Positions 1 to 64,000 of a stretch of DNA of 64,000 nt are shown here, piece by piece; within the stretch, counting starts at the first letter, position 1; every line of letters starts with the position of its first letter. The notes below the pieces were generated by a model that was given only the letters and a program-made list of their open reading frames with translations, searched no databases and was not told where the DNA came from. Source of the DNA: Enterobacter cloacae. Lineage in GTDB: Bacteria; Pseudomonadota; Gammaproteobacteria; Enterobacterales; Enterobacteriaceae. The position numbers were made by a program, and so were the translations under genes. The stretch covers positions 3,782,001 through 3,846,000 of the forward strand of contig AP022133.1 of assembly GCA_014169315.1 (NCBI GenBank), given 5' to 3'.

Positions 1-1127
1 GTGCTGACGATAACCAGCAGGTTGCTGACGGTGAATGCAGCGACCAGTTCGTGCCACGGGGTGATCGCCACGCCGACGGCGAAGAGGATTGGGTAGGTCA
101 CAGAGGTCTGGAAGAATTTGTAGACCACCTGAGAACCTTCAAGCAGACGCGGAGAAGCACCGTTGCACAGCTTCACCAGCACCGCCATAAACAGCATGCC
201 AACCGGTGCAGGCAGGCCAATCAGCTTGTGGCCGAGCATACCCAGCATGTAGAGCAGTACCGCCAGCAGTGCGCCAGAGGCGATAGTGGTAACGTCCGCT
301 TTACCGGAAAACGCAGGTTGAGAGACGGTGGCATCGGCATTAGCGCGGTTTGGCATCAGCTGGCCTTCACCGGTCAGGTGCGGATAACGTTTACCGAGCT
401 GGTTCAGACAGCCGGAGATAATGATCGCCGTCAGACCCCCCAGCATCACCATCGGCAACACGCGACCGAGCGCCACACCCTGGTCCATATGCAACAATGT
501 GGCATAACCGATGGAGAGCGGGATCGCCCCTTCGCCCACGCCGCCGGCCATAATTGGCAGAATAATAAAGAAGAAGATCTGGAACGGTTCAAGACCCAGC
601 GCCAGGCCCACGCCCATCCCGACAATCATGCCGACGATTTCACCACACAGCATCGGGAAGAAGATGCGCAGGAAGCCCTGGATCAGCACGGTGCGGTTCA
701 TACTCATAATGCTGCCGACAATAATGCAGCAGATGTAGAGATAAAGAATGTTGGTGGATTTGTAGAATTTGGTGGTGGATTCAACCACCACATCCGGCAG
801 CAGACCATAATAGACCAGCGCGGAGGGAATAAAGGTGGCGCAAATCGCCGCCGCGCCGAGCTTGCCGACAATCGGCAGACGTTTACCGAATTCACCGCAG
901 GCAAAACCGAAAAATGCCAGCGTCGCTACCATCACCACGATGTCGCTCGGCAGCTTTCCGCCCAGGCAATCAATGGCAATCAGCGCGCCTGCCAGCACGA
1001 ACAGCGGCAGTGGAATAATCCCAATTTTCCAGGTATCCATAATATGCCACCAGCGCTCTTTGAGTGATGGCCGTTGAATATCAATCGGGTCGTGGGTAAC
1101 AGAGAATGAATCGTCAGTTGTGCTCAT
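1..1127 (-). CDS. 2-hydroxycarboxylate:Na+ symporter (CitS/MaeN family), 3' end outside window
   Basis: Membrane transporter that would take up citrate, malate or a related 2-hydroxycarboxylate with Na+. The reading frame is open from an ATG at 1127 to the window edge (about 375 residues of a family usually near 440-450). The translation begins MSTTDDSFSVTHD, then runs through alternating hydrophobic helices. A GGVGEGAIPLS segment matches the GGxG re-entrant-loop signature of the 2-HCT family, and an ECG-type cytoplasmic loop (CGEFGKRLPIVGK) resembles the same region of Klebsiella CitS. The gene is divergent from a CitA/DcuS-like two-component system, the usual arrangement for a carboxylate carrier controlled by its own sensor. 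The substrate (citrate versus malate) cannot be decided from sequence alone. Confidence 0.88.
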   Translation of the reverse strand, partial: MSTTDDSFSVTHDPIDIQRPSLKERWWHIMDTWKIGIIPLPLFVLAGALIAIDCLGGKLPSDIVVMVATLAFFGFACGEFGKRLPIVGKLGAAAICATFIPSALVYYGLLPDVVVESTTKFYKSTNILYLYICCIIVGSIMSMNRTVLIQGFLRIFFPMLCGEIVGMIVGMGVGLALGLEPFQIFFFIILPIMAGGVGEGAIPLSIGYATLLHMDQGVALGRVLPMVMLGGLTAIIISGCLNQLGKRYPHLTGEGQLMPNRANADATVSQPAFSGKADVTTIASGALLAVLLYMLGMLGHKLIGLPAPVGMLFMAVLVKLCNGASPRLLEGSQVVYKFFQTSVTYPILFAVGVAITPWHELVAAFTVSNLLVIVS

Positions 1128-1225
1128 AATAAGCCCCTTAGTTATTTTGTGCGTTCAGCTTAGAGTCACAAAGGCTTACTTTATGTGAGGAATGACATAT
1201 TAAAAGCGAAGTTTTAATGGCCACT

Positions 1226-1298
1226 ATGGTTTTAATGGTTTCTTTTATTTAATGTGATTTACGCCTTATTTATTGCCGTGGTTTTTATGGTTTCTTTT
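1226..1298. promoter_or_regulatory. Direct-repeat pair in the transporter/kinase divergent promoter region
   Basis: The 336-bp AT-rich gap between the transporter start (1127) and the kinase start (1464) holds two near-identical 21-bp copies at 1226-1246 and 1278-1298 (19 of 21 identical, core TTATGGTTTCTTTT or TAATGGTTTCTTTT). They are offset by 52 bp, close to five helical turns. A further partial copy (GTTTTAATGG) lies at 1211-1220. The arrangement fits binding sites for the CitB/DcuR-like regulator encoded next door; that assignment is inference. Confidence 0.45.
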
Positions 1299-1463
1299 CT
1301 TAACCGAACAAACAAATAACATTTCTGAACTGAGCCTGTTCCTTTCAGATAAATCTTTTACAGACCGTGCTGTGCAAGGGATCACAAGTTTTCGGCAAAG
1401 CAGACGTCAGTACAAAAAAAGATGATATATTGGCGTCCTTCCTTGATACCTCGCGTGATAGTG

Positions 1464-3101
1464 ATGAAAGTATCGTTTCAGATCAAACTGTTTGTTTCGC
1501 TGGTCGCCTTTTTCTCAGTGCTGTTTGCATTACTGGGCGGATATTATTATGTCGATGTCGGCAGGCAGCTTTATCAGGAGATGAGCACACGCGCAAAAAT
1601 ACAGGCGGAAGAAATTGCAATTATTCCGACTTTACGTAATGAAGTCGAACAAAAAGATATCAAAGCAATCCATTCCTTTATGCAAAAAATAGCTGCCCAC
1701 AGCGATGCCAGTTTTATTGTGATTGGCGATAATCAGGGGCTGCATCTGTTTCATTCCGTGTTTGCTGACAAAGTGGGTACAACGCTGGTCGGTGGGGACA
1801 ACGAAGAGGTCTTACACGGCAAAAGCACCACCACCATCCGCAAAGGGGGCCTGGGTATTTCGCTGCGCAGCAAAGCGCCCATCTTTAACGATGCCGGGCA
1901 GGTGGTGGGGATTGTCTCGGTGGGGTATCTCACCAGCTATCTTGACACCATCACCGTCAATAAAGTGGTCAACATTCTGATTGCCGCCGTGCTGCTGCTG
2001 TTCGCCCTGTTCATCTTCTCGTGGTTTTTCACCCGCAGTATTAAAAAGCAGATCTTCTCTCTGGAGCCACGTGAAATCGGCCTGCTGGTGCGCCAGCAAA
2101 AGGCGATGATGGAGTCTATTTATGAAGGGGTGATTGCCATTGATGATGAACTGCGCATTGAGGTCATCAACCAGGCTGCCAGAAAATTACTGGGGTTAAG
2201 CCAGCCAGCGCGGGAGCTGCGAGGGCAACTGATTAGCCAGGTTATCGACCCCGTCCCGTTTTTCAATACACCGGCTATGCTGGCGAAAGATACCCATGAT
2301 GAGATTTGCCGGTTTAACGATCTCACGGTCATTGCCAGCCGGGTGCGGATTATGCTGGAAGATTCACTTCAGGGCTGGGTCATCACCTTCCGCGACCGCA
2401 ATGAAATCGACACTCTCAGCACACAGCTCAGCCAGGTTAAACGCTACGTCGACAACCTGCGCATTATGCGCCATGAACAGCTCAACCGTATGACGACCCT
2501 GTCCGGTCTGCTGCATATGGGGCGCTATGAAGAGGCAATAGGTTACATTCAGGCGCAATCGGAACACGCACAGGAGCTGCTGGACTTTATCTCATCACGC
2601 TTTAGCTCCCCGACGCTGTGCGGCCTGCTGTTGGGCAAAGCGGCGCGTGCCCGCGAAAAAGGGGTTGAGCTGAATTTCGACCCGGCCTGCCGGATGGATA
2701 AACCCTTCCAGCCTCTGCTCGAATCGGAACTGATTTCAATTATTGGCAACCTGCTGGATAACGCCATCGAAGCGACGCAGCGAGCACCGCTTCCGCACGA
2801 GCCGGTCAATGTGCTAATAAAACTGAACGAACAGGAACTCATCATTGAAGTGGCCGACCAGGGCGTTGGCATCAAACCGGAGATCCGTGAAAGGATATTT
2901 GAGCGCGGCATCACCACCAAAACACGCGGCGATCATGGCATTGGCCTGTATCTGATCGAAAGCTATGTCACGCAGGCTGGCGGAGCAATAGAAATTGCCG
3001 ATAACACGCCCCGCGGTGCCATTTTCTCACTGTTTATTCCCGCGACGGGAGCCGCGCGACGTCCCGCACAGGAACTGGAAGATACCGATTATGCAACATG
3101 A
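1464..3101 (+). CDS. CitA/DcuS-family membrane sensor histidine kinase for a carboxylate
   Basis: Senses an external di- or tricarboxylate and phosphorylates the regulator encoded downstream. With the start at MKVSFQIKLFVS the protein is 545 aa, similar to CitA/DcuS. The order is an N-terminal membrane helix, a periplasmic PASC domain (residues about 35-165, with GDNQGLHLFH and SKAPIFNDAGQVVGIVSVG), a second helix (about 170-190), a cytoplasmic PAS domain with ESIYEGVIAIDD, a dimerisation helix with the phospho-acceptor His in MRHEQLNRM (about residue 337), and a HATPase domain with NLLDNAIEA, DQGVGI and GDHGIGLYL. An alternative start at 1422 gives 14 more residues; neither start has a good ribosome-binding site. 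CitA has an RLYH ligand motif where this protein reads HLFH, so ligand preference may differ. Confidence 0.9.
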   Translation: MKVSFQIKLFVSLVAFFSVLFALLGGYYYVDVGRQLYQEMSTRAKIQAEEIAIIPTLRNEVEQKDIKAIHSFMQKIAAHSDASFIVIGDNQGLHLFHSVFADKVGTTLVGGDNEEVLHGKSTTTIRKGGLGISLRSKAPIFNDAGQVVGIVSVGYLTSYLDTITVNKVVNILIAAVLLLFALFIFSWFFTRSIKKQIFSLEPREIGLLVRQQKAMMESIYEGVIAIDDELRIEVINQAARKLLGLSQPARELRGQLISQVIDPVPFFNTPAMLAKDTHDEICRFNDLTVIASRVRIMLEDSLQGWVITFRDRNEIDTLSTQLSQVKRYVDNLRIMRHEQLNRMTTLSGLLHMGRYEEAIGYIQAQSEHAQELLDFISSRFSSPTLCGLLLGKAARAREKGVELNFDPACRMDKPFQPLLESELISIIGNLLDNAIEATQRAPLPHEPVNVLIKLNEQELIIEVADQGVGIKPEIRERIFERGITTKTRGDHGIGLYLIESYVTQAGGAIEIADNTPRGAIFSLFIPATGAARRPAQELEDTDYAT

Positions 3102-3783
3102 ACTTATCGACGTACTGATCGTTGAAGACGAGAACGAACTGGCGCAACTTCACGCGGAGCTTATCAGTAAACATCCCAGACTACGGCTGGTGGGGGTGGC
3201 CTCATCGCTGGCTGACGCACAGGCACAGCTTGAAAGCAAACAACCGCAGCTCATGCTGCTGGACAACTACCTGCCGGATGGCAAGGGGATCACCCTGATC
3301 AGTAACCCGATGCTGGCCCGCGCCAACTGTTCGGTGATTTTCATCACTGCCGCCAGCGACATGGATACCTGCAGCCAGGCCATTCGCAACGGCGCATTTG
3401 ATTACATTCTGAAGCCAGTCTCCTGGAAGCGGCTCAGCCAGTCGCTTGAACGCTTTGTGCAGTTCGCCGAACAGCAACGCGTCTGGAAGATTGTCGACCA
3501 GCAGAACGTGGATTCGCTGTATCAACTGCAGGCGAAAAACTACCGCCAGGATAACGGCAGCAAAGGCATTGAGGAAAACACGCTGGCGCGGGTGCAGATG
3601 CTGTTTAATGACAACGCGACGCACTGCTTCTCGGTGGATGAAGTGGTGAGCGAAACAGGCTTAAGTAAAACCACTACCCGACGCTATCTGGAGCACTGCG
3701 TAGAGGTGGGGTTTCTGAGCGTGGAGATGCTGTACGGGAAGATTGGGCATCCGCGGAGGATGTATAAGCGTAGTGTGGTTTGA
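3091..3783 (+). CDS. CitB/DcuR-family response regulator
   Basis: Cytoplasmic DNA-binding partner of the upstream kinase. The start MQHELIDVLIVEDE overlaps the kinase stop by 11 nt and follows GGAAG spacing, giving 230 aa, the usual length for the CitB/DpiA/DcuR group. The receiver domain occupies about residues 6-122, with the acidic pair in VEDE, the phospho-acceptor Asp58 in LLDNYLPDGKG, and the conserved Lys in YILKPVSW. The C-terminal helix-turn-helix reads SVDEVVSETGLSKTTTRRYL. Translational coupling with the kinase is clear. Likely targets are the divergent transporter gene and its own operon through the repeats at 1226-1298. Confidence 0.9.
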   Translation: MQHELIDVLIVEDENELAQLHAELISKHPRLRLVGVASSLADAQAQLESKQPQLMLLDNYLPDGKGITLISNPMLARANCSVIFITAASDMDTCSQAIRNGAFDYILKPVSWKRLSQSLERFVQFAEQQRVWKIVDQQNVDSLYQLQAKNYRQDNGSKGIEENTLARVQMLFNDNATHCFSVDEVVSETGLSKTTTRRYLEHCVEVGFLSVEMLYGKIGHPRRMYKRSVV

Positions 3784-3792
3784 TGAAACGTT

Positions 3793-3825
3793 CCCTCTCC
3801 CTGTGGGAGAGGGTTAGGGTGAGGG
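3793..3825. repeat. CCCTCTCCC/GGGAGAGGG dispersed intergenic hairpin repeat
   Basis: A perfect hairpin CCCTCTCCC-TGT-GGGAGAGGG (3793-3813) followed by TTAGGGTGAGGG lies between the convergent response regulator and speC. A second copy of the same design occurs at 53943-53975. This is a common enterobacterial intergenic repeat and may also act as a transcript end for both flanking genes. Confidence 0.7.
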
Positions 3826-3837
3826 CAACAGCCCGCG

Positions 3838-5973
3838 CTATCTTAAAACATACCCATACAATCGCTTAATCCCGTCCGCATCCTTCTCGCTGTAAACCCC
3901 CTGCAACTCTGGCGAGAAGCCCGGCAGCAGGTTGATACCCTCCTCCAGCGCAAGGAAGTAACGTTGCACCGCCCCACCCCAGATTTCACCCGGAACCACG
4001 CACAGCACTCCAGGCGGATACGGCAGCGCGCCCTCAGCGGCAATGCGACCTTCCGCGTCGCGTATGCGCACTAATTCCACGTTCCCGCGAATATACTCCT
4101 GGTTCGCATCCTGCGGGTTCATTACCACAGCTGGCAGGCTCTCCTGGCGGAACATCGCCTTCTGCAGATCTTTAACGTTAAAGCTGACGTAAAGATCGTG
4201 CATCTCCTGGCACAGCTGACGGAGGGTGTAATCGCGGTAGCGCACCGGATATTTCTGGTAGATGGTCGGCAGCACGTCTGCAAGCGGCGTGTCGTCTTCA
4301 ATATGCTGTTCAAACTGACCCAGCATCGCCACCAGTTGCGCCAGCTTCTCGTGGCTTTCGGCTGGTGTCAGCAGGAACAGGATCGAGTTGAGATCGCACT
4401 TCTCCGGCACGATGCCATTTTCACGCAGGTAGTGCGCGAGAATGGTCGCCGGTATACCAAACTCAGTGTAGTTACCGGTTTGTGCATCAATACCCGGCGT
4501 GGTCAGCAGCAATTTGCACGGATCGACAAAATACTGCTCGTGGGCATAGCCCTCAAAACCGTGCCATTTTGCGCCCGGCTCAAAGCTGAAGAAACGAAGT
4601 TCGCTGGCGATGGCGTGCGTTGGGTGATCCTGCCACGGCCTCCCCGCCACCACCGGTGGAATAAACGGTTTGATCATATGGCAGTTGGCAATGATCGCCT
4701 TGCGCGCCTCTATGCCCAGCTCCACGCACTCCGCCCACAGCCTGCGTCCGCTTTCCCCTTCGTGGATTTTGGCGTTCACATCCAGCGCCGCGAACAGCGG
4801 ATAAAACGGGCTGGTCGAGGCATGCAGCATAAATGCATTGTTGAGCCGCTTGTGCGGGCAGAAGCGCGCCTGACCACGAATGTGGTTATCCTTTTTATGG
4901 ATCTGCGAGGTTTGCGAGAACCCGGCCTGTTGCTTATGCACCGACTGGGTCACGAAAATGCCCGGATCGTTCCCGGTCAGTTCCAGCAACAGCGGGGACG
5001 TTTCCGCCATCATCGGGATAAATTGTTCGTAGCCCACCCACGCAGAATCAAACAGAATGTAGTCGCAAAGATGGCCGATCTTGTCGATCACCTGACGCGC
5101 GTTGTAGATCGTGCCATCGTAGGTGCCAAGCTGGATAACCGCCAGGCGGAACGGGCGAGCCTCATCGGCTTTTTCCGGTGCAACGTCGCGGATCAGGCTC
5201 CTGAGATACGCATCATCAAAACAGTGCGCATCAATTCCACCAATAAAACCAAACGGGTTGCGCGCCGCTTCAAGGTAGACCGGCGTTGCCCCCGCCTGGA
5301 TTAACGCCCCGTGGTGGTTGGACTTATGGTTGTTACGGTCGAACAACACCAGATCGCCACGGGTCAGCAGCGCGTTGGTGACGACCTTATTGGCAGCGGA
5401 AGTGCCGTTCAGCACGAAGTAGGTTTTATCTGCGTTAAACACTTTTGCAGCGAATTTTTGCGCATGCTTGGCTGAGCCTTCGTGGATCAGCAGATCCCCC
5501 AGCTTCACATCGGCGTTGCACATATCGGCGCGAAAAACATTCTCACCAAAGAAATCAAAGAACTGCCGCCCCGCAGGGTGTTTTTTGAAAAATGCGCCGT
5601 GCTGGTGCCCCGGGCAGGCAAAGGTGCTATTGCCCATCGCCACATACTGACTCAGGGTGTCAAAAAATGGCGGTAACAGGTTCTCTTCGTAACGGCTGGC
5701 GGCAGACTCCAGTTCCAGGAACTCTTGTGCTTTACCAGTAATCGTGGCAATGGCACCTTCAGGAACATCCATCGGCTCTTGCGAGAATATAAACACCGGT
5801 AACTGAAAGCCTGTACGTTTCAGCAACGCAAGGATACCGCTACAGCTTTCAGCGACCGTAATGACGACAGCCGCCACATCGGTAAAATCGGTATTGTCCA
5901 GCGTCACCTTTTCCCGGTGCGTGGACACAGCAGAGACCAGCTCGCGGCTGACGGCGATTTTCATGGTTTTCAT
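3838..5973 (-). CDS. speC: Ornithine decarboxylase, constitutive
   Basis: Converts ornithine to putrescine with pyridoxal phosphate in the cytoplasm, the first step of polyamine synthesis. The start MKTMKIAVSRELVS at 5973 gives 711 aa, exactly the E. coli SpeC length; the open frame extends 35 codons further upstream but without family resemblance. The N-terminal wing domain is followed by the PLP fold, with CPGHQHGAFFKKHPAG, NGTSAANKVV, the DSAWVGYEQF segment and the PLP lysine in TQSVHKQQAGFSQT. The C-terminal domain ends PYPPGVLCVVPGE...YGYVL. High identity and length separate it from inducible SpeF. The position next to yqgA/pheV is as in E. coli. Confidence 0.97.
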   Translation of the reverse strand: MKTMKIAVSRELVSAVSTHREKVTLDNTDFTDVAAVVITVAESCSGILALLKRTGFQLPVFIFSQEPMDVPEGAIATITGKAQEFLELESAASRYEENLLPPFFDTLSQYVAMGNSTFACPGHQHGAFFKKHPAGRQFFDFFGENVFRADMCNADVKLGDLLIHEGSAKHAQKFAAKVFNADKTYFVLNGTSAANKVVTNALLTRGDLVLFDRNNHKSNHHGALIQAGATPVYLEAARNPFGFIGGIDAHCFDDAYLRSLIRDVAPEKADEARPFRLAVIQLGTYDGTIYNARQVIDKIGHLCDYILFDSAWVGYEQFIPMMAETSPLLLELTGNDPGIFVTQSVHKQQAGFSQTSQIHKKDNHIRGQARFCPHKRLNNAFMLHASTSPFYPLFAALDVNAKIHEGESGRRLWAECVELGIEARKAIIANCHMIKPFIPPVVAGRPWQDHPTHAIASELRFFSFEPGAKWHGFEGYAHEQYFVDPCKLLLTTPGIDAQTGNYTEFGIPATILAHYLRENGIVPEKCDLNSILFLLTPAESHEKLAQLVAMLGQFEQHIEDDTPLADVLPTIYQKYPVRYRDYTLRQLCQEMHDLYVSFNVKDLQKAMFRQESLPAVVMNPQDANQEYIRGNVELVRIRDAEGRIAAEGALPYPPGVLCVVPGEIWGGAVQRYFLALEEGINLLPGFSPELQGVYSEKDADGIKRLYGYVLR

Positions 5974-6254
5974 AAGCGCAGTTACCCTCACCGAACGGTG
6001 AGACAGGAGTAGATTACGTTGATACGGGTGAGCATTCGCGCAGCGACAGACATCATCATCATTGGCGGCTCCGTACACTGAAAGGAGAAAATTCGCGCAA
6101 TCATGTCATCTTTTATTTTAGGGTGCAAGAAGGAATCAGTATGCACTAAACCACCCCAGACTTAGCACCAGCCTGAAGCAAAACTTAATAATAATGCATT
6201 CTCAGTGAGTAAATAACAGGGTGTTTCTTTGGCTATTAATGACTGGACTGCAGT

Positions 6255-6367
6255 CTGATGCTGGTAACAGAGCTGAAATCTACGGGATTAAGCGGTTTGC
6301 CGTGGTCACCATGCCGCTGTCTGCACTCTGGACGCACTTTTCGCTTAAGATTACGGCGAACTGGTGA
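6255..6367 (+). pseudogene. yqgA: Remnant of yqgA (inner-membrane DUF554 protein), 3' end only
   Basis: Between speC and pheV, where E. coli has the DUF554 gene yqgA in the same orientation, only a 3' fragment survives. In one frame the DNA reads LMLVTEL; after a one-base shift it reads IYGIKRFAVV and then MPLSALWTHF. This parallels the recalled C-terminus of YqgA (LLLLATGLRICGIK, then MPLSAAWTAW), with about nine residues missing between VV and MPLS. No open frame of useful size spans it. The upstream limit is uncertain. Confidence 0.6.
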
Positions 6368-6404
6368 GAGAGTGTGCAGTCTGTAACGAAAACAACAAAT
6401 TTCG

Positions 6405-6433
6405 TTGACGGCGGTGGGTGAATCGGGTTTAAT
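6405..6433 (+). promoter_or_regulatory. pheV promoter (sigma-70, GC-rich discriminator)
   Basis: TTGACG at 6405-6410, a 17-bp spacer, then TTTAAT at 6428-6433, followed by a GC-rich discriminator (GCGCCCC) just before the tRNA. This is the architecture of stringently controlled stable-RNA promoters. Confidence 0.75.
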
Positions 6434-6443
6434 GCGCCCCGTT

Positions 6444-6519
6444 GCCCGGATAGCTCAGTCGGTAGAGCAGGGGATTGAAAATCCCCGTGTCCTTGGTTCG
6501 ATTCCGAGTCCGGGCACCA
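6444..6519 (+). tRNA. pheV: tRNA-Phe (anticodon GAA)
   Basis: A 76-nt cloverleaf: acceptor GCCCGGA pairs with TCCGGGC, D-loop AGCTCAGTCGGTAGAGC, anticodon stem GGGGA/TCCCC around TTGAAAA with GAA at 6477-6479, T arm GTGTCC then TTGGTTCGATTCCGAG, and an encoded CCA end. It is the integration target of the downstream island. The element supplied an identical 3' end, so the gene stayed intact. Confidence 0.97.
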
Positions 6520-6524
6520 CTATT
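6471..6524 (+). repeat. attL: 54-bp direct repeat inside pheV
   Basis: It begins GGGATTGAAAATCCCC in the anticodon stem-loop and runs 5 nt past the CCA end (CACTATT). It is identical over all 54 positions to 31679-31732. Divergence starts on both sides exactly at these limits. Confidence 0.93.
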
Positions 6525-6530
6525 CTAAAG

Positions 6531-6554
6531 AACCCGCTCACAAGGCGGGTTTTT
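6531..6554 (+). terminator. Island-borne terminator after pheV
   Basis: The hairpin AACCCGC-TCACAAG-GCGGGTT followed by Ts, 12 nt after the tRNA. It differs from the terminator beyond attR (31738-31762), so the element appears to have replaced the native one. Confidence 0.8.
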
Positions 6555-6878
6555 GCTTTCTGGGATTCCGGTAGATTTCTGGTCTTCTTAGCCACAGCTA
6601 CCACTACCCGGCCTCTTCCATCCAACCTCAGCATTTCTCTTTAGCGACTCCCTGCTCTTCCGGTCACAGCGTCGTTATCTGTTCGGCTTCAAACAGCCAA
6701 TAAACACTATTTCCAACTTGTATGCCTATCTGGTGAATTCATCACAGCAAGGCAGCATCCGGTCTTTGTCCGGTCAGTGGAAGGAAAGCATCATCCATTC
6801 CCTTCAGATAAGGGCATAATTGCATTTGATCTGGCCTCCCCTTCAACATTTCTATTGGCTCTATTCCTGACGTAGATT

Positions 6879-7379
6879 TCAATTTGATTTGTCTTTGTGC
6901 TTCTCTGGTCCATCAAACAGATCAACTAAAAAGGCATGAAACTCTGGATCATCGTCATCCTTAAGTGGGCTCTCCGGCGATAGAAATGGTGCCGGGCACC
7001 AACGAACTTCATCTTCATAATGCAAAGGATGAGGAAATTTTGGAACTCCATTCTTAAATGTAGCTAGCAGTTCATCAACGCCCAGTTTCGTGCCAACAAG
7101 AGTCATGCAGTCATCACAATGCTTGCCAGAACAAACCACCTTAATCCTCGTCGAGCCATCAAGCTGCGCTTGGCAAATTTGAGAGTATGTCCGCGCTAGA
7201 TCCATTACTAGGTGCATAGCCTGGTAGGTGTCACAGATACTCATCAGAGCATCTTTTGCTTCACCATGCTTAAAAGAATACGGCTGAGTAAATTCATAGA
7301 GCGATTCCCAGATTTCGCGGCCTTGCCAATCCTTTGAATGAGGATTTGGTAGCCAATCAAACCTTGAGAAAGCGGGCAC
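6879..7379 (-). CDS. Hypothetical protein with a Cys/His cluster
   Basis: A 166-aa protein that I do not recognise. The longest start is a GTG at 7379, with no clear ribosome-binding site. The centre carries VVCSGKHCDDCMTLVG (C-x4-H-C-x2-C) and later HPLHYEDEVRWCPAPF, which together could bind a metal. The C-terminus is acidic (DDDDPEFH). The 320 bp between this gene and the pheV terminator contain no supported feature. The start lies only 12 bp from a small inverted-repeat element (7392-7500), so the 5' end may have been altered by that insertion. Confidence 0.55.
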   Translation of the reverse strand: MPAFSRFDWLPNPHSKDWQGREIWESLYEFTQPYSFKHGEAKDALMSICDTYQAMHLVMDLARTYSQICQAQLDGSTRIKVVCSGKHCDDCMTLVGTKLGVDELLATFKNGVPKFPHPLHYEDEVRWCPAPFLSPESPLKDDDDPEFHAFLVDLFDGPEKHKDKSN

Positions 7380-7391
7380 TATATCACTTAG

Positions 7392-7500
7392 GGAGGGTGC
7401 GAATAAGTACCCTCCGCAACGAAAATGAAACTTTTAGTCAATTAAATTCAATCACTTACATAGGCGTTTTTTTGCGTTTGGTGACTTATTCGCACCTTCC
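7392..7500. repeat. 109-bp MITE-like element with 17-bp inverted repeats
   Basis: GGAGGGTGCGAATAAGT at 7392-7408 and its reverse complement GGAAGGTGCGAATAAGT at 7484-7500 match at 16 of 17 positions. The 75-bp interior is AT-rich and has no independent gene. The right arm overlaps the 3' end of the 7448-7837 gene. Size and ends suggest a miniature transposable element, or the two ends of a larger IS that has lost its centre. Confidence 0.45.
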
Positions 7501-7837
7501 TTAGGAAGTCGTCCTTGGTGAGGGTATAGCGAGCGGGTTGCATATACTCAGTTTTAAGGAGTTCACCCGCAGCAGCCTTATTTAAATTGATGTCAATTTT
7601 CTGCTGAATGTCACCAGAGACCTCTGACCATTGTTCGGGTGTAGGCTCTTCACCTACTGGTAAATAACGTTGAATGACCCATTCTGCCGACAGATGGTGA
7701 TCTTTTGCAGTGAACTCTTCTGCGGACTTGTTTTCTAGATAAGCCTTCTTCTCTTCAAGCTCAGAAGTGGACCAGCGTCGAAACCCCTTTCGCACTTCCA
7801 AACCAAGAGCCTTTTTGATTCTATTGAAAATCCCCAT
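7448..7837 (-). CDS. Hypothetical protein, charged, 129 aa
   Basis: Unrecognised small cytoplasmic protein starting MGIFNRIKKALGLE, with a Lys/Glu-rich helical N-terminal half and no membrane segment or signal peptide. The ATG at 7837 is preceded by a weak GAGTGAGC ribosome-binding site. The last residues (KVRISHQTQKNAYVSD) are encoded partly by the inverted-repeat element at 7392-7500, so the natural C-terminus may have been replaced. It has the same orientation as the 6879-7379 gene, with a short gap. Confidence 0.55.
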   Translation of the reverse strand: MGIFNRIKKALGLEVRKGFRRWSTSELEEKKAYLENKSAEEFTAKDHHLSAEWVIQRYLPVGEEPTPEQWSEVSGDIQQKIDINLNKAAAGELLKTEYMQPARYTLTKDDFLRKVRISHQTQKNAYVSD

Positions 7838-8270
7838 TGCTGCTCACTCGGTTAAATTCATATGATGCTGGCTGACTAAACACAAAAAATGATCTTACCC
7901 ACCAACAATAGACACAACCCTAAACGAAGCTCTGGTTTCCAAACTGTTCCGGGCTGGTGTAAAAAACACTACCGCGCCCGTAGGCTTGCTCAACCCCTCA
8001 CAATCCCGGAAAGGATTCCCGGCCTTGTTCACGGTTCTCAATAAAATCGGTTATGAGCGCTCCTTCAACCAGCTTACTCCAACTGATATAGCCAAAAGCC
8101 ACAGGATTACAGTTATTCAATTACTGAGCAGACTATGGCAAGCTTTTCATGACACGATAACTCGCAATCACCAATGTCGTTCAATGTGCTGCTGTTGAAA
8201 AAGGTTCACCACTTCATGGAAACCGGAAGTAAACTTGGATTGGCAAAAGTGTAGCGGTCTTAGGGTTTAT
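7838..8270. other. Intergenic, no supported gene
   Basis: A 433-bp stretch without a convincing coding region. A plus-strand frame across about 7930-8060 reads GLLNPSQSRKGFPALFTVLNKIG, loosely like the end of an addiction-module antidote, but it has no start signal and no partner. Confidence 0.4.
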
Positions 8271-8807
8271 TTAGCCCACCATCTGGATAAATATATCTAC
8301 TGGCACCCCCATCAGTAATGCGCCAGCCAGATAGCGCTGCTCAGACAGGTCAGCGAGAACTTGTTCTTTGCTACTACGGAATATCTCAGGGCAGTCTGGC
8401 AATAGCGACTCAACGCCAAAAGTTGCCGCAGCGGCACAGCAATCGAGTAATCGCGGCAAGGCATCATCATGGGTAACGTCGGCATCGTCTCCCCAGTAGT
8501 CGTCCTGTTTCGTAATATATGCTTTCATCTGGTGGGGATCGGTATTCCACGGCAGGACAGCATAAGCCGGATTCCGCCCCTCGAAGATCTGCACCAGTTC
8601 GCTGATTTTGGCATTCACCAAATACGCGCTTTTGTGCGCCGTTATCTCATGTTTTGCCTGTTGAATTCGCGCATGCCACGCCACGCGCTGCAAATCATCC
8701 AACAGCTCGTTCACGACCGGAATACTGTTTAGCCAAATCATCCCGTCGTTCTCAGCATCAATCAACTGCTGTATACCAAGCGGAACGCTGTCTTCGATAT
8801 TATCCAT
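8271..8807 (-). CDS. Hypothetical protein paired with a PD-(D/E)XK nuclease gene
   Basis: A 178-aa soluble, acidic protein (MDNIEDSVPLGIQQL start, GAGAGGGGAC ribosome-binding site) that I do not recognise. Helix-rich, with a central Trp/Tyr/Asp segment (KQDDYWGDDADVTHDDALP) and a hydrophobic C-terminus ending DIFIQMVG. It begins 44 nt after the stop of the nuclease-like gene on the same strand, so the two are probably co-transcribed. It could be an immunity, regulatory or accessory partner; that is inference from position only. Confidence 0.65.
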   Translation of the reverse strand: MDNIEDSVPLGIQQLIDAENDGMIWLNSIPVVNELLDDLQRVAWHARIQQAKHEITAHKSAYLVNAKISELVQIFEGRNPAYAVLPWNTDPHQMKAYITKQDDYWGDDADVTHDDALPRLLDCCAAAATFGVESLLPDCPEIFRSSKEQVLADLSEQRYLAGALLMGVPVDIFIQMVG

Positions 8808-8851
8808 GTCCCCTCTCTCACTTCAGGCATTTTCTGGAAACGATCAAATAA

Positions 8852-10075
8852 TTAACGCAATAAGTCCATATCCAGCTTTTCATGAACGGCCAGAATCGCT
8901 TCACGGGTGGCTGCAAAAATGCTGTCTGCATCACGCTCACGGAGCTTCGCCCAAACCGCTCCATCATTACCCCAGTCTCTAGGAATGCGATTTTTCCCTT
9001 GCAGATCTAAACCCCTGCTCCACCATGACCAGTATTCGCTGGATTTACCCTGCGTGTGTGGAAATATCTCTGACATGGCAGCAGCTATTTTTGCAGATTG
9101 TCCTTCAATCAGACTCACTCCCGAAATGCCAAAAAACAAACCATAATAACCTGTATATTCAAACTCCCAGCACAAAGAGTAATTACCATCCAGACTTAAT
9201 GGGATATAAAAATTAGCCCCACGTTTCGATAAATCCCCATCCGAGACTTCAATAGTAAAAGGATGATTAATGAAGCTTGCTTTTAAATCAGAGATAAACT
9301 CTTTGAATAAATCGCTGCGAACCTCATTCATTTGATTAAAAATCATAAATGCCGATTCGATAGAGTGACTATCCTTGCGGATGATCTCTGACAACTCACG
9401 ACTATTATCCATTGTGAACTCACCATTAATTGACTGGTTGATATATTTAATCAATGATTCAATAAATATCCTGACCGCACCTGCCCGAACACGCAATAAA
9501 CACTCACTCAGCCATTCGACGATTTCATGCCAGGATATCGTGAGGATATGTTGCTTCAGCACTTCAGGTGTATTGGCAGGAAGAGTCCACTCACCCGGAT
9601 CCTGATTGCATAAATAAATTAACTTCCATGGTCTTTCACATTTGTTCAGCCATAACGCATAATCCCGTAACTGATTTTCCTGATCTGCTGCCCATGGCTT
9701 ATTTTCGATAGCAATAAAACCCTCTGAAGACGTCATCAACAGGTCTATCTTTCTTCTGTTTTCAATGGTGACTTCATAATCAACCCTGACTTTATGATGG
9801 CTACCTCCGGTGGTTATAGGGCTATCGTGCCCACTCTTTTCAATGAGGGAAAGAAATCCCTTTAGAAACAGTGCTGACTGACCATGAGTTTCATCAGGAG
9901 AAAGCAAAAATCGTAGATAGCGTGAAAGGGCCAGTTCGTCATTCTTCAGCCAGTCCATAAGGCTGAAATCAGGTGCCAGCTCAGCCTGATAGCGTAATTT
10001 AGCCAGAATCGTCACTTCATTCCATCGTGCAACACTATCCAGAAGCGCTGCAGCATGCTGCTGTATGACATTCAT
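8852..10075 (-). CDS. PD-(D/E)XK nuclease superfamily protein
   Basis: A predicted DNA-cutting protein of 407 aa. The N-terminal helical part is followed by a core with KIDLLM (Asp about 111), then GFIAIENKPWAADQENQL, where Glu about 124 and Lys about 126 form the E-x-K of a PD-(D/E)XK site. The Gln/Leu helix after it is typical of the PDDEXK_4-like group. The second half (about residues 230-407) is an unassigned domain. The start at MNVIQQHAAALL follows AAGGGTAAG; the open frame continues 16 codons upstream into a repeated sequence (10111-10169). With the downstream 178-aa gene it resembles a two-gene defence cassette, but the system is not one I can name. Confidence 0.75.
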   Translation of the reverse strand: MNVIQQHAAALLDSVARWNEVTILAKLRYQAELAPDFSLMDWLKNDELALSRYLRFLLSPDETHGQSALFLKGFLSLIEKSGHDSPITTGGSHHKVRVDYEVTIENRRKIDLLMTSSEGFIAIENKPWAADQENQLRDYALWLNKCERPWKLIYLCNQDPGEWTLPANTPEVLKQHILTISWHEIVEWLSECLLRVRAGAVRIFIESLIKYINQSINGEFTMDNSRELSEIIRKDSHSIESAFMIFNQMNEVRSDLFKEFISDLKASFINHPFTIEVSDGDLSKRGANFYIPLSLDGNYSLCWEFEYTGYYGLFFGISGVSLIEGQSAKIAAAMSEIFPHTQGKSSEYWSWWSRGLDLQGKNRIPRDWGNDGAVWAKLRERDADSIFAATREAILAVHEKLDMDLLR

Positions 10076-10110
10076 TGTCTTACCCTTTTGGCAAACGATG
10101 CTCCCCACAC

Positions 10111-10169
10111 TAACGCTGTTCACGGTATGAGCAAGAGCAAACCAGAAAAGATCTGATCAGCATCAACAT
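10111..10169. repeat. Degenerate direct repeat, copy B
   Basis: About 59 bp (from TAACGCTGTTCACGGTATG to CATCAACAT) similar to 11369-11426, with one small indel and scattered substitutions. On the minus strand the two copies read the related peptides FWFALAHTVNSV and FWPALTHTVNGV. They flank the GIY-YIG gene. The 250 bp between this repeat and the GIY-YIG gene hold only a 64-codon minus frame without support. Confidence 0.55.
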
Positions 10170-10422
10170 AGAACCTTTCCCCCGTCCCTTTCCCACAATA
10201 TCCCCGTAGTTTTCCCGTCACAGAGATCCACACATTCCTTGTATACCAACACTTTGCTCCAAATTTCCCGTTTTCCCGCTTAATTTTCACAGGGTGGAGA
10301 TAAACGATTGCCACTGGGTAAATTGTTTATATTTTAATCATTAGTGTTTTCATATATCCCTCATTAACCGACGAAAAGGCATAATGAATTATTATGACCA
10401 TCATGATGTGCTGTTCATTCTT

Positions 10423-11190
10423 TCAATTTAACTGCATTGTGTTTTTTGAAAGCATTCTGAAACTAACAACATCATCAATCTTGTAATTTTCTTGGAAAAA
10501 ATTTCTTAATCCAGTGCCACCCATTATTCTTGGCGTTTTGGACTTATTTGCCGTCCGATTAATTATTGCAGTTAATATTACCGTACCATTATGATTTACA
10601 ATGGTAAGATTATCACCATCATGAGAAAATTCATCAGATGATGATACTGAAACATTGAAAAAACCTCGTTTCCAGTAGGTTGGGGCCATATTGAAACTAT
10701 GATCTTTAGATTCAGATTTCAGAAATCCATCCCGTAACTCATCATCGAGAATATTTGTGCTAAATTCAGCATTAACCTGAGTATTATCTGTTGAGTATTT
10801 TGAACTACCATTCCACTCTGGATTAATTGTTTCTATAATGCTATCTTCAAGCCCAGCAGCAAGATTGAGATGAAACTGCCTATAGTGCATCAGACCATTA
10901 TCTGGTAATACAAGAATATCTACCGCAATGTTTTGCAGTAATGCCTCACGAATATAGGCATTGTTCTTTATATTTGTCGACTGAGACATGCCAGGGTTTT
11001 TATAATGATACAATCTTTTTTTCAGTAACCTTGTAGTCTTACCGATGTACTTTACCTCTCCGTCACAGACAAATGCGTAAAGGTTGTTACAGGTATCTCT
11101 GAATGATTCAGTCATTACATAATTCAATTGCCCGTCCGGTAACTCCCAGTAACCTATTTTTATAAAGCCAATGTTTAGCAGACGATCCAT
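10423..11190 (-). CDS. GIY-YIG domain protein
   Basis: A 255-aa protein with a GIY-YIG-type fold near the N-terminus: NLYAFV (about residues 36-41) replaces GIY, VKYIGKT (47-52) is the YIG strand, and a conserved Arg follows in LLKKRLYHY. Such domains nick or cut DNA, often as homing or restriction enzymes. A Glu in LAAGLEDSIIETINPEWN lies where the family metal-binding Glu is expected. The last 110 residues are an unassigned domain rich in Ser and Asn. The gene is AT-rich against its surroundings, stands alone between degenerate repeats, and has an acceptable CAGGGGTAA ribosome-binding site. Confidence 0.75.
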   Translation of the reverse strand: MDRLLNIGFIKIGYWELPDGQLNYVMTESFRDTCNNLYAFVCDGEVKYIGKTTRLLKKRLYHYKNPGMSQSTNIKNNAYIREALLQNIAVDILVLPDNGLMHYRQFHLNLAAGLEDSIIETINPEWNGSSKYSTDNTQVNAEFSTNILDDELRDGFLKSESKDHSFNMAPTYWKRGFFNVSVSSSDEFSHDGDNLTIVNHNGTVILTAIINRTANKSKTPRIMGGTGLRNFFQENYKIDDVVSFRMLSKNTMQLN

Positions 11191-11282
11191 TAAAATTACC
11201 CCTGAGTAAAAGATTTAGTTAATATCATTCAACCTCTGTGTCTTTGCAATTGATTTGTTTTATATTGACACTGTAACGTGAC

Positions 11283-11429
11283 TCATATCGACTCTAATGC
11301 CTGCCTCACACACTGCGACATTCGATAAGCTTTTATGCCTACATCATGCTCACCGAGTTTCAGCAGGTTAACGCCATTCACGGTATGTGTAAGAGCAGGC
11401 CAGAAGTACCTGCTCAGCATCAACACAGT
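11283..11429 (-). pseudogene. Open 48-codon fragment truncated by IS903
   Basis: From the IS903 end the minus strand is open without interruption (TVLMLSRYFWPALTHTVNG onward to a TGA at 11283-11285). The first part is direct-repeat copy A (11369-11426). It looks like the 3' end of a gene whose 5' part was lost beside the insertion sequence; the family is unknown. It may instead be a non-coding repeat that happens to be open. Confidence 0.4.
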
Positions 11430-12486
11430 GGCTTTGTTGAATAAATCAGATTTCGGGTAAGTCTCCCCCGTAGCGGGTTGTGTTTTCAGGCAATACGCAC
11501 GCTTTCAGGCATACCTGCTTTCGTCATTTTGTTCAGCGCTCGTACCAGGGCCATAGCCTCTGCAACCTGACCATCGTAGTCACGCAGTGTCAGTGAACCT
11601 CCGAACAGCTGTTTTACCCGGTACATCGCCGTTTCCGCTATCGAGCGACGGTTATAATCTGTTGTCCATTTCCACCGCGCATTACTCCCGGTCAGCCGCT
11701 GATTCGCAACAGCACGGTTACGGTCTGCATATTCACCGGGCCAGTAACCCGCGCCTTTTCGGGGCGGGATAAGCGCGCTGATTTTCTTACGCCGCAGTTC
11801 ATCGTGACAGAGCCGGGTGTCGTAAGCGCCGTCTGCCGATGCTGCCCTGATTTTTCTGTGAGTCTGCCGGATAAGACCCGGGAAGGCTTCTGAGTCCGTC
11901 ACATTGTTCAGCGACAGGTCTGCACAGATGATTTCATGTGTTTTGCTGTCAACTGCCAGATGCAACTTTCGCCATATACGACGGCGTTCTTTGCCGTGTT
12001 TTTTGACTTTCCATTCGCCTTCACCAAAGACCTTCAGCCCGGTGGAATCAATCACCAGATGCGCGATTTCACCCCGGGTAAATGTTTTGAAACTGACATT
12101 AACCGACTTTGCGCGCTTGCTGACACTGGTGTAATCCGGGCAGCGCAACGGAACATTCATCAGTGTAAAAATGGAATCAATAAAACCCTGTGCAGCCCGC
12201 AGGGTCAACCTGAACACGCGTTTAATGACCAGAACGGTGGTGATGGCGAGATCAGAATAGCGCTGAGGTCTTCCCCGTGATGAAGGCGTTGCCGACTCAT
12301 ACCAGGCCTGAATAGCTTCATCATCCAGCCAGAAAGTTATGGAGCCACGGTTGATGAGGGCTTTATTGTAGGTGGGCCAGTTGGTGATTTTGAACTTTTG
12401 CTTTGCCACGGAACGGTCTGCGTTGTCGGGAAGATGCGTGATCTGATCCTTCAACTCAGCAAAAGTTCGATTTATTCAACAAAGCC
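11430..12486. mobile_element. IS903 (IS5 family), complete, 1057 bp
   Basis: Perfect 18-bp terminal inverted repeats GGCTTTGTTGAATAAATC at 11430-11447 and, inverted, at 12469-12486. The total of 1057 bp is the canonical IS903 length. The flanking 9-mers CAACACAGT and CATTTCTCG are unrelated, so there is no target duplication. That points to an adjacent deletion or other rearrangement after insertion. Confidence 0.95.
11486..12409 (-). CDS. IS903 transposase
   Basis: DDE transposase that moves IS903. A GTG start at 12409 (VAKQKFKITNWPTYN) gives 307 aa, the standard IS903 transposase size; the frame stays open 15 more codons upstream. The catalytic regions are visible: HLVIDSTGLKVFGEGEW (first D), SADGAYDT (second D) and the SIAETAMYRVKQLFGG segment (E). 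No frameshift or stop, so it is probably active. Confidence 0.93.
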   Translation of the reverse strand: MAKQKFKITNWPTYNKALINRGSITFWLDDEAIQAWYESATPSSRGRPQRYSDLAITTVLVIKRVFRLTLRAAQGFIDSIFTLMNVPLRCPDYTSVSKRAKSVNVSFKTFTRGEIAHLVIDSTGLKVFGEGEWKVKKHGKERRRIWRKLHLAVDSKTHEIICADLSLNNVTDSEAFPGLIRQTHRKIRAASADGAYDTRLCHDELRRKKISALIPPRKGAGYWPGEYADRNRAVANQRLTGSNARWKWTTDYNRRSIAETAMYRVKQLFGGSLTLRDYDGQVAEAMALVRALNKMTKAGMPESVRIA

Positions 12487-12621
12487 CATTTCTCGTCTTC
12501 ATTCATCTCATGTGGCACCTGTATTCCCTTTGCCACACCAGAAAATCAACTCAGCCATTAACAGCGCCGTGCCGGGGATGGGTCAACCCTGACGTTCTTT
12601 ACACCAGTCACAGGAGGTAAT

Positions 12622-13806
12622 ATGTCCACTCCCAAACGCTTCCGTTTTACTAATCAGCTCATTAAATCCCTGCCCCCTAACACATCAGATGCACGCAGTA
12701 CCGATGCCGAATACAGCGACACCGAGATTTCCGGCCTCAAGTGTCTGGTCAGCAGAAGAGAAGGTCGTAAAAAGTTTTTGCTACGCTACCTTTATCATGG
12801 ACGAAAACGCGCCATCGCCATTGGTCACTGGCCTGAAGTGGACGTCAATCTTGCTCGTCAGATTGCCATAGAACACAAACGTTCCCTTGCCACCGGCACT
12901 GACCCTAAGCAGGAGCGTGAAAACAAGAGAATGGAGCTGACGTTCGATGAACTCTTTAATCAGCATTATCTGCCATGGGCAAAATCCGCTAAACGCAGTT
13001 GGGGAAAGGATGTTCAGCGCTACCGCGATCATATCCGTCCCGCCATTGGTCAGAGGCTGCTGAGCGATATCACACCAGCGAGCATTCTGCGCCTTCAGCA
13101 GACGTTAAGTACTTCCCTGTCAGCGGCTACCTGTAACCGTGTCATCGTACTCATTAAAGCCGTCTTTACATGGGCCGGAAGGCAAAGCATGACCTCTGTT
13201 CATCCGGCAAGGGGGGTACAGCTACTCAGGGAGAACAACGCCCGACAGCGTTATTTTACCGAGGACGAAATTCGTCGTATTTTTCTCTCCGCCGATAACG
13301 ATACCAGCCCTGTAGCTGCCCGCTATGTCAAACTGCTGTTACTGACCGGCCTTCGTCGTGATGAGCTGCGTCTGGCTAAGTGGGAGCATGTTGACCCGGT
13401 TAAACGCACCCTGTGGCTCCCTGAAACCAAGAATGGCTATGGACGGATTGTTCACCTTAACTCACTGGCGATGGACGTAATCAGAACGCTGCCAACGCAG
13501 CGGGGAAATCCGTGGTTGTTTATTGGTAAAAAACAGGGAATGCCGCTGAGTAACCCGGTTAAAGCCTTTCAGCGTATCGTGCGTCGGGCGGGAATTTTCG
13601 ACAAGGAAGTGTGTATTCATACCTGCCGCCATTCGGTTGCCGCCCTCATCGTGTCCTACGGCGGAACACTGTATGACGTTCAGGCTCAACTGGGGCACCG
13701 CAGCAGTCAGTCTTCACAACGGTATGCGCATCTTCATCCTCAGCGCTTACAGAACACCAGTCAGTTACTGGCGGAAAGGATAACGGCTCAGCTACCGTCC
13801 TTGTGA
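12622..13806 (+). CDS. Tyrosine recombinase / P4-type integrase (int1)
   Basis: A site-specific recombinase of 394 aa that would integrate and excise the island. The N-terminal arm-binding DUF4102-like domain (about residues 10-90) contains KFLLRYLYHGRKRAIAIG. A SAM-like core-binding domain (about 98-180) is followed by the catalytic domain with Arg in LLTGLRRDELRL, HTCRH (H-x-x-R) and LGHRSSQSSQRYAHL with the nucleophilic Tyr. It has a strong AGGAGG ribosome-binding site and the same orientation as pheV, as expected for the integrase of a tRNA-Phe island, but it now lies 6.1 kb away with IS903 between them. Confidence 0.92.
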   Translation: MSTPKRFRFTNQLIKSLPPNTSDARSTDAEYSDTEISGLKCLVSRREGRKKFLLRYLYHGRKRAIAIGHWPEVDVNLARQIAIEHKRSLATGTDPKQERENKRMELTFDELFNQHYLPWAKSAKRSWGKDVQRYRDHIRPAIGQRLLSDITPASILRLQQTLSTSLSAATCNRVIVLIKAVFTWAGRQSMTSVHPARGVQLLRENNARQRYFTEDEIRRIFLSADNDTSPVAARYVKLLLLTGLRRDELRLAKWEHVDPVKRTLWLPETKNGYGRIVHLNSLAMDVIRTLPTQRGNPWLFIGKKQGMPLSNPVKAFQRIVRRAGIFDKEVCIHTCRHSVAALIVSYGGTLYDVQAQLGHRSSQSSQRYAHLHPQRLQNTSQLLAERITAQLPSL

Positions 13807-13812
13807 TAACAG

Positions 13813-13844
13813 AAAAGCAGAGGCAAGTGCCCCTGCTTTTTTTT
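13813..13844. terminator. Bidirectional terminator between int1 and the 118-aa gene
   Basis: Hairpin AGCAGAGGC-AAGT-GCCCCTGCT (one mismatch) with A4 before it and T8 after it, between convergent genes. Confidence 0.8.
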
Positions 13845-13860
13845 ACTGTTAAGCTATCAG

Positions 13861-14217
13861 TCAGAACGGGATATGCTCATAATCTTCATCCGGCCCCCGG
13901 TTATCATCAAATCTGTTATAGAGTTCACGTGCTCGTTTACGCGCGACGTTAACGGGCATACGTGGAAATGTGCCGAGGGGTTCATAATAGCAGGCCCCTT
14001 CAAGCGTATAACGAGCCAGGAATTTAATCTCACCGTTGGCAATGACGGCCCGGAGCGCAGGCTCGCTGCCATCGAAGATTTCACGAGAGATGCGGTGATA
14101 CAGGCACTCCGCCAGTGTGTTAACCAGAGCGTAATCATTGAATGACGTGTTTTCTTCATTTTCGCTGCTGATAGCGTGAGGAAAGCCCTCATAGTACTCG
14201 TCTGATTCAGGAATCAT
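13861..14217 (-). CDS. Hypothetical protein, 118 aa, downstream of DUF927 gene
   Basis: Unrecognised cytoplasmic protein (start MIPESDEYYEGFPHAIS, AAAGGTG ribosome-binding site). The N-terminus and C-terminus (DNRGPDEDYEHIPF) are acidic; the middle is basic with NVARKRARELYNRF. It is last in a minus-strand run integrase, DUF927 ATPase, this gene, with a 49-nt gap and a terminator after it, so it is probably translated from the same mRNA as the DUF927 gene. A second open frame on the same strand overlaps most of it and is rejected on composition and start signal. Confidence 0.65.
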   Translation of the reverse strand: MIPESDEYYEGFPHAISSENEENTSFNDYALVNTLAECLYHRISREIFDGSEPALRAVIANGEIKFLARYTLEGACYYEPLGTFPRMPVNVARKRARELYNRFDDNRGPDEDYEHIPF

Positions 14218-14266
14218 ACATCACCTTTTATTCGTTGTGGTTCAGTCAAAATGGTTATATTCAGGG

Positions 14267-16180
14267 TTAAAATTCGGTCATCACATTGCATTTCAGAAAC
14301 GCTTTTTTGACCTGGTAGTAAGACTGCGCCATCGTCTTCAGCGCTCTTTTTTTATAGTGTCCCGCACTTTCGCCAGACAGATAACCGGTACGCTCTAACG
14401 GTCTAGCCACATCAACAGTCTTAAGCCCCTTTTCAGAGCAGAGCTTTTCAAACACCGATTCATAAATCAGGAAGTCGCCGGTTTTATGGTGAACGAATCC
14501 CCACATATCCCCCGGGCATCGGGCATGGTCCTCACGCAGGGTGATAAAGTGCCTGCTGCTTTTTGTTACCAGCGTCAGCTGAAGCTCCTCCAGCATGTTA
14601 CGCACCGGGTTATACTGATTCTGGTTATCATCCAGCCAGCGTCGTGCAGCGAACATAACGGATTCAGCCACCGCATCGCTTTCGAAAGGTAAAAGGCCAT
14701 ATTTCAGCGCCTTCTCTCCTGCCAGCCATACCAGCGCAAATCTTTTCAGTCCGCGCCGCTGAACGCGGGTAATATCACGCCCCTCATCCCTCAGGGCCTC
14801 TTCCAGTGCGTTACAGCAATCATCTGTCTGTTCCTGGAGCCAGGATGAAAACTCTGCGTAGGTGCGAAGAGTATCAGCCGCATTTTTTTCGGATAACAGC
14901 TTGCCGATAAATGCAGGCCCGGCATGACCATAAGCCTCTGCCAGCCCCGTCTTCAGTGCATCTGCACGGGCACGTGTTTCTGATACCGGTTCATCCGGTT
15001 TTTGAGCATCCTCAGGCAACAGTTCCATACTGATGGCCCTGTGCTCCTGCCCTCCCTGTAACACGGCTTTCTGTTCAGCCAGCTTTTCGGAGATTGACAT
15101 CTCACCGGTGGAGAGAATAAACATGCGCCATTTAAACGGCTCATCTGCCGTCAGGCCACGGTTCAGGCGCTCTTTTGCCGTACCTGACGTAATGTTGTAA
15201 AGCAGTGAGGAAAGTTGCTTATGATTACTCGCACCCAGTTCATCGACGCAGGCGACCAGACCGGAATAGTCAGCGAGAAGGCGCTCCATCGCGTTAGGCG
15301 TGGTATTCCAGCGAATAATATTTACATTCCCCCCACTACCCGGCTCGCTGCCATCACCATGGACCGATGCAGCCAGCATCAGGAGAAGCGTTTTACCGGT
15401 GGTGGATACGCCGTGAAAATGAAACATGCCCACATCCATACCGGCAGGAACCAGAAGCATCGAAGCAAAGGACGCACTCAGCGCAAAGGTCTGCGCCCAG
15501 CCATGGACATTTTCCCGGATGAGGTTAATCCACTCCTCCAGAGCCCCACCTTTGTGCAGTCCGGGACGCACGCGGAATCCCGGCAGCAGATAATCAAACC
15601 CGGTCAGAGAGGTCACAACGGGCTCATAACCATGTAAAAAGGCCATATCCTCCGAAACGAATCCCATCGCATCTGCCATCAGATAGACAGGCAGCGGTAA
15701 ACTCCGGCAGCGCTGAAGAAAACGGTCAAAAAGGGCAAACTGCTGTGGAGAGGAGCCAACACAAAATCCACGATCTGCCAGTTTGCCTACTACCTGAGCA
15801 CCGCTCTGAACAATATCCTCAAAGCGTACCAGGGCCTTAACATACTTACCCAGCCCGTTACCGGTCATCAGGCTGATCCCAAGACCGGACTCCTTATCTT
15901 TTCCACAAAACAGGGCGACAGGCACAACTGGCGTGGTGCAAACCTGCACAGGTTTCTGTCCACCGATGTAGAAAAGGCCATTAGCCGTATTCACATAATG
16001 CCGTGGCAGCCCATCACCAATACCGAGTGAAGCGATATCATCTTCACCGACCTCAGTGTTTTCAGCACGCCTGATAATTGCTTCCGACATTTTGTTGAAA
16101 TTTTTATCGCGGTCAGCAAAAGCGCGAATACGCTTAATCCCGGAAACCTTAGGAACATTAGTTGTCACTTTTTTATTCAT
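14267..16180 (-). CDS. DUF927 domain protein (helicase-like P-loop ATPase)
   Basis: About 637 aa from the start MNKKVTTNVPKVSG (a TTG start five codons earlier is possible). DUF927 proteins are P-loop ATPases, usually paired with primases or integrases on P4-like elements. Visible here: Walker A GVSTTGKT (about residues 257-264) and Walker B LVACVDELG (about 310), then SGTAKERLNRG, a sensor/arginine-like stretch. No primase or toprim domain is present. It lies 85 nt after the second integrase and upstream of the 118-aa gene. A role in replicating or processing the excised element is inference. Confidence 0.85.
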   Translation of the reverse strand: MNKKVTTNVPKVSGIKRIRAFADRDKNFNKMSEAIIRRAENTEVGEDDIASLGIGDGLPRHYVNTANGLFYIGGQKPVQVCTTPVVPVALFCGKDKESGLGISLMTGNGLGKYVKALVRFEDIVQSGAQVVGKLADRGFCVGSSPQQFALFDRFLQRCRSLPLPVYLMADAMGFVSEDMAFLHGYEPVVTSLTGFDYLLPGFRVRPGLHKGGALEEWINLIRENVHGWAQTFALSASFASMLLVPAGMDVGMFHFHGVSTTGKTLLLMLAASVHGDGSEPGSGGNVNIIRWNTTPNAMERLLADYSGLVACVDELGASNHKQLSSLLYNITSGTAKERLNRGLTADEPFKWRMFILSTGEMSISEKLAEQKAVLQGGQEHRAISMELLPEDAQKPDEPVSETRARADALKTGLAEAYGHAGPAFIGKLLSEKNAADTLRTYAEFSSWLQEQTDDCCNALEEALRDEGRDITRVQRRGLKRFALVWLAGEKALKYGLLPFESDAVAESVMFAARRWLDDNQNQYNPVRNMLEELQLTLVTKSSRHFITLREDHARCPGDMWGFVHHKTGDFLIYESVFEKLCSEKGLKTVDVARPLERTGYLSGESAGHYKKRALKTMAQSYYQVKKAFLKCNVMTEF

Positions 16181-16264
16181 GTGTATTACCATCAAATTAC
16201 GCCACCGTCAGAAAACGGGTGCATCAGAACCATAGTTAAAAACCATACCGTTGAGTGAAGGTTG

Positions 16265-17677
16265 TTACCCCATCGCCCGGTTAACGACTTCGTGGTAACG
16301 CGCCGGGGAAGCGTGCAAGTAAAGCTCCGTTACTTTGATAGTGCTGTGACCCAATAAGTCTTTGACGGTGTGAATGTCGGCCCCGCTCTCAATGAGCTTT
16401 GTCGCAAAGGTATGACGCATCTCATGGATGGTGAACGGTGGAATACCCGCAGCCTCACAAAGTCGTTTTTGCAGGCGACGCGGCTCAGCAACCGGATTGT
16501 CGGTTCCCTTGCCCGGAAATACCCAGCCTTCATCACCCAGATGCTGACGCTGTTCTGTCAGAAGAACGAAAGCCTTATCACATACCGGTACACGGCGTAG
16601 TTTGCCGTTTTTGGTATGGCGAAGGGTGATAACCTTGCGGCTCCAGTCCACATCTTCAAGACGAAGGTGACGGGTTTCCCCCAGACGCAGCCCCGTCAGG
16701 GCAAGGAACATGAGAAGAGCAAGGGCTTCATGATCGGGTTTACCATTACGCCAGCGCTCACAGACGTCCATCCAGCGCTGAAGCTGGGAGTCATCCATGG
16801 CACGGCGATCTGACGTCACTTCAGGCAGCGCTTTGATATAAAGCGCCGGAGAGCGGCTGATGTATCCCATGCGTATAGCCCAGGTAAACACCGCTTTAAT
16901 GAGCGCCAGATGGCGGTTGCGGGTGGCAGGCTTGAGATCGAGATTATGCAGATAGCTCAGAATATCTGCCTCCGTCATACCTGCCAGCTTTTTGTCACCG
17001 AGAAGAGGGCGCAGGTATTTACGGATCTTAGAAAGGTCGGTGTTAGCTGAACGCTTAACGCCCGTGCTGAGTACGCTTTTCTCATACTCATCCACAAGCT
17101 CATTAAACGTCATTTTACTGTGAGTAAGAAAACGCTCACCGTAAGCCTCAACGGCGGTCTTGAGCTCCTGAATTATTTTAAAGGCATGCTCCCTTGCATC
17201 TTTAATTGAAATTTCCGGGTAGCCTCCTACGGCAACGTAGATATTCTTTCCGCGAATACTTTTGCGGACAATAAATTTAATGCGACCTGATGGATAGAAT
17301 ATTGCCTTAAGTCCGGTTAACTTCTTATCGCTGGTCTCGATTGTTTGTGCAGCTTGTACTGCACGGATTTTATATTCATCAAAAAGGGCTTTAGTAAAAA
17401 CACCTCCAGTATTTTTAGGTGCAACCCCTGGATATTCTACAACATCAGATACTCCAGAGTCGGAATACCCCTGAGCTTCCACATCTACATTGAAGGAATT
17501 TTTATGAGCAGCTGTGATGCTCTTTTCATCCAGCACTTGCGTTATTTTATTTAAAGGGTAATTAACTTTCATAATATGTACATGGTCCTCTGAAAATTCA
17601 GATGATAATGAGTAATTTAATATGTCGGCCAACAATGGGATAAGCTTATTTATTCGTGGCATCACTTTCAAGCCCAT
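16265..17677 (-). CDS. Second tyrosine recombinase (int2)
   Basis: A 470-aa integrase unrelated at close range to int1. The N-terminal 90 residues are an unusual AT-rich extension with no recognised domain, so translation may begin later (for example MKVNYPLNK, codon 36). Then come a DUF4102-like arm domain (GLKAIFYPSGRIKFIV), a core-binding domain, and a catalytic domain with Arg in ALTGLRLGETRHL, IHEMRHTFA (H-x-x-R) and LGHSTIKVTELYLH with the Tyr. It is transcribed toward int1 and in the same direction as the DUF927 gene. Two integrases 2.5 kb apart suggest one element inserted in, or fused to, another. Confidence 0.88.
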   Translation of the reverse strand: MGLKVMPRINKLIPLLADILNYSLSSEFSEDHVHIMKVNYPLNKITQVLDEKSITAAHKNSFNVDVEAQGYSDSGVSDVVEYPGVAPKNTGGVFTKALFDEYKIRAVQAAQTIETSDKKLTGLKAIFYPSGRIKFIVRKSIRGKNIYVAVGGYPEISIKDAREHAFKIIQELKTAVEAYGERFLTHSKMTFNELVDEYEKSVLSTGVKRSANTDLSKIRKYLRPLLGDKKLAGMTEADILSYLHNLDLKPATRNRHLALIKAVFTWAIRMGYISRSPALYIKALPEVTSDRRAMDDSQLQRWMDVCERWRNGKPDHEALALLMFLALTGLRLGETRHLRLEDVDWSRKVITLRHTKNGKLRRVPVCDKAFVLLTEQRQHLGDEGWVFPGKGTDNPVAEPRRLQKRLCEAAGIPPFTIHEMRHTFATKLIESGADIHTVKDLLGHSTIKVTELYLHASPARYHEVVNRAMG

Positions 17678-18171
17678 GAAAAATCAGCTCTTACATGCCC
17701 ATTGACATTTAATACTCAAGTCAGAAAGACCATGATGATTCATCAGGAGTACTCCTGCTCAGGGAAAAGGGAAAATAGCGTTAAACCCTATAAAAAAATT
17801 GTGTTCCGGATGCATCGCCCAAAGTAAGTCAACTTTTGAGGCCCTGAAATAAGAAAATGGTAATAGACCCCACCGATTTTCGACTAAAAAACAACCCAAT
17901 AAGGCATTTAAAATTAATGCTATTTAAATCAATAGATTAAAGTGATGATTTTGACAATATGCAGCCCAACTTAAGGGTAAATCAACCTTTCAACAATCAA
18001 AACCACACTCCATTAATTTTTATTATTGTGACAATCATCACATTTTACACCTGCGGGTGCTTTGATTTTGTACATTCACAAAGCTCACCAACCCCAACGA
18101 CTATGAACGTAAAAAACCTCTTTTTATGCACATATTATTTCCATGTAAATCAATTCATTATGGAGATAATC
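17678..18171. other. AT-rich intergenic region between int2 and a plus-strand operon
   Basis: 494 bp with no convincing gene; an open plus frame from 17959 has low-complexity composition and no ribosome-binding site. It must hold the divergent promoters for int2 and the operon starting at 18172, but I cannot fix a -10/-35 pair with confidence. Confidence 0.5.
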
Positions 18172-18525
18172 ATGTTCAAGCTCACGACACCCACCAGTCT
18201 TCCCCTTCTCAAACTGCCCGCCTCCGCGCTGGAAGCCCTCAGCAATGAAATCCTTGGCCCCGTCGATGATATCGACCTGTTTACCGCCTTCTGGAACGAA
18301 ACGGAAACCCTGCTCTGGCATCTCAACCATGATGACACGCTGCCCGAAGACCCGCTGCTGGCAGTGGCACTGGCTAACCCGGAATACGTCACCGCACTTG
18401 ATGATGGCTGGTATCTCCTGCTCGGTATCGTCTGCGATAACGGACAGGGTATCTATCTGGTGTTCCCGGACACGACAGTTATCACTCAACTCCAGAACCT
18501 GATTGAGGCGCTGAACCATGAGTAA
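18172..18525 (+). CDS. Hypothetical protein, first gene of a small island operon
   Basis: 117 aa, start MFKLTTPTSLPLLKLP after a GGAG site; longer upstream starts lack one. The protein is acidic, soluble, Leu- and Asp-rich, with no known motif visible. It overlaps the next gene by 8 nt, so the two are translationally coupled. The operon continues with a second unknown protein, a DUF2787 protein, an LRAT-like protein and an HTH protein. Confidence 0.72.
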   Translation: MFKLTTPTSLPLLKLPASALEALSNEILGPVDDIDLFTAFWNETETLLWHLNHDDTLPEDPLLAVALANPEYVTALDDGWYLLLGIVCDNGQGIYLVFPDTTVITQLQNLIEALNHE

Positions 18526-18949
18526 GAAAAAAATCGCTACCGAAGCCGCCGTCATCGAAAGCTATACCGTGTTCTACAGCGGGGAAGCAGAGAAAATCAG
18601 CCCCCATAGCAAGGGACTGCTGACGTATGAGCTGGGTAAAGAGGGTGAAACCGGCAGCCTTGCCCTGCGCTTAACCGCCAATGGCGAAGGAGGCCTGTTC
18701 TCCCGTGAATGGATAGCGCTTGATGCGATTCACGCCATTCTGGAACAGCAGCAGGACAGCTTCCCGTCCCGTGTATTTCGCCCACTGTTTGGTCAGGGCA
18801 GTACCAACAACGCCGGGTTTCTTGCTGCTGTGCTCAGAAGTCCGGATATCTGCCTTATCGAAGCGGACAGCAGCAGACTCTTTATGCACCGCTGCTATGC
18901 CGACTGGCAGCATCGTATGACGCAGCTTGCCGCACTCAGCCAGGACTAA
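18518..18949 (+). CDS. Hypothetical protein, 143 aa
   Basis: Start MSKKKIATEAAVIESYT overlapping the preceding stop by 8 nt. A mixed alpha/beta soluble protein with no motif that I recognise (segments LLTYELGKEGETGSLALRL and RVFRPLFGQGSTNNAGF). 46 nt separate it from the DUF2787 gene. It is likely a functional partner of the preceding 117-aa protein because of the coupling. Confidence 0.72.
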   Translation: MSKKKIATEAAVIESYTVFYSGEAEKISPHSKGLLTYELGKEGETGSLALRLTANGEGGLFSREWIALDAIHAILEQQQDSFPSRVFRPLFGQGSTNNAGFLAAVLRSPDICLIEADSSRLFMHRCYADWQHRMTQLAALSQD

Positions 18950-18995
18950 TCCCCACTTTTTCTGTGTTCCATACCCCTTAAAAAGGAAATTCACT

Positions 18996-19424
18996 ATGTC
19001 ATCACCCGCTATATTGCAGGGCGGCTATGTGCTGCCGCTCTCCCGGTCGTTCACTCAACTGCTTCTGGGTATCGTTGCGCAAAAACCGCCTCATCGTCAC
19101 CCCATCACCGGATTAACCATTAACTTCCGTGACCCTGAATACTCACCGGAAAAGGGCGGCTGGCATCCGGTCGAAATACGCCTCATCCCTGCCGGAGAAG
19201 ACTGGCAGCTCGATTACGTCACCGATTTTCACTATGCAGGACATCCATGGCCTGAGCTTGAAAAAGATGTCGATGTGAGCTGGACGCAACAATACACGTG
19301 GCTTTCCCGTTGTGGCGATATCTCTCATGTCGACGCCCGTGAGTTCTGGTCGCTATGGGAAAGTAACTTTATGGCTTACCACGATATGGGGGTTTTCACG
19401 GTCCGTACGTTGTGGGAAAGCTGA
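18996..19424 (+). CDS. DUF2787 family protein
   Basis: 142 aa; start MSSPAILQGGYVLPLSR after AAAAGGAAA. The sequence around NFRDPEYSPEKGGWHPVEI and TDFHYAG is the conserved core of DUF2787, a family of unknown function found in enterobacterial islands. Aromatic residues are frequent in the C-terminal half (WTQQYTWLSRC, FWSLWESNFM). It belongs to the 18.2-20.2 kb operon. Confidence 0.72.
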   Translation: MSSPAILQGGYVLPLSRSFTQLLLGIVAQKPPHRHPITGLTINFRDPEYSPEKGGWHPVEIRLIPAGEDWQLDYVTDFHYAGHPWPELEKDVDVSWTQQYTWLSRCGDISHVDAREFWSLWESNFMAYHDMGVFTVRTLWES

Positions 19425-19482
19425 GTGTTCACTACGTTTCCCCCGCATCCCCCCTCTCCCCCATAGTAAGGAACTGAATGTT

Positions 19483-19947
19483 ATGTACCGGCTTCTGCTG
19501 CTTAACTTCGTGGATTCATTTATCGATAACTGCATTCTCTCCTGCGTCGATGAACCGGCTTACGGTGGTATCGTGCAGTGCGAACTGCTTTTTGGCCTTG
19601 CCGCACACAGCGGTATCTATGTGGGTAACGGCGATATTGTTCATCTTGACGGCGACGGCATTGTTATCCGAAGTAATGCTCGTGAGTTTCTTGACCGGCT
19701 CGATGGCTGGAACTCCGCTATCTCTGTGTATACCGACTGTATGGATTTGACACCACGGGGTTGTGCGCGGGCCGCTGAACGGGCAAAGGCGGCAGTGGGT
19801 CAGCGCTATCCTTATAGCCTGCTCGACTTTAACTGCCACCGGTTTACTGCCCGCTGCGTTACCGGCGATTCGTGCCCTGATATCTGGCTTGCCAGACATC
19901 TCGATTCTTTTCAGAAAGGGGACCGATGGCGCGTATGGCAACGATGA
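19483..19947 (+). CDS. LRAT/NlpC-P60-like cysteine hydrolase or acyltransferase
   Basis: 154 aa with the catalytic arrangement of the lecithin:retinol acyltransferase (LRAT) family: His42 in AAHSGIYVGNG, a second His12 residues later (His54 in IVHLDG), and a Cys in FNCHRFTA (Cys118), corresponding to the family H, H and NCEHF motifs. Such enzymes use a Cys-His pair on acyl or peptide bonds. There is no signal peptide. The start follows TAAGGAAC; a different ATG 5 nt earlier is out of frame. It overlaps the following HTH gene by 22 nt. Substrate and role in the island are unknown. Confidence 0.72.
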   Translation: MYRLLLLNFVDSFIDNCILSCVDEPAYGGIVQCELLFGLAAHSGIYVGNGDIVHLDGDGIVIRSNAREFLDRLDGWNSAISVYTDCMDLTPRGCARAAERAKAAVGQRYPYSLLDFNCHRFTARCVTGDSCPDIWLARHLDSFQKGDRWRVWQR

Positions 19948-20165
19948 AAGCCAGCCGTTGCAGGCAACGTGTCACCGGACAGGGAGAACGGCTCATCCGG
20001 CTGACCATGGTGCTGTTTTACGGTCAGACAATATCTGTTCGCTACATCATCCGGCAGTTTGACGTGTCTCCCCGCACAGCAAGACGGGACCTCGCTCAAC
20101 TGGCCTTTGTGCTGGAATCCGCTGGCCCTCACCGCTGGCGACTGGCTCCCTCGCTGAAACCCTGA
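19926..20165 (+). CDS. Small DeoR-type HTH protein without effector domain
   Basis: 79 aa, basic N-terminus, then a helix-turn-helix reading ISVRYIIRQFDVSPRTARRD, the DeoR/WYL-type pattern. It closely resembles the HTH of the 21622-22335 regulator (LAEEFGVTTRTLRRD), but no ligand domain follows. It overlaps the LRAT-like gene by 22 nt. It may regulate the operon or compete for the sites of the full-length WYL protein. Confidence 0.68.
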   Translation: MARMATMKASRCRQRVTGQGERLIRLTMVLFYGQTISVRYIIRQFDVSPRTARRDLAQLAFVLESAGPHRWRLAPSLKP

Positions 20166-20242
20166 CTTTTTTCTCTGCCGGACATCTCCTGACCACCCCG
20201 TATGGCAGGCTGTCTCCGCTTTTCAATCCATAAGGGAACATG

Positions 20243-20626
20243 ATGAAAACTTTAAAACTGTTAACCGCCGCAATTCTGCTTTCCGCCTTCAGCCACAGCG
20301 CGTTCGCCGACGAGCAGGCTGACGCTCAGATGATTACCAATTCGACCTTCTGCGCGATGTACTCCACCCGCCTGACCCAGACCAGCGACAGCGGCCTTCA
20401 GTTAAAAGGCGTCAATCTCAATGCCCGCATCAACGGACCGGTATTCAACAGGGTACTTCAGGTGATGAACCAAACCTATGGCAGAACCTGGCTCGAATCA
20501 AATGCCCGTAACGGCAGCATGACCGCCATGCAACTTTCGCAGTCGGAGCTTCTGTATAACCCGGAATATGCCCGGCAGTGCGATTCTTTTGCGGATAAAG
20601 TGGAAAAGGAATGGCGCGGAAAGTAA
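20243..20626 (+). CDS. Small periplasmic protein of unknown function
   Basis: 127 aa starting MKTLKLLTAAILLSAFS, with a clear signal peptide and cleavage after SAFA (before DEQAD). The mature part of about 105 residues has two Cys (FCAMYS and ARQCDSF) that could form a disulfide. An ATG one codon upstream is possible, but the AAGGG site spaces better to 20243. Followed by a strong terminator. Confidence 0.72.
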   Translation: MKTLKLLTAAILLSAFSHSAFADEQADAQMITNSTFCAMYSTRLTQTSDSGLQLKGVNLNARINGPVFNRVLQVMNQTYGRTWLESNARNGSMTAMQLSQSELLYNPEYARQCDSFADKVEKEWRGK

Positions 20627-20660
20627 TCCCGACGCGTTATACCTCCATCCGGTGAACAGA

Positions 20661-20687
20661 AACCTGCTTTCGGGCAGGTTTTTTTTT
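20661..20687 (+). terminator. Rho-independent terminator after the exported protein
   Basis: AACCTGC-TTTCG-GGCAGGTT hairpin followed by a run of T. Confidence 0.85.
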
Positions 20688-20705
20688 ACTTTTTTGTTTT
20701 TCAGG

Positions 20706-20722
20706 CGGACAAACCCTGTCCG
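20706..20722. promoter_or_regulatory. Palindromic operator-like site upstream of the YaaW-like gene
   Basis: CGGACA-AACCC-TGTCCG, ending 47 bp before the start codon at 20770. The 19-bp block GGCGGACAAAYCCTGTCCG recurs with one difference at 21561-21579 before the WYL regulator. Confidence 0.6.
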
Positions 20723-20769
20723 GTGGCTTCCTTAAACTGTCAGGTCTAATATCTGCAATGAGGTGAAAT

Positions 20770-21519
20770 ATGGCTACCTACCGACACGACCCCGACCTTG
20801 AGTTTCTACGCCACTGCCATCGTGACGATCTGGATTTACTGGTTTCTGTGCTTATCTGCGATCCGAAAGACGGACTGGCACGCATCACGGAAACGCTGAC
20901 CTATGATCCTCAGTATAAAAAACACAAGCCCAACCACCCGCGCTACTGGGATGCCATTGCCGCCGAGGTTCAGACGTTTGGGGCGAACAGCTTTGCCACG
21001 CTGCTCCGCTGGGGTAAAGGGGTACTGTACCGGGAAATTCTCACCGATGCCTGCGATAAAATGAAGGTGAACTACAACAACAAATCCAGTGTTGAAACCA
21101 TTGAAATGAATCTGCTGATGAAGATCCTGGAGAAAAGTCTTGAGAAGATGACGCCTGACCAGCTAAAGACCGTGGCGGAAGAATTGCAGACAGGCTACAG
21201 CAACCCCACACCGGAGTTGCTGACCATGGCAATCCAGGCGGGGATAAAAACATCCGGGTTTGCGGCCTATCAGATGGCACTTGTTGTCACAAATGGTGTG
21301 GCGAAAGCCCTGTTAGGCAGAGGGCTGACCGTTGCAGGAAATGCCATGCTGACGCGTACCATGGGCGCTTTTGCCGGTCCCGTGGGCTGGGTGCTCAGTT
21401 CTCTCTGGCTGCTGATTGATTTAGCCGGTCCCGCATACCGGGTGACGCTACCATCCTGCATTTTTATTGCCTACATGCGCCAGAAGCATCTTTATTCACC
21501 TGAGAATACTGACGTTTAG
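20770..21519 (+). CDS. YaaW-family (UPF0174/DUF3944) protein
   Basis: 249 aa similar to E. coli YaaW from end to end: LEFLRHCHRDDLDLLVSVL, HPRYWDAIAAEVQTFGANS, LLRWGKGVLYREIL and GPAYRVTLPSCIFIA correspond to conserved YaaW segments. The N-terminal DUF3944 zinc-ribbon-like part is followed by helical regions and a weakly hydrophobic Gly/Ala segment (GLTVAGNAMLTRTMGAFAG). Function is unknown; homologues are common on enterobacterial islands beside GTPase and WYL genes. Good GAGGTGA ribosome-binding site. It shares a palindromic upstream element with the WYL gene. Confidence 0.8.
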   Translation: MATYRHDPDLEFLRHCHRDDLDLLVSVLICDPKDGLARITETLTYDPQYKKHKPNHPRYWDAIAAEVQTFGANSFATLLRWGKGVLYREILTDACDKMKVNYNNKSSVETIEMNLLMKILEKSLEKMTPDQLKTVAEELQTGYSNPTPELLTMAIQAGIKTSGFAAYQMALVVTNGVAKALLGRGLTVAGNAMLTRTMGAFAGPVGWVLSSLWLLIDLAGPAYRVTLPSCIFIAYMRQKHLYSPENTDV

Positions 21520-21562
21520 CACTTACATTTAAGGTATTCAGACTTTAAAAAACTTCAGAGGG

Positions 21563-21579
21563 CGGACAAATCCTGTCCG
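21563..21579. promoter_or_regulatory. Palindromic operator-like site upstream of the WYL regulator
   Basis: CGGACA-AATCC-TGTCCG, ending 42 bp before the ATG at 21622; same site as 20706-20722. It probably binds the WYL/DeoR-type protein (autoregulation). Confidence 0.6.
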
Positions 21580-21621
21580 CTACTGCTGGCATCATTTCCC
21601 GGCTAAATTCGGAAATGATGT

Positions 21622-22335
21622 ATGACGCTGATAACACAAGAAAACGAACATGACAGACTGGCAACCCGCCTTTCCATCATCCTGAGCCGTTTGTTTCAGG
21701 GTGAAAAGCTGCATATCGGGACGCTGGCAGAAGAATTTGGAGTGACGACGCGAACGCTGCGACGGGATTTCAACGTCCGTCTGACCTACCTTGATATTGA
21801 ACAGAGCAACGGCGTGTATCAGCTTGCCTCACATTACTTTCGTCGCCGCACGGAACGGGATATGAAGATACTGGCGAGGTTGCTGCATCTTGACCGTCTG
21901 TTACCCGCGATGGATGCCAAACTACTGAGCCTGATGCTTGACGGGGAACGCCCCTCGCCATACAGGATTATGCTACCGGAGCCGCGCCAGAAACCCACCC
22001 TTTTCGGTGATTTCAGCAGACTGACGCTCGCCATACTTAACCAGACCCTGGTGCGTATCAGAACCGACGAAAACGTCAGCCATACCGTTCATCCCTACCG
22101 TCTGCTTTGCAGCCATGCGGAGTGGTTTCTTGCCGGATGTACGTCATCGGGCGTGTTCGTTATTTCCCTGTCCCGAATCAGGCTGGTTGAGGTATTACCG
22201 GATACAACGTTTGAGATCGATAACACACTCATTTCGCTGATTGAACAGTCTGACTTTATGGAAGCCTTACCCCACATGAACATTATTCATAAGATAATGC
22301 ATTACGGGAGTAAACAGACGAATAATCGTAATTAA
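21622..22335 (+). CDS. WYL-domain transcriptional regulator
   Basis: 237 aa. The N-terminal DeoR-type helix-turn-helix (LHIGTLAEEFGVTTRTLRRD, residues about 30-50) is followed by a WYL ligand-binding domain with HPYRLLCSHAEWFLAG (the position of the W-Y-L signature) and the Arg-rich strand VISLSRIRLVEVL. Proteins of this type repress defence and phage-island genes and respond to nucleic-acid or nucleotide signals in known cases. The gene is preceded by a palindrome also found in front of the YaaW-like gene, so the two are probably co-regulated. Confidence 0.85.
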   Translation: MTLITQENEHDRLATRLSIILSRLFQGEKLHIGTLAEEFGVTTRTLRRDFNVRLTYLDIEQSNGVYQLASHYFRRRTERDMKILARLLHLDRLLPAMDAKLLSLMLDGERPSPYRIMLPEPRQKPTLFGDFSRLTLAILNQTLVRIRTDENVSHTVHPYRLLCSHAEWFLAGCTSSGVFVISLSRIRLVEVLPDTTFEIDNTLISLIEQSDFMEALPHMNIIHKIMHYGSKQTNNRN

Positions 22336-22393
22336 AATCACAACATATTATTAGTGATGATTAAATCACATTAACATGATAAGTGAGAAAGTT

Positions 22394-22705
22394 ATGATTA
22401 TCGATAAAGAATACGCACTTGTAGATGCAACAGCAAGACTTAACACTGACCTGAGGGATTATGAATATGAAATAAACAACGCCGCCATCATAACATTTGG
22501 CAATGACCTCATTGAGGTAATCGTATATCAGTTCAGCTTTATCATCAGCATCAGGGCAGAGGGTGAAAAAATAAAGCACGGCCTTCTTGTTAACTTCGGT
22601 AAAAATATAGCAAGACAGGTTTCATCACTTTGTGCATCCGCAATGCGAGTCTACCCTAACGAAAAACACAAACCGAGCCGTCAGCTTTTCCACTGCATAA
22701 ATTAG
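22394..22705 (+). CDS. Hypothetical protein, 103 aa
   Basis: Unrecognised small protein; start MIIDKEYALVDATARL after GTGAGAAAG (an ATG six codons upstream is possible). Mixed composition, no signal peptide or strong membrane segment. It lies alone between the WYL regulator and the DUF262 gene on the same strand. Confidence 0.5.
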   Translation: MIIDKEYALVDATARLNTDLRDYEYEINNAAIITFGNDLIEVIVYQFSFIISIRAEGEKIKHGLLVNFGKNIARQVSSLCASAMRVYPNEKHKPSRQLFHCIN

Positions 22706-22778
22706 TTTGTGCAAAGACTGTACTACCGACACGCTTTAAATTAAAATAGGCCAGCTAATATAACATATGAGGTTTATG

Positions 22779-24644
22779 ATGGCTGGCCAGTATGAAAAAG
22801 CAATAACGATAAAACAAGCGATAGACTCAATTAATTTACGCCACTATCTTCTGCCTGCAATTCAGAGGAAGTTCGTCTGGAGCAGCAGGCAGATATGTCT
22901 GCTGTTTGATTCCATCATGCGAGACTACCCGATAAACTCTTTCATGATGTGGGATATCCGTAGTGCCAGTATTAAAAACGATTACAAATTCTATGAATTC
23001 CTGAAAGAATACTGTCAGCGATTTAATGAAGAAAATCCCTGCGTAGCAACAAATGCTGGATTTCATGATTTCAAGGCTGTGATTGATGGTCAGCAACGTC
23101 TCACATCATTATATATTGGATTGTGTGGAACGTATGCGTATAAACAGCCCCGGGTGTGGTGGCCTTCGGCACAGGATGATCGCATCCTGCCGCCCAGAAA
23201 GCTTTACGTCGATTTAACCGCGCCACTTAAGTCAGACGACGAACTCATGATGAAGTACAACTTCAGGTTCCTGACCGAGAAGCAATATACTGATTCACTT
23301 ACCGATAACAAACATCACTGGTTCTGCCTGCACGAAATATTAAAATACGAGCAACATGATTCTCCTGATGATATTTTATTTAACGTTTTCGTACCAGAAC
23401 TTGAAAAAAGAGATCTCATTTCCAGTGAATTTTCCAGAAAAACTCTGCTTAAACTTTATACCAAGATAAGAACTGAAAATCTTATCCACTACTTCAATGA
23501 GAGCAGTCAGGACATTGATCATGTGCTGGATGTTTTCATCCGCACGAACAGCGGGGGGACAAAACTTGAGTTCTCTGACTTACTGATGTCAATAGCGGTA
23601 GCGCACTGGCAGGGTGATTTCAGAAGAGAACTGGATGAACTGACAAAAAATATTTATCAGAATAATGAAATGGGTTTTTATATTGAAAGAGACTGGTTCT
23701 TAAAAACCAGCCTGATGCTTATTGACTCTGACGTCCGGTTCAAAGTAAAAAACTTCACTTCAGAGGAGGTCGGTAAGATACAACAACAATGGTCTGAAAT
23801 AAAATCCTGTATCAAGGAGACCTTTATTCTTATCAGGCGATTCGGCATCAATCCACAGTCTTTGATATCTAAAAATGCAGTCATTCCTGTGGTCTACTGG
23901 CTTTACAAAAAGCAAACCAGTGGACATCCATTATATACAACGATTAATCTCCTGAATAAGAACCACAATGAACGCTCAGTAATTAGCCAGTGGTTTTACA
24001 TGGTACTTCTGAAAGGGATCTTTGGAAGCCAGGCAGATGCGCTACTCACGAGTATCAGAGATGTAATGAAAAATAGTCTTTCAGATATTCACTTTCCTCT
24101 TGAGAAGATTATTGACAGATATAAAGGCTCGAATAAGGACCTCAGATTTGACGACGAATACATCGAAAGCCTTCTCAATATCAGATATGGCGAAGGTCGT
24201 TGCCGCGCACTATTGCATCTTCTGTTCCCTGAAATGAATCCGACCGAGGTGTTTCATATTGATCACCTTCACCCAAGAAATCACTTCTCAAAGAAATATC
24301 TTGAAAAATTAGATTATGTTGCGAACTCACCAGAGAACCTCAGCTTTTATGAAAACCCGGAACACTGGGACACCATACCTAATCTTCATTTACTGAATCA
24401 TTCTCAGAATATAAGTAAACAGGATACTTCCCTGAAACAATGGTTATCTCAGTCATCAAACAACTATACGCCATCAATGTTGTTAGTTTCAGATGACAAT
24501 ATTGAGTTCAGTCGCTTCCCGGAATTCTACAATGAGCGAAGAAACGCCCTGAAGCAAAGACTGCTGAATCGGGTATTTCTTATAACAAAAATAGATTCAT
24601 CACCATCCACAATGGATACGGATGAAGAAATTCTCACCGACTGA
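22779..24644 (+). CDS. DUF262/DUF1524 (GmrSD-like) modification-dependent restriction candidate
   Basis: A 621-aa single-chain protein. The N-terminal ParB-like DUF262 domain shows QRKFVWSSRQICLLFDSI and the invariant DGQQRLTSL (about residues 104-112), then VFIRTNSGGTKLEFSD. The C-terminal HNH-like DUF1524 domain shows HIDHLHPR (about residues 492-499), NLSFYEN and NLHLLNHSQNISKQD. In GmrSD the DUF262 part hydrolyses nucleotide and the DUF1524 part cuts modified phage DNA, so a type IV restriction role is likely. The start at 22779 is set by GAGG six bases upstream; two earlier ATGs space badly. It lies directly upstream of the type I hsd operon. Confidence 0.82.
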   Translation: MAGQYEKAITIKQAIDSINLRHYLLPAIQRKFVWSSRQICLLFDSIMRDYPINSFMMWDIRSASIKNDYKFYEFLKEYCQRFNEENPCVATNAGFHDFKAVIDGQQRLTSLYIGLCGTYAYKQPRVWWPSAQDDRILPPRKLYVDLTAPLKSDDELMMKYNFRFLTEKQYTDSLTDNKHHWFCLHEILKYEQHDSPDDILFNVFVPELEKRDLISSEFSRKTLLKLYTKIRTENLIHYFNESSQDIDHVLDVFIRTNSGGTKLEFSDLLMSIAVAHWQGDFRRELDELTKNIYQNNEMGFYIERDWFLKTSLMLIDSDVRFKVKNFTSEEVGKIQQQWSEIKSCIKETFILIRRFGINPQSLISKNAVIPVVYWLYKKQTSGHPLYTTINLLNKNHNERSVISQWFYMVLLKGIFGSQADALLTSIRDVMKNSLSDIHFPLEKIIDRYKGSNKDLRFDDEYIESLLNIRYGEGRCRALLHLLFPEMNPTEVFHIDHLHPRNHFSKKYLEKLDYVANSPENLSFYENPEHWDTIPNLHLLNHSQNISKQDTSLKQWLSQSSNNYTPSMLLVSDDNIEFSRFPEFYNERRNALKQRLLNRVFLITKIDSSPSTMDTDEEILTD

Positions 24645-24847
24645 ACGTTCTGCCCCGATAGTATTGGGGCTTCAGTATTTATCGTCAGCGCAACGTATCT
24701 ACTGGCCTGGCTGAAAGAGCGTTGGCTACACAACCGGGCAAACGAACTCTCAGTGCAACGTATGACATACAAAGCCTGTCATCAATATGAAATTGCGATA
24801 AAATCGGACCAATAACAGTACTTAAGAATCATACAACAGGATACAAA

Positions 24848-26404
24848 ATGACAAGCCTTCAGCAGCGTGCAGAGCTACACCGTCAAATCTGGGCCATTGC
24901 CAATGATGTCAGAGGCTCCGTAGATGGATGGGATTTTAAACAGTATGTACTCGGTGCACTTTTCTATCGCTTCATCAGTGAGAATTTTTCCAGCTACATG
25001 GAAGCAGGGGATGAGAGCATACATTATGCAGCACTTGATGACAGCATCATTACCGGTGACATCAAAGACGATGCCATCAGGACTAAAGGCTATTTCATCT
25101 ACCCAAGCCAGCTGTTCTGCAACGTTGCCGCTAAAGCGAACACCAACGACAGGCTGAATGCTGATTTAAACAGTATCTTCGTCGCTATTGAAAGCTCTGC
25201 CTACGGCTATCCCTCTGAGGCCGACATCAAAGGCCTGTTCGCCGATTTCGATACGACCAGCAATCGACTGGGGAACACTGTCAAAGACAAAAACAGCCGT
25301 CTTTCCGCCGTTCTTAAAGGCGTTGAGGGGCTGAAGCTGGGGAATTTTAACGAGCACCAGATTGATCTGTTTGGTGATGCCTATGAGTTCCTGATTTCTA
25401 ACTATGCGGCGAATGCCGGTAAGTCTGGCGGGGAGTTCTTCACTCCTCAGCACGTCTCTAAGCTGATTGCTCAGCTTGCGATGCACGGTCAGACTCACGT
25501 CAACAAAATCTATGACCCTGCAGCTGGCTCCGGTTCACTGCTGCTTCAGGCGAAAAAACACTTTGATAACCATATCATTGAAGAAGGTTTTTATGGTCAG
25601 GAGATAAATCATACAACCTTTAACCTGGCGCGTATGAACATGTTCCTGCATAACATCAACTACGACAAATTTGATATCAGACTGGGGAATACCCTGACTG
25701 AGCCTCACTTTGGCGATGAAAAACCGTTCGATGCGATTGTCTCTAACCCTCCGTACTCGGTTAAGTGGATTGGCAGTGACGACCCGACCCTGATTAACGA
25801 TGAGCGCTTTGCTCCAGCTGGTGTACTGGCCCCGAAATCAAAAGCGGACTTTGCATTTGTCCTACATGCGCTGAACTACCTGTCTGCTAAAGGGCGTGCA
25901 GCAATAGTTTGCTTCCCCGGTATTTTTTACCGTGGCGGCGCGGAGCAGAAAATCCGTCAGTATCTGGTTGATAATAACTATGTCGAAACCGTGATTTCAC
26001 TGGCTCCGAACCTGTTCTTCGGCACCACTATTGCCGTTAACATTCTTGTGTTATCAAAACACAAAACAGATACCAATATACAGTTTATTGATGCAAGTGA
26101 GCTCTTCAAGAAAGAAACCAATAACAACATTCTGACCGATGCGCATATCGAATATATTATGCAGGTCTTCGACAGCAAGGCAGACACCGAGCATTTTGCC
26201 AAATCAATGCCCGCTAAGACGATTGCAACCAACGACTATAACCTTTCTGTCAGTAGCTACGTAGAAGCCAAAGATACGCGTGAAATCATCGATATCACCA
26301 CACTCAATGCCGACCTGAAAAACACCGTCAGTAAAATTGATTTGTTACGCAAAGATATCAATGCGATCGTGGCAGAAATCGAAAGTAGTGAGGCACAGGC
26401 ATGA
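24848..26404 (+). CDS. hsdM: Type I restriction-modification methyltransferase subunit (type IC)
   Basis: 518 aa; adenine N6-methyltransferase subunit that with HsdS forms the M2S1 methylase and with HsdR the nuclease. The N-terminal HsdM helical domain (residues about 1-140) is followed by the AdoMet motif [11 protein letters not shown] (about 222-232) and the catalytic NPPY (300-303). The C-terminal coiled helix ([17 protein letters not shown]) contacts HsdS. Size and sequence match the EcoR124I/prrI (IC) family (520 aa). The stop overlaps the hsdS start (ATGA). Confidence 0.95.
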
Positions 26405-27609
26405 GCAAGCTCAGTAATCTGGAAAAATTGCTGGATGGGGTTGAGGTTGAGTGGAGCAACCTGGGAAATCTTTGTGATATATTCACCGGAGGGGAGGCTC
26501 CACAAAAACATATCAAGGGAGATACTCCGACAAGTGATTACCAATACCCCATTTATGGCAATGGCGCTGAAATCTATGGTTATGCTGATAGCTACAGGAT
26601 TGGTCAAGATGCTGTAACCATATCCTCCATTGGTGCCAATACAGGAACCATTTATTTTAGAAAGGCATTCTTTACACCAATAATAAGGCTGAAAGTTGTA
26701 ATTCCTAAGCATAGTTGGCTTTTACCAAGATATTTATTCCACTATTTGTCATCGCAAACTATTAACAGCAAGAGTAGTAGCGTTCCAAATATGAATGCAT
26801 CTGATGTAAAAAAACTGAGCATCCCCATCCCTTGCCCTAACAATCCGGAAAAATCTCTTGCCATCCAGTCTGAAATCGTCCGGATTCTGGATAAATTTAC
26901 TGCACTTACCGCTGAGCTTACCGCTGAGCTTAACATGCGTAAAAAACAGTACAACTACTATCGAGACCAGTTGCTGAGTTTTGATAACGAAGATGTTCCA
27001 CATTTACCTATGGGGCAAAAGGATATTGGCGAGTTTATCCGGGGTGGTACTTTTCAGAAAAAAGACTTTATGGATGCAGGTGTAGGATGCATACACTATG
27101 GTCAAATCTATACGTATTACGGAACATACACAAAAAAAACAAAAACACATATTTCAGCCGCACTTGCAAAAAAATGCAAGAAGGCTCAAAAGGGAAATTT
27201 GATTATCGCAACCACCAGTGAGAATGATGAGGATGTATGTAAAGCTGTTGCATGGTTAGGCAGTGATGATATAGCAGTAAGCAGTGATGCCTGTATTTAT
27301 AAACATAATTTGAACCCTAAGTATGTCTCATATTATTTTCAAACAGAACAATTCCAAAATCAAAAAAGACAGTATATTACTGGCGCAAAAGTTCGGCGTG
27401 TAAATGCTGATAATTTATCTAAAATATTAATTCCTGTCCCTTCTATGGCGGTACAGGAACGTATAGTATCCATTCTCGATAAATTTGATACCCTCACTAA
27501 CTCCATCACCGAAGGTCTCCCGCGTGAAATCGAGTTGCGCCAGAAACAGTACGAGTACTATCGTGATTTACTGTTCAGCTTCCCGAAACCAGAAACCGCC
27601 AGCAACTAA
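26401..27609 (+). CDS. hsdS: Type I restriction-modification specificity subunit (type IC)
   Basis: 402 aa, sets the DNA target of the whole complex. Two target-recognition domains (about residues 10-155 and 205-350) are separated by central and C-terminal conserved helices ([20 protein letters not shown] and [18 protein letters not shown]). The central spacer has two TAEL repeats, as in EcoR124I. In that family, two versus three TAEL units change the spacer between the half-sites from 6 to 7 bp. The recognition sequence cannot be read from sequence. The second recognition domain is more AT-rich than the conserved parts, as expected for exchanged TRDs. Confidence 0.95.
26906..26929 (+). repeat. 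Two tandem 12-bp units in hsdS (TAEL spacer repeat)
   Basis: TTACCGCTGAGC twice in perfect tandem, encoding TAEL-TAEL. Slippage or unequal crossing-over here alters the target spacer in EcoR124-type systems. Confidence 0.9.
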
Positions 27610-27724
27610 CAGGCATTGATACCGTTAGGGTATGCTTTCACCCGCCCGGTATCAGGCTTTAGGAATACCGGGAGATGCTTCTGATACCCTTCCGGACTTT
27701 GCCAGATGACGCACAGGATGCACC

Positions 27725-30700
27725 ATGACACAACAGACACACACCATTGCTGAATCCAATAACTTTATCGTCCTTGATAAATACACCAAAGTTCTGGAGA
27801 CCGGTGACAGCTACCAGAGCGAATCGGACCTTGAGCGGGAGCTGATTCAGGACCTTCTTAATCAGGGGTATGAGTTTATCTCCGTTAAGTCACCGACTGC
27901 GATGCTGGCGAATGTGCGGGACCAGCTTCAGCGTCTTAATGGTGTGGTGTTTAACGAAAGTGAATGGCGGCGCTTCGCAGAGCAGTATCTGGACAGCCCC
28001 AGTGACAGCAGCCTGGACAAAACCCGTAAAATCCATATCGACTATATCTGTGATTTTACGTTTGATGATGGTCGTCTGGAAAACATCTATCTGATAGATA
28101 AAAAGAACCTGCTGCGCAATAAGGTGCAGGTCATTCAGCAGTTTGAGCAGACTGGCTCACACGCTAACCGTTATGACGTCACCATTCTGGTCAACGGCCT
28201 TCCGCTGGTGCAAATCGAACTCAAAAAGCGCGGCGTGGCGATTCGTGAAGCCTTTAACCAGATACACCGTTACAGCAAGGAAAGCTTTAACAGCGATAAC
28301 TCCCTGTTTAAATACCTGCAACTCTTCGTGATTTCCAACGGGACTGATACCCGGTACTTTGCCAGTACCACTAAGCGGGATAAAAATAGCTTTGATTTCA
28401 CCATGAACTGGGCGAAATCGGATAACACTTTGATTAAGGACCTGAAGGACTTTACCGCCACTTTCTTCCAGAAGCATACCCTGCTGAATGTCCTGTTTAA
28501 TTACAGCGTGTTTGACAGCAGCCAGACGCTGCTCGTCATGCGCCCCTATCAGATTGCCGCCACTGAGCGCATTCTCTGGAAAATCAACAGCTCTTTTAAA
28601 GCGAAGAACTGGTCAAAACCCGAAAGCGGTGGATTTATCTGGCATACCACAGGGTCAGGAAAAACCCTGACCAGTTTTAAGGCCGCACGTCTGGCAACCG
28701 AGCTGGACTTTATTGATAAAGTCTTCTTCGTGGTCGACAGGAAAGACCTCGATTACCAGACCATGAAGGAGTATCAGCGCTTCTCTCCGGACAGTGTGAA
28801 TGGTTCGGATAATACAGCTGGCCTCAGAAGAAACCTGGATAAGGACGATAACAAAATTATCGTCACAACCATTCAGAAACTCAATAACCTGATGAAAGCC
28901 GAAGCTGACCTGCCCGTCTATCAGCAGCAGGTGGTGTTTATCTTTGATGAGTGTCACCGCAGCCAGTTTGGTGAGGCCCAGAAAAACCTGAAAAAGAAAT
29001 TCAGACGCTTTTATCAGTTTGGTTTTACCGGTACGCCTATTTTCCCGGAAAATGCACTGGGGGCAGAAACCACCGCCAGCGTCTTCGGGCGTGAATTACA
29101 TTCTTACGTAATTACTGATGCGATTCGTGATGAAAAAGTGCTGAAGTTTAAGGTGGACTATAACGATGTCCGCCCACAGTTTAAGTCTCTTGAAACGGAA
29201 ACTGATGAGAAAAAACTCAGCGCGGCTGAAAACCACCAGGCCTTTCTGCACCCACTGCGTATCCAGGAAATAACGCAATACATTCTCAATAACTTCCGTC
29301 AGAAAACGCACCGAACCTTCCCGGGAGCCAAGGGCTTTAACGCCATGTTAGCAGTTAGCAGCGTGGACGCGGCGAAAGCTTATTACACGACGTTTAAAAT
29401 GCTACAGGAAGAAGCAGAGAAGAAATCTGGCAGCTATAAATGCCTTCGGGTGGCAACCATCTTCTCCTTTGCTGCAAATGAAGAGCAAAGCGCCATTGGT
29501 GATATTACTGACGAAAGCTTTGATACCAGTGCAATGAACAGCAGCGCGAAGGAATTCCTGGATTCAGCCATTGATGACTATAACAATCACTTTAAAACCA
29601 ATTTCAGCACCGACAGTAACGGTTTCCAGAACTACTACCGCAATTTAGCTCAACGAGTGAAAAATCAGGATATTGACCTTCTCATCGTGGTGGGAATGTT
29701 CTTGACTGGCTTTGATGCTCCGACGCTCAATACTCTGTTCGTTGACAAAAACCTGCGTTATCACGGTCTGATGCAGGCATTCTCACGCACCAACCGTATC
29801 TATGATGCAACCAAAACCTTCGGCAATATCGTGACTTTCAGGGACCTGGAGCGTCCGACCATTGATGCCATCACACTTTTTGGCGACAAAAACACCAAGA
29901 ATGTGGTGCTGGAAAAAAGCTACGAAGAGTACATGCAGGGCTTTACCGATGCGGCAACCGGTGAGGCTAAACGAGGTTTTATGGCTGTTGTTTCGGAGCT
30001 GGAGCAGCGCTTCCCTGACCCTGCCAGTATCGACAGTGAAAAAGAGAAAAAAGCCTTCGTCAAACTGTTTGGTGAATATCTGCGGGCAGAAAACATCCTG
30101 CAAAACTACGATGAATTTGCCACGCTGAAAGCCCTGCAGAAGGTTGATATTAGTGACCCGGAAGCGGTAGAAACCTTTAAAGCAGAGCACTACGTGGATG
30201 ATGAAAAATTTGCTGAATTACAAACCATTCGCCTCCCTGCCGAACGTAAAGTTCAGGACTACCGCTCAGCTTACAATGATATCCGGGACTGGCAGCGACG
30301 TGAAAAAGCAGCAAACGACAGGGATACATCAACCACGGACTGGGATGACGTGGTGTTTGAAATTGACCTGCTCAAGTCGCAAGAGATTAACCTGGACTAC
30401 ATTCTGGGCCTGATTTTCGACCATAACAGAGAGAAAAAAGGTAAAGAAGCCCTGACAGAAGAGGTCAGACGCTTAATCCGTTCAAGTCTGGGCAACCGTG
30501 CCAAAGAAGGTCTGATTGTTGACTTTATTCAGCAAACTAACCTTGATGACATGCCAGACAAGGCCAGTATCATTGATGCATTCTTTACCTATGCTCAGCG
30601 TGAACAGCAGCGGGAAGCGGAAGCGTTGATTAAGGAAGAAAACCTCAATGAAGAGGCTGCAAGGCGCTATATCCGCACATCACTAAAACGGGAGTATGCC

Positions 30701-30841
30701 ACCGAAAATGGGACGGAGCTAAATGAGACGCTACCAAAGCTCAGTCCGCTGAATCCTCAGTACAAAACGAAAAAGCAGACTGTATTCCAGAAAATTGGGG
30801 CATTTATCGAAAAATTTAAAGGGGTTGGAGGACACCTCTAG
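27725..30841 (+). CDS. hsdR: Type I restriction-modification endonuclease/translocase subunit (type IC)
   Basis: 1038 aa, identical in length to EcoR124I HsdR and nearly collinear with it. The N-terminal PD-(D/E)XK nuclease has Asp in RYDVTILV (about 151) and Glu-x-Lys in VQIELKKRG (about 165-167). SF2 helicase motifs: [11 protein letters not shown] (Walker A, about 308-314), DECHRSQFG (about 408), FTGTPIF and [12 protein letters not shown] (motif VI). The C-terminal helical domain ends [10 protein letters not shown]. It pumps and cuts unmodified DNA. The 115-bp gap after hsdS contains no prrC anticodon-nuclease gene, unlike EcoprrI. All catalytic residues are present. Confidence 0.96.
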
Positions 30842-31062
30842 ATGTCAGATAAAAGAACAATGCGCTACCGTAATTTATAGGTAAGATTGTATCTTTTCAC
30901 CTGCATCAGACCTGTTATGATCGATGAGGCGCTGGTTAATGTTAATGCTAACTGGATGAGTTTTAAACGCTGATTCAGACAATTAGCGTCCAGAACTTAC
31001 AGAAACCAGTGCTTGATTTTGGATGGTAAAGTGCTGAACGGACGTATCACAGGAGAATGCTT

Positions 31063-31401
31063 ATGAGCGTAACTATAAAAGACGATCGACTCAGGACTAT
31101 CGCGACCTTTGATGGCAAGACCTTGAAAGATGATCGACTGAGGACCATCGCGACGTTTGATGGTAAAGCCCTGAAAGACGACCGACTCCGTACCATCGCT
31201 ACCTTTGACGGTAAAACCCTGAAAGACGACCGACTCCGCACCATCGCTACCTTTGATGGCAAGACCCTGAAAGACGATCGACTCCGCACCATCGCAACAT
31301 TTGATGGTAAAACACTTAAAGACGATCGACTCAGAACCATCGCGACAGTTAATGGTAATGTCAGTATTGTTGTTTTGGCGTTTGCTGCTCGGCTATTTTA
31401 G
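31063..31401 (+). CDS. Repeat peptide: six 16-residue units plus hydrophobic tail, unknown function
   Basis: A 112-aa protein that I do not recognise. After MSVTI come five copies of a 16-residue unit (KDDRLRTIATFDGKTL; the second has GKAL) and a sixth, divergent one (KDDRLRTIATVNGNVS), then a hydrophobic tail IVVLAFAARLF. The units are joined without linkers. The DNA copies differ at many third positions while the peptide is kept, which implies selection on the protein. An AGGAG site 7 nt before 31063 sets the start. The tail could enter a membrane or be a recognition end; the repeats look like charged beta-strand/turn units. It stands 221 bp after hsdR, and is the last gene before attR. Confidence 0.8.
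   Translation: MSVTIKDDRLRTIATFDGKTLKDDRLRTIATFDGKALKDDRLRTIATFDGKTLKDDRLRTIATFDGKTLKDDRLRTIATFDGKTLKDDRLRTIATVNGNVSIVVLAFAARLF
31078..31365 (+). repeat. Six tandem 48-bp coding repeats
   Basis: Units begin at 31078, 31126, 31174, 31222, 31270 and 31318, each AAA-GAY-GAY-CGACT... Length 48 keeps the frame. Units 3 and 4 are the most similar; unit 6 is diverged. There are no spacers, so it is not a CRISPR array. The 277 bp from 31402 to attR show no feature. Confidence 0.95.
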
Positions 31402-31678
31402 GGCTAAGAGCCTATCTCAACAGAGATTAATACTTTACCCAAAAGATATAATATCAGTATCTAAAAGCCTGCACCGTCTGATTTTTAGTCATTGAATCGC
31501 GAGAACGGGAGATAATTTCTCTTCTATGGGTATAGGCTCATAATGGTAGGATTCTGGTAGCTTCGAAACGCCGTATTTAAGCAATTCTTAAGTCATGAAG
31601 AACCAAACTTAAACATTTTTCTCAAGGTAAACCAGTAAAAAACTGTTAGTGCTGATGGATCGTTTGGGCTCTTTTAAA

Positions 31679-31732
31679 GGGATTGAAAATCCCCGTGTCC
31701 TTGGTTCGATTCCGAGTCCGGGCACCACTATT
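31679..31732 (+). repeat. attR: 54-bp copy of the pheV 3' end
   Basis: Identical to 6471-6524. It lacks the 5' half of the tRNA (preceded by CTTTTAAA), so it is not a functional tRNA gene. It marks the right end of the island. Confidence 0.93.
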
Positions 31733-31737
31733 TAAAG

Positions 31738-31762
31738 AAACCAGCCTACGGGCTGGTTTTTT
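31738..31762 (+). terminator. Probable original pheV terminator
   Basis: AAACCAGCC-TAC-GGGCTGGTTT followed by Ts, located after attR exactly where the tRNA terminator would lie without the island. Confidence 0.8.
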
Positions 31763-31771
31763 GCTTTTGGG

Positions 31772-32224
31772 CTAGTTCAGCAGCTCAATGCTCCCCTCTT
31801 CCGTTCTTAACCAACGCGGTGCCTTCAGCGCGTCTGCATAATATCCCACCAGGTCATACAGCAAATCGCTGATGACTCTTTCAGCTTCATCCGCCAGCGA
31901 CCCACTCATAATCAGTTGTGTCAGTACCAGGCAGTAGTGCCCCACCTGATCCGCTTCCGCTTCAAAAGCAGGTACATGCAGCGGTATTTCCTCCACGGTC
32001 AGACTCTCTTTTAAATACTCCGGCACGGGCTCAGTCAGCGTCGGTTGTAATAAGGCCAGACAGGCGTAAAGCCTCCCGCATAGCGCCATTTTCTGCACAG
32101 GATCATCACACTCCACCAGCACCTCACTAAAACGCTCGCAGTTGTCCGCAAGCTCCGTGAAATCGGTTTTGTGATTGAAGGGAACGGTAAATAAAGGGTG
32201 AATCGGGGTTGTGATCGTAGCCAT
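31772..32224 (-). CDS. P4-satellite-like hypothetical protein, 150 aa
   Basis: Start MATITTPIHPLFTVPFNHK with a strong AGGAGG 8 nt upstream. An acidic, helical, soluble protein (ADNCERFSEVLVECDDPVQK, then LVLTQLIMSGSLADEAERV) of a type that I associate with P4-like integrated elements, though I cannot name a function. The frame remains open 53 codons upstream across an Arg-rich, high-GC segment (GRGRRKTRRFPVTPVRS, then SSGGNMNPLQEAAT) resembling the Ash-type leader peptide of P4 elements, so a longer product is possible. It probably belongs to an older satellite remnant behind attR. Confidence 0.62.
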   Translation of the reverse strand: MATITTPIHPLFTVPFNHKTDFTELADNCERFSEVLVECDDPVQKMALCGRLYACLALLQPTLTEPVPEYLKESLTVEEIPLHVPAFEAEADQVGHYCLVLTQLIMSGSLADEAERVISDLLYDLVGYYADALKAPRWLRTEEGSIELLN

Positions 32225-32470
32225 AGTGGCAGCCTCCTGTAACGGGTTCATATTTCCGCCACTGGAGAGGTCAATCCCACGGGTGGCGGAACCGGACGGA
32301 GTTGACCTTACCGGCGTTACAGGAAACCGGCGCGTCTTTCGACGCCCCCGCCCGGCCCGCCATTGAGGTGTAGCCGTGCGCACGACATAAAAAAAGACGC
32401 GGGCGCGTCAATATGTCGCCTGTAACAGTTTTCAGGAGGTCAAGCCCGGCACCTGATTTTGCAGGTGCAT
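32225..32470 (-). promoter_or_regulatory. P4-like leader with hairpins (terminator and immunity-type stem)
   Basis: On the minus strand, upstream of the 150-aa gene, a perfect stem GCACCTG-CAAAAT-CAGGTGC (32449-32468) is followed by a GACGCG-CC-CGCGTC terminator with seven Ts (32389-32409). Short stems and an early terminator in a long leader are typical of the transcription-termination immunity region of P4-type satellites. The similarity is judged by eye. The AT-rich 290 bp up to the helicase gene hold no other supported feature. Confidence 0.42.
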
Positions 32471-32757
32471 AGGTATGCTACAGCGAAGGAAAATCAACGG
32501 CAAGGAGATTTATCGGGATCGTTTTTCTATTTGCGAAGCAGTACGCAAAACCCATTACATAAAAACTATGAATGTATCCCCCCTACAAAGCCGATTAAAA
32601 AATGAACTTTATTCTTTAAATATAAGATGTTAAGATTTTTTGCAAGAACTGAGCAATTTTTGTTTTAGATAGTCACAAGATGCAGTTCGATTGGGTCCAT
32701 TGCTTTACTACTTGAAATTTATAAATAAATACAGAGTGAATGCGGAGAAATGAAAAT

Positions 32758-34629
32758 ATGGAGTATTTTTTAGACACCCCAGTTAATATTGTAGGTAATA
32801 ATAAACTTCGTTCCCCTCAAATTGAGGCATATATTAAGATTGTAGACTATTTTTCTTCAAATGATAATGGCGAAGCTTTAGTTGTACTACCAACAGGAAC
32901 AGGTAAAAGTGGACTGGTGTCGATAGCTCCATTTGGCATTTGCAAAGGCCGAGTTTTAATAGTTACTCCCGGCTTGGTTACTAAGAAAAGTATTATCAAA
33001 ACTCAAGAAGTATTAAGCGATAATTTTTGGGTTAATTTTGATGTAATATTTAACCCTAGCGATCTGCCATCACTTTGTGAATATGAAAATGACATAACAG
33101 AGGAAAATTTATATAGCAGCAACATCGTTATATCTAACATCCACAAGTTAACCTCATCAAGAAAAACTAGTTTAACAAACCGTGTTCCTCCAGACTTTTT
33201 TGATATGGTGATCATAGATGAAGCTCACCATGCACCAGCACAAAGCTGGAAAGAGTTATTGGCATATTTCTCAAAGGCAAAAAAATTACACGTAACCGGA
33301 ACTCCGTTCCGTGGTGATAACCAAGAGTTACCCGGAGAACTAATTCACGAAACTCCACTTTCTGAGGTTATGCGTGACAGGTATGTAAAATGGCTTAGAA
33401 AGGAAACTGTAAATGCCAGCCAACTATATTTCACAATGCCTCACGCTCCCGGTGAAAAATTTACCCGTGAACAGGTTCTCGCTCTAAAAGATAAAGAATG
33501 GATAGAAAAAAGTGTAGCGCTATCAAAAGATTGTTCAATTGAAGTTATAAACCATAGTATCAGCAAGCTAGCAGAATTAAATGATGCTTCAAAAAACATT
33601 CCTCATAAGATCTTAGCTGTTGGTTGTAGTATATCTCATGCAGAAGATATAAAGAAATGGTATGAAGAAAACGGCCTTAAAAGCATAATTGTTCATAGCA
33701 ATATGGAATATCAAGAAATAGAAAAAGCATTTAAGGATATTGATAACCATTTATGCCAAGTTGTAATCTCAGTGAATATGCTTATGGAAGGTTATGACCA
33801 TAGGTATTTAACAATTCTAGCTTTGTTTAGGCCATACAGAAGTATAAATGCTTTCGCACAAATAGTCGGACGAGTTTTACGCGCGATTCCCGAAGAAGAA
33901 ATAGAAGCTTTCGAAGTAGATAATAATGCTCTTATCATTTATCACCAAGACATTGGCCTCGATGCTATGTGGTCCTCTTTCCAAAAAGAGGTTGATCGAG
34001 GAACCCAGCAGCGAATTAAAGACTATAATTTTTCTGATTACGAATACGAAGAAAAAGATAGATCTTTAGCTGGTGTATTCATTGATAACAGTTTTATAAG
34101 TGATCAAGATTCTTATCTAAAAGATATTGATTTCAATGAACTTTTCGAGCAAAAAAGAGCCGAGATTGAAGCTCGTGCGAACCAAAAAATTGATAAGTTA
34201 AGAGATAATGTTACTGATGGCGAGTTTGATGAAGACGATCTGGCGCTGATTAAAGCACAAATGATCGCAAAAGAAACTCGTAAAGTCTCAAATGACGATA
34301 TTGACCCTAACCTCATATCCAAGAGACCGGAGTTGTATCGTAAAAGGATGCGTGAAACATTAACAAAACGTTCTCGTGATGAAGCAACAAATATTCTAAG
34401 CGACTTAAAATTAGATCCAAAGGGAACTGAGTTGACAAAAATTCTGTCAAGACACATTAGAACCTTAAGGACAGATACAACCAACGATGGTACACTTGTG
34501 ATCTATATAAATGCTAAATTGCATAGTCGATTTGGCCCTGTAAATGAAAGGGATAATGATGCTTTAACGATGTCTGTTAATTATCTCCCTAGTATATTCA
34601 AAGAGTTAAGGAGCATGTTGTCATGCTAA
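32758..34629 (+). CDS. SF2 DEAD/DEAH-box helicase, candidate defence gene
   Basis: 623 aa from MEYFLDTPVNIVGN, set by GGAGA upstream (an ATG at 32740 would add six residues). Helicase motifs: LRSPQIEAY (Q-like), LPTGTGKSG (about 45-52), DEAHHAP (about 154-160), HVTGTPFRGD (motif III), ISVNMLMEGYD (motif V) and QIVGRVLRAI (motif VI). A charged C-terminal 220-residue region follows (FEQKRAEIEARANQKIDKL). Strikingly AT-rich against its neighbours. It overlaps the next small gene by 7 nt, making a tight two-gene unit with its own terminator. No nuclease domain is evident. It resembles restriction-type helicases but not one I can name. Confidence 0.82.
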   Translation: MEYFLDTPVNIVGNNKLRSPQIEAYIKIVDYFSSNDNGEALVVLPTGTGKSGLVSIAPFGICKGRVLIVTPGLVTKKSIIKTQEVLSDNFWVNFDVIFNPSDLPSLCEYENDITEENLYSSNIVISNIHKLTSSRKTSLTNRVPPDFFDMVIIDEAHHAPAQSWKELLAYFSKAKKLHVTGTPFRGDNQELPGELIHETPLSEVMRDRYVKWLRKETVNASQLYFTMPHAPGEKFTREQVLALKDKEWIEKSVALSKDCSIEVINHSISKLAELNDASKNIPHKILAVGCSISHAEDIKKWYEENGLKSIIVHSNMEYQEIEKAFKDIDNHLCQVVISVNMLMEGYDHRYLTILALFRPYRSINAFAQIVGRVLRAIPEEEIEAFEVDNNALIIYHQDIGLDAMWSSFQKEVDRGTQQRIKDYNFSDYEYEEKDRSLAGVFIDNSFISDQDSYLKDIDFNELFEQKRAEIEARANQKIDKLRDNVTDGEFDEDDLALIKAQMIAKETRKVSNDDIDPNLISKRPELYRKRMRETLTKRSRDEATNILSDLKLDPKGTELTKILSRHIRTLRTDTTNDGTLVIYINAKLHSRFGPVNERDNDALTMSVNYLPSIFKELRSMLSC

Positions 34630-35057
34630 GCACTAAAAGTGTGAATCAGCTCATCGACAAAATCATTTCTGTACACCTTTCAAAAGGTGTGCAGCCTCAT
34701 GAACTTGCAGAGGCTGCATTTAGTCCAAACTATGACGAAATTTCCATTAAGAAAATTCGAGGTGGTCTTAAAGTCTATGTCTCTTTCTTCGAGGATGAAG
34801 ATGGGCGAAGAACTAATCACACGATGCTGTATACATACAATTCGAAAAAAATATTACAGCGCGTAGAGCAAAAAGTTAATAACGGTAATTTCAAAATTCA
34901 ATGGGATAGAACCGAAAATTTATCTCATCTTATTAACGAACTTTCATTTAAATTATCTCGTGATTATACGCTTGATTTTATTAATACCTTGATGTCTACC
35001 CTTCCGGTTGAACTCAGGAAAAAATGCCTCGATAAATCAGCCATTTTCACAAAATAA
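34623..35057 (+). CDS. Small partner protein of the SF2 helicase
   Basis: 144 aa, start MLSTKSVNQLIDKIIS after AAGGAG, overlapping the helicase stop by 7 nt. Features: an alpha-helical N-terminus, a beta segment (KKIRGGLKVYVSFFEDEDG), and a helical C-terminus (LINELSFKLSRDYTLDF). No catalytic motif or membrane segment seen. The coupling and matched low GC argue that it works with the helicase and was transferred with it. Confidence 0.75.
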   Translation: MLSTKSVNQLIDKIISVHLSKGVQPHELAEAAFSPNYDEISIKKIRGGLKVYVSFFEDEDGRRTNHTMLYTYNSKKILQRVEQKVNNGNFKIQWDRTENLSHLINELSFKLSRDYTLDFINTLMSTLPVELRKKCLDKSAIFTK

Positions 35058-35063
35058 CATTTA

Positions 35064-35089
35064 TAAAACCGGCTGATAAGCCGGTTTTA
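35064..35089 (+). terminator. Terminator of the helicase operon
   Basis: AAAACCGGC-TGATAA-GCCGGTTTT, a perfect stem with A and T flanks that can serve both strands. Confidence 0.8.
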
Positions 35090-35167
35090 TACTTTCCAAA
35101 AATCACGATCCAATCAATATGCCAGTCTGCTCTTAAACTGAAATTGTCAGTCAATGATATTTTGACA

Positions 35168-36310
35168 TCACAAATCAGGAATAACCCCCTCGTCCCGAAG
35201 AACCTTAATCACCCCACGAATAAGATACGAGTTAGAAAACTTCGCCGTATAGGAACGTGCCCCCTCTTCTACTGGCTGGAGCAACCCCCGCTCAATCAAC
35301 TTACCAAGCTGATAAGTCACCTGCGTCGGCTTCAGATCAGGTAAAACGGCGCGTAGATCGCCCGCTTTTATCGTCCCTAACTCAACAGAACGTTTCAGAA
35401 CCTTCGATTCCAGCGGATTGATCATCCCCCTCTCCGACGAAAAATCGATGGCCGGATACAGGATTCTTTCGCTCAGGAAAGCGTGGTTTGTCAGTTGATC
35501 GACTTTCTTCAACTCAGAGGAGATCCCCGAAAGCACATATAAGCACCACTCTTCCAGCCCCTGCGCTGTTCCTTTATCGGCTAATGAAAGCATGGCGTAA
35601 TAGCGTTCACGATCGTTACAGAATACCGCTGTCGGATTGAGAACCCGGCCACCTGCCTGAACATTAAAACCATACTTGATAAGCAACGCGTAGGTCAGCA
35701 ATCTGACCGTTCTGCCATTACCGTTGCCAAAAGGGTGTATCCAGCCAAAACGATGATGCACCAGAGCAATCTTCATCAGATCGTACTTTGGCTTATCGGC
35801 ACGGTTAATAAAGGCGGTCAGTTCTGCCATATAATCAGGAACGCGGATGTGGTCCGGCGGTAAATGGTCAGACTGAGCAATACTGACGTTATGTTGCCGA
35901 TATGCACCGGGCGTTCTGTCGCCTTCCTGTTGCAGCCCGGCTACCGCCAGACTATGCAACTCGCGGATAAAATATTCCGTTATGTCATCGCCATTGCTCA
36001 GGTATTCGTCGATGAACTCCATCGCTGCTTCAATGTTGTTGATTTCTTTGAGCGGGTCCGTCGAACTCTGCGTTCCTTCCACTTTACTTTCAACATAGTC
36101 GGCAAGCGTAGTGTGGTTTCCCTCAATCCGTGCAGAACCAAGACTCTCCAGCATGTGGAAAACAGCCTTCAACTGCGCAAACAGGATAGGGTGAACGTCG
36201 GTTTCCAGCCGCAAATGCCGGAGTAATTCCAGCTCCGTTAGCGCATCGACCAGAGGGGAGTCAAAGCTGGGGTTCAGAAGCGAAAGTTCAAAGTGATTAA
36301 ATTGAGCCAT
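35168..36310 (-). CDS. Class II Fic protein (AMPylase) with winged-helix C-terminus
   Basis: 380 aa. The Fic core motif HPFGNGNGR (residues 192-200) is intact, with the catalytic His, so transfer of AMP from ATP to a protein hydroxyl is expected. An N-terminal inhibitory helix motif SARIEG (59-64, [S/T]xxxE[G/N]) marks a class II, self-inhibited enzyme. The C-terminal 80 residues look like a winged helix ([29 protein letters not shown]), common in stand-alone bacterial Fic proteins and perhaps DNA-binding. No antitoxin gene adjoins it. Confidence 0.9.
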
Positions 36311-36495
36311 GATGTTTAGTTATCTCAACTGGTGCACGACGGTATCTCAAAAGCATAGCAAAAATACTAATAGAATCTATCAATTAGAAAACACACCCAT
36401 TCTGATTATCTCAAAAATGGTTGTTCCAACATATCAAATGTAAGTTTGAACGATGTTCAATGTGAAGGGGGATGGGCTTCACCTGCAGAAACGGG

Positions 36496-37380
36496 TCAAT
36501 AAAACTGTTTCAGTGTTTCAAGCAGGGCATGTGCCGCTTTAGACAGCTGCGTATGCCCAGGGTGGATAACACCGATGCACTTTTCAATCGACGGGTTCTC
36601 CAGCGGAATACAGACCGCACCCAGCGACGTCATCTGCGACGCGCACAGAGCCGGGACGGCGCTGCCGCCAAGCCCACTGGCAACCATTCGACCAACCGTC
36701 ACCAGCTGGTGACTTTCCAGCGCGACATCCAGCCTGCGACCGCTGCGGGCCAGTTCCTCTTCCATCATCAGACGTACCGCCGAGGGGCGCTGCAGAGTAA
36801 TGAAATCCAGCGTCAGCAACTCCTCCCAGGACAGGCTTTTTCGGGCAGCCAGAACCGACTCTTTCGGCACGATCGCCACAAAACGATCGAGACCCAGCGG
36901 GGTAAACAGCAGGTTGTGGGTCGGCGCTGGCTCAAAGGCGATCCCCATCTCCACCCGTCCCTCCCGTACCATCTCGATCACCTGCTCGTTGATGACATCG
37001 TGCACGGTGACGTTGATCCCGGTATAGCGATCGCGAAAGGTTTTCAGAACCTCGGGCAGCACGTTAGCCGCAAATGACGGCATCGCCGCAACCGAGATTT
37101 TGCCACGCTGTAGCATAAAACACTGGTGCATGGCCTCTTCGACATTATCCCAGTCGGCAAGCAGCTGCCGCGCCATCGGTAAAAACGTCTCCCCCTCCTG
37201 CGTCAGAGCAACTTTACGTGTGCTCCGCTGTAACAGCGGACCTCCCAACGCATCCTCCAGCCCTTTAATCGTCAGGCTCAATGCTGGCTGGGAAAGATTC
37301 AACCGTTCGCTGGCATGCGCGAAATTCAGAGTGTGAGCTACCGCTAAAAACGCGCGTAACTGTTTGACACTCATTCTCAT
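36496..37380 (-). CDS. LysR-family regulator of the ketone-body operon
   Basis: 294 aa; N-terminal HTH (LRAFLAVAHTLNFAHASERL, then NLSQPALSLTIKGLEDALGG) and a periplasmic-binding-like effector domain (about 90-290). The start at 37380 follows AAGGTG; an ATG two codons later is also possible. It is divergent from the CoA-transferase gene across a 140-bp gap holding a 32-bp palindrome, the standard layout for a LysR activator of the adjacent operon. The inducer is probably 3-hydroxybutyrate or acetoacetate (inference from context). Confidence 0.88.
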   Translation of the reverse strand: MRMSVKQLRAFLAVAHTLNFAHASERLNLSQPALSLTIKGLEDALGGPLLQRSTRKVALTQEGETFLPMARQLLADWDNVEEAMHQCFMLQRGKISVAAMPSFAANVLPEVLKTFRDRYTGINVTVHDVINEQVIEMVREGRVEMGIAFEPAPTHNLLFTPLGLDRFVAIVPKESVLAARKSLSWEELLTLDFITLQRPSAVRLMMEEELARSGRRLDVALESHQLVTVGRMVASGLGGSAVPALCASQMTSLGAVCIPLENPSIEKCIGVIHPGHTQLSKAAHALLETLKQFY

Positions 37381-37388
37381 TTTTCACC

Positions 37389-37420
37389 TTGTTAACTAAT
37401 TGAAAAAATTTAGTTAACAA
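37389..37420. promoter_or_regulatory. 32-bp palindromic operator between the LysR gene and scoA
   Basis: Perfect 11-bp arms TTGTTAACTAA and TTAGTTAACAA around a 10-bp AT spacer, starting 8 bp before the LysR start codon. It contains T-N11-A type half-sites. Likely the autoregulatory LysR site. Confidence 0.65.
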
Positions 37421-37520
37421 CAAATTAATAAAAAAACCAAATGAATGGGTCACAAATTCAAAATTAACAAATGAGTCACCGCCCCTAATGATACCGACAC
37501 AGATAACGGGAGAGATAACT

Positions 37521-38228
37521 ATGACGGGACTGGATAAGCGCGTCGGTAGCTATGCGCAGGCGCTGGATGGGCTGACGGACGGGATGACCTTGCTGGCGGG
37601 CGGCTTCGGCCTGTGCGGTATTCCTGAAAATCTGATCGCGGAAGTCAGACGCCGTCAGGTGCAGGGTCTGACTGTAGTTTCAAACAATTGTGGTGTGGAT
37701 GGTTTCGGCCTCGGGATCCTGCTCGAAACACGTCAGGTGCGCAAGGTCGTGGCGTCGTATGTGGGCGAAAATGCGTTATTTGAGCAACAGGTGCTGAGCG
37801 GTGAGCTGGAGATTGAGCTGACGCCTCAGGGGACACTGGCAGAAAAGGTGCGCGCAGGCGGAGCCGGTATTCCGGCATTTTACACGGCAACCGGATATGG
37901 CACTCCCGTCGCGGCTGGCAAAGAAGCGCGCCAGTTTGCAGGTAAGCACTACATCCTGGAAGAGGCCATCACCGGAGATTTCGCGCTCATCAAGGGCTGG
38001 AAAGCGGACTGGTACGGCAACGTTATCTACCGACATACCGCGCAAAACTTTAACCCCCTGATGGCAACCGCAGGCCGGATAACGGTTGTGGAGGTGGAGG
38101 AAATTGTCCCGCCGGGCGAATTGCTCCCGTCTGCCATTCATACCCCGGGGATTTACGTCGACAGGATTATTGTCGGCCAGTTTGAAAAACGCATTGAACA
38201 GCGCACGCTGCGCGCAGAGGGAGTCTGA
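37521..38228 (+). CDS. scoA: 3-oxoacid (acetoacetate) CoA-transferase subunit A
   Basis: 235 aa, start [15 protein letters not shown] after GGGAGAGA; the upstream in-frame ATG is not supported. Family signatures: [28 protein letters not shown] and [22 protein letters not shown] (split here from the usual block). With subunit B it moves CoA from succinyl-CoA (or acetyl-CoA) to acetoacetate. The choice of donor, and hence the symbol scoA versus atoD, is not certain. First gene of a five-gene operon. Confidence 0.9.
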
Positions 38229-38230
38229 CT

Positions 38231-38899
38231 ATGTTAACCCGTGAACAGATGGCTATGCGCGTTGCCAGAGAACTGCACGATGGCTACTACGTCAATCTGG
38301 GGATCGGCATCCCTACGCTTGTGGCGAACTATATCCCGGCAGGGATGGACGTGATGCTTCAGTCCGAAAATGGCCTGCTGGGGATGGGAGCGTTTCCTGA
38401 TGAGCAGAGCCTCGATGCCGACATGATCAACGCCGGGAAGCAGACCGTGACCGCACGAACAGGTGCCGCCATTTTCGACTCGGCCCAGTCGTTTGCCATG
38501 ATCCGCGGTGGCCATGTGGATTTGACCGTACTGGGGGCGTTTGAGGTGGATATCGAAGGCAATATCGCCTCGTGGATGATCCCCGGGAAAATGGTGAAAG
38601 GCATGGGTGGCGCGATGGATTTGGTCGCCGGGGCGCAGAACATCATTGTGGTGATGACCCACGCGTCGAAAAACGGCGAATCAAAATTGCTGCAGCGCTG
38701 CACCCTGCCCCTTACGGGCGTGGGCTGTATCCGCCGGGTCTTAACCGATCTGGCTCTGCTGGAGATAGAAAACGGGGCGTTCATTCTCCGGGAGTATGCA
38801 CCGGGCGTCAGCATTGACGATATCGTCCGCAAAACGGCCGGGAAAATCATCGTTGCGGACGATGTTCGCGAAATGTGCTTCATGGAGAACGCCCTATGA
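38231..38899 (+). CDS. scoB: 3-oxoacid (acetoacetate) CoA-transferase subunit B
   Basis: 222 aa beginning 2 nt after scoA ends. It carries the catalytic glutamate in LQSENGLLGMG (about residue 51), which forms the CoA thioester intermediate, and the GIGIPTLVANYI loop. The C-terminus has the family segment EIENGAFILREYAPG. Its stop overlaps the start of the thiolase gene (ATGA), so the operon is translationally coupled. Confidence 0.9.
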   Translation: MLTREQMAMRVARELHDGYYVNLGIGIPTLVANYIPAGMDVMLQSENGLLGMGAFPDEQSLDADMINAGKQTVTARTGAAIFDSAQSFAMIRGGHVDLTVLGAFEVDIEGNIASWMIPGKMVKGMGGAMDLVAGAQNIIVVMTHASKNGESKLLQRCTLPLTGVGCIRRVLTDLALLEIENGAFILREYAPGVSIDDIVRKTAGKIIVADDVREMCFMENAL

Positions 38900-40077
38900 A
38901 AGAGGTCATGATTGTCGGGGCAACGCGAACCCCCATTGGCAGTTTTCGCGGTGCGCTCTCCCCCCTTTCAGCGGTTGAGTTGGGCGCTGTCGCGGTACGT
39001 CGCCTGCTTGAAGAGAGCCAGCTTCCCGCAGGTGAAATTGACGAACTCATATTTGGTCAGGTGCTGACGGCAGGCTGTGGGCAAAACCCGGCGCGACAGA
39101 CAGCAATCACATCCGGTTTACCTGCCAGCGTCCCGGCGGCCACGGTGAATCTGGTTTGCGGCGCAGGGTTAAAAGCCGTGCAACTGGCGGCACAAGCGAT
39201 CCGCTGCGGTGATGCCAGCGTTGTTATCGCAGGTGGTCAGGAAAGCATGAGTAATGCCCCCTACCTGCTGGACGGCGCACGGGCCGGGCTGCGCTTTGGT
39301 CATGCAGGCCTGCAGGACAGCATGATTGTCGATGGCCTGTGGGATGCATTTAACGATTATCACATGGGGATCACTGCCGAAAACGTCGCCCGGCAGTATG
39401 GCATTTCACGCGAGGAGCAGGATGCTTTCGCCGTTTTGTCACAGCAAAAAGCGGCGGCGGCTATCGAATCAGATCGGTTTGCGGCTGAAATTTCCCCCGT
39501 CACGGTGACGCAGGGTAAAAAACCGCCATTGATTATCGACCGTGATGAACAGCCCCGACCCGGAACAACCCCCGATCAACTCTCCCGACTGCGTCCGGCT
39601 TTTCGTCAGGACACCGGCACGGTGACAGCGGGCAATGCTTCAACCCTGAATGATGGTGCGGCGGCAGTGTTGTTGATGAGCGGTGAAAAAGCGCGGGAAA
39701 GTGGCTTACCGGTGCTGGGCCGGATCGTGAGCTATGCGGTCACGGGCGTCGATCCGGCAGTCATGGGCATTGGCCCCGTCAGCGCCTGTCAGACGGCGCT
39801 GGCGCGAGCGGGTTGGTCACTGGAAGAAGTGGAATTAATTGAAGCCAATGAAGCCTTTGCCGCGCAGTCGCTGGCAGTCGGCAAAGCGCTCGGCTGGGAA
39901 AGCAGCAAAGTGAACGTTAACGGCGGCGCAATCGCGCTGGGGCATCCCATCGGTGCGTCCGGCTGTCGGATCCTCGTGACGCTACTGTATGAAATGCAGC
40001 GTCGTAACGTCAAAAAAGGGCTCGTCACCCTGTGCGTAGGCGGCGGACAAGGGATCGCGTTGACCATCGCGCGCTAA
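38896..40077 (+). CDS. atoB: Acetyl-CoA acetyltransferase (thiolase)
   Basis: 393 aa; splits acetoacetyl-CoA into two acetyl-CoA. Start MKEVMIVGATRTPIGSF. Active-site Cys in NLVCGAGLKAVQ (about residue 88), His in NGGAIALGHPIGASGCR, and the second Cys in LCVGGGQG. Length is normal for the AtoB/PhaA group. The operon position between CoA transferase and a hydroxybutyrate permease fits degradation rather than synthesis. Confidence 0.92.
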   Translation: MKEVMIVGATRTPIGSFRGALSPLSAVELGAVAVRRLLEESQLPAGEIDELIFGQVLTAGCGQNPARQTAITSGLPASVPAATVNLVCGAGLKAVQLAAQAIRCGDASVVIAGGQESMSNAPYLLDGARAGLRFGHAGLQDSMIVDGLWDAFNDYHMGITAENVARQYGISREEQDAFAVLSQQKAAAAIESDRFAAEISPVTVTQGKKPPLIIDRDEQPRPGTTPDQLSRLRPAFRQDTGTVTAGNASTLNDGAAAVLLMSGEKARESGLPVLGRIVSYAVTGVDPAVMGIGPVSACQTALARAGWSLEEVELIEANEAFAAQSLAVGKALGWESSKVNVNGGAIALGHPIGASGCRILVTLLYEMQRRNVKKGLVTLCVGGGQGIALTIAR

Positions 40078-40133
40078 ACCTGCCCGGACATCTCGTTTGT
40101 ACCCGAATATAACAATGATAGTGAGGAGTCGTA

Positions 40134-41525
40134 ATGAGTGTGTTGATTGCCCTGGCGGCGCTGGCATTGCTGATGCTGGCAGCCTATCGCGGATACAGCG
40201 TTATTTTGTTTGCCCCCATCGCAGCACTGGGGGCCGTGCTACTCACCGACCCGGGTGCCGTTGGCCCGACATTTACCGGCCTGTTCATGGAAAAAATGGT
40301 CGGCTTCGTTAAGCTCTACTTCCCGGTGTTCTTGCTGGGCGCGGTCTTTGGCAAGCTGATTGAACTCTCCGGCTTTTCCCGTTCGATTGTCGCTGCGGCC
40401 ATTCAGATACTGGGACGTCGCCACGCGATCCCGGTGATCGTGGTCGTGTGCGCGCTGCTCACCTATGGCGGTGTGTCGCTGTTCGTCGTTGCCTTTGCGG
40501 TTTACCCTTTCGCCGCAGAGTTGTTCCGCCAGAGTGGCATACCGAAACGACTGATCCCCGCCACCGTCGCGCTGGGCGCTTTCTCGTTTACGATGGACGC
40601 CCTGCCTGGCACACCGCAGATCCAGAATATTATTCCCACCAGCTTTTTCGGCACCAACGCCTGGGCCGCTCCGTGGCTTGGCGTTATCGGCTCGCTGTTT
40701 ATTATCTGCTTTGGTCTGCTATGGCTGGAGCGCCAGCGTCGTAAGGCACTCAATAACAATGAGGGCTATGGTTCAGATCTGAAAAACGAACCTGAAACAC
40801 CCGATAATATTAACCTTCCCCACCCACTTATTGCGATTGCCCCACTGCTGGTCGTCGGGATACTGAACCTGCTGTTTACCCGTTGGATCCCCGGCTGGTA
40901 CGGCACGAGCCATGAACTGACGCTGCCGGGTCTGGCGAAGCCGATTGTGACCGAAGTCAGCAAAATCACCGCCATCTGGGCGGTGGAGGCCGCGCTGCTC
41001 TCCGGCATCCTGCTGGTGCTGATCTTCGGCTTTCGTAATATTCACGGACGCCTGGCCGAAGGCAGTCGGACGGCGGTCAGTGGCGCGATTCTGGCGGCCA
41101 TGAATACGGCGTCTGAATATGGTTTCGGGGCCGTTATTGCCGCGCTGCCTGGTTTTCTGGTTCTGTCCAAAGGGCTGGCCGCGATCCCAAACCCGCTGTT
41201 AAACGAAGCGATCAGTGTAACCGTCCTCGCCGGGATCACCGGTTCCGCCTCCGGGGGGATGAGTATTGCGCTCGCGGCAATGTCTGACGCCTTTATTGCC
41301 GCCGCGCACGCCGCCAATATACCTCTTGAGGTGCTACACCGCGTGGCTTCGATGGCCAGCGGCGGTATGGATACACTGCCCCATAATGGTGCCGTGATTA
41401 CGCTGCTCGCAATTACAGGTCTTAGCCATCGCCAGGCCTATGGCGGTATTTTTGCCATTACGATCATTAAAAGTCTGGCGGTGCTTTTTGTCATTGCCGT
41501 GTTCTATCTGACCGGCATTGTGTAA
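40134..41525 (+). CDS. GntP-family permease, probably for D-3-hydroxybutyrate
   Basis: 463 aa inner-membrane transporter with about 12 hydrophobic helices and GntP-family segments (LYFPVFLLGAVFGKLIE, YGGVSLFVVAFAVYPFA, GITGSASGGMSIALAAMSD, ASGGMDTLPHNGAV). A hydrophilic loop with NNNEGYGSDLKNEPETPDN lies mid-protein. GntP members carry gluconate or short hydroxy acids; next to a 3-hydroxybutyrate dehydrogenase the likely substrate is 3-hydroxybutyrate (inference). Confidence 0.88.
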   Translation: MSVLIALAALALLMLAAYRGYSVILFAPIAALGAVLLTDPGAVGPTFTGLFMEKMVGFVKLYFPVFLLGAVFGKLIELSGFSRSIVAAAIQILGRRHAIPVIVVVCALLTYGGVSLFVVAFAVYPFAAELFRQSGIPKRLIPATVALGAFSFTMDALPGTPQIQNIIPTSFFGTNAWAAPWLGVIGSLFIICFGLLWLERQRRKALNNNEGYGSDLKNEPETPDNINLPHPLIAIAPLLVVGILNLLFTRWIPGWYGTSHELTLPGLAKPIVTEVSKITAIWAVEAALLSGILLVLIFGFRNIHGRLAEGSRTAVSGAILAAMNTASEYGFGAVIAALPGFLVLSKGLAAIPNPLLNEAISVTVLAGITGSASGGMSIALAAMSDAFIAAAHAANIPLEVLHRVASMASGGMDTLPHNGAVITLLAITGLSHRQAYGGIFAITIIKSLAVLFVIAVFYLTGIV

Positions 41526-41535
41526 GGAGAATAAA

Positions 41536-42306
41536 ATGAATTTGAACGGTAAAACGGCGCTTGTGACGGGTTCCACCAGCGGGATTGGTCTGGGGATCGC
41601 CCACGTGCTGGCAAAGGCGGGCGCACAACTCATACTCAATGGCTTTGGTGACAGTGAGCATGCAAGAGCTGAAATCGCAACGTCAGGGGTCACACCAGGC
41701 TATCACGATGCGGATTTACGGGACGTGTTACAAATCGAGGCCATGATGCGCTATGCCGACGCTCACTTTGGCGGCGTGGATATTCTGATTAATAACGCCG
41801 GGATACAGCACGTCGCTCCTGTCGATGCCTTCCCGGTGGACAAATGGAATGACATTATTGCCATTAACCTCTCGTCCGTGTTTCACACCAGCCGGCTCGC
41901 GCTGCCCAGCATGCGCGAAAAAAACTGGGGGCGAATTATCAATATCGCCTCCGTTCACGGACTGGTCGCGTCAAAAGAGAAATCTGCCTACGTTGCCGCC
42001 AAGCATGGCGTAATTGGATTCACCAAATCCCTCGCGCTGGAAACCGCCCGCACCGGCATTACCTGCAATGCTATCTGCCCTGGCTGGGTTTTAACACCGC
42101 TGGTGCAACAGCAAATTGACCGCCGTATCGCGGACGGCGTAGCTCCGGAAAACGCACGCGAGCAGTTGCTGGCGGAAAAACAGCCCTCAGGTGAGTTTGT
42201 TACGCCTGAACAGCTGGGTGAACTGGCGCTGTTTTTATGCAGCGAGAATGCCATTCACGTGCGCGGTGCAGCCTGGAATATGGATGGCGGCTGGGTCGCT
42301 CAGTAA
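41536..42306 (+). CDS. bdhA: D-3-hydroxybutyrate dehydrogenase (short-chain dehydrogenase)
   Basis: 256 aa SDR enzyme oxidising 3-hydroxybutyrate to acetoacetate with NAD+. Cofactor motif TGSTSGIGLGIA (residues about 10-21), NNAGIQHVAP, catalytic Ser in NIASVHGLVAS, and YVAAKHG (Tyr-x3-Lys). The C-terminus has WVLTPLVQQQID and GAAWNMDGGWVAQ, typical of BdhA. Start after TAAGGAGA. Last gene of the operon, followed by a CCACCTG/CAGGTGG stem at 42314-42335. Confidence 0.92.
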   Translation: MNLNGKTALVTGSTSGIGLGIAHVLAKAGAQLILNGFGDSEHARAEIATSGVTPGYHDADLRDVLQIEAMMRYADAHFGGVDILINNAGIQHVAPVDAFPVDKWNDIIAINLSSVFHTSRLALPSMREKNWGRIINIASVHGLVASKEKSAYVAAKHGVIGFTKSLALETARTGITCNAICPGWVLTPLVQQQIDRRIADGVAPENAREQLLAEKQPSGEFVTPEQLGELALFLCSENAIHVRGAAWNMDGGWVAQ

Positions 42307-42431
42307 AACATGCCCACCTGGCGGTTAGCAGGTGGAGCTGGTTTTATCGGATGCCAGATTCTTCGACACCGGAACGTACTCACCAATGGGGCGTTTCATT
42401 GCCCCAATAATGTCTTGACAGGATGTTGATT

Positions 42432-43583
42432 TTACCGTGAAAAATCATAGGCAGGAGTAAGTGCATATTTTGAAAGATGCTCAATCGCTGGCACACAAAC
42501 GGCATCTCCCATTGCGAAATATCCCTTGTTAGCATTATCTGGTAACACAAAGCTATCACGTACCCCCTGTAGACGAGCATATTCTCTGGGAGTAAGCAAT
42601 CGCCCGTTCCATCCGCCGTTCCCGGCTCGTATCAATATCTGTTTGCTGGAGCCCCCTCGGGGAGTTCTTAAACATCCAGCGATACCGTCAGTTCGCAGTT
42701 CAGCCATAGAGGCTCCTGCTCTCATTCTTCTGAATACAGTACCGTATGAGAAGAATTTGTTATCCATCATTGCCTGTAACTTTGTCTGATGAGCAGGGCT
42801 CATCTGAGCAAACAAATGATGTTTACGATCATCTGACCACCATAAGGAAGAATCATCCGGGATATCATGTTCAATGATATCACCCAGTGTTGTTGTCCTT
42901 GGCTCAGGAAGAGGAATATCAAATAATCCCCAATGTAAATCTTCATGAGAAGCGATGATCTTTTTCAGTCTGGCTGAGCGGAGCTTTGGCTGTTCATCAA
43001 ACTTCTGCCACCAGGAATTGAAAAGGCCCCCAGCATTTTTTACATGCATAAATTTCGTTGCAATAGTGTCTATTACTGCAATCAAAAAAACACGAGGCCG
43101 ACTCTGCGGAGTGAAAAGAACAGCGTCCAGTTCAATGATATCAACGACGAACCCAAGCTCTGACAATGCCTTGACTGTCTCAACAACATCTTTCCCGCCA
43201 TGCGACGTCAAGAAGCCTGATACATTCTCTAGCATGACCATTTTGGGTAAATCGTTCGCAAGCTTTTTTTGCTCAAGAATCTTTAAAACAGCGTGAAGCG
43301 TTCCTGACTCTTCCCCTGCAAGCCCGGCTCTGGCTCCAGCCACGGATAAGTCGGTACAAGGGAATGAAACCGTATAAAGGAAAACGTCTTCTGGAAGAAG
43401 TTTTTCAGGTTCAGCCGCTACCTTCCAGATGTCTTCCAGATGGAAATGATCATCACCATAGTTTTCCACATAAGTGCTCATTTTATCGGCAGAAATATCG
43501 TTGGCCCATATACATTGCCAACCAGAGCCCTCAAGCCCTTCCCGCACTAATCCCACCCCAGCAAAAAACTCCGCAAATCTCAT
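42432..43583 (-). CDS. DNA (cytosine-5) methyltransferase of a type II R-M system
   Basis: 383 aa; methylates cytosine at C5 using AdoMet to protect host DNA. Motif I FAEFFAGVGLV (3-13), motif IV SFPCTDLS with nucleophile Cys76, motif VI ENV (119-121), motif VIII QSRPRVFLI, a target-recognition region (about 200-310) and motifs IX/X (LLTPREYARLQG, GYFAMGDAVCVP). Before the ISL3 insertion it started 3 nt after the endonuclease stop. Now it lies downstream of the transposase gene and may depend on read-through. Target sequence unknown. Confidence 0.92.
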   Translation of the reverse strand: MRFAEFFAGVGLVREGLEGSGWQCIWANDISADKMSTYVENYGDDHFHLEDIWKVAAEPEKLLPEDVFLYTVSFPCTDLSVAGARAGLAGEESGTLHAVLKILEQKKLANDLPKMVMLENVSGFLTSHGGKDVVETVKALSELGFVVDIIELDAVLFTPQSRPRVFLIAVIDTIATKFMHVKNAGGLFNSWWQKFDEQPKLRSARLKKIIASHEDLHWGLFDIPLPEPRTTTLGDIIEHDIPDDSSLWWSDDRKHHLFAQMSPAHQTKLQAMMDNKFFSYGTVFRRMRAGASMAELRTDGIAGCLRTPRGGSSKQILIRAGNGGWNGRLLTPREYARLQGVRDSFVLPDNANKGYFAMGDAVCVPAIEHLSKYALTPAYDFSR

Positions 43584-43647
43584 TTTTCAGCTAGCCACCA
43601 ATCTGTTGAATTCGTCTAAAAGACTATCATTTCTACTGTATATTTCA

Positions 43648-44963
43648 GGGTCTTCCCCGATCATGGTGGGAAGGCTCAGAACGCCATATTCAGCTTTCCG
43701 TAGTGGAACATCACCCCCAGTTTAAAGCGCTCCCGGTTTCGGTATCCCCTGGCTTTTATCCTCAGCAGCCTGATCTTGCTGTTAAGTGCCTCCGCATTTC
43801 CGTTTGAGACACTGTGTCGCATCGCATTCAGGATCCCGTACAGCCTTTTTCCTATCGTTTTCGCGGCATTTTTCATCATGGGAACGTCACTGTTAGCCGC
43901 CAGCGCCAACCATCTCTGCCAGTCACTCCGTCTTTCCTCGCTCCATGGCCTGTTCCAGATATCCTTTGCCAGCTCTTTCAGCGCCCAGCACTGGCTCGTC
44001 AGCTTCATCTGTGCACGCAGCCACATCAGCTTTTCCTGCCGGGATTCGGTCATCCACTTATCGCTGTACTGCCACAGGAAGCGGGTTCCTTTTGCCTGGT
44101 GTCGGCTTTCAACAGGGAGGTGCGGATGTTCATTCTGACGGGTTTTATCAACTACCTCGCCCAGTTGCTTCGCCACATGGAAGCGGTCAAAGGCGATTTT
44201 CTCAACCGCACTGGGTAAGTGGATACGCGCTGCTCTTATATAGCCCGCGTTCATGTCCATTGAGAGCGTTTTGATAGCCAGCAACTGCCCATCAGTGAGC
44301 GTGCGAAGATAGCCGGCAAGACTCTCTGTGCCGCGATCATCCGTTAAGGCCAGCGCCCGACCATCGCGATCGGAGATCACCGTTATGTAACGATGTCCTT
44401 TTTTAAAGGCGACCTCATCCACATTCATATGACGGGCGGATAATGGCTTTTTTATCCGGGCAAGACCTCGCTTAACTGCCCGGGTCATAATGCCGTCAAC
44501 CGCATTCCAACTGAGCTTAAGTTGCTTCCTGACAGCATCAACGGTGCTGATTTTCAGCCATGAGAGAACGAACGATTCGAATAGCAACGTATACCGGCTT
44601 CCGGGGCCAGCCCACGGAACAGGCAACGTCAGGCAGCCATGCTCCGGACACATAATTCGTGGAACATCGGCTTCAACAATAGTGGTGAACTGGCAGGTAT
44701 CAAGATGGCGCCATTTACGATGACGGTGATCGTGAACAGAACAGGATTTACCGCAGGTCGGACAGGCTAGCCGGGTGTTTTCAGCGATCTCAATAGTGAC
44801 AGTAACAGAACCGGCATTTTCATCGAGAGAAAGGGACTTTACCTGCCACGGATCGGACAGGTTGAGAATATGAGCGTAGAGGGACTTTTCGTCCATGGCG
44901 GTGACCTCTGGCGATTAAATACACCATTATCATGCCTTCAGCCACCACAACAAGGGAAGACCC
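43648..44963. mobile_element. ISL3-family insertion sequence, complete, 1316 bp
   Basis: Terminal inverted repeats of 22 bp, 17 matching, starting GGGTCTTCCC (43648-43669 and inverted 44942-44963). Flanked by a perfect 8-bp duplication ATATTTCA (43640-43647 and 44964-44971), the ISL3 signature size. It is inserted in the 3' end of the type II endonuclease gene. Confidence 0.95.
43676..44896 (-). CDS. ISL3-family transposase
   Basis: 406 aa. N-terminal zinc-finger-like Cys clusters (LACPTCGKSCSVHDHRHRKW and IMCPEHGCLTLP), an HTH region, then a DDE domain: HMNVDEVAFKKGHRY (D), LSMDMNAGYIRA and AFDRFHVAKQL (D), and HSVSNGNAEALNSKIR (E). Full length with no frameshift, so the element is probably still mobile. 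It is transcribed in the same direction as the methyltransferase behind it. Confidence 0.93.
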   Translation of the reverse strand: MDEKSLYAHILNLSDPWQVKSLSLDENAGSVTVTIEIAENTRLACPTCGKSCSVHDHRHRKWRHLDTCQFTTIVEADVPRIMCPEHGCLTLPVPWAGPGSRYTLLFESFVLSWLKISTVDAVRKQLKLSWNAVDGIMTRAVKRGLARIKKPLSARHMNVDEVAFKKGHRYITVISDRDGRALALTDDRGTESLAGYLRTLTDGQLLAIKTLSMDMNAGYIRAARIHLPSAVEKIAFDRFHVAKQLGEVVDKTRQNEHPHLPVESRHQAKGTRFLWQYSDKWMTESRQEKLMWLRAQMKLTSQCWALKELAKDIWNRPWSEERRSDWQRWLALAANSDVPMMKNAAKTIGKRLYGILNAMRHSVSNGNAEALNSKIRLLRIKARGYRNRERFKLGVMFHYGKLNMAF

Positions 44964-45477
44964 ATATTTCACCAGATCTAACTTCAAGGATTGTACGTCC
45001 ATGCTCTTGCACGAAGCCATATGATATCGATTTTCTGAAACGTTGACGTCTGGAAGCACTACCTACAGTTCGGTCATAGTTCGCCCGATAATCTGGCAGC
45101 CAGGCGTCAAAAAAGGGTTCTTTAAGTGCGCTACCAGGAATAGCTTTGACGACAAGATCGCGATAATCAGTTGAATAGGAGCAAAAGAGATGATTGACTT
45201 CGCAATCCTCCAAAAGCTTGGCTTCACCCGTATTCAGGTGATACTGATATTCGTAAGCGCTCCTCAACGCGGACGACTTTACTTCCCAGCCCTGAAGGTC
45301 AGCTCCCGTAACACCATTACCACGTCGCCCTGTAAGAATTGAACCAAACAACTCCCATAAAACCGAGGGAACATGCCCTGCAACTTTCAGGTTATGTGAC
45401 CTCAACAGATTGATTTTTTCTTCGTCATAGATATGACGAGAATAGAAAACAAAGGCATTATCCAACGTATTACTCAT
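44938..45477 (-). CDS. Type II restriction endonuclease, 3' end replaced by ISL3 sequence
   Basis: The current frame gives 179 aa. The catalytic pattern GADLQGWEVKSS (Asp60, Glu65, Lys67) is a PD-(D/E)XK site. The last eight residues (WVFPCCGG) come from the IS end. Removing the IS and one copy of the duplication rejoins the frame: GEI is followed by YSRNDSLLDEFNRLVAS and a stop (188 aa), 3 nt before the methyltransferase ATG. The gene was therefore the R gene of a C-R-M operon. It overlaps the controller gene by 8 nt. Loss of the last 17 native residues may or may not kill activity; the catalytic core is intact. Confidence 0.82.
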   Translation of the reverse strand: MSNTLDNAFVFYSRHIYDEEKINLLRSHNLKVAGHVPSVLWELFGSILTGRRGNGVTGADLQGWEVKSSALRSAYEYQYHLNTGEAKLLEDCEVNHLFCSYSTDYRDLVVKAIPGSALKEPFFDAWLPDYRANYDRTVGSASRRQRFRKSISYGFVQEHGRTILEVRSGEIWVFPCCGG

Positions 45478-45703
45478 CGCATTCTCCCAGATTAGCCAGG
45501 AGACTTTCTGGTGAAACTTCCAGCGCAGCAGCCAGTTTGCATATGTTCAGAAGGCTGATGTTTCTCTGTCCGCGCTCAACAGAACTAACATATGTCCGAT
45601 CAAGTTGAGCTCGCTCAGCCACCTGTTCCTGGCTTAACTGTAGCTCAATCCTTAACCTGTACATTTTCTTACCAAAGGCTTTTAAAATTAGCTCTTCTGA
45701 CAT
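45470..45703 (-). CDS. Controller (C) protein of the type II R-M system, XRE-type HTH
   Basis: 77 aa, the usual length of R-M controller proteins. The HTH reads LSQEQVAERAQLDRTYVSSV followed by ERGQRNISL, matching the C-protein pattern, and a dimerisation helix follows. It binds the C-boxes at 45747-45772, first activating and then repressing its own operon, so that methylation precedes restriction after entry into a new host. It overlaps the endonuclease gene by 8 nt. Confidence 0.92.
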   Translation of the reverse strand: MSEELILKAFGKKMYRLRIELQLSQEQVAERAQLDRTYVSSVERGQRNISLLNICKLAAALEVSPESLLANLGECDE

Positions 45704-45746
45704 TTACGTCTCCCATTTAACAGAGAGACATGATCAATATCCTGAT

Positions 45747-45772
45747 GACTATGAGTCCACGGACTATAAGTC
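45747..45772 (-). promoter_or_regulatory. C-boxes (tandem operator of the controller protein)
   Basis: On the minus strand GACT-TAT-AGTC, CGTG, GACT-CAT-AGTC: two complete palindromes in the classic C-box spacing, 43 bp upstream of the C-gene ATG. A near-perfect consensus operator. Confidence 0.93.
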
Positions 45773-45813
45773 ACATCACGCATAAATTATGGCGGAGGAA
45801 GGTCACTTTCCCA

Positions 45814-45843
45814 TAAAAAAATCCGCAAGGGCCGCTTGCGGAT
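45814..45843 (-). terminator. gss terminator
   Basis: On the minus strand ATCCGCAAG-CGGC-CCTTGCGGAT followed by seven Ts, 23 bp after the gss stop. Confidence 0.85.
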
Positions 45844-45865
45844 CTCGGTTTAAAAACCGTGACGG

Positions 45866-47728
45866 TTATTCATCCTTCACCACTATCAGCGGTTCAATAT
45901 CACTCTCTTTCTTCACCACCAGCGTATCATCCCCGCGCAGGCAGGTTCCGCCGTAGTTACCGCCAACGGTAAAGGTACAGACCTGAATGTACTTACCGTC
46001 AACGTTCGGCAGGCACCACAGCTGCTGGTAGATGTTTTTGCGATCGACAAACTTGCCGCTGGATTTATCCAGCAGTTCATCCTGTGAGCTGATCAAATCA
46101 ATATTGCTGCCGCAGCGTCCGGCAATCGGTTTGACGGCATAACCGGTCTGCTTCAGCAGGTCGTTAACGTCAAAATCAGTATCGAGCAGATAACGGTGGT
46201 TCGGGAAGAGTTGCCACAACACCGGCAAAATCGCCTTGTTGCCCGGGATCACCGTCCACAGCGGTTCGAATACCAGCACTTCCGGGCGCAGCAACACATC
46301 AATCAGACGAACGTCACCTTCGGGGTGTCCGGTGCGGATCGGTACGGCAGCGTACTCCGTTTCGCTTACCTCGCGGATCTGCTCGATCGCCGTCTCCCAC
46401 GCCCAGGTTTTCCACACGCAGTTGACGTGGCGACCTTCATCATCGATCAACTGCCCGGCTGTATCCCAGCTTAGCGCGCTAAGCCCATGCAGAATTTTGG
46501 TTTCAAATCCGGCCTGCATCAGTGAACGCTGAATGAAGAGCGCGTGATAATCCTCTTCAACATCGTTGTCCTGCATGATGTGCACAAACGGACGCGCATG
46601 GCTGTGTTTCCACGCACCGGTAAGTTCTTCCAGCAAACCTTCCGCCGGGTTGTGCCCGGTACCGCGATAGCCGTGTTTCACCCACTCCTCAAGGATCAAC
46701 CCACCCTCCGTATGGCAGGACGCGGAATCAGCGTTGTACTCATAGACCTTAATACCGCGCTCATCCATACAGAAATCCATACGACCGGTGATCATATGGT
46801 GGCGACGCCATTGCCAGGAGAGGCGCAGGCGAGGCCAGAGGATTTTGGGGATGTCGAAAAGTGCCAGTAAGTTATCGTCTTTCAGCACCTTATCGGTCGC
46901 GTGCAGGTACATCAGGTGCAGTTCGTTGGTCGCTTTGATCAGCTCCTGCTCGGCGCTTTCCGTAATGGTGAAATACTGGCACGGGTCTTTATTGATAACA
47001 TGACCGTTCGCGCGCACGTAAGCCTGCTGCAGTGCATCAGCTTCGTTGAGCCATTTCCCGTCGAACTGGCGTCTGTTTTTGAGCCGCGCACCGCTAATTT
47101 TCAGCAATTCACCGTCGATTTCCGGCTGCGGAATGCTGTGCTCAACGTCATCGGTCTGAAGCATCCAGCCAAGAATTTCGGTGTCGTTAAAGGTGTCATG
47201 GATTGTGTAACAGCCGTTCTCAACGCTCAGTTTCAGCTCACGCGTCCACTGCTGCCCCAGCGGGAGCGGTGAGTGAATAACGTTCTGCTCCGCAATACGT
47301 ACTTTATCGCCCAACAGCTGGGTGATCACCGCCACGTGGCCGGTTTCGTGGAACTCGCCGCCCTTTTGCCAGATAAGCAGTGCCCCGGCGCGCGGTGCGC
47401 GTTTTGAGCCATTGGCAAATGCCTGTAACGGCAGGATGTTATCGTTCACCACTTCACGCAAAAAGCGCAGCGAGAAGATTTCCCACGCCATGCCGACGTC
47501 GGTAAAGACAAAACCATAGTTGAGGAACAGGAAACGGCGCGCAAACTCAACACACTGCCATTTATGGCCCATGTATTCGTTGCCGATATAGCTTCGGAAA
47601 TCCGCATCTTCCGGGTAGCTACGCGGATCAAGGCTGCCGTAATCTGAAGAGTAAATCGCCACGCCACCCGGCGCATAGCCTAACAACGTCCCGAACGGTG
47701 CGTCACTGCTTAACTTTCCTTTACGCAT
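45866..47728 (-). CDS. gss: Bifunctional glutathionylspermidine synthetase/amidase
   Basis: 620 aa (E. coli 619). The N-terminal CHAP amidase domain has the catalytic Cys in HKWQCVEFARRF and His in ETGHVAVITQL; it releases glutathione from the conjugate. The C-terminal ATP-grasp synthetase joins glutathione and spermidine (DFCMDERGIKVYEYNADSA and YAVKPIAGRCGSN segments). Ends IEPLIVVKDE. First backbone gene beyond the variable region, divergent from yghU as in E. coli. Confidence 0.97.
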   Translation of the reverse strand: MRKGKLSSDAPFGTLLGYAPGGVAIYSSDYGSLDPRSYPEDADFRSYIGNEYMGHKWQCVEFARRFLFLNYGFVFTDVGMAWEIFSLRFLREVVNDNILPLQAFANGSKRAPRAGALLIWQKGGEFHETGHVAVITQLLGDKVRIAEQNVIHSPLPLGQQWTRELKLSVENGCYTIHDTFNDTEILGWMLQTDDVEHSIPQPEIDGELLKISGARLKNRRQFDGKWLNEADALQQAYVRANGHVINKDPCQYFTITESAEQELIKATNELHLMYLHATDKVLKDDNLLALFDIPKILWPRLRLSWQWRRHHMITGRMDFCMDERGIKVYEYNADSASCHTEGGLILEEWVKHGYRGTGHNPAEGLLEELTGAWKHSHARPFVHIMQDNDVEEDYHALFIQRSLMQAGFETKILHGLSALSWDTAGQLIDDEGRHVNCVWKTWAWETAIEQIREVSETEYAAVPIRTGHPEGDVRLIDVLLRPEVLVFEPLWTVIPGNKAILPVLWQLFPNHRYLLDTDFDVNDLLKQTGYAVKPIAGRCGSNIDLISSQDELLDKSSGKFVDRKNIYQQLWCLPNVDGKYIQVCTFTVGGNYGGTCLRGDDTLVVKKESDIEPLIVVKDE

Positions 47729-47910
47729 GTATCCAACCTAAAAAGGCAGGCGGCAATTTTTTGAAAGGTTGTTGTCGTCTGCACGTTGCAATTAACCAGA
47801 CAGAGGTGGCGTTATCATACACCGCCCCCTTCCATTACGCTCGCATCGTTAAACGGTTCATCTATCTCCTGCTACACTGCCTCAACACATCACTAAAAAG
47901 GCAGGCCAAC

Positions 47911-48777
47911 ATGTCAGACAACACTTACCAGCCACCGAAAGTGTGGGAGTGGAAAAAGAACAACGGCGGCGCGTTCGCCAATATCAACCGTCCAGTCTCC
48001 GGCGCGACACACGAGAAAGTCCTGCCAGTCGGCACGCACCCGCTGCAGCTCTATTCGCTGGGGACACCAAACGGCCAGAAAGTGACCATCATGCTCGAAG
48101 AACTCCTGGCGCTGGGCGTGACGGGAGCGGAGTACGATGCATGGTTGATCCGCATCGGCGAGGGCGATCAGTTCTCCAGCGGTTTTGTGGACGTGAACCC
48201 GAACTCGAAAATACCGGCACTGCGTGACCACTCCACAACCCCGCCAACGCGCGTGTTTGAATCCGGCAGTATTCTGCTTTACCTGGCAGAAAAATTTGGT
48301 CATTTCCTGCCCAAAGATCCGGCTGGCCGTACTGAAACCCTGAACTGGCTGTTCTGGTTGCAGGGCGCTGCGCCTTTCCTCGGCGGCGGATTCGGCCACT
48401 TCTATAACTATGCGCCGGTGAAGATTGAGTACGCAATTGACCGCTTTACGATGGAAGCCAAACGCCTGTTCGATGTGCTGGATAAGCAACTGGCACGCAG
48501 TCGTTACGTGGCAGGTGAGGAATATACCATCGCCGATATGGCTATCTGGCCGTGGTTTGGCTGCGTGGCGCTTGGCAGTGTCTATAACGCCGCCGAGTTT
48601 CTGGATGCAGAGAAGTACACCAACGTACAGCGCTGGGCCAAAGACGTAGCGCACCGCCCTGCGGTGAAGCGCGGGCGCATCGTTAACCGCACCAACGGTG
48701 AGCTAAGCGAGCAGCTACATGAACGCCATGCGGCGAGCGACTTCGATACCCATACCGAAGACAAACGTCAGGCGTAA
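47911..48777 (+). CDS. yghU: Nu-class glutathione transferase / disulfide-bond oxidoreductase YghU
   Basis: 288 aa, the E. coli length, starting MSDNTYQPPKVWEWKKNNGG; upstream in-frame codons are not conserved. The thioredoxin-fold N-domain contains LQLYSLGTPNGQKVTIMLEE, where Thr-Pro-Asn is the YghU active-site region binding two glutathiones, and NPNSKIPALRD. The helical C-domain (about 135-265) is typical GST. A C-terminal tail ends THTEDKRQA. Acts on organic hydroperoxides and disulfides in the family. Confidence 0.95.
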   Translation: MSDNTYQPPKVWEWKKNNGGAFANINRPVSGATHEKVLPVGTHPLQLYSLGTPNGQKVTIMLEELLALGVTGAEYDAWLIRIGEGDQFSSGFVDVNPNSKIPALRDHSTTPPTRVFESGSILLYLAEKFGHFLPKDPAGRTETLNWLFWLQGAAPFLGGGFGHFYNYAPVKIEYAIDRFTMEAKRLFDVLDKQLARSRYVAGEEYTIADMAIWPWFGCVALGSVYNAAEFLDAEKYTNVQRWAKDVAHRPAVKRGRIVNRTNGELSEQLHERHAASDFDTHTEDKRQA

Positions 48778-48966
48778 TCCCCCACCGGGCGGTTCTCCGC
48801 CCGGTTAACCACCGAACGTCGCAGAATGCTTCTGCGGCATAGCGATGGACGTTGAGGGCATGTTTGGCCTAATGGTCAGAACAGTAATGCTGGCAGTATC
48901 CTGAAGGCTTATCTCGACCTGAGTGAAGCCGGATATAACCCTTACAGCAGTTACAAAGGAACTGTC

Positions 48967-49299
48967 ATGAAATTGATTAAAACTACGCTGATCATCAGCA
49001 CATTAATTTTTTCTGCCTCAGGCATGGCGATTGATAAAACCGCAGGTGGCGCAATTGCAGGTGCGGCCATTGGCGCGGCAGTGGGCAAAGACGTGAAATC
49101 CACCGTTGGCGGTGCCGTCGTGGGTGCCGGTACTGGCGCAATGTTCAAGAGCGGCGACAAAGGTAAAGCGGCGCGTAAAGGTGGTGCCGTGGGTGCTGCC
49201 GTGGGTGCGGGTGCGGCAGCAATTACCGGTAAAAGCGTGCTGAAAGGCGCAGCTGTCGGAGCAGGTTCCGGTGCGCTGATTGGCGAAGCAACGCACTAA
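48967..49299 (+). CDS. Small exported glycine-zipper protein
   Basis: 110 aa; signal peptide MKLIKTTLIISTLIFSASG, then a mature part made of Gly/Ala zipper repeats (GGAIAGAAIGAAVGK, GGAVVGAGTGAM, GGAVGAAVGAGAAAITG). Such zippers insert in or cross membranes, often the outer membrane. Good AAGGAAC ribosome-binding site. Function unknown. A REP-like palindrome (49309-49345) follows. Confidence 0.8.
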   Translation: MKLIKTTLIISTLIFSASGMAIDKTAGGAIAGAAIGAAVGKDVKSTVGGAVVGAGTGAMFKSGDKGKAARKGGAVGAAVGAGAAAITGKSVLKGAAVGAGSGALIGEATH

Positions 49300-49308
49300 T
49301 ACATAGTG

Positions 49309-49345
49309 CCGGGCGGCACCGCGTTCGCCCGGCCTGTAAGCCGTA
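49309..49345. repeat. REP-like palindrome
   Basis: GTGCCGGGCGGC ... GCCCGGCCTGTAAG, a GC-rich imperfect hairpin in a convergent gap. Another partial one lies at 59443-59472 after yghB. Confidence 0.5.
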
Positions 49346-49386
49346 TTTCACCTTCCCTCTATATTCCGCCCTTTCAGAACAGAAAA

Positions 49387-49659
49387 TTAATGGTGATCGT
49401 CATACTGATGTTCAATCACCATACCTTCCGCCACGCTGGCAACATGACGCGCACGTGGGTGATAAACCGGTGCAGGTGCGACATAGGTGGTCTGCGACGG
49501 TGCAGGCGCAACGCTCACCGCCTGTGGAACCGTGGTGGATGACGGCACAATCACCACTTTATAACCGCTCGGAACATCCACGGTAACGCTCTGAGCCAGC
49601 GCAGAATTTGCCATAGCCAACCCTGCCAGGGCAGCAAGTAAAATAAAGAGACTTTTCAT
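49387..49659 (-). CDS. Small exported Pro/Val-rich protein
   Basis: 90 aa with a signal peptide (MKSLFILLAALAGLAMANSA, cleavage after ALA) and a mature chain rich in Val, Pro, Ala and Tyr (VAPAPSQTTYVAPAPVYHP), ending in a His/Asp cluster HQYDDHH that might bind metal. No family recognised. Convergent with the glycine-zipper gene. Confidence 0.7.
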   Translation of the reverse strand: MKSLFILLAALAGLAMANSALAQSVTVDVPSGYKVVIVPSSTTVPQAVSVAPAPSQTTYVAPAPVYHPRARHVASVAEGMVIEHQYDDHH

Positions 49660-50004
49660 AAAATGTATTATTCCTGGGATAACTAAGAAATATCAGCATG
49701 CCAAAGAAATCTTAAGCCCAGATTAATATTCATTATTTGTAATGTGCAGAAAATGCCAAATTTATTGTTACATTATAATAAGGAAATAATCATTCAGACC
49801 GGATAAGGCACAATACAAAATTTCCTGTGTAAATCGGGCAATACAGTATAATTCTCAGTACAGGTTATTCAGTGCAAACGTCGGCCAATATTGGATCTCC
49901 CTGCCGATATTTCCCTTAACGCAAATTAGCCTATTTTTTCAACACAATATTTACAAGCTCGGGTAAACTGGCAAAAATCATTCTTTTTTCCGAAGAATCC
50001 TTAC
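49660..50004. other. Divergent intergenic region
   Basis: 345 bp, AT-rich, between the small exported protein gene and the diguanylate cyclase gene. No gene, RNA or clear operator seen. It must contain both promoters; a GCCGATAT near 49900 resembles a sigma-28 -10 but lacks a -35. Confidence 0.5.
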
Positions 50005-50988
50005 ATGTCAGAACAGGCGCTAAAACAACAGATCCAGAATCTGAAAAAGCATAACGCCCGGCTTGTCAGGCTGGCGCGTGACGCCCGCAGTAAACTCAAC
50101 GCCGCGCTTGACGGCACAGGTCTGTGTTTGTGGCAGCTCGATGTGCCGACGGGAAAACTGATTATTTATAACCGTCGCTGGGGATCAATGCTCGGCTATC
50201 AGCCAAAAGAGCTGAGCGCACAATTTGAGGTCTGGCGCGAACATCTCCACCAGGATGATAAACAGCAGGTGCTGGAGGCGTTCTATGACCACCTGCAGGG
50301 GAAAACGCCTTTCTACGAAGCGTTGCATCGCATGCAGAATAAAAACGGCACTATCACCTGGGTGCTGGATCGCGGGCGCGTCAGCGAATGGGACGCGCAC
50401 GGCAACCCGCTTAAGGTCACTGGCACACACATCGACATGACTAAAGAGAAGCAGTACGAGGAACAGCTCGCGCAGCTTGCCAACCACGATCCGCTCACCG
50501 GCCTTGCCAACCGCCATGCCTTAGTCAAACATTTCGCAACGCTCAAAGAGCACGGCCCGCTCTGCGTCGCGTTTATCGACCTGGATGATTTTAAAGCGGT
50601 TAATGATGCGTTCGGCCACCGCAGCGGCGATGAGCTGCTCATTCAGCTCAGCCAGCGCCTGCGCGCAGGCTGCCCGGAAGGGACGATTGTAGGACGCCTG
50701 GGCGGAGATGAATTTGTCTTACTGCTCCCCTTTCCCCTCGCCAGTTTGCTGATCAACAGCACGGCGCATAACTGCCTGCGCGCAGCACTGCAACTCTTCG
50801 AGCTGGATAACGGTCAGGCACAGGTCGGGGCATCAATTGGGATCGACGAAGTGCAGCCGCAGGATGATTTTGTGAACGCACTGCGGCGTGCGGATCAGTC
50901 GATGTACCAGATTAAACACACCGGTAAAAACGGTGTGGCGATTGGGACAACGCTGATTTCGGTTTCCCGCACGGGAACGGACAGGTGA
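50005..50988 (+). CDS. Soluble PAS-GGDEF diguanylate cyclase
   Basis: 327 aa, no membrane segment. N-terminal coiled coil (LKQQIQNLKKHNARLVRLAR), a PAS domain with PAC segment (residues about 35-150, ending VTGTHIDMTKEKQYEEQLAQ), then a GGDEF domain with NHDPLTGLANR and the intact catalytic GGDEF (about 233-237). It should make cyclic-di-GMP. No RxxD inhibitory site occurs at the usual place before GGDEF. It sits beside a chemoreceptor gene, suggesting a motility/biofilm context. Confidence 0.92.
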   Translation: MSEQALKQQIQNLKKHNARLVRLARDARSKLNAALDGTGLCLWQLDVPTGKLIIYNRRWGSMLGYQPKELSAQFEVWREHLHQDDKQQVLEAFYDHLQGKTPFYEALHRMQNKNGTITWVLDRGRVSEWDAHGNPLKVTGTHIDMTKEKQYEEQLAQLANHDPLTGLANRHALVKHFATLKEHGPLCVAFIDLDDFKAVNDAFGHRSGDELLIQLSQRLRAGCPEGTIVGRLGGDEFVLLLPFPLASLLINSTAHNCLRAALQLFELDNGQAQVGASIGIDEVQPQDDFVNALRRADQSMYQIKHTGKNGVAIGTTLISVSRTGTDR

Positions 50989-51012
50989 AAAAAGGCCGCA
51001 CAAGGCGGCCTT
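50988..51012 (-). terminator. Chemoreceptor gene terminator
   Basis: On the minus strand AAGGCCGCC-TTGT-GCGGCCTT followed by Ts; in a convergent gap, so it may serve both genes. Confidence 0.8.
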
Positions 51013-51027
51013 ACGGGGAACAGAAAA

Positions 51028-52671
51028 TCAGAAGGAAACCCAGTCGTCCGGGGTGCTTGTACGGGTATCGGCTGCGCGCGCAGGCGTTTTAAGCGGTGCG
51101 GCAGTGACCACGTTCTGGGGTTCCTGAGCCGAGAGGCGGAATTTTTGCACGGAGCGTTGCAGTTCTTCCGTCTGGCGTTCCAGCGCAGAAGCCGCAGCGG
51201 AAACTTGCTCCACCAGCGAGGCGTTTTGCTGGGTGACACCGTCCATCTGGCTGATGGCCACGCCGACCTGCGAAATGCCTTTGCTTTGCTCTTCCGACGC
51301 AGATGCAATCTGCTTCATGATAGTGGTGACTTCGGTCACAGCACGCAGAATGGCCTCCATCGTGGTACCCGTGTCGTTCACCAGCTTCGCCCCCTGCTCG
51401 ACGCGGGAAACGGAATCAGCAATCAGCCCTTCGATCTCTTTTGCCGCGTTTGCACTGCGGCTTGCCAGGTTACGCACCTCGCCTGCCACTACGGCGAAAC
51501 CACGCCCCTGTTCACCCGCTCGCGCTGCTTCTACCGCGGCGTTGAGGGCCAGAATATTGGTCTGGAAGGCGATGCTGTTAATCACGTTGGTAATTTCAGC
51601 AATTTTCCTGGAGCTATCGGAAATACCGCTCATGGTGGTCACCACATCATCCACCAGCGAGCCGCCACGGCTGGCCGTCGTGGAGGCGACATCCGCCAGC
51701 TGGCTGGCCTGACGCGCACTTTCCGCATTCAGCTTCACCGTGGCCGTCAGTTGCTCCATGCTGGCGGCGGTCTCTTCCAGCGCGGCGGCCTGCTCTTCGG
51801 TACGGGAAGAGAGATCGTTGTTACCGCTGGAGATCTCCGTCGCACCGCGCCAGATATTTTCACTGCCGGAACGGATGGTGCTGACCGCTTCACGCAGGCT
51901 GTCCTGCATGGCGCTGAGCAGAGGAACCAATTGTCCCACGCAGTTGCGGCCAAACGATTCAATCGGATGGCTGAGATCGCCCTGTGCAATCTGGCTGAAC
52001 TGATGGCGGATGCGATTCAGCGGTTTCACCAGCATCGCAACCAGGTAGCGGTCGGTGAAGAGCAGGATCAACAGGCCGATGATGGTGGCGGTGATGATAA
52101 CCGTGCGGGTCACGTTGGTCAGGCTGTCCACCACCACGCGGGTGCTGTCGAGTCTGTCACCTGCGGCTTTGTTAAAGCTCTCTGCTGCTGCTCCGAATGC
52201 ACGGCTCAGCGGCGGCGTGACGTTATTGGCCTGCTGACGATAGCCATCCAGCGACGCCTGCTGTGCCTGCTGCATCTGCGGTGTAATACCCTGATCGAGC
52301 AACGCCTGCCAGGTACTGATCACCTGCGCGGAAACCTGTTCATCCATCGGGCCTGGTGAGATAGCCTTCATCTCTTCAAGCTTTTTACTCATGTTGTTCA
52401 GCGCCTGCTGAGCAGAAGCCAGGTCTGGCGTACCGCCAGCGGCTTTGGTTTCCATCGCACGGCTCAGGCGTGTGACGAAACGGAAGTACTGATCGTTACC
52501 CTGGCTGAGCACCGTCATCTGCTGAACCAACTGACGATCAACCTCATTGCCATCGGAAACCCGGGACAGAGACCAGGAGCTATACAGGCCGACGCCCGCC
52601 CACATTAAACAAAAGATCCCCAGTATCGTCAGCATGACGAAGCGGATCGTGAAATTACGAAGCATCTGCAT
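51028..52671 (-). CDS. Methyl-accepting chemotaxis protein
   Basis: 547 aa transmembrane receptor. The first helix (about 10-30) is followed by a periplasmic four-helix ligand domain (about 35-185), the second helix ([16 protein letters not shown]), HAMP ([20 protein letters not shown]) and a signalling coil. The hairpin tip [20 protein letters not shown] is conserved. Methylation-type Gln/Glu pairs are visible ([17 protein letters not shown]). The C-terminus DDWVSF resembles the NWETF tether of high-abundance receptors. Ligand unknown. A sigma-28 promoter lies upstream. Confidence 0.93.
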
Positions 52672-52725
52672 AAGAACATTCCTTGCCGTGAGGGTTAATT
52701 CGCCCAGAGGCGAGTCTTACCCTCG

Positions 52726-52752
52726 TTATCGGCAGGAAGCGAAGAAAATATA
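52726..52752 (-). promoter_or_regulatory. Sigma-28 (FliA) promoter of the chemoreceptor gene
   Basis: Minus strand: TATATTTT (six of eight matches to TAAAGTTT), an 11-bp spacer, and a perfect GCCGATAA -10, 55 bp before the start codon. This places the receptor in the late flagellar regulon. Confidence 0.75.
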
Positions 52753-52889
52753 ACCTTTTGTGATAATTTTTGGCTTTGCGGAAAATCGTGGCAGCCAGGC
52801 ACGCCATCGCTTATCGCCATGAAATGTGATTTGATAAGAACAGAATGAAAACGCTGTTTCGAAAATTCATCGACAAGAAAGGAGACATC

Positions 52890-53930
52890 ATGTCCTGGCA
52901 CCCTTACACCGGCCGCTATGAGAATATGCAATACCGCCACTGTGGAAAAAGTGGCCTGCGCCTGCCTGCGCTGTCGCTTGGTTTGTGGCATAGCTTTGGT
53001 CACGTCCAGCCTCTCGACGCCCAGCGTGCGCTGCTGCGTAAGGCCTTCGATCTCGGCATTACCCATTTCGACCTCGCCAATAACTACGGCCCACCGGCAG
53101 GTAGCGCAGAAGAGAATTTTGGCCGTCTGCTGCGGGAAGATTTTGCCGCATATCGCGACGAGCTGATTATCTCCACCAAAGCGGGCTACGATATGTGGCC
53201 AAGGCCGTACGGTTCAGGTGGTTCACGCAAATACCTGCTCGCCAGTCTCGACCAGAGCCTGAAGCGCATGGGCGTGGAGTATGTTGATATTTTCTATTCC
53301 CACCGCGTGGATGAAAACACGCCGATGGAAGAGACTGCCGCTGCGCTGGCGCACGCCGTGCAGAGCGGAAAAGCGCTGTATGTGGGTATTTCCTCCTACT
53401 CCACGGAACGCACGCAAACAATGGCTGAGCTGCTGCGGGAGTGGAAGATTCCGCTGCTTATCCACCAACCGTCCTACAACCTGCTAAACCGCTGGGTAGA
53501 CAAAACCGGACTGCTGGATGCGCTGGAAGCAAACGGTACGGGCTGCATTGCGTTTACCCCACTGGCTCAGGGATTGCTTACCGGAAAATATCTGAACGGT
53601 ATTCCTGAAGGTTCGCGTATGCAGCGCGAAGGTAAGAAGGTACGCGGCCTGACGGAAAAAATGCTGACTGAAGCTAACCTCACTAGCCTGCGTCTGCTGA
53701 ATGAGATGGCGCATGCCCGTGGGCAGACAATGGCGCAGATGGCGCTGAGCTGGCTGCTGAAAGATGAGCGCGTGACGTCAGTGCTGATTGGTGCGAGTCG
53801 GCCGGAACAACTGGAAGAGAATGTTCAGGCGCTGGATAACCTGCGCTTTACCGAAGATGAGCTGGAACGGATTGATCGGCATGTTGCGGATGGCGAATTG
53901 AATTTATGGCAGGCGTCGTCGGATAAATAA
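52890..53930 (+). CDS. gpr: L-glyceraldehyde 3-phosphate reductase (aldo-keto reductase YghZ)
   Basis: 346 aa as in E. coli YghZ/Gpr, start MSWHPYTGRYENMQYR after AAGGAGA. AKR-fold enzyme reducing L-glyceraldehyde 3-phosphate and methylglyoxal with NADPH. Catalytic tetrad visible: Asp and Tyr in FDLANNYGPPAGSAEENFG, Lys in ISTKAGYDMW, His in IFYSHRVDE. The C-terminus IADGELNLWQASSDK-like end matches (here VADGELNLWQASSDK). Confidence 0.95.
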   Translation: MSWHPYTGRYENMQYRHCGKSGLRLPALSLGLWHSFGHVQPLDAQRALLRKAFDLGITHFDLANNYGPPAGSAEENFGRLLREDFAAYRDELIISTKAGYDMWPRPYGSGGSRKYLLASLDQSLKRMGVEYVDIFYSHRVDENTPMEETAAALAHAVQSGKALYVGISSYSTERTQTMAELLREWKIPLLIHQPSYNLLNRWVDKTGLLDALEANGTGCIAFTPLAQGLLTGKYLNGIPEGSRMQREGKKVRGLTEKMLTEANLTSLRLLNEMAHARGQTMAQMALSWLLKDERVTSVLIGASRPEQLEENVQALDNLRFTEDELERIDRHVADGELNLWQASSDK

Positions 53931-53942
53931 GGTGCGGCCTTT

Positions 53943-53975
53943 CACCCTCTCCCCTGTGGGGAGAGGAATAAGGTG
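53943..53975. repeat. CCCTCTCCC/GGGAGAGG dispersed intergenic hairpin repeat
   Basis: Second copy of the design at 3793-3825: CCCTCTCCCC-TGT-GGGGAGAGG then AATAAGGTG, between convergent gpr and yqhA. Confidence 0.65.
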
Positions 53976-53982
53976 TGTGTAT

Positions 53983-54456
53983 TTACTTCTTACTGATCTT
54001 ATCCAGATACCCCATCGCAAACGCCGACAGCACAAATGTCAGATGGATAATCACATACCACATCAGCTTATTATCCGGGACATTCTTCGCATCCATAAAC
54101 ACGCGCAACAAGTGGATAGAAGAGATTGCCACAATCGAAGCCGCCACTTTATTTTTCAGTGACGAAGCATCCATTTTACCCAGCCAGCTGAGCTTCTCTT
54201 TGTGCTCAGAGATATCGAGCTGGGAGACGAAGTTCTCATAGCCAGAGAACATCACCATTACCAGTAATCCCCCCACCAGCGACAACAGCACCAGGATCAA
54301 ATCCGCTTCGGCAATGGAAAAGATGTCAGGCAAGACGTGAAAAATTTCCTGGAAGAACTTAATGCACAGTGCGACCAGTGCCAGGGAAAGGCCAAAATAG
54401 ACGGGAGCCAATAGCCAGCGTGAGGCGTACATTGCATTTTCAAAAAAGCGTTCCAT
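53983..54456 (-). CDS. yqhA: UPF0114 inner-membrane protein YqhA
   Basis: 157 aa with three or four membrane helices ([69 protein letters not shown]) and the family core [13 protein letters not shown]. Function unknown. Compared with recalled YqhA, the second helix lacks five residues: the family reads LVDMTLVGGLL where this protein reads LVGGLL. The flanking LV repeat suggests a slipped deletion. The gene is otherwise well conserved and sits next to gpr as in E. coli. Confidence 0.9.
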
Positions 54457-54537
54457 AGTGTCCTGTCTGCAAACGAAACCAGCGCGCAGTATATCTCAAC
54501 GACGCTCACTGTTTGCAACAACTAACCAACAAAACAC

Positions 54538-55041
54538 CTACACATCGTCAGGGTTTACCTCTGGACGTGCGTACTCCGGCCAGACCAGCACCACCAGCTC
54601 CGGGTAGGCTTCCAGACTGAACTCACGAAAACATTGACGCAGGTTTAATACGTCTAAATCAGAATACGAAACTTTCTCACCATTCAGACAGCGCTTCTTG
54701 ATATTGTCATAATATTTATAGACAGCAGAATTCAGGTCGCTGCAGCGGCGTTGCGCCTCAAACAGACCCGGCGTGTCATTAATTTCCGACATCTTCATTC
54801 GCTTTATTGTCGCGTGCAGAAAATCGATATATTCATGGTTCACCCGCCAGTACCAAACCGGCGTCACCGAGTTCATCAAAACGGAGAAATGGTCTTCACC
54901 TTCCTCTTTTGTCATCAGTTCAGGTTGCGGGGGCTCACTGGCGTCTTTCGACACTTTTGTTTTATTGAACTCTTGCATCAATAAAAGAACGCCAGCGGTC
55001 AATAATAGTAATGTAATGACCGTAAAAAAAATACTGTTCAT
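54538..55041 (-). CDS. Hypothetical membrane-anchored protein
   Basis: 167 aa; one N-terminal membrane helix (FFTVITLLLLTAGVLLLM), then a soluble acidic domain with LMNSVTPVWYWRVNHEYID and RCSDLNSAVYKYYDNIKK. No family recognised. It is divergent from a two-gene pair (55146-55983); all three are absent from the K-12 order, where yghA lies here. Confidence 0.72.
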   Translation of the reverse strand: MNSIFFTVITLLLLTAGVLLLMQEFNKTKVSKDASEPPQPELMTKEEGEDHFSVLMNSVTPVWYWRVNHEYIDFLHATIKRMKMSEINDTPGLFEAQRRCSDLNSAVYKYYDNIKKRCLNGEKVSYSDLDVLNLRQCFREFSLEAYPELVVLVWPEYARPEVNPDDV

Positions 55042-55145
55042 GGGTAGGCTCCATTTTTTTTGATTTTAAAATTGCCTCATGTTATTGTCAACGAATCTCA
55101 CGCCTTTACCAACCCCACCCCGTTGAAATTAAAGGAAATTAAAAA

Positions 55146-55550
55146 ATGCTTCCCGACAATCTCGTTCCGGCTAAGTACCGCATTGCGCCTGTGGAACAGC
55201 AACCGACGGAAGCAGAAAAAGAGGTTAATTTCACTAAGGGAAAAAGAAAGCTCTCTGATTTTGAGCCCGACATATTAATTGGTGTCTCCCGTACCGGGAA
55301 ATCCCGTAATATGTTGCTGGAAGAGCATGATCGCCATATAAAAGACCGTTTATTTCGCGCTGTAAAAATTGAAGCCTTTGTACACCTGCTGGATGACCTG
55401 CAGGCCGAAGGTGAAATAGATGCCCAGAAACTAAGTCAAATAATGGCTGAAAAAACCAAAGAAATAAATGAAGCGGGCAATGAAATTTGGCTTAATCTAA
55501 TTACTCGCGAAAAAAACAGCCCCATTTTTTATGACCTCGGGGAAGATTAA
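55146..55550 (+). CDS. Hypothetical protein, 134 aa
   Basis: Start MLPDNLVPAKYRIAPVEQ after AAAGGAAAT. Highly charged, soluble, mostly helical (EEHDRHIKDRLFRAVKIEAF, QKLSQIMAEKTKEINEAG). No known motif. Its stop lies 1 nt before the GTG of the next gene, so they are coupled. Confidence 0.7.
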   Translation: MLPDNLVPAKYRIAPVEQQPTEAEKEVNFTKGKRKLSDFEPDILIGVSRTGKSRNMLLEEHDRHIKDRLFRAVKIEAFVHLLDDLQAEGEIDAQKLSQIMAEKTKEINEAGNEIWLNLITREKNSPIFYDLGED

Positions 55551-55551
55551 C

Positions 55552-55983
55552 GTGAAAGAAGTTAACGATAACAACGTATATTTGACTTTAGATGACAAAA
55601 AAAGTGATGAGTTTATCTTAGAGCAAAATCTCGATGCGTTGAGAAACACAAAAAACGCCGAGATGACGCGTATTACGCAAGACCTGATATCCATTCCTGC
55701 GACGCTGGTACGCCTGAAGTGGCAGAACCGCCGTGAAATTTATTCTTTACAGGTTAAGGAAGAGATTTACGGTGCAGTGATTAATGCCATTATCGAACAA
55801 CGTCCGGAGCTGAAGGAGAAGCTCCTGGGGCGGCTGGAGGCCAATTATCAGTATCTGCTCGCCAGAGAAACCGCCACCCTGCGCCTGACGCGCAAACTGT
55901 CCGACGGCGAGTATCGCACGTCAAATGTCACCTGTGTCGCGCTCAATGAAGATGCGCATGCCGGGGAAGAAACAAAAAACTAA
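55552..55983 (+). CDS. Hypothetical protein, 143 aa
   Basis: Starts at GTG 55552 (MKEVNDNNVYLTLDDKK) because GGGGAAG lies six bases upstream; an ATG at 55531 would overlap the previous gene by 20 nt. Helical middle (ALRNTKNAEMTRITQDLISI) and a beta-rich end (TATLRLTRKLSDGEYRTSN). Unrecognised. Likely acts with the preceding protein and perhaps the divergent membrane-anchored one. Confidence 0.68.
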   Translation: MKEVNDNNVYLTLDDKKSDEFILEQNLDALRNTKNAEMTRITQDLISIPATLVRLKWQNRREIYSLQVKEEIYGAVINAIIEQRPELKEKLLGRLEANYQYLLARETATLRLTRKLSDGEYRTSNVTCVALNEDAHAGEETKN

Positions 55984-55995
55984 TTCAGTACGTGC

Positions 55996-56021
55996 AAAAA
56001 AAAAGCTGACTTTCGCCAGCT
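55996..56021 (-). terminator. exbD terminator
   Basis: Minus strand AGCTG-GCGAAAGT-CAGCT followed by nine or more Ts, just after the exbD stop. Confidence 0.85.
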
Positions 56022-56028
56022 CTTCATT

Positions 56029-56454
56029 TTATTTCGCGGCCGCTCTCTCTTCACCGACCAGACCAATCTTCAGATACCCCGCCTGATGCAGCGTGTCCAT
56101 TACCTTCATCATGGTTTCGTAATCGACGGTTTTATCCGCGCGGAAGAAAACGGTGGTGTCTTTCTTACCACCGGTAAGCTGCTCCAGTGCCGGAATGACC
56201 GATTCATCCGTCACCGGGTCGTTACCCAGGAACATGGATTTATCCGCTTTCACCGACAGATAGACAGGCTTTTCCGGGCGCGGCTGCGGCTGGCTGGAGG
56301 AGGCGGGAAGATTCACCTTCACATCCACCGTCGCCAGCGGCGCAGCAACCATGAAGATAATCAACAGAACCAGCATGACGTCGATAAACGGCGTCACGTT
56401 GATTTCATGCATTTCACCGTTATCGTCCAGATCTTCATTAAGACGCATTGCCAT
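56029..56454 (-). CDS. exbD: TonB-system proton channel subunit ExbD
   Basis: 141 aa, one membrane helix with the essential Asp in VTPFIDVMLVLLIIF (about residue 25), and a periplasmic domain. Works with ExbB and TonB to power outer-membrane iron and vitamin B12 uptake. Begins 6 nt after exbB ends. Matches the E. coli length. Confidence 0.97.
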   Translation of the reverse strand: MAMRLNEDLDDNGEMHEINVTPFIDVMLVLLIIFMVAAPLATVDVKVNLPASSSQPQPRPEKPVYLSVKADKSMFLGNDPVTDESVIPALEQLTGGKKDTTVFFRADKTVDYETMMKVMDTLHQAGYLKIGLVGEERAAAK

Positions 56455-56460
56455 AGTGGA

Positions 56461-57192
56461 TTAACCTGCGCGCAGTTTGGACGCAGCGTGTACCGGTTTA
56501 GCAGCGCTGGCATTCAGGTCAAGATCACGGCTTTGCAGCAGCAAAACCTGCGCGGCGACGTCACCGAGAGTCGCCTTGTAGCTACCAATCATACGCGCGA
56601 AGATGTTATAGATAACCACTGCCGGAATTGCCGCAACCAGACCGATAGCCGTCGCCAGTAGCGCTTCGGCGATACCCGGTGCCACCACGGCCAGGTTTGT
56701 CGTTTGAGTCTGCGCAATGCCGATAAAGCTGTTCATGATGCCCCAGACCGTACCAAACAAGCCGATAAACGGAGAAATCGCACCGATAGTTGCCAGATAA
56801 CCATTACCACGGCCCATGTGACGACCCACGGCTGCAACGCGACGTTCCAGACGGAAACCAGTACGATCTTTAATACCTTCGTTATCTTCACTGCCTGCGG
56901 AAAGTTCCAGCTCGTTCTGCGCTTCGTTAACTAACAGAGTGGTCAGGCTTTTCGGGTGGAAGGATGAGGTTATATCAGAAGCCTGATCCAGAGAGCGGGC
57001 TTCGGCCAGCTGCTGTTGCTCGCGCTTGAGGCGACGCTTCTGCGCGAGAAGCTCGGCACTCTTGCTGAAGAAAATAGCCCAGGTGACAACGGACGCCAGA
57101 ATCAGGCCGATCATCACAATCTTAACCACGATGTCAGCATGCTGATACATGCCCCAGACGGAGAGATCCGCCTGCATCAAATTATTACCCAC
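56461..57192 (-). CDS. exbB: TonB-system motor subunit ExbB
   Basis: 243 aa (E. coli 244), start MGNNLMQADLSVWGMYQ. Three membrane helices: IVVKIVMIGLILASVVTWA, then YLATIGAISPFIGLFGTVWG and ALLATAIGLVAAIPAVVIYN. First gene of exbB-exbD, under a Fur-type site at 57257-57275 and divergent from metC. Confidence 0.97.
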   Translation of the reverse strand: MGNNLMQADLSVWGMYQHADIVVKIVMIGLILASVVTWAIFFSKSAELLAQKRRLKREQQQLAEARSLDQASDITSSFHPKSLTTLLVNEAQNELELSAGSEDNEGIKDRTGFRLERRVAAVGRHMGRGNGYLATIGAISPFIGLFGTVWGIMNSFIGIAQTQTTNLAVVAPGIAEALLATAIGLVAAIPAVVIYNIFARMIGSYKATLGDVAAQVLLLQSRDLDLNASAAKPVHAASKLRAG

Positions 57193-57256
57193 TCTGTATC
57201 TCCAGGACGCAAATCACAAAATCTGAGCGTAATGATATCAAAACACCATCGAATTG

Positions 57257-57275
57257 ATAGTGGTTCTCATTAGTA
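57257..57275 (-). promoter_or_regulatory. Fur box of exbBD
   Basis: Minus strand ACTAATGAGAACCACTATC matches the 19-bp Fur consensus at 14 of 19 positions and lies 65 bp before exbB, as expected for iron-repressed exbBD. Confidence 0.7.
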
Positions 57276-57404
57276 TTTACATGCTGCCGCCATTTACGCT
57301 CACTTTCATTGCGCTTACGCAGTAAAAATTGCTTATGCGTATTATTCATAAAATTTTCTGCTTATTCGATAAGCATCCGGGTGCACAATGTTACAATCGT
57401 GGTA

Positions 57405-57420
57405 GTCTGGACGTCCAGAC
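57405..57420 (+). promoter_or_regulatory. MetJ operator of metC
   Basis: Perfect 16-bp palindrome GTCTGGAC-GTCCAGAC, two tandem met boxes (consensus AGACGTCT), 24 bp before the metC ATG. Confidence 0.8.
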
Positions 57421-57443
57421 GTATAAAAACAGGGTTAGCGAAC

Positions 57444-58631
57444 ATGACAAAGAAGCATCTTGATACCACGCTGGTACAGGCCGGGCGCAGTAAAAAATAC
57501 ACACTGGGATCGGTCAACAGCGTGATTCAACGCGCCTCCTCGCTGGTGTTTGATACCGTTGAGGACAAGAAAATTGCCACGCGTAACCGCGCCAGCGGTG
57601 GGCTGTTTTATGGCCGTCGTGGCACGCTAACCCATTTTTCATTGCAGGAAGCCATGTGCGAGCTGGAAGGTGGCGCGGGCTGCGCCTTGTTCCCGTGCGG
57701 TGCAGCAGCGGTGGCCAATACCATTCTGGCGTTTGTCGAACAGGGTGACCATATCCTGATGACCAACACCGCCTATGAGCCAAGCCAGGATTTCTGTACC
57801 AAAATCCTCAGCAAGCTCGGCGTGACGACCAGCTGGTTTGATCCGCTGATTGGTGAGGGTATCGCAGAACTTATTCAGCCAAACACACGCATCGTATTCC
57901 TGGAATCCCCGGGTTCTATCACGATGGAAGTGCATGACGTTCCTGCCATCGTGAAAGCCGTGCGCAGCAAAGCACCGGAAGCGATCATCATGATCGACAA
58001 CACCTGGGCGGCGGGCGTGCTGTTTAAAGCGCTGGAATTCGACATTGATATCTCTATTCAGGCGGCAACGAAATACCTGATTGGTCACTCCGACGGCATG
58101 ATTGGCACGGCAGTGTCCAACGCCCGTTGCTGGGATCAACTGCGCGAAAATGCCTATCTGATGGGTCAGATGGTCGATGCCGATACCGCCTACATGACCA
58201 GCCGCGGTATTCGTACTTTGGGTGTGCGTTTGCGTCAGCACCATGAAAGCAGCCTGAAGGTGGCCGAGTGGCTGGCACAGCATCCTCAGGTTGAACGGGT
58301 CAACCATCCGGCGCTCCCGGGCAGCAAAGGCCATGAATTCTGGCAACGTGACTTTACAGGTAGCAGCGGGCTGTTCTCATTTGTTCTTAAAAAAAGGCTG
58401 AATAATGACGAGCTGGCCCAGTATCTGGATAATTTTACCCTCTTCAGCATGGCCTACTCGTGGGGCGGGTTTGAATCCCTGATCTTGCCTAACCAGCCAG
58501 AACAGATCGCAGCCCTGCGTCCGGGTGGCGAAGTGGATTTCAGCGGAACACTGATCCGTCTGCATATTGGTTTAGAAAATGTGGACGATTTAATTGCGGA
58601 TTTGTCGGCAGGATTTGAGCGTATCGTGTAA
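57444..58631 (+). CDS. metC: Cystathionine beta-lyase
   Basis: 395 aa, the E. coli length, from [21 protein letters not shown] enzyme cleaving cystathionine to homocysteine, pyruvate and ammonia in methionine synthesis. [15 protein letters not shown], the PLP-stacking region, [12 protein letters not shown], and the PLP Lys in [14 protein letters not shown]. Repressed by MetJ through the palindrome upstream. Confidence 0.97.
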
Positions 58632-58773
58632 AGTGCTGGCTGAAAATGTACTCCTGGACGCTTTTGTGGACACTGCAAGCAGAAAAGTCTGCATGAGTTG
58701 CGCCCACGATCAAACCCAGCGAGTATAATTGGGAGTACAATCACGTCATATCTGCTGTCCCACAGGAAAGTCC

Positions 58774-59433
58774 ATGGCTGTTATTCAAGATATTATCGCA
58801 GCGCTCTGGCAACACGATTTTGCCGCGCTGGCAGACCCTCACGTCATAGGTATCGTCTATTTCGTGATGTTTGCGACCCTGTTCCTGGAAAATGGATTGC
58901 TGCCAGCCTCGTTTTTACCCGGCGATAGCCTGCTTTTGCTCGCCGGAGCGTTAATCGGTAAAGGTGTCATGGACTTCACGTCGACGATGGTGATCCTTAC
59001 CTCTGCAGCCAGTCTGGGCTGCTGGCTGAGCTATTTGCAGGGCCGTTGGCTCGGAAACACGCGCGTCGTGAAAAGCTGGCTGGCGCAGTTGCCACATAAA
59101 TATCATCAACGTGCGACCTGCATGTTTGACCGGCATGGCCTGCTGGCACTGCTGGTCGGGCGTTTTCTGGCATTTGTTCGCACCCTACTGCCAACAATGG
59201 CGGGCATCTCCGGCCTGTCTAATCGCCGCTTCCAGTTCTTCAACTGGCTGAGCGCCCTGCTGTGGGTTGGCGTCGTGACCTCACTCGGCTTCGCGCTGAA
59301 TATGATCCCGTTTGTGAAACATCATGAAGACCAGGTCATGACCTTCCTGATGATTCTGCCGATGTTCCTGCTGGTTGCAGGGCTGGTCGGAACGCTGATT
59401 GTGGTGATTAAGAAGAAATACTGCAGCGCCTGA
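58774..59433 (+). CDS. yghB: DedA-family inner-membrane protein YghB
   Basis: 219 aa, the E. coli length, start [15 protein letters not shown]. DedA/SNARE-associated fold with [21 protein letters not shown] (the re-entrant ExxxP region), the R-rich [16 protein letters not shown] motif with the essential arginine, and [11 protein letters not shown]. Contributes with YqjA to envelope proton homeostasis and cell division. A partial REP-like palindrome follows. Confidence 0.95.
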
Positions 59434-59481
59434 TGTAAAAAAGCCGGGGGGTGCTGCACTTACCCGGCCTACACTCTCCCC

Positions 59482-60381
59482 TTAAGCCCCCTGTATGGTT
59501 CTGATGCGCGTGGCATCTTCCCCCGGCGTAACGCCGAAGTAGCGCTTAAACTCCCGACTAAACTGCGACGCACTTTCATAGCCCACCCGCATTGCCGCGG
59601 CACTGGCCTTCATGCCATCGTGGATCATCAGCATGCGTGCCTTATGCAGCCGGTAGGTTTTGAGATATTGCAGCGGCGAGGTGCTGGTCACTGATTTAAA
59701 ATTATGGTGAAACGCCGAAACGCTCATGTTGGCCTCTGCCGCCAGCTGGTCAACGCTCAGGTTTTCCGTGTACTGGCTTTCAATGCGCTTGAGGACGCGG
59801 CTGATCAGGCTGAAATGCGTCTGGCGGCTCACCAGCGCCAGTAACGCACCGCCCCCCGGCCCCAGCAGTACATGGTAGAGAATTTCGCGAACGATCTGCT
59901 TGCCAAGAATGCGGGCATCCAGCGGCCTGTCCATCACGTCCAGCAGACGCTCAATGGCGCAGAGGATCTCTTCCGATAACGTTGCCGAGTTAATCCCGCT
60001 CGCCGCCATCGATGGCTGGAAAAGCTCATCTTCGCCAATCTCCATCAGCAGTTCCTGCAGCTGGAGAATATCAACATTAACGCGAATACCCGCCAGTGGA
60101 ACCGCCTCTGTCGCGAAAGTTTCACATTCAAAGGGTAAAGGTACTGTCAGCAGCAGGTATTCGTTGGTGTCATAACGGAATACACGCTCATTGATATAGC
60201 CAATTTTATGGCCCGAAAAGAGAAAAACGATGCCCGGCTGGTACATCACCGGCGTGCGTGTCCCGGGCTTCGTCCCGTAGAGCAGGCGAATATCTGGCAG
60301 CAGATTATCTGGCATCTTTTCTTTATCTATCAGCCTCTTAATCTGAGAAGTTAGCTGAAGACAGATCGCTTCACGGTTCAT
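59482..60381 (-). CDS. yqhC: AraC-family regulator YqhC
   Basis: 299 aa. N-terminal AraC_N sensor domain and a C-terminal pair of HTHs ([20 protein letters not shown] and [20 protein letters not shown]). Activates yqhD and dkgA in response to aldehydes in E. coli; here it is divergent from yqhD, as in E. coli. Slightly shorter than the K-12 annotation because of a different start. Confidence 0.94.
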
Positions 60382-60575
60382 GTTGAGTTACTCCGGGTAC
60401 GGTTTCCGACCCTGACAGTGTGCGCAGTTTTCCCCATTTTCTCCAGTGCTCTGTAGAAATGGGCAAGACATCGGCAGGAATGTGCATTGAGAGGATAGCC
60501 CCGGCCAGCCACAATGTGCAGCATCAGGTAGCCATCTCGCCACCACGGTTTTTCACCCACTATAGGGAACGAACA

Positions 60576-61739
60576 ATGAACAACTTTATTCTCCACACCC
60601 CAACCCGCATCCTGTTTGGTAAAGGCGCTATCGCCGACCTGCGTGCGCAGATCCCGGCTGACGCCCGCGTGCTGATCACCTACGGTGGCGGCAGCGTGAA
60701 AAAAACCGGTGTGCTGGATCAGGTGTACAGCGCCCTGCAAGGTCTGGACGTCCGTGAGTTCGGTGGTATTGAGCCGAACCCGTCTTATGAAACGCTGATG
60801 AACGCAGTAAAAATCGCCCGCGAAGAGAAAATCACCTTCCTGCTGGCAGTTGGTGGCGGTTCTGTTCTGGACGGGACGAAATTCATCGCCGCTGCGGCAC
60901 ATTATGCCGACGGTATCGACCCGTGGCATATCCTCGAAACCCGCGGCAGCGACATCAAAAGCGCAATCCCGATGGGCTCTGTTCTGACCCTGCCAGCCAC
61001 TGGCTCAGAATCCAACAAAGGTGCGGTTATCTCCCGTAAAACCACGGGTGACAAACAGGCCTTCATGAACGAACACGTTCAGCCAGTGTTCGCTATTCTG
61101 GATCCGGTTTACACCTATACCCTGCCTGCACGCCAGGTGGCTAACGGTGTGGTCGACGCCTTTGTTCACACCGTTGAGCAGTACGTGACCTGGCCGGTAA
61201 ATGCCAAAATTCAGGATCGTTTCGCAGAAGGTATTCTGCTGACGCTGGTCGAAGAAGGCCCGAAAGCGCTGAAAGAGCCAGAAAACTATGACGTGCGTGC
61301 CAACGTAATGTGGGCGGCAACTCAGGCCCTTAACGGCCTGATCGGTTCAGGTGTGCCACAGGACTGGGCAACGCATATGCTGGGCCATGAACTGACGGCT
61401 ATGCACGGTCTGGATCACGCCCAGACGCTGGCGGTGGTTCTGCCTGCATTGTGGAATGAAAAACGTGACACCAAACGCGCCAAACTGTTGCAGTACGCTG
61501 AGCGTGTGTGGAATATCACCGAAGGTTCTGACGATGCGCGCATTGATGCTGCTATCGAAGCAACCCGTAACTTCTTTGAAGCGCTGGGCGTCCCAACGCG
61601 CCTCTCCGGTTATGGCCTGGATGGCAGTTCCATCCCTGCTCTGCTGGCAAAACTCGAAGAACACGGCATGACTCATCTGGGCGAGCACGGCGACATTACG
61701 CTGGACGTGAGCCGTCGCATCTACGAAGCGGCACGCTAA
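60576..61739 (+). CDS. yqhD: NADPH-dependent aldehyde reductase YqhD
   Basis: 387 aa, the E. coli length, start MNNFILHTPTRILFGKG. Iron-group alcohol dehydrogenase with TYGGGSVKKTG and AVGGGSVLDGTKF nucleotide loops. Metal ligands are in DAFVHTVEQY (Asp, His) and HELTAMHGLDHAQTLA (His, His). Reduces short aldehydes including glycolaldehyde and lipid-peroxidation products. The frame is open upstream, but only this start is conserved. Confidence 0.97.
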   Translation: MNNFILHTPTRILFGKGAIADLRAQIPADARVLITYGGGSVKKTGVLDQVYSALQGLDVREFGGIEPNPSYETLMNAVKIAREEKITFLLAVGGGSVLDGTKFIAAAAHYADGIDPWHILETRGSDIKSAIPMGSVLTLPATGSESNKGAVISRKTTGDKQAFMNEHVQPVFAILDPVYTYTLPARQVANGVVDAFVHTVEQYVTWPVNAKIQDRFAEGILLTLVEEGPKALKEPENYDVRANVMWAATQALNGLIGSGVPQDWATHMLGHELTAMHGLDHAQTLAVVLPALWNEKRDTKRAKLLQYAERVWNITEGSDDARIDAAIEATRNFFEALGVPTRLSGYGLDGSSIPALLAKLEEHGMTHLGEHGDITLDVSRRIYEAAR

Positions 61740-61845
61740 GCGTTTTTGTCATCCCGCCTTTCGTTTTTTGACATTTCGTCCAGACTTAATGCACATACAC
61801 CATCGGGGGTTCGCCCCCCGATGGATGGCAAATGAAGGAGGAATA

Positions 61846-62673
61846 ATGGCAAACCAAACCGTAATCAGGCTTCAGGATGGCAACGTAATGCCCCAACTGG
61901 GGCTCGGCGTATGGAAAGCCGGTAACGACGAGGTCGTCTCCGCCATTCATAAAGCACTGGAAGTCGGCTATCGGTCAATTGATACCGCCGCCGCGTACAA
62001 AAATGAGGACGGCGTGGGTAAAGCACTGGCCAGTGCTGGCATGCCCCGCGATGACCTTTTCATTACCACCAAACTGTGGAATGACGATCAGAAACGCCCC
62101 CGCGAAGCCTTGCAGGAGAGCCTGGATAAGCTTCAGCTCGATTTCATCGATCTCTACCTCATACATTGGCCGGTTCCGGCCATCGATCATTATGTGGAAG
62201 CCTGGGAAGGGATGATTGAGCTACAGCGGCTTGGGCTGGTGAAAAGCATCGGCGTCTGCAATTTCCAGATCCACCACCTGCAACGTCTGATTGACGAAAC
62301 AGGTGTTGCGCCGGTTATCAACCAGATAGAGCTACACCCGCTGATGCAGCAGCGTCAGTTGCATGCCTGGAATGCGACCCACAAGATCCAGACCGAATCC
62401 TGGAGCCCTCTTGCACAGGGTGGCGAAGGCGTTTTCGATCAGAAAATTATTCGCGAGCTGGCGGATAAGTACGGCAAAAGTCCGGCGCAGATTGTCATTC
62501 GCTGGCATCTGGACAACGGCCTGGTGGTGATCCCGAAATCGGTCACGCCCGCGCGCATCGCTGAGAACTTCGACGTCTGGGATTTCCGCCTGGACAAAGA
62601 CGAGCTGGGCGAAATTGCGAAGCTGGATCAGGGTAAGCGGCTAGGACCCGATCCGGATCAGTTTGGTGGGTAA
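61846..62673 (+). CDS. dkgA: 2,5-diketo-D-gluconate reductase A / methylglyoxal reductase
   Basis: 275 aa, the E. coli length, start MANQTVIRLQDGNVMPQLG after AAGGAGG. AKR tetrad: DTAAAYKNEDGVGKAL (Asp, Tyr), TTKLWND (Lys), LIHWPVP (His). The C-terminus GKRLGPDPDQFGG is canonical. A strong CCATCGGGGGTTCGCCCCCCGATGG-type stem (61800-61824) without a T run sits between yqhD and this gene and may adjust expression within the operon. Confidence 0.96.
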   Translation: MANQTVIRLQDGNVMPQLGLGVWKAGNDEVVSAIHKALEVGYRSIDTAAAYKNEDGVGKALASAGMPRDDLFITTKLWNDDQKRPREALQESLDKLQLDFIDLYLIHWPVPAIDHYVEAWEGMIELQRLGLVKSIGVCNFQIHHLQRLIDETGVAPVINQIELHPLMQQRQLHAWNATHKIQTESWSPLAQGGEGVFDQKIIRELADKYGKSPAQIVIRWHLDNGLVVIPKSVTPARIAENFDVWDFRLDKDELGEIAKLDQGKRLGPDPDQFGG

Positions 62674-62678
62674 ATAGA

Positions 62679-62703
62679 AAACCCCGGCTTGCCGGGGTTT
62701 TTC
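62679..62703. terminator. Bidirectional terminator between dkgA and ygiQ
   Basis: AAACCCCGGC-TT-GCCGGGGTTT followed by Ts on the plus strand and As on the other side; convergent genes. Confidence 0.88.
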
Positions 62704-62705
62704 TT

Positions 62706-64000
62706 TTACGCTTTACGCTTCACTGGCTTCTTCGCACTGGAATTGCCGTTCGAACGCTGATGCACAATCGGCGTGTGCTTGGTCAGCGCCGGACGCGTAT
62801 TGCGGTTCTGACGGCGCGCTTCGCGCATTTCGTCCAGCGTCGGAGCTGGCACCAGACAGTCGCGACGCGAACCAATCAGGTGTTTTTTACCCATCTCTTC
62901 CAGTGCCTGGCGGATCATCGGCCAGTTAGCCGGATCGTGGTAACGCAGCAGCGCTTTATGCAGACGACGCTGCTTATCCCCTTTCGGCACCACCACGTCT
63001 TCACTCTTGTAACCAATCTTACTCAGCGGGTTCTTGCCGGTGTAATACATGGTCGTCGAGTTTGCCAGCGGTGACGGATAGAAGTTCTGCACCTGATCCA
63101 GACGGAAGCGACGCTGTTTCAGCCACAGCGCCAGGTTCACCATATCTTCATCACGCGTACCCGGGTGCGCAGAGATGAAGTACGGGATCAGATACTGCTC
63201 TTTACCCGCCTGCTTCGAGTAGGTATCGAACAGCTCTTTAAAGCGATCGTAACTCCCCATGCCCGGCTTCATCATTTTGGACAGTGGGCCTTCCTCGGTG
63301 TGCTCCGGGGCAATCTTCAGATAACCACCGACGTGGTGCGTTGCCAGCTCTTTGATGTAGCGCGGATCTTCCACGGCAATATCGTAACGCACGCCAGAGG
63401 CAATCAGGATCTTCTTGATGCCCTTCAGGTCACGTGCGCGGCGATAGAGGTTGATCGTTGGCTCGTGGTTGGTGTCCATATGCTCACAAATGCTCGGATA
63501 GACACAGGAGAGACGACGACAGGTTTGCTCCGCACGCGGCGACTTACAGCGCAGCATGTACATGTTGGCGGTTGGACCGCCAAGATCGGAGATCACGCCG
63601 GTAAAGCCAGGGACCGTGTCGCGAATCGCTTCGATCTCGTTGACGATAGAATCTTCAGAGCGGCTCTGAATAATACGGCCTTCGTGCTCGGTAATAGAGC
63701 AGAACGAGCAACCGCCGAAGCAGCCGCGCATAATATTGATAGAGAAGCGGATCATCTCATAGGCCGGAATACGGCTTTTACCGTATGCCGGATGGGGTAC
63801 ACGCTTATACGGCAGCGCAAAGACGCTGTCCATCTCTTCGGTTGAGAGTGGGATCGCCGGCGGGTTAACCCAGATATAACGTTCACCGTGTTTTTGCATC
63901 AGCGCGCGTGCGCATCCCGGGTTGGTTTCGTGATGCAGAATACGGGAGGCATGAGCGTAAAGTACCTTGTCGCTTTTGACCTTCTCGAAGGACGGCAGCA
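62706..64000 (-). CDS. ygiQ: YgiQ-family radical SAM protein, 5' end outside window
   Basis: 431 C-terminal residues of a protein normally near 740 aa; the frame stays open to the window edge ([20 protein letters not shown] precedes the first internal Met). The radical-SAM cluster [13 protein letters not shown] (Cys-x3-Cys-x2-Cys) is present, with [16 protein letters not shown] and [16 protein letters not shown] typical of the UPF0313 family. The C-terminal tail is Arg/Asn-rich ([16 protein letters not shown]). Reaction unknown. E. coli has yqhG/yqhH between dkgA and ygiQ; they are absent here. Confidence 0.95.

What the first reader, a model, noticed from the sequence alone, without database searches (positions are those of the whole stretch)
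31063..31401. Undescribed gene built from six 48-bp repeats at the island end, next to hsdR
Nearly the whole 112-aa product is a 16-residue unit repeated six times, with a short hydrophobic tail. Units differ mostly by synonymous changes, so the peptide is under selection. The gene has a good ribosome-binding site, follows a type IC R-M operon, and is the last gene before attR. I know no family with this design. It could be a repeat-peptide toxin, an R-M modulator in the position that PrrC-like add-ons occupy in related loci, or a scaffold whose copy number varies.
Basis: partly seen in the sequence, partly recalled or inferred. Interest (0 to 1): 0.88.

Follow-up and report, generated by a model that had tools for sequence, protein, structure and literature searches.

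The report
Six-petal beta-flower gene in defence cassettes
A small bacterial gene made of one 16-residue hairpin repeated six times encodes a symmetric barrel of a recently named protein family, and it travels with anti-phage gene cassettes, which hints at an unrecognised accessory of bacterial immunity whose petal number varies between strains.

Summary
In detail: 31063-31401 encodes 112 aa. A 5-residue lead is followed by five full 16-residue units, a sixth unit with a divergent second half, and a hydrophobic tail. Units 1-5 need at least 18 base changes but only 1 amino-acid change, against about 13 expected by chance, so the peptide is selected. "No known family" is wrong. The protein passes Pfam's cut-off for PF21785 (Bflower_2), RefSeq names 48 of 50 E. 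coli copies "5-fold beta-flower protein", and the model has 12 strands plus a C-terminal helix, i.e. six petals. New here: (i) it ends a conserved mobile cassette, WYL-hyp-DUF262-hsdM-S-R-flower, headed by JukA where the stretch reaches that far; (ii) divergent relatives sit in the retron cassette of 27 of 28 close type V (Se72-like) retron plasmids, and in none of 33 listed backbone-only relatives; (iii) unit number varies from 2 to 7, usually 6. Best reading: an accessory of mobile anti-phage cassettes that closes a ring by pairing terminal half units. Its biochemical action, perhaps lipid binding, is inferred. New variant of a known kind.

The parts
31063..31401 (+). beta-flower gene, 112 aa plus stop
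   Evidence: RefSeq name of E. coli orthologues
31051..31055 (+). Shine-Dalgarno AGGAG, 7 nt before the ATG
   Evidence: read in the sequence
31063..31077 (+). N-terminal lead MSVTI; together with the KDD of unit 1 it resembles the second half of a unit (GKTLKDD) and is predicted as strand E3-6, proposed to pair with the last unit and close the ring
   Evidence: the pairing is inferred
31078..31317 (+). five full 48-bp units (KDDRLRTIATFDGKTL), i.e. five FDG-tipped hairpins
31318..31365 (+). sixth unit, second half diverged (VNGNVS)
31360..31395 (+). predicted C-terminal hydrophobic helix, residues 100-111
   Evidence: pLDDT of the last two blocks 73 and 66
30842..31062 (+). 221-bp spacer between hsdR and the flower gene, 89-100% identical in the loci that matched it; only a weak promoter-like site (30894-30921), no more than in shuffles
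27725..30841 (+). hsdR, EcoR124 type
26401..27609 (+). hsdS (the variable gene of the cassette)
24848..26404 (+). hsdM
22767..24644 (+). DUF262 / GmrSD_N protein (PADLOC HEC-05)
22376..22705 (+). 109-aa hypothetical protein conserved in the cassette
21622..22335 (+). WYL/HTH regulator
20770..21519 (+). JukA homologue
   Evidence: E 3.5e-72
31679..31732 (.). attR: 54-bp copy of the tRNA-Phe end
6471..6524 (.). attL within and just past tRNA-Phe (6444-6519)

Best explanation
The gene encodes a beta-flower protein (Pfam PF21785; Tubby-like clan), read as cytosolic because it starts with the repeat and shows no evident signal sequence. Each 16-residue unit folds as one beta-hairpin petal with an FDG tip. 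The N-terminal lead is half a unit and the last unit supplies the other half, so the two ends pair and close a ring of six petals (12 strands) with the hydrophobic C-terminal helix in its channel. SHOWN: the repeat, purifying selection, family membership by score, conserved position at the end of a mobile defence cassette, presence in a second kind of defence cassette (type V retron plasmids), and variation of unit number. PREDICTED: strands and helix. INFERRED: the half-unit closure; that the protein is an accessory of these anti-phage cassettes; and that it acts at the inner membrane face by binding anionic lipid with its basic petals (pI 10.1) and hydrophobic helix, as a sensor, tether or effector of infection. 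My own split: fold about 0.9; accessory of anti-phage cassettes about 0.45; lipid or membrane action about 0.25.
Confidence: 0.45

Rival explanations
1. Passenger: a selfish or host-benefit cargo gene of mobile elements with a role unrelated to phage defence (for example envelope or plasmid upkeep), found beside defence genes only because islands and small plasmids collect both.
For: It lies at the edge of the island and other cargo can stand in its place (L053). A relative in Succinatimonas is not evidently beside defence genes. On Klebsiella 4773-bp plasmids it sits near a radical SAM gene that is below the viperin cut-off and scores somewhat higher with peptide-maturase models, none above cut-off.
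Against: In the plasmids it lies in the exchanged part with the retron rather than in the shared backbone, in two backbones; in chromosomes it keeps its place after hsdR across genera.
Confidence: 0.35
2. Modulator of the type I R-M enzyme (anti-restriction or assembly factor) that protects the host when the mobile cassette enters or when hsdS changes.
Against: Relatives live on small plasmids beside retrons, with no type I R-M gene annotated. The protein is basic (pI 10.1), unlike the acidic DNA mimics of the ArdA kind (recalled). A closely related hsdMSR locus does without it.
Confidence: 0.1
3. On the plasmids the gene works mainly as RNA, as part of the retron's template (a hairpin-containing ORF proposed as an alternative msr of Se72).
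For: The review PMC6868368 (passages and section 8 read) reports such an ORF; in L017 a 22-nt arm inside the flower gene is 77% complementary to a site downstream of the gene, before the RT.
Against: Whether that ORF is the flower was not verified (the original papers are not held). The window's gene has no retron beside it and still conserves the peptide. Two-unit plasmid gene against window: pN/pS 0.16.
Confidence: 0.07
4. A peptide toxin or membrane-disrupting effector: the C-terminal helix leaves the barrel on a signal and inserts into the membrane (abortive infection).
For: Hydrophobic helix with lower confidence than the barrel in both models; cassette context.
Against: No partner antitoxin recognised; no toxicity data; other beta-flowers also enclose such a helix.
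Confidence: 0.12

Closest known systems
Beta-flower family PF21785 (Bflower_2, '5-fold'), clan CL0395; Durairaj et al. 2023 (PMC10584680; passages seen)
   Same: Pfam score above cut-off; short antiparallel strands in hairpin petals; C-terminal hydrophobic helix; RefSeq uses this name for 48 of 50 E. coli orthologues
   Different: Model has 12 strands, i.e. six petals rather than five; units almost identical; unit number varies between strains; located in anti-phage cassettes, which the passages seen do not mention
Tubby C-terminal-like fold (PDB 1zxu, in the paper's words a putative phospholipid scramblase)
   Different: 8% identity; the paper reports a circular permutation and shorter strands and loops; lipid binding not shown here
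Type V (Se72) retron cassettes on ColE1-like plasmids
   Same: A 54%-identical relative lies about 570 bp upstream of the RT and cold-shock effector genes, in the same exchanged block
   Different: No retron was seen beside the window's gene; two more distant type V retron plasmids read lack the gene
PrrC-type additions to type IC R-M loci (recalled)
   Same: Extra gene tied to an EcoR124-family locus
   Different: Lies after hsdR, not between hsdS and hsdR; no nuclease or ATPase domain found

Membership tests
Beta-flower (PF21785) | Score above Pfam's curated cut-off | tested here: met
   43.5 bits against 38, one stretch 4-102. The repeat also lifts an unrelated family, Cac1_C, over its cut-off, without a passing stretch
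Beta-flower (PF21785) | Shallow barrel of 8, 10 or 12 short antiparallel strands in hairpin petals | tested here: met
   12 strands in the AlphaFold2 model, pLDDT 84.5; a prediction, coordinates not inspected
Beta-flower (PF21785) | C-terminal hydrophobic helix enclosed by the barrel (many members) | tested here: inconclusive
   Helix 100-111 predicted; enclosure not seen directly
Beta-flower (PF21785) | [DNEQ]XXG at the hairpin tip (called semiconserved in the paper, so not strictly defining) | tested here: inconclusive
   Units read T-F-D-G, so the first position is not met in the window; distant members with the same Pfam label read E-F-D-G
Beta-flower, five-fold subtype | Five petals, ten strands | tested here: not met
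   Twelve strands predicted; so a beta-flower, but not of the five-petal subtype
Tubby C-terminal domain | Same fold with central helix | tested here: inconclusive
Tubby C-terminal domain | Phosphoinositide binding or lipid scrambling | not testable with these tools
   needs a binding assay
Type I R-M core subunit | HsdR, HsdM or HsdS domain | tested here: not met
   No such Pfam or PADLOC match for P0001; Helicase_C at 19.5 is below its cut-off of 23.5
Known anti-phage system component | Match to a PADLOC model | tested here: not met
   0 families at E up to 0.01; PADLOC-DB is of 2023

The most novel reading that the evidence does not exclude
Beta-flowers of this kind are an unrecognised accessory of mobile anti-phage cassettes, and the unit count sets the petal count. 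Because each chain starts and ends with half a petal, 4 to 6 units close alone, while 2- and 3-unit chains close by swapping half petals as trimers and dimers. Nature thus offers one chromosomal locus with 3, 5, 6 and perhaps 7 near-identical units, and plasmid relatives with 2, 4, 5 and 6, from which the emergence of closed symmetric barrels can be tested.
Probability: 0.27. Interest if true: 0.8.

Novelty: new variant of a known kind. Interest (0 to 1): 0.52.

Why it matters
Beta-flowers have a predicted fold but, in the papers seen, no known function. A consistent place in two kinds of anti-phage cassette gives the family a testable biological setting. The near-perfect units and the natural 2-to-7 unit series make it a clean case for how a symmetric closed fold arises from a single repeated hairpin.

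Tried and rejected
No-known-family reading: rejected by Pfam and RefSeq. PrrC analogue: position differs. Anti-restriction DNA mimic: protein is basic. Viperin beside the Klebsiella plasmid copy: PADLOC gave pVip at 89 bits, but NCBIfam scores viperin 73.5 against a cut-off of 180, with peptide-maturase and other radical SAM families higher, none above cut-off; the best PDB sequence match is a protein named only 'Radical SAM', viperins lower; dropped. Repeat as a DNA or RNA element in the window: no inverted repeat found at 10 bases or more and no Rfam hit near its gathering score (21.8 against 55). Chance: rejected.

Papers: for function or defence links of beta-flowers I searched (listings; 20 of 22 listed). 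Durairaj et al. (passages) is the only one on the family that I opened; the other three hits were seen in the listing only. PMC10121019 on E. coli defence islands: passages seen; 'pheV' and 'tRNA-Phe' do not occur in its main text, supplements not seen.

Full report
What is there. The ORF at 31063-31401 is real: 112 aa, a 5-residue lead, five full 16-residue units, a sixth unit whose second half differs, and a hydrophobic tail. AGGAG stands 7 nt before the ATG. Upstream, 221 bp away, is an EcoR124-type hsdR; downstream a 54-bp exact copy of the tRNA-Phe end closes the island.

Selection. Among units 1-5 at least 18 base changes are needed, 15 at third positions, and one changes the peptide; random placement gives 13.1 +/- 1.9 amino-acid changes and never as few as one in 20,000 draws. 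Over 12 distinct six-unit haplotypes of the loci then held, the window's among them, orthologue pN/pS is 0.096; units at the same position in different genes are 95.9% identical in DNA, units at different positions 79.7%. The units are therefore old and stay in order, not freshly copied.

Family. Pfam PF21785 (Bflower_2) matches at 43.5 bits, cut-off 38. One unrelated family, Cac1_C, also passes its cut-off on the whole protein (32.1 against 24.3) but with no passing stretch, a repeat effect. RefSeq of the 50 E. coli copies '5-fold beta-flower protein'. The family was defined by Durairaj et al. [quoted passage not shown] no function was tested in the passages seen. The protein search listed 54 proteins at E up to 1 among 7997 scored candidates; the last 22 (P0034-P0055, 26-39% identity, E above 1e-3) are mostly 95-aa proteins labelled PF21785, one named as from a spirochaete.

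Unit number. In E. coli, 48 of 50 genomes with the gene match the six-unit query in one piece; ET220 has 5 units and ES1 has 3. A Mixta draft has 7. Six E. coli-type plasmid relatives read have 4 (L037), 5 (L039, L040) or 6 (L017, L038, L042). A Klebsiella retron plasmid (L018) has 2 units, differing from the window at pS 0.64 but pN 0.10, so the short form has been kept by selection. On the 4773-bp Klebsiella plasmid (L016) the first unit is out of frame with the rest and an open frame of 5 units remains. The known 4-, 5- and 6-fold flowers make 4-6 units plausible single rings; 2 and 3 would need oligomers. That is a hypothesis.

Chromosomal context. In 48 of 50 E. coli carriers one match spans the hsdR end and the flower; in the other two only the last 8 bases of hsdR are in the match. 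In the ten E. coli loci read the gene follows hsdR or its remnant; six of them (L028-L031, L033, L035) show the whole order HTH regulator-hypothetical-DUF262-hsdM-S-R-flower, and the other four are cut by IS elements or by the end of the stretch. None of the ten stretches reaches the place of JukA. Of 12 other loci tested with tblastn, ten (L020-L023, L060-L065) have hsdM, hsdS, hsdR and flower in order; judged by equal contig lengths these are six distinct places (L060, L063, L064 and L065 repeat L021, L023, L022 and L020). The remaining two (L024, cut at its contig start, and L025) show only the flower. Where the stretch reaches far enough (L020/L065, L021, L023/L063), the block begins with JukA, WYL and the 109-aa protein. 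HsdS is 35-41% identical to the window's in five of the six places and 99.5% in the sixth, while the flower is 99-100%. Against tight dependence: hsdR matches occur in 1300 E. coli genomes, and in 85 records the best match, whatever its length, is at 95% identity or more, but only 50 genomes have the flower; in L053 the place after a 96.8%-identical hsdR holds a 394-aa protein and a zinc-finger-like protein instead.

Plasmid context. tblastn finds 33 plasmid records with a relative. Twenty are listed there; the 13 further records listed bring the union to 33 with the same genus counts, so I take them as the rest. Type V retron RT matches 38 plasmid records at E up to 1e-30; the 28 closest (H258-H285) include 27 of those 33, the exception being a plasmid whose RT gene is cut by IS26 (L056). 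The 10 more distant ones are not among the 33; two of them were read and scanned without finding the motif (L054, L055). The other six flower plasmids are five Klebsiella plasmids of 4773 bp with a radical SAM gene (one read, L016) and one IncF plasmid with a truncated copy. L016 and L018 share a backbone too, and in both the flower lies in the exchanged part. So the flower travels with the retron cassette, in two plasmid lineages whose RTs are about 84% identical. These are few lineages, not 27 events. A review's reference list cites a 2001 J. Bacteriol. paper whose title ends 'influences phage resistance' as the source for plasmid-borne Se72 (passages seen; the paper itself is not held); whether that plasmid carries the flower was not checked.

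How it most likely works. An accessory of mobile anti-phage cassettes, a basic (pI 10.1) six-petal ring with a greasy helix in its channel. By analogy with Tubby-like proteins, membrane lipid binding is the most likely activity, as a sensor, tether or effector of infection. Fold and linkage are well supported; action is inference. The main rival is an unrelated cargo gene.

Verdict. Not a new family, and not shown to be a toxin or an R-M modulator. It is a new variant of the beta-flower: near-perfect repeats, variable petal number and a consistent place in two kinds of anti-phage cassette, which I found in no paper searched.

Noticed in passing
window 20770-21519: JukA homologue (PADLOC E 3.5e-72) heads the conserved cassette; no JukB was looked for.
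   Followed up: partly
window 8852-10123: PD-(D/E)XK nuclease with PADLOC PDC-S26 match inside the same island.
   Followed up: no
window 12622-13806 and 16265-17677: Two tyrosine integrases in one island, which may mean two stacked elements.
   Followed up: no
window 32740-35057: Just past attR: a 629-aa helicase-like protein with weak restriction-enzyme hits, followed by an overlapping 144-aa gene without Pfam match.
   Followed up: no
L053 8142-10096: At the flower's place after hsdR: a 394-aa protein without Pfam, PADLOC or NCBIfam match and a 181-aa zinc-finger-like protein (the second was not run against NCBIfam).
   Followed up: partly
L032 4378-5697: AAA ATPase gene between hsdS and hsdR in E. 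coli 21AR0133, with the flower still after hsdR.
   Followed up: no
L016 2535-3425: Radical SAM gene near the flower on 4773-bp Klebsiella plasmids scores higher with some peptide-maturase models than with viperin, all below cut-off; a modified repeat peptide cannot be excluded there.
   Followed up: partly
L017 3263-3284 and 3732-3753: A 22-nt arm inside the plasmid flower gene is 77% complementary to a site before the retron RT.
   Followed up: no
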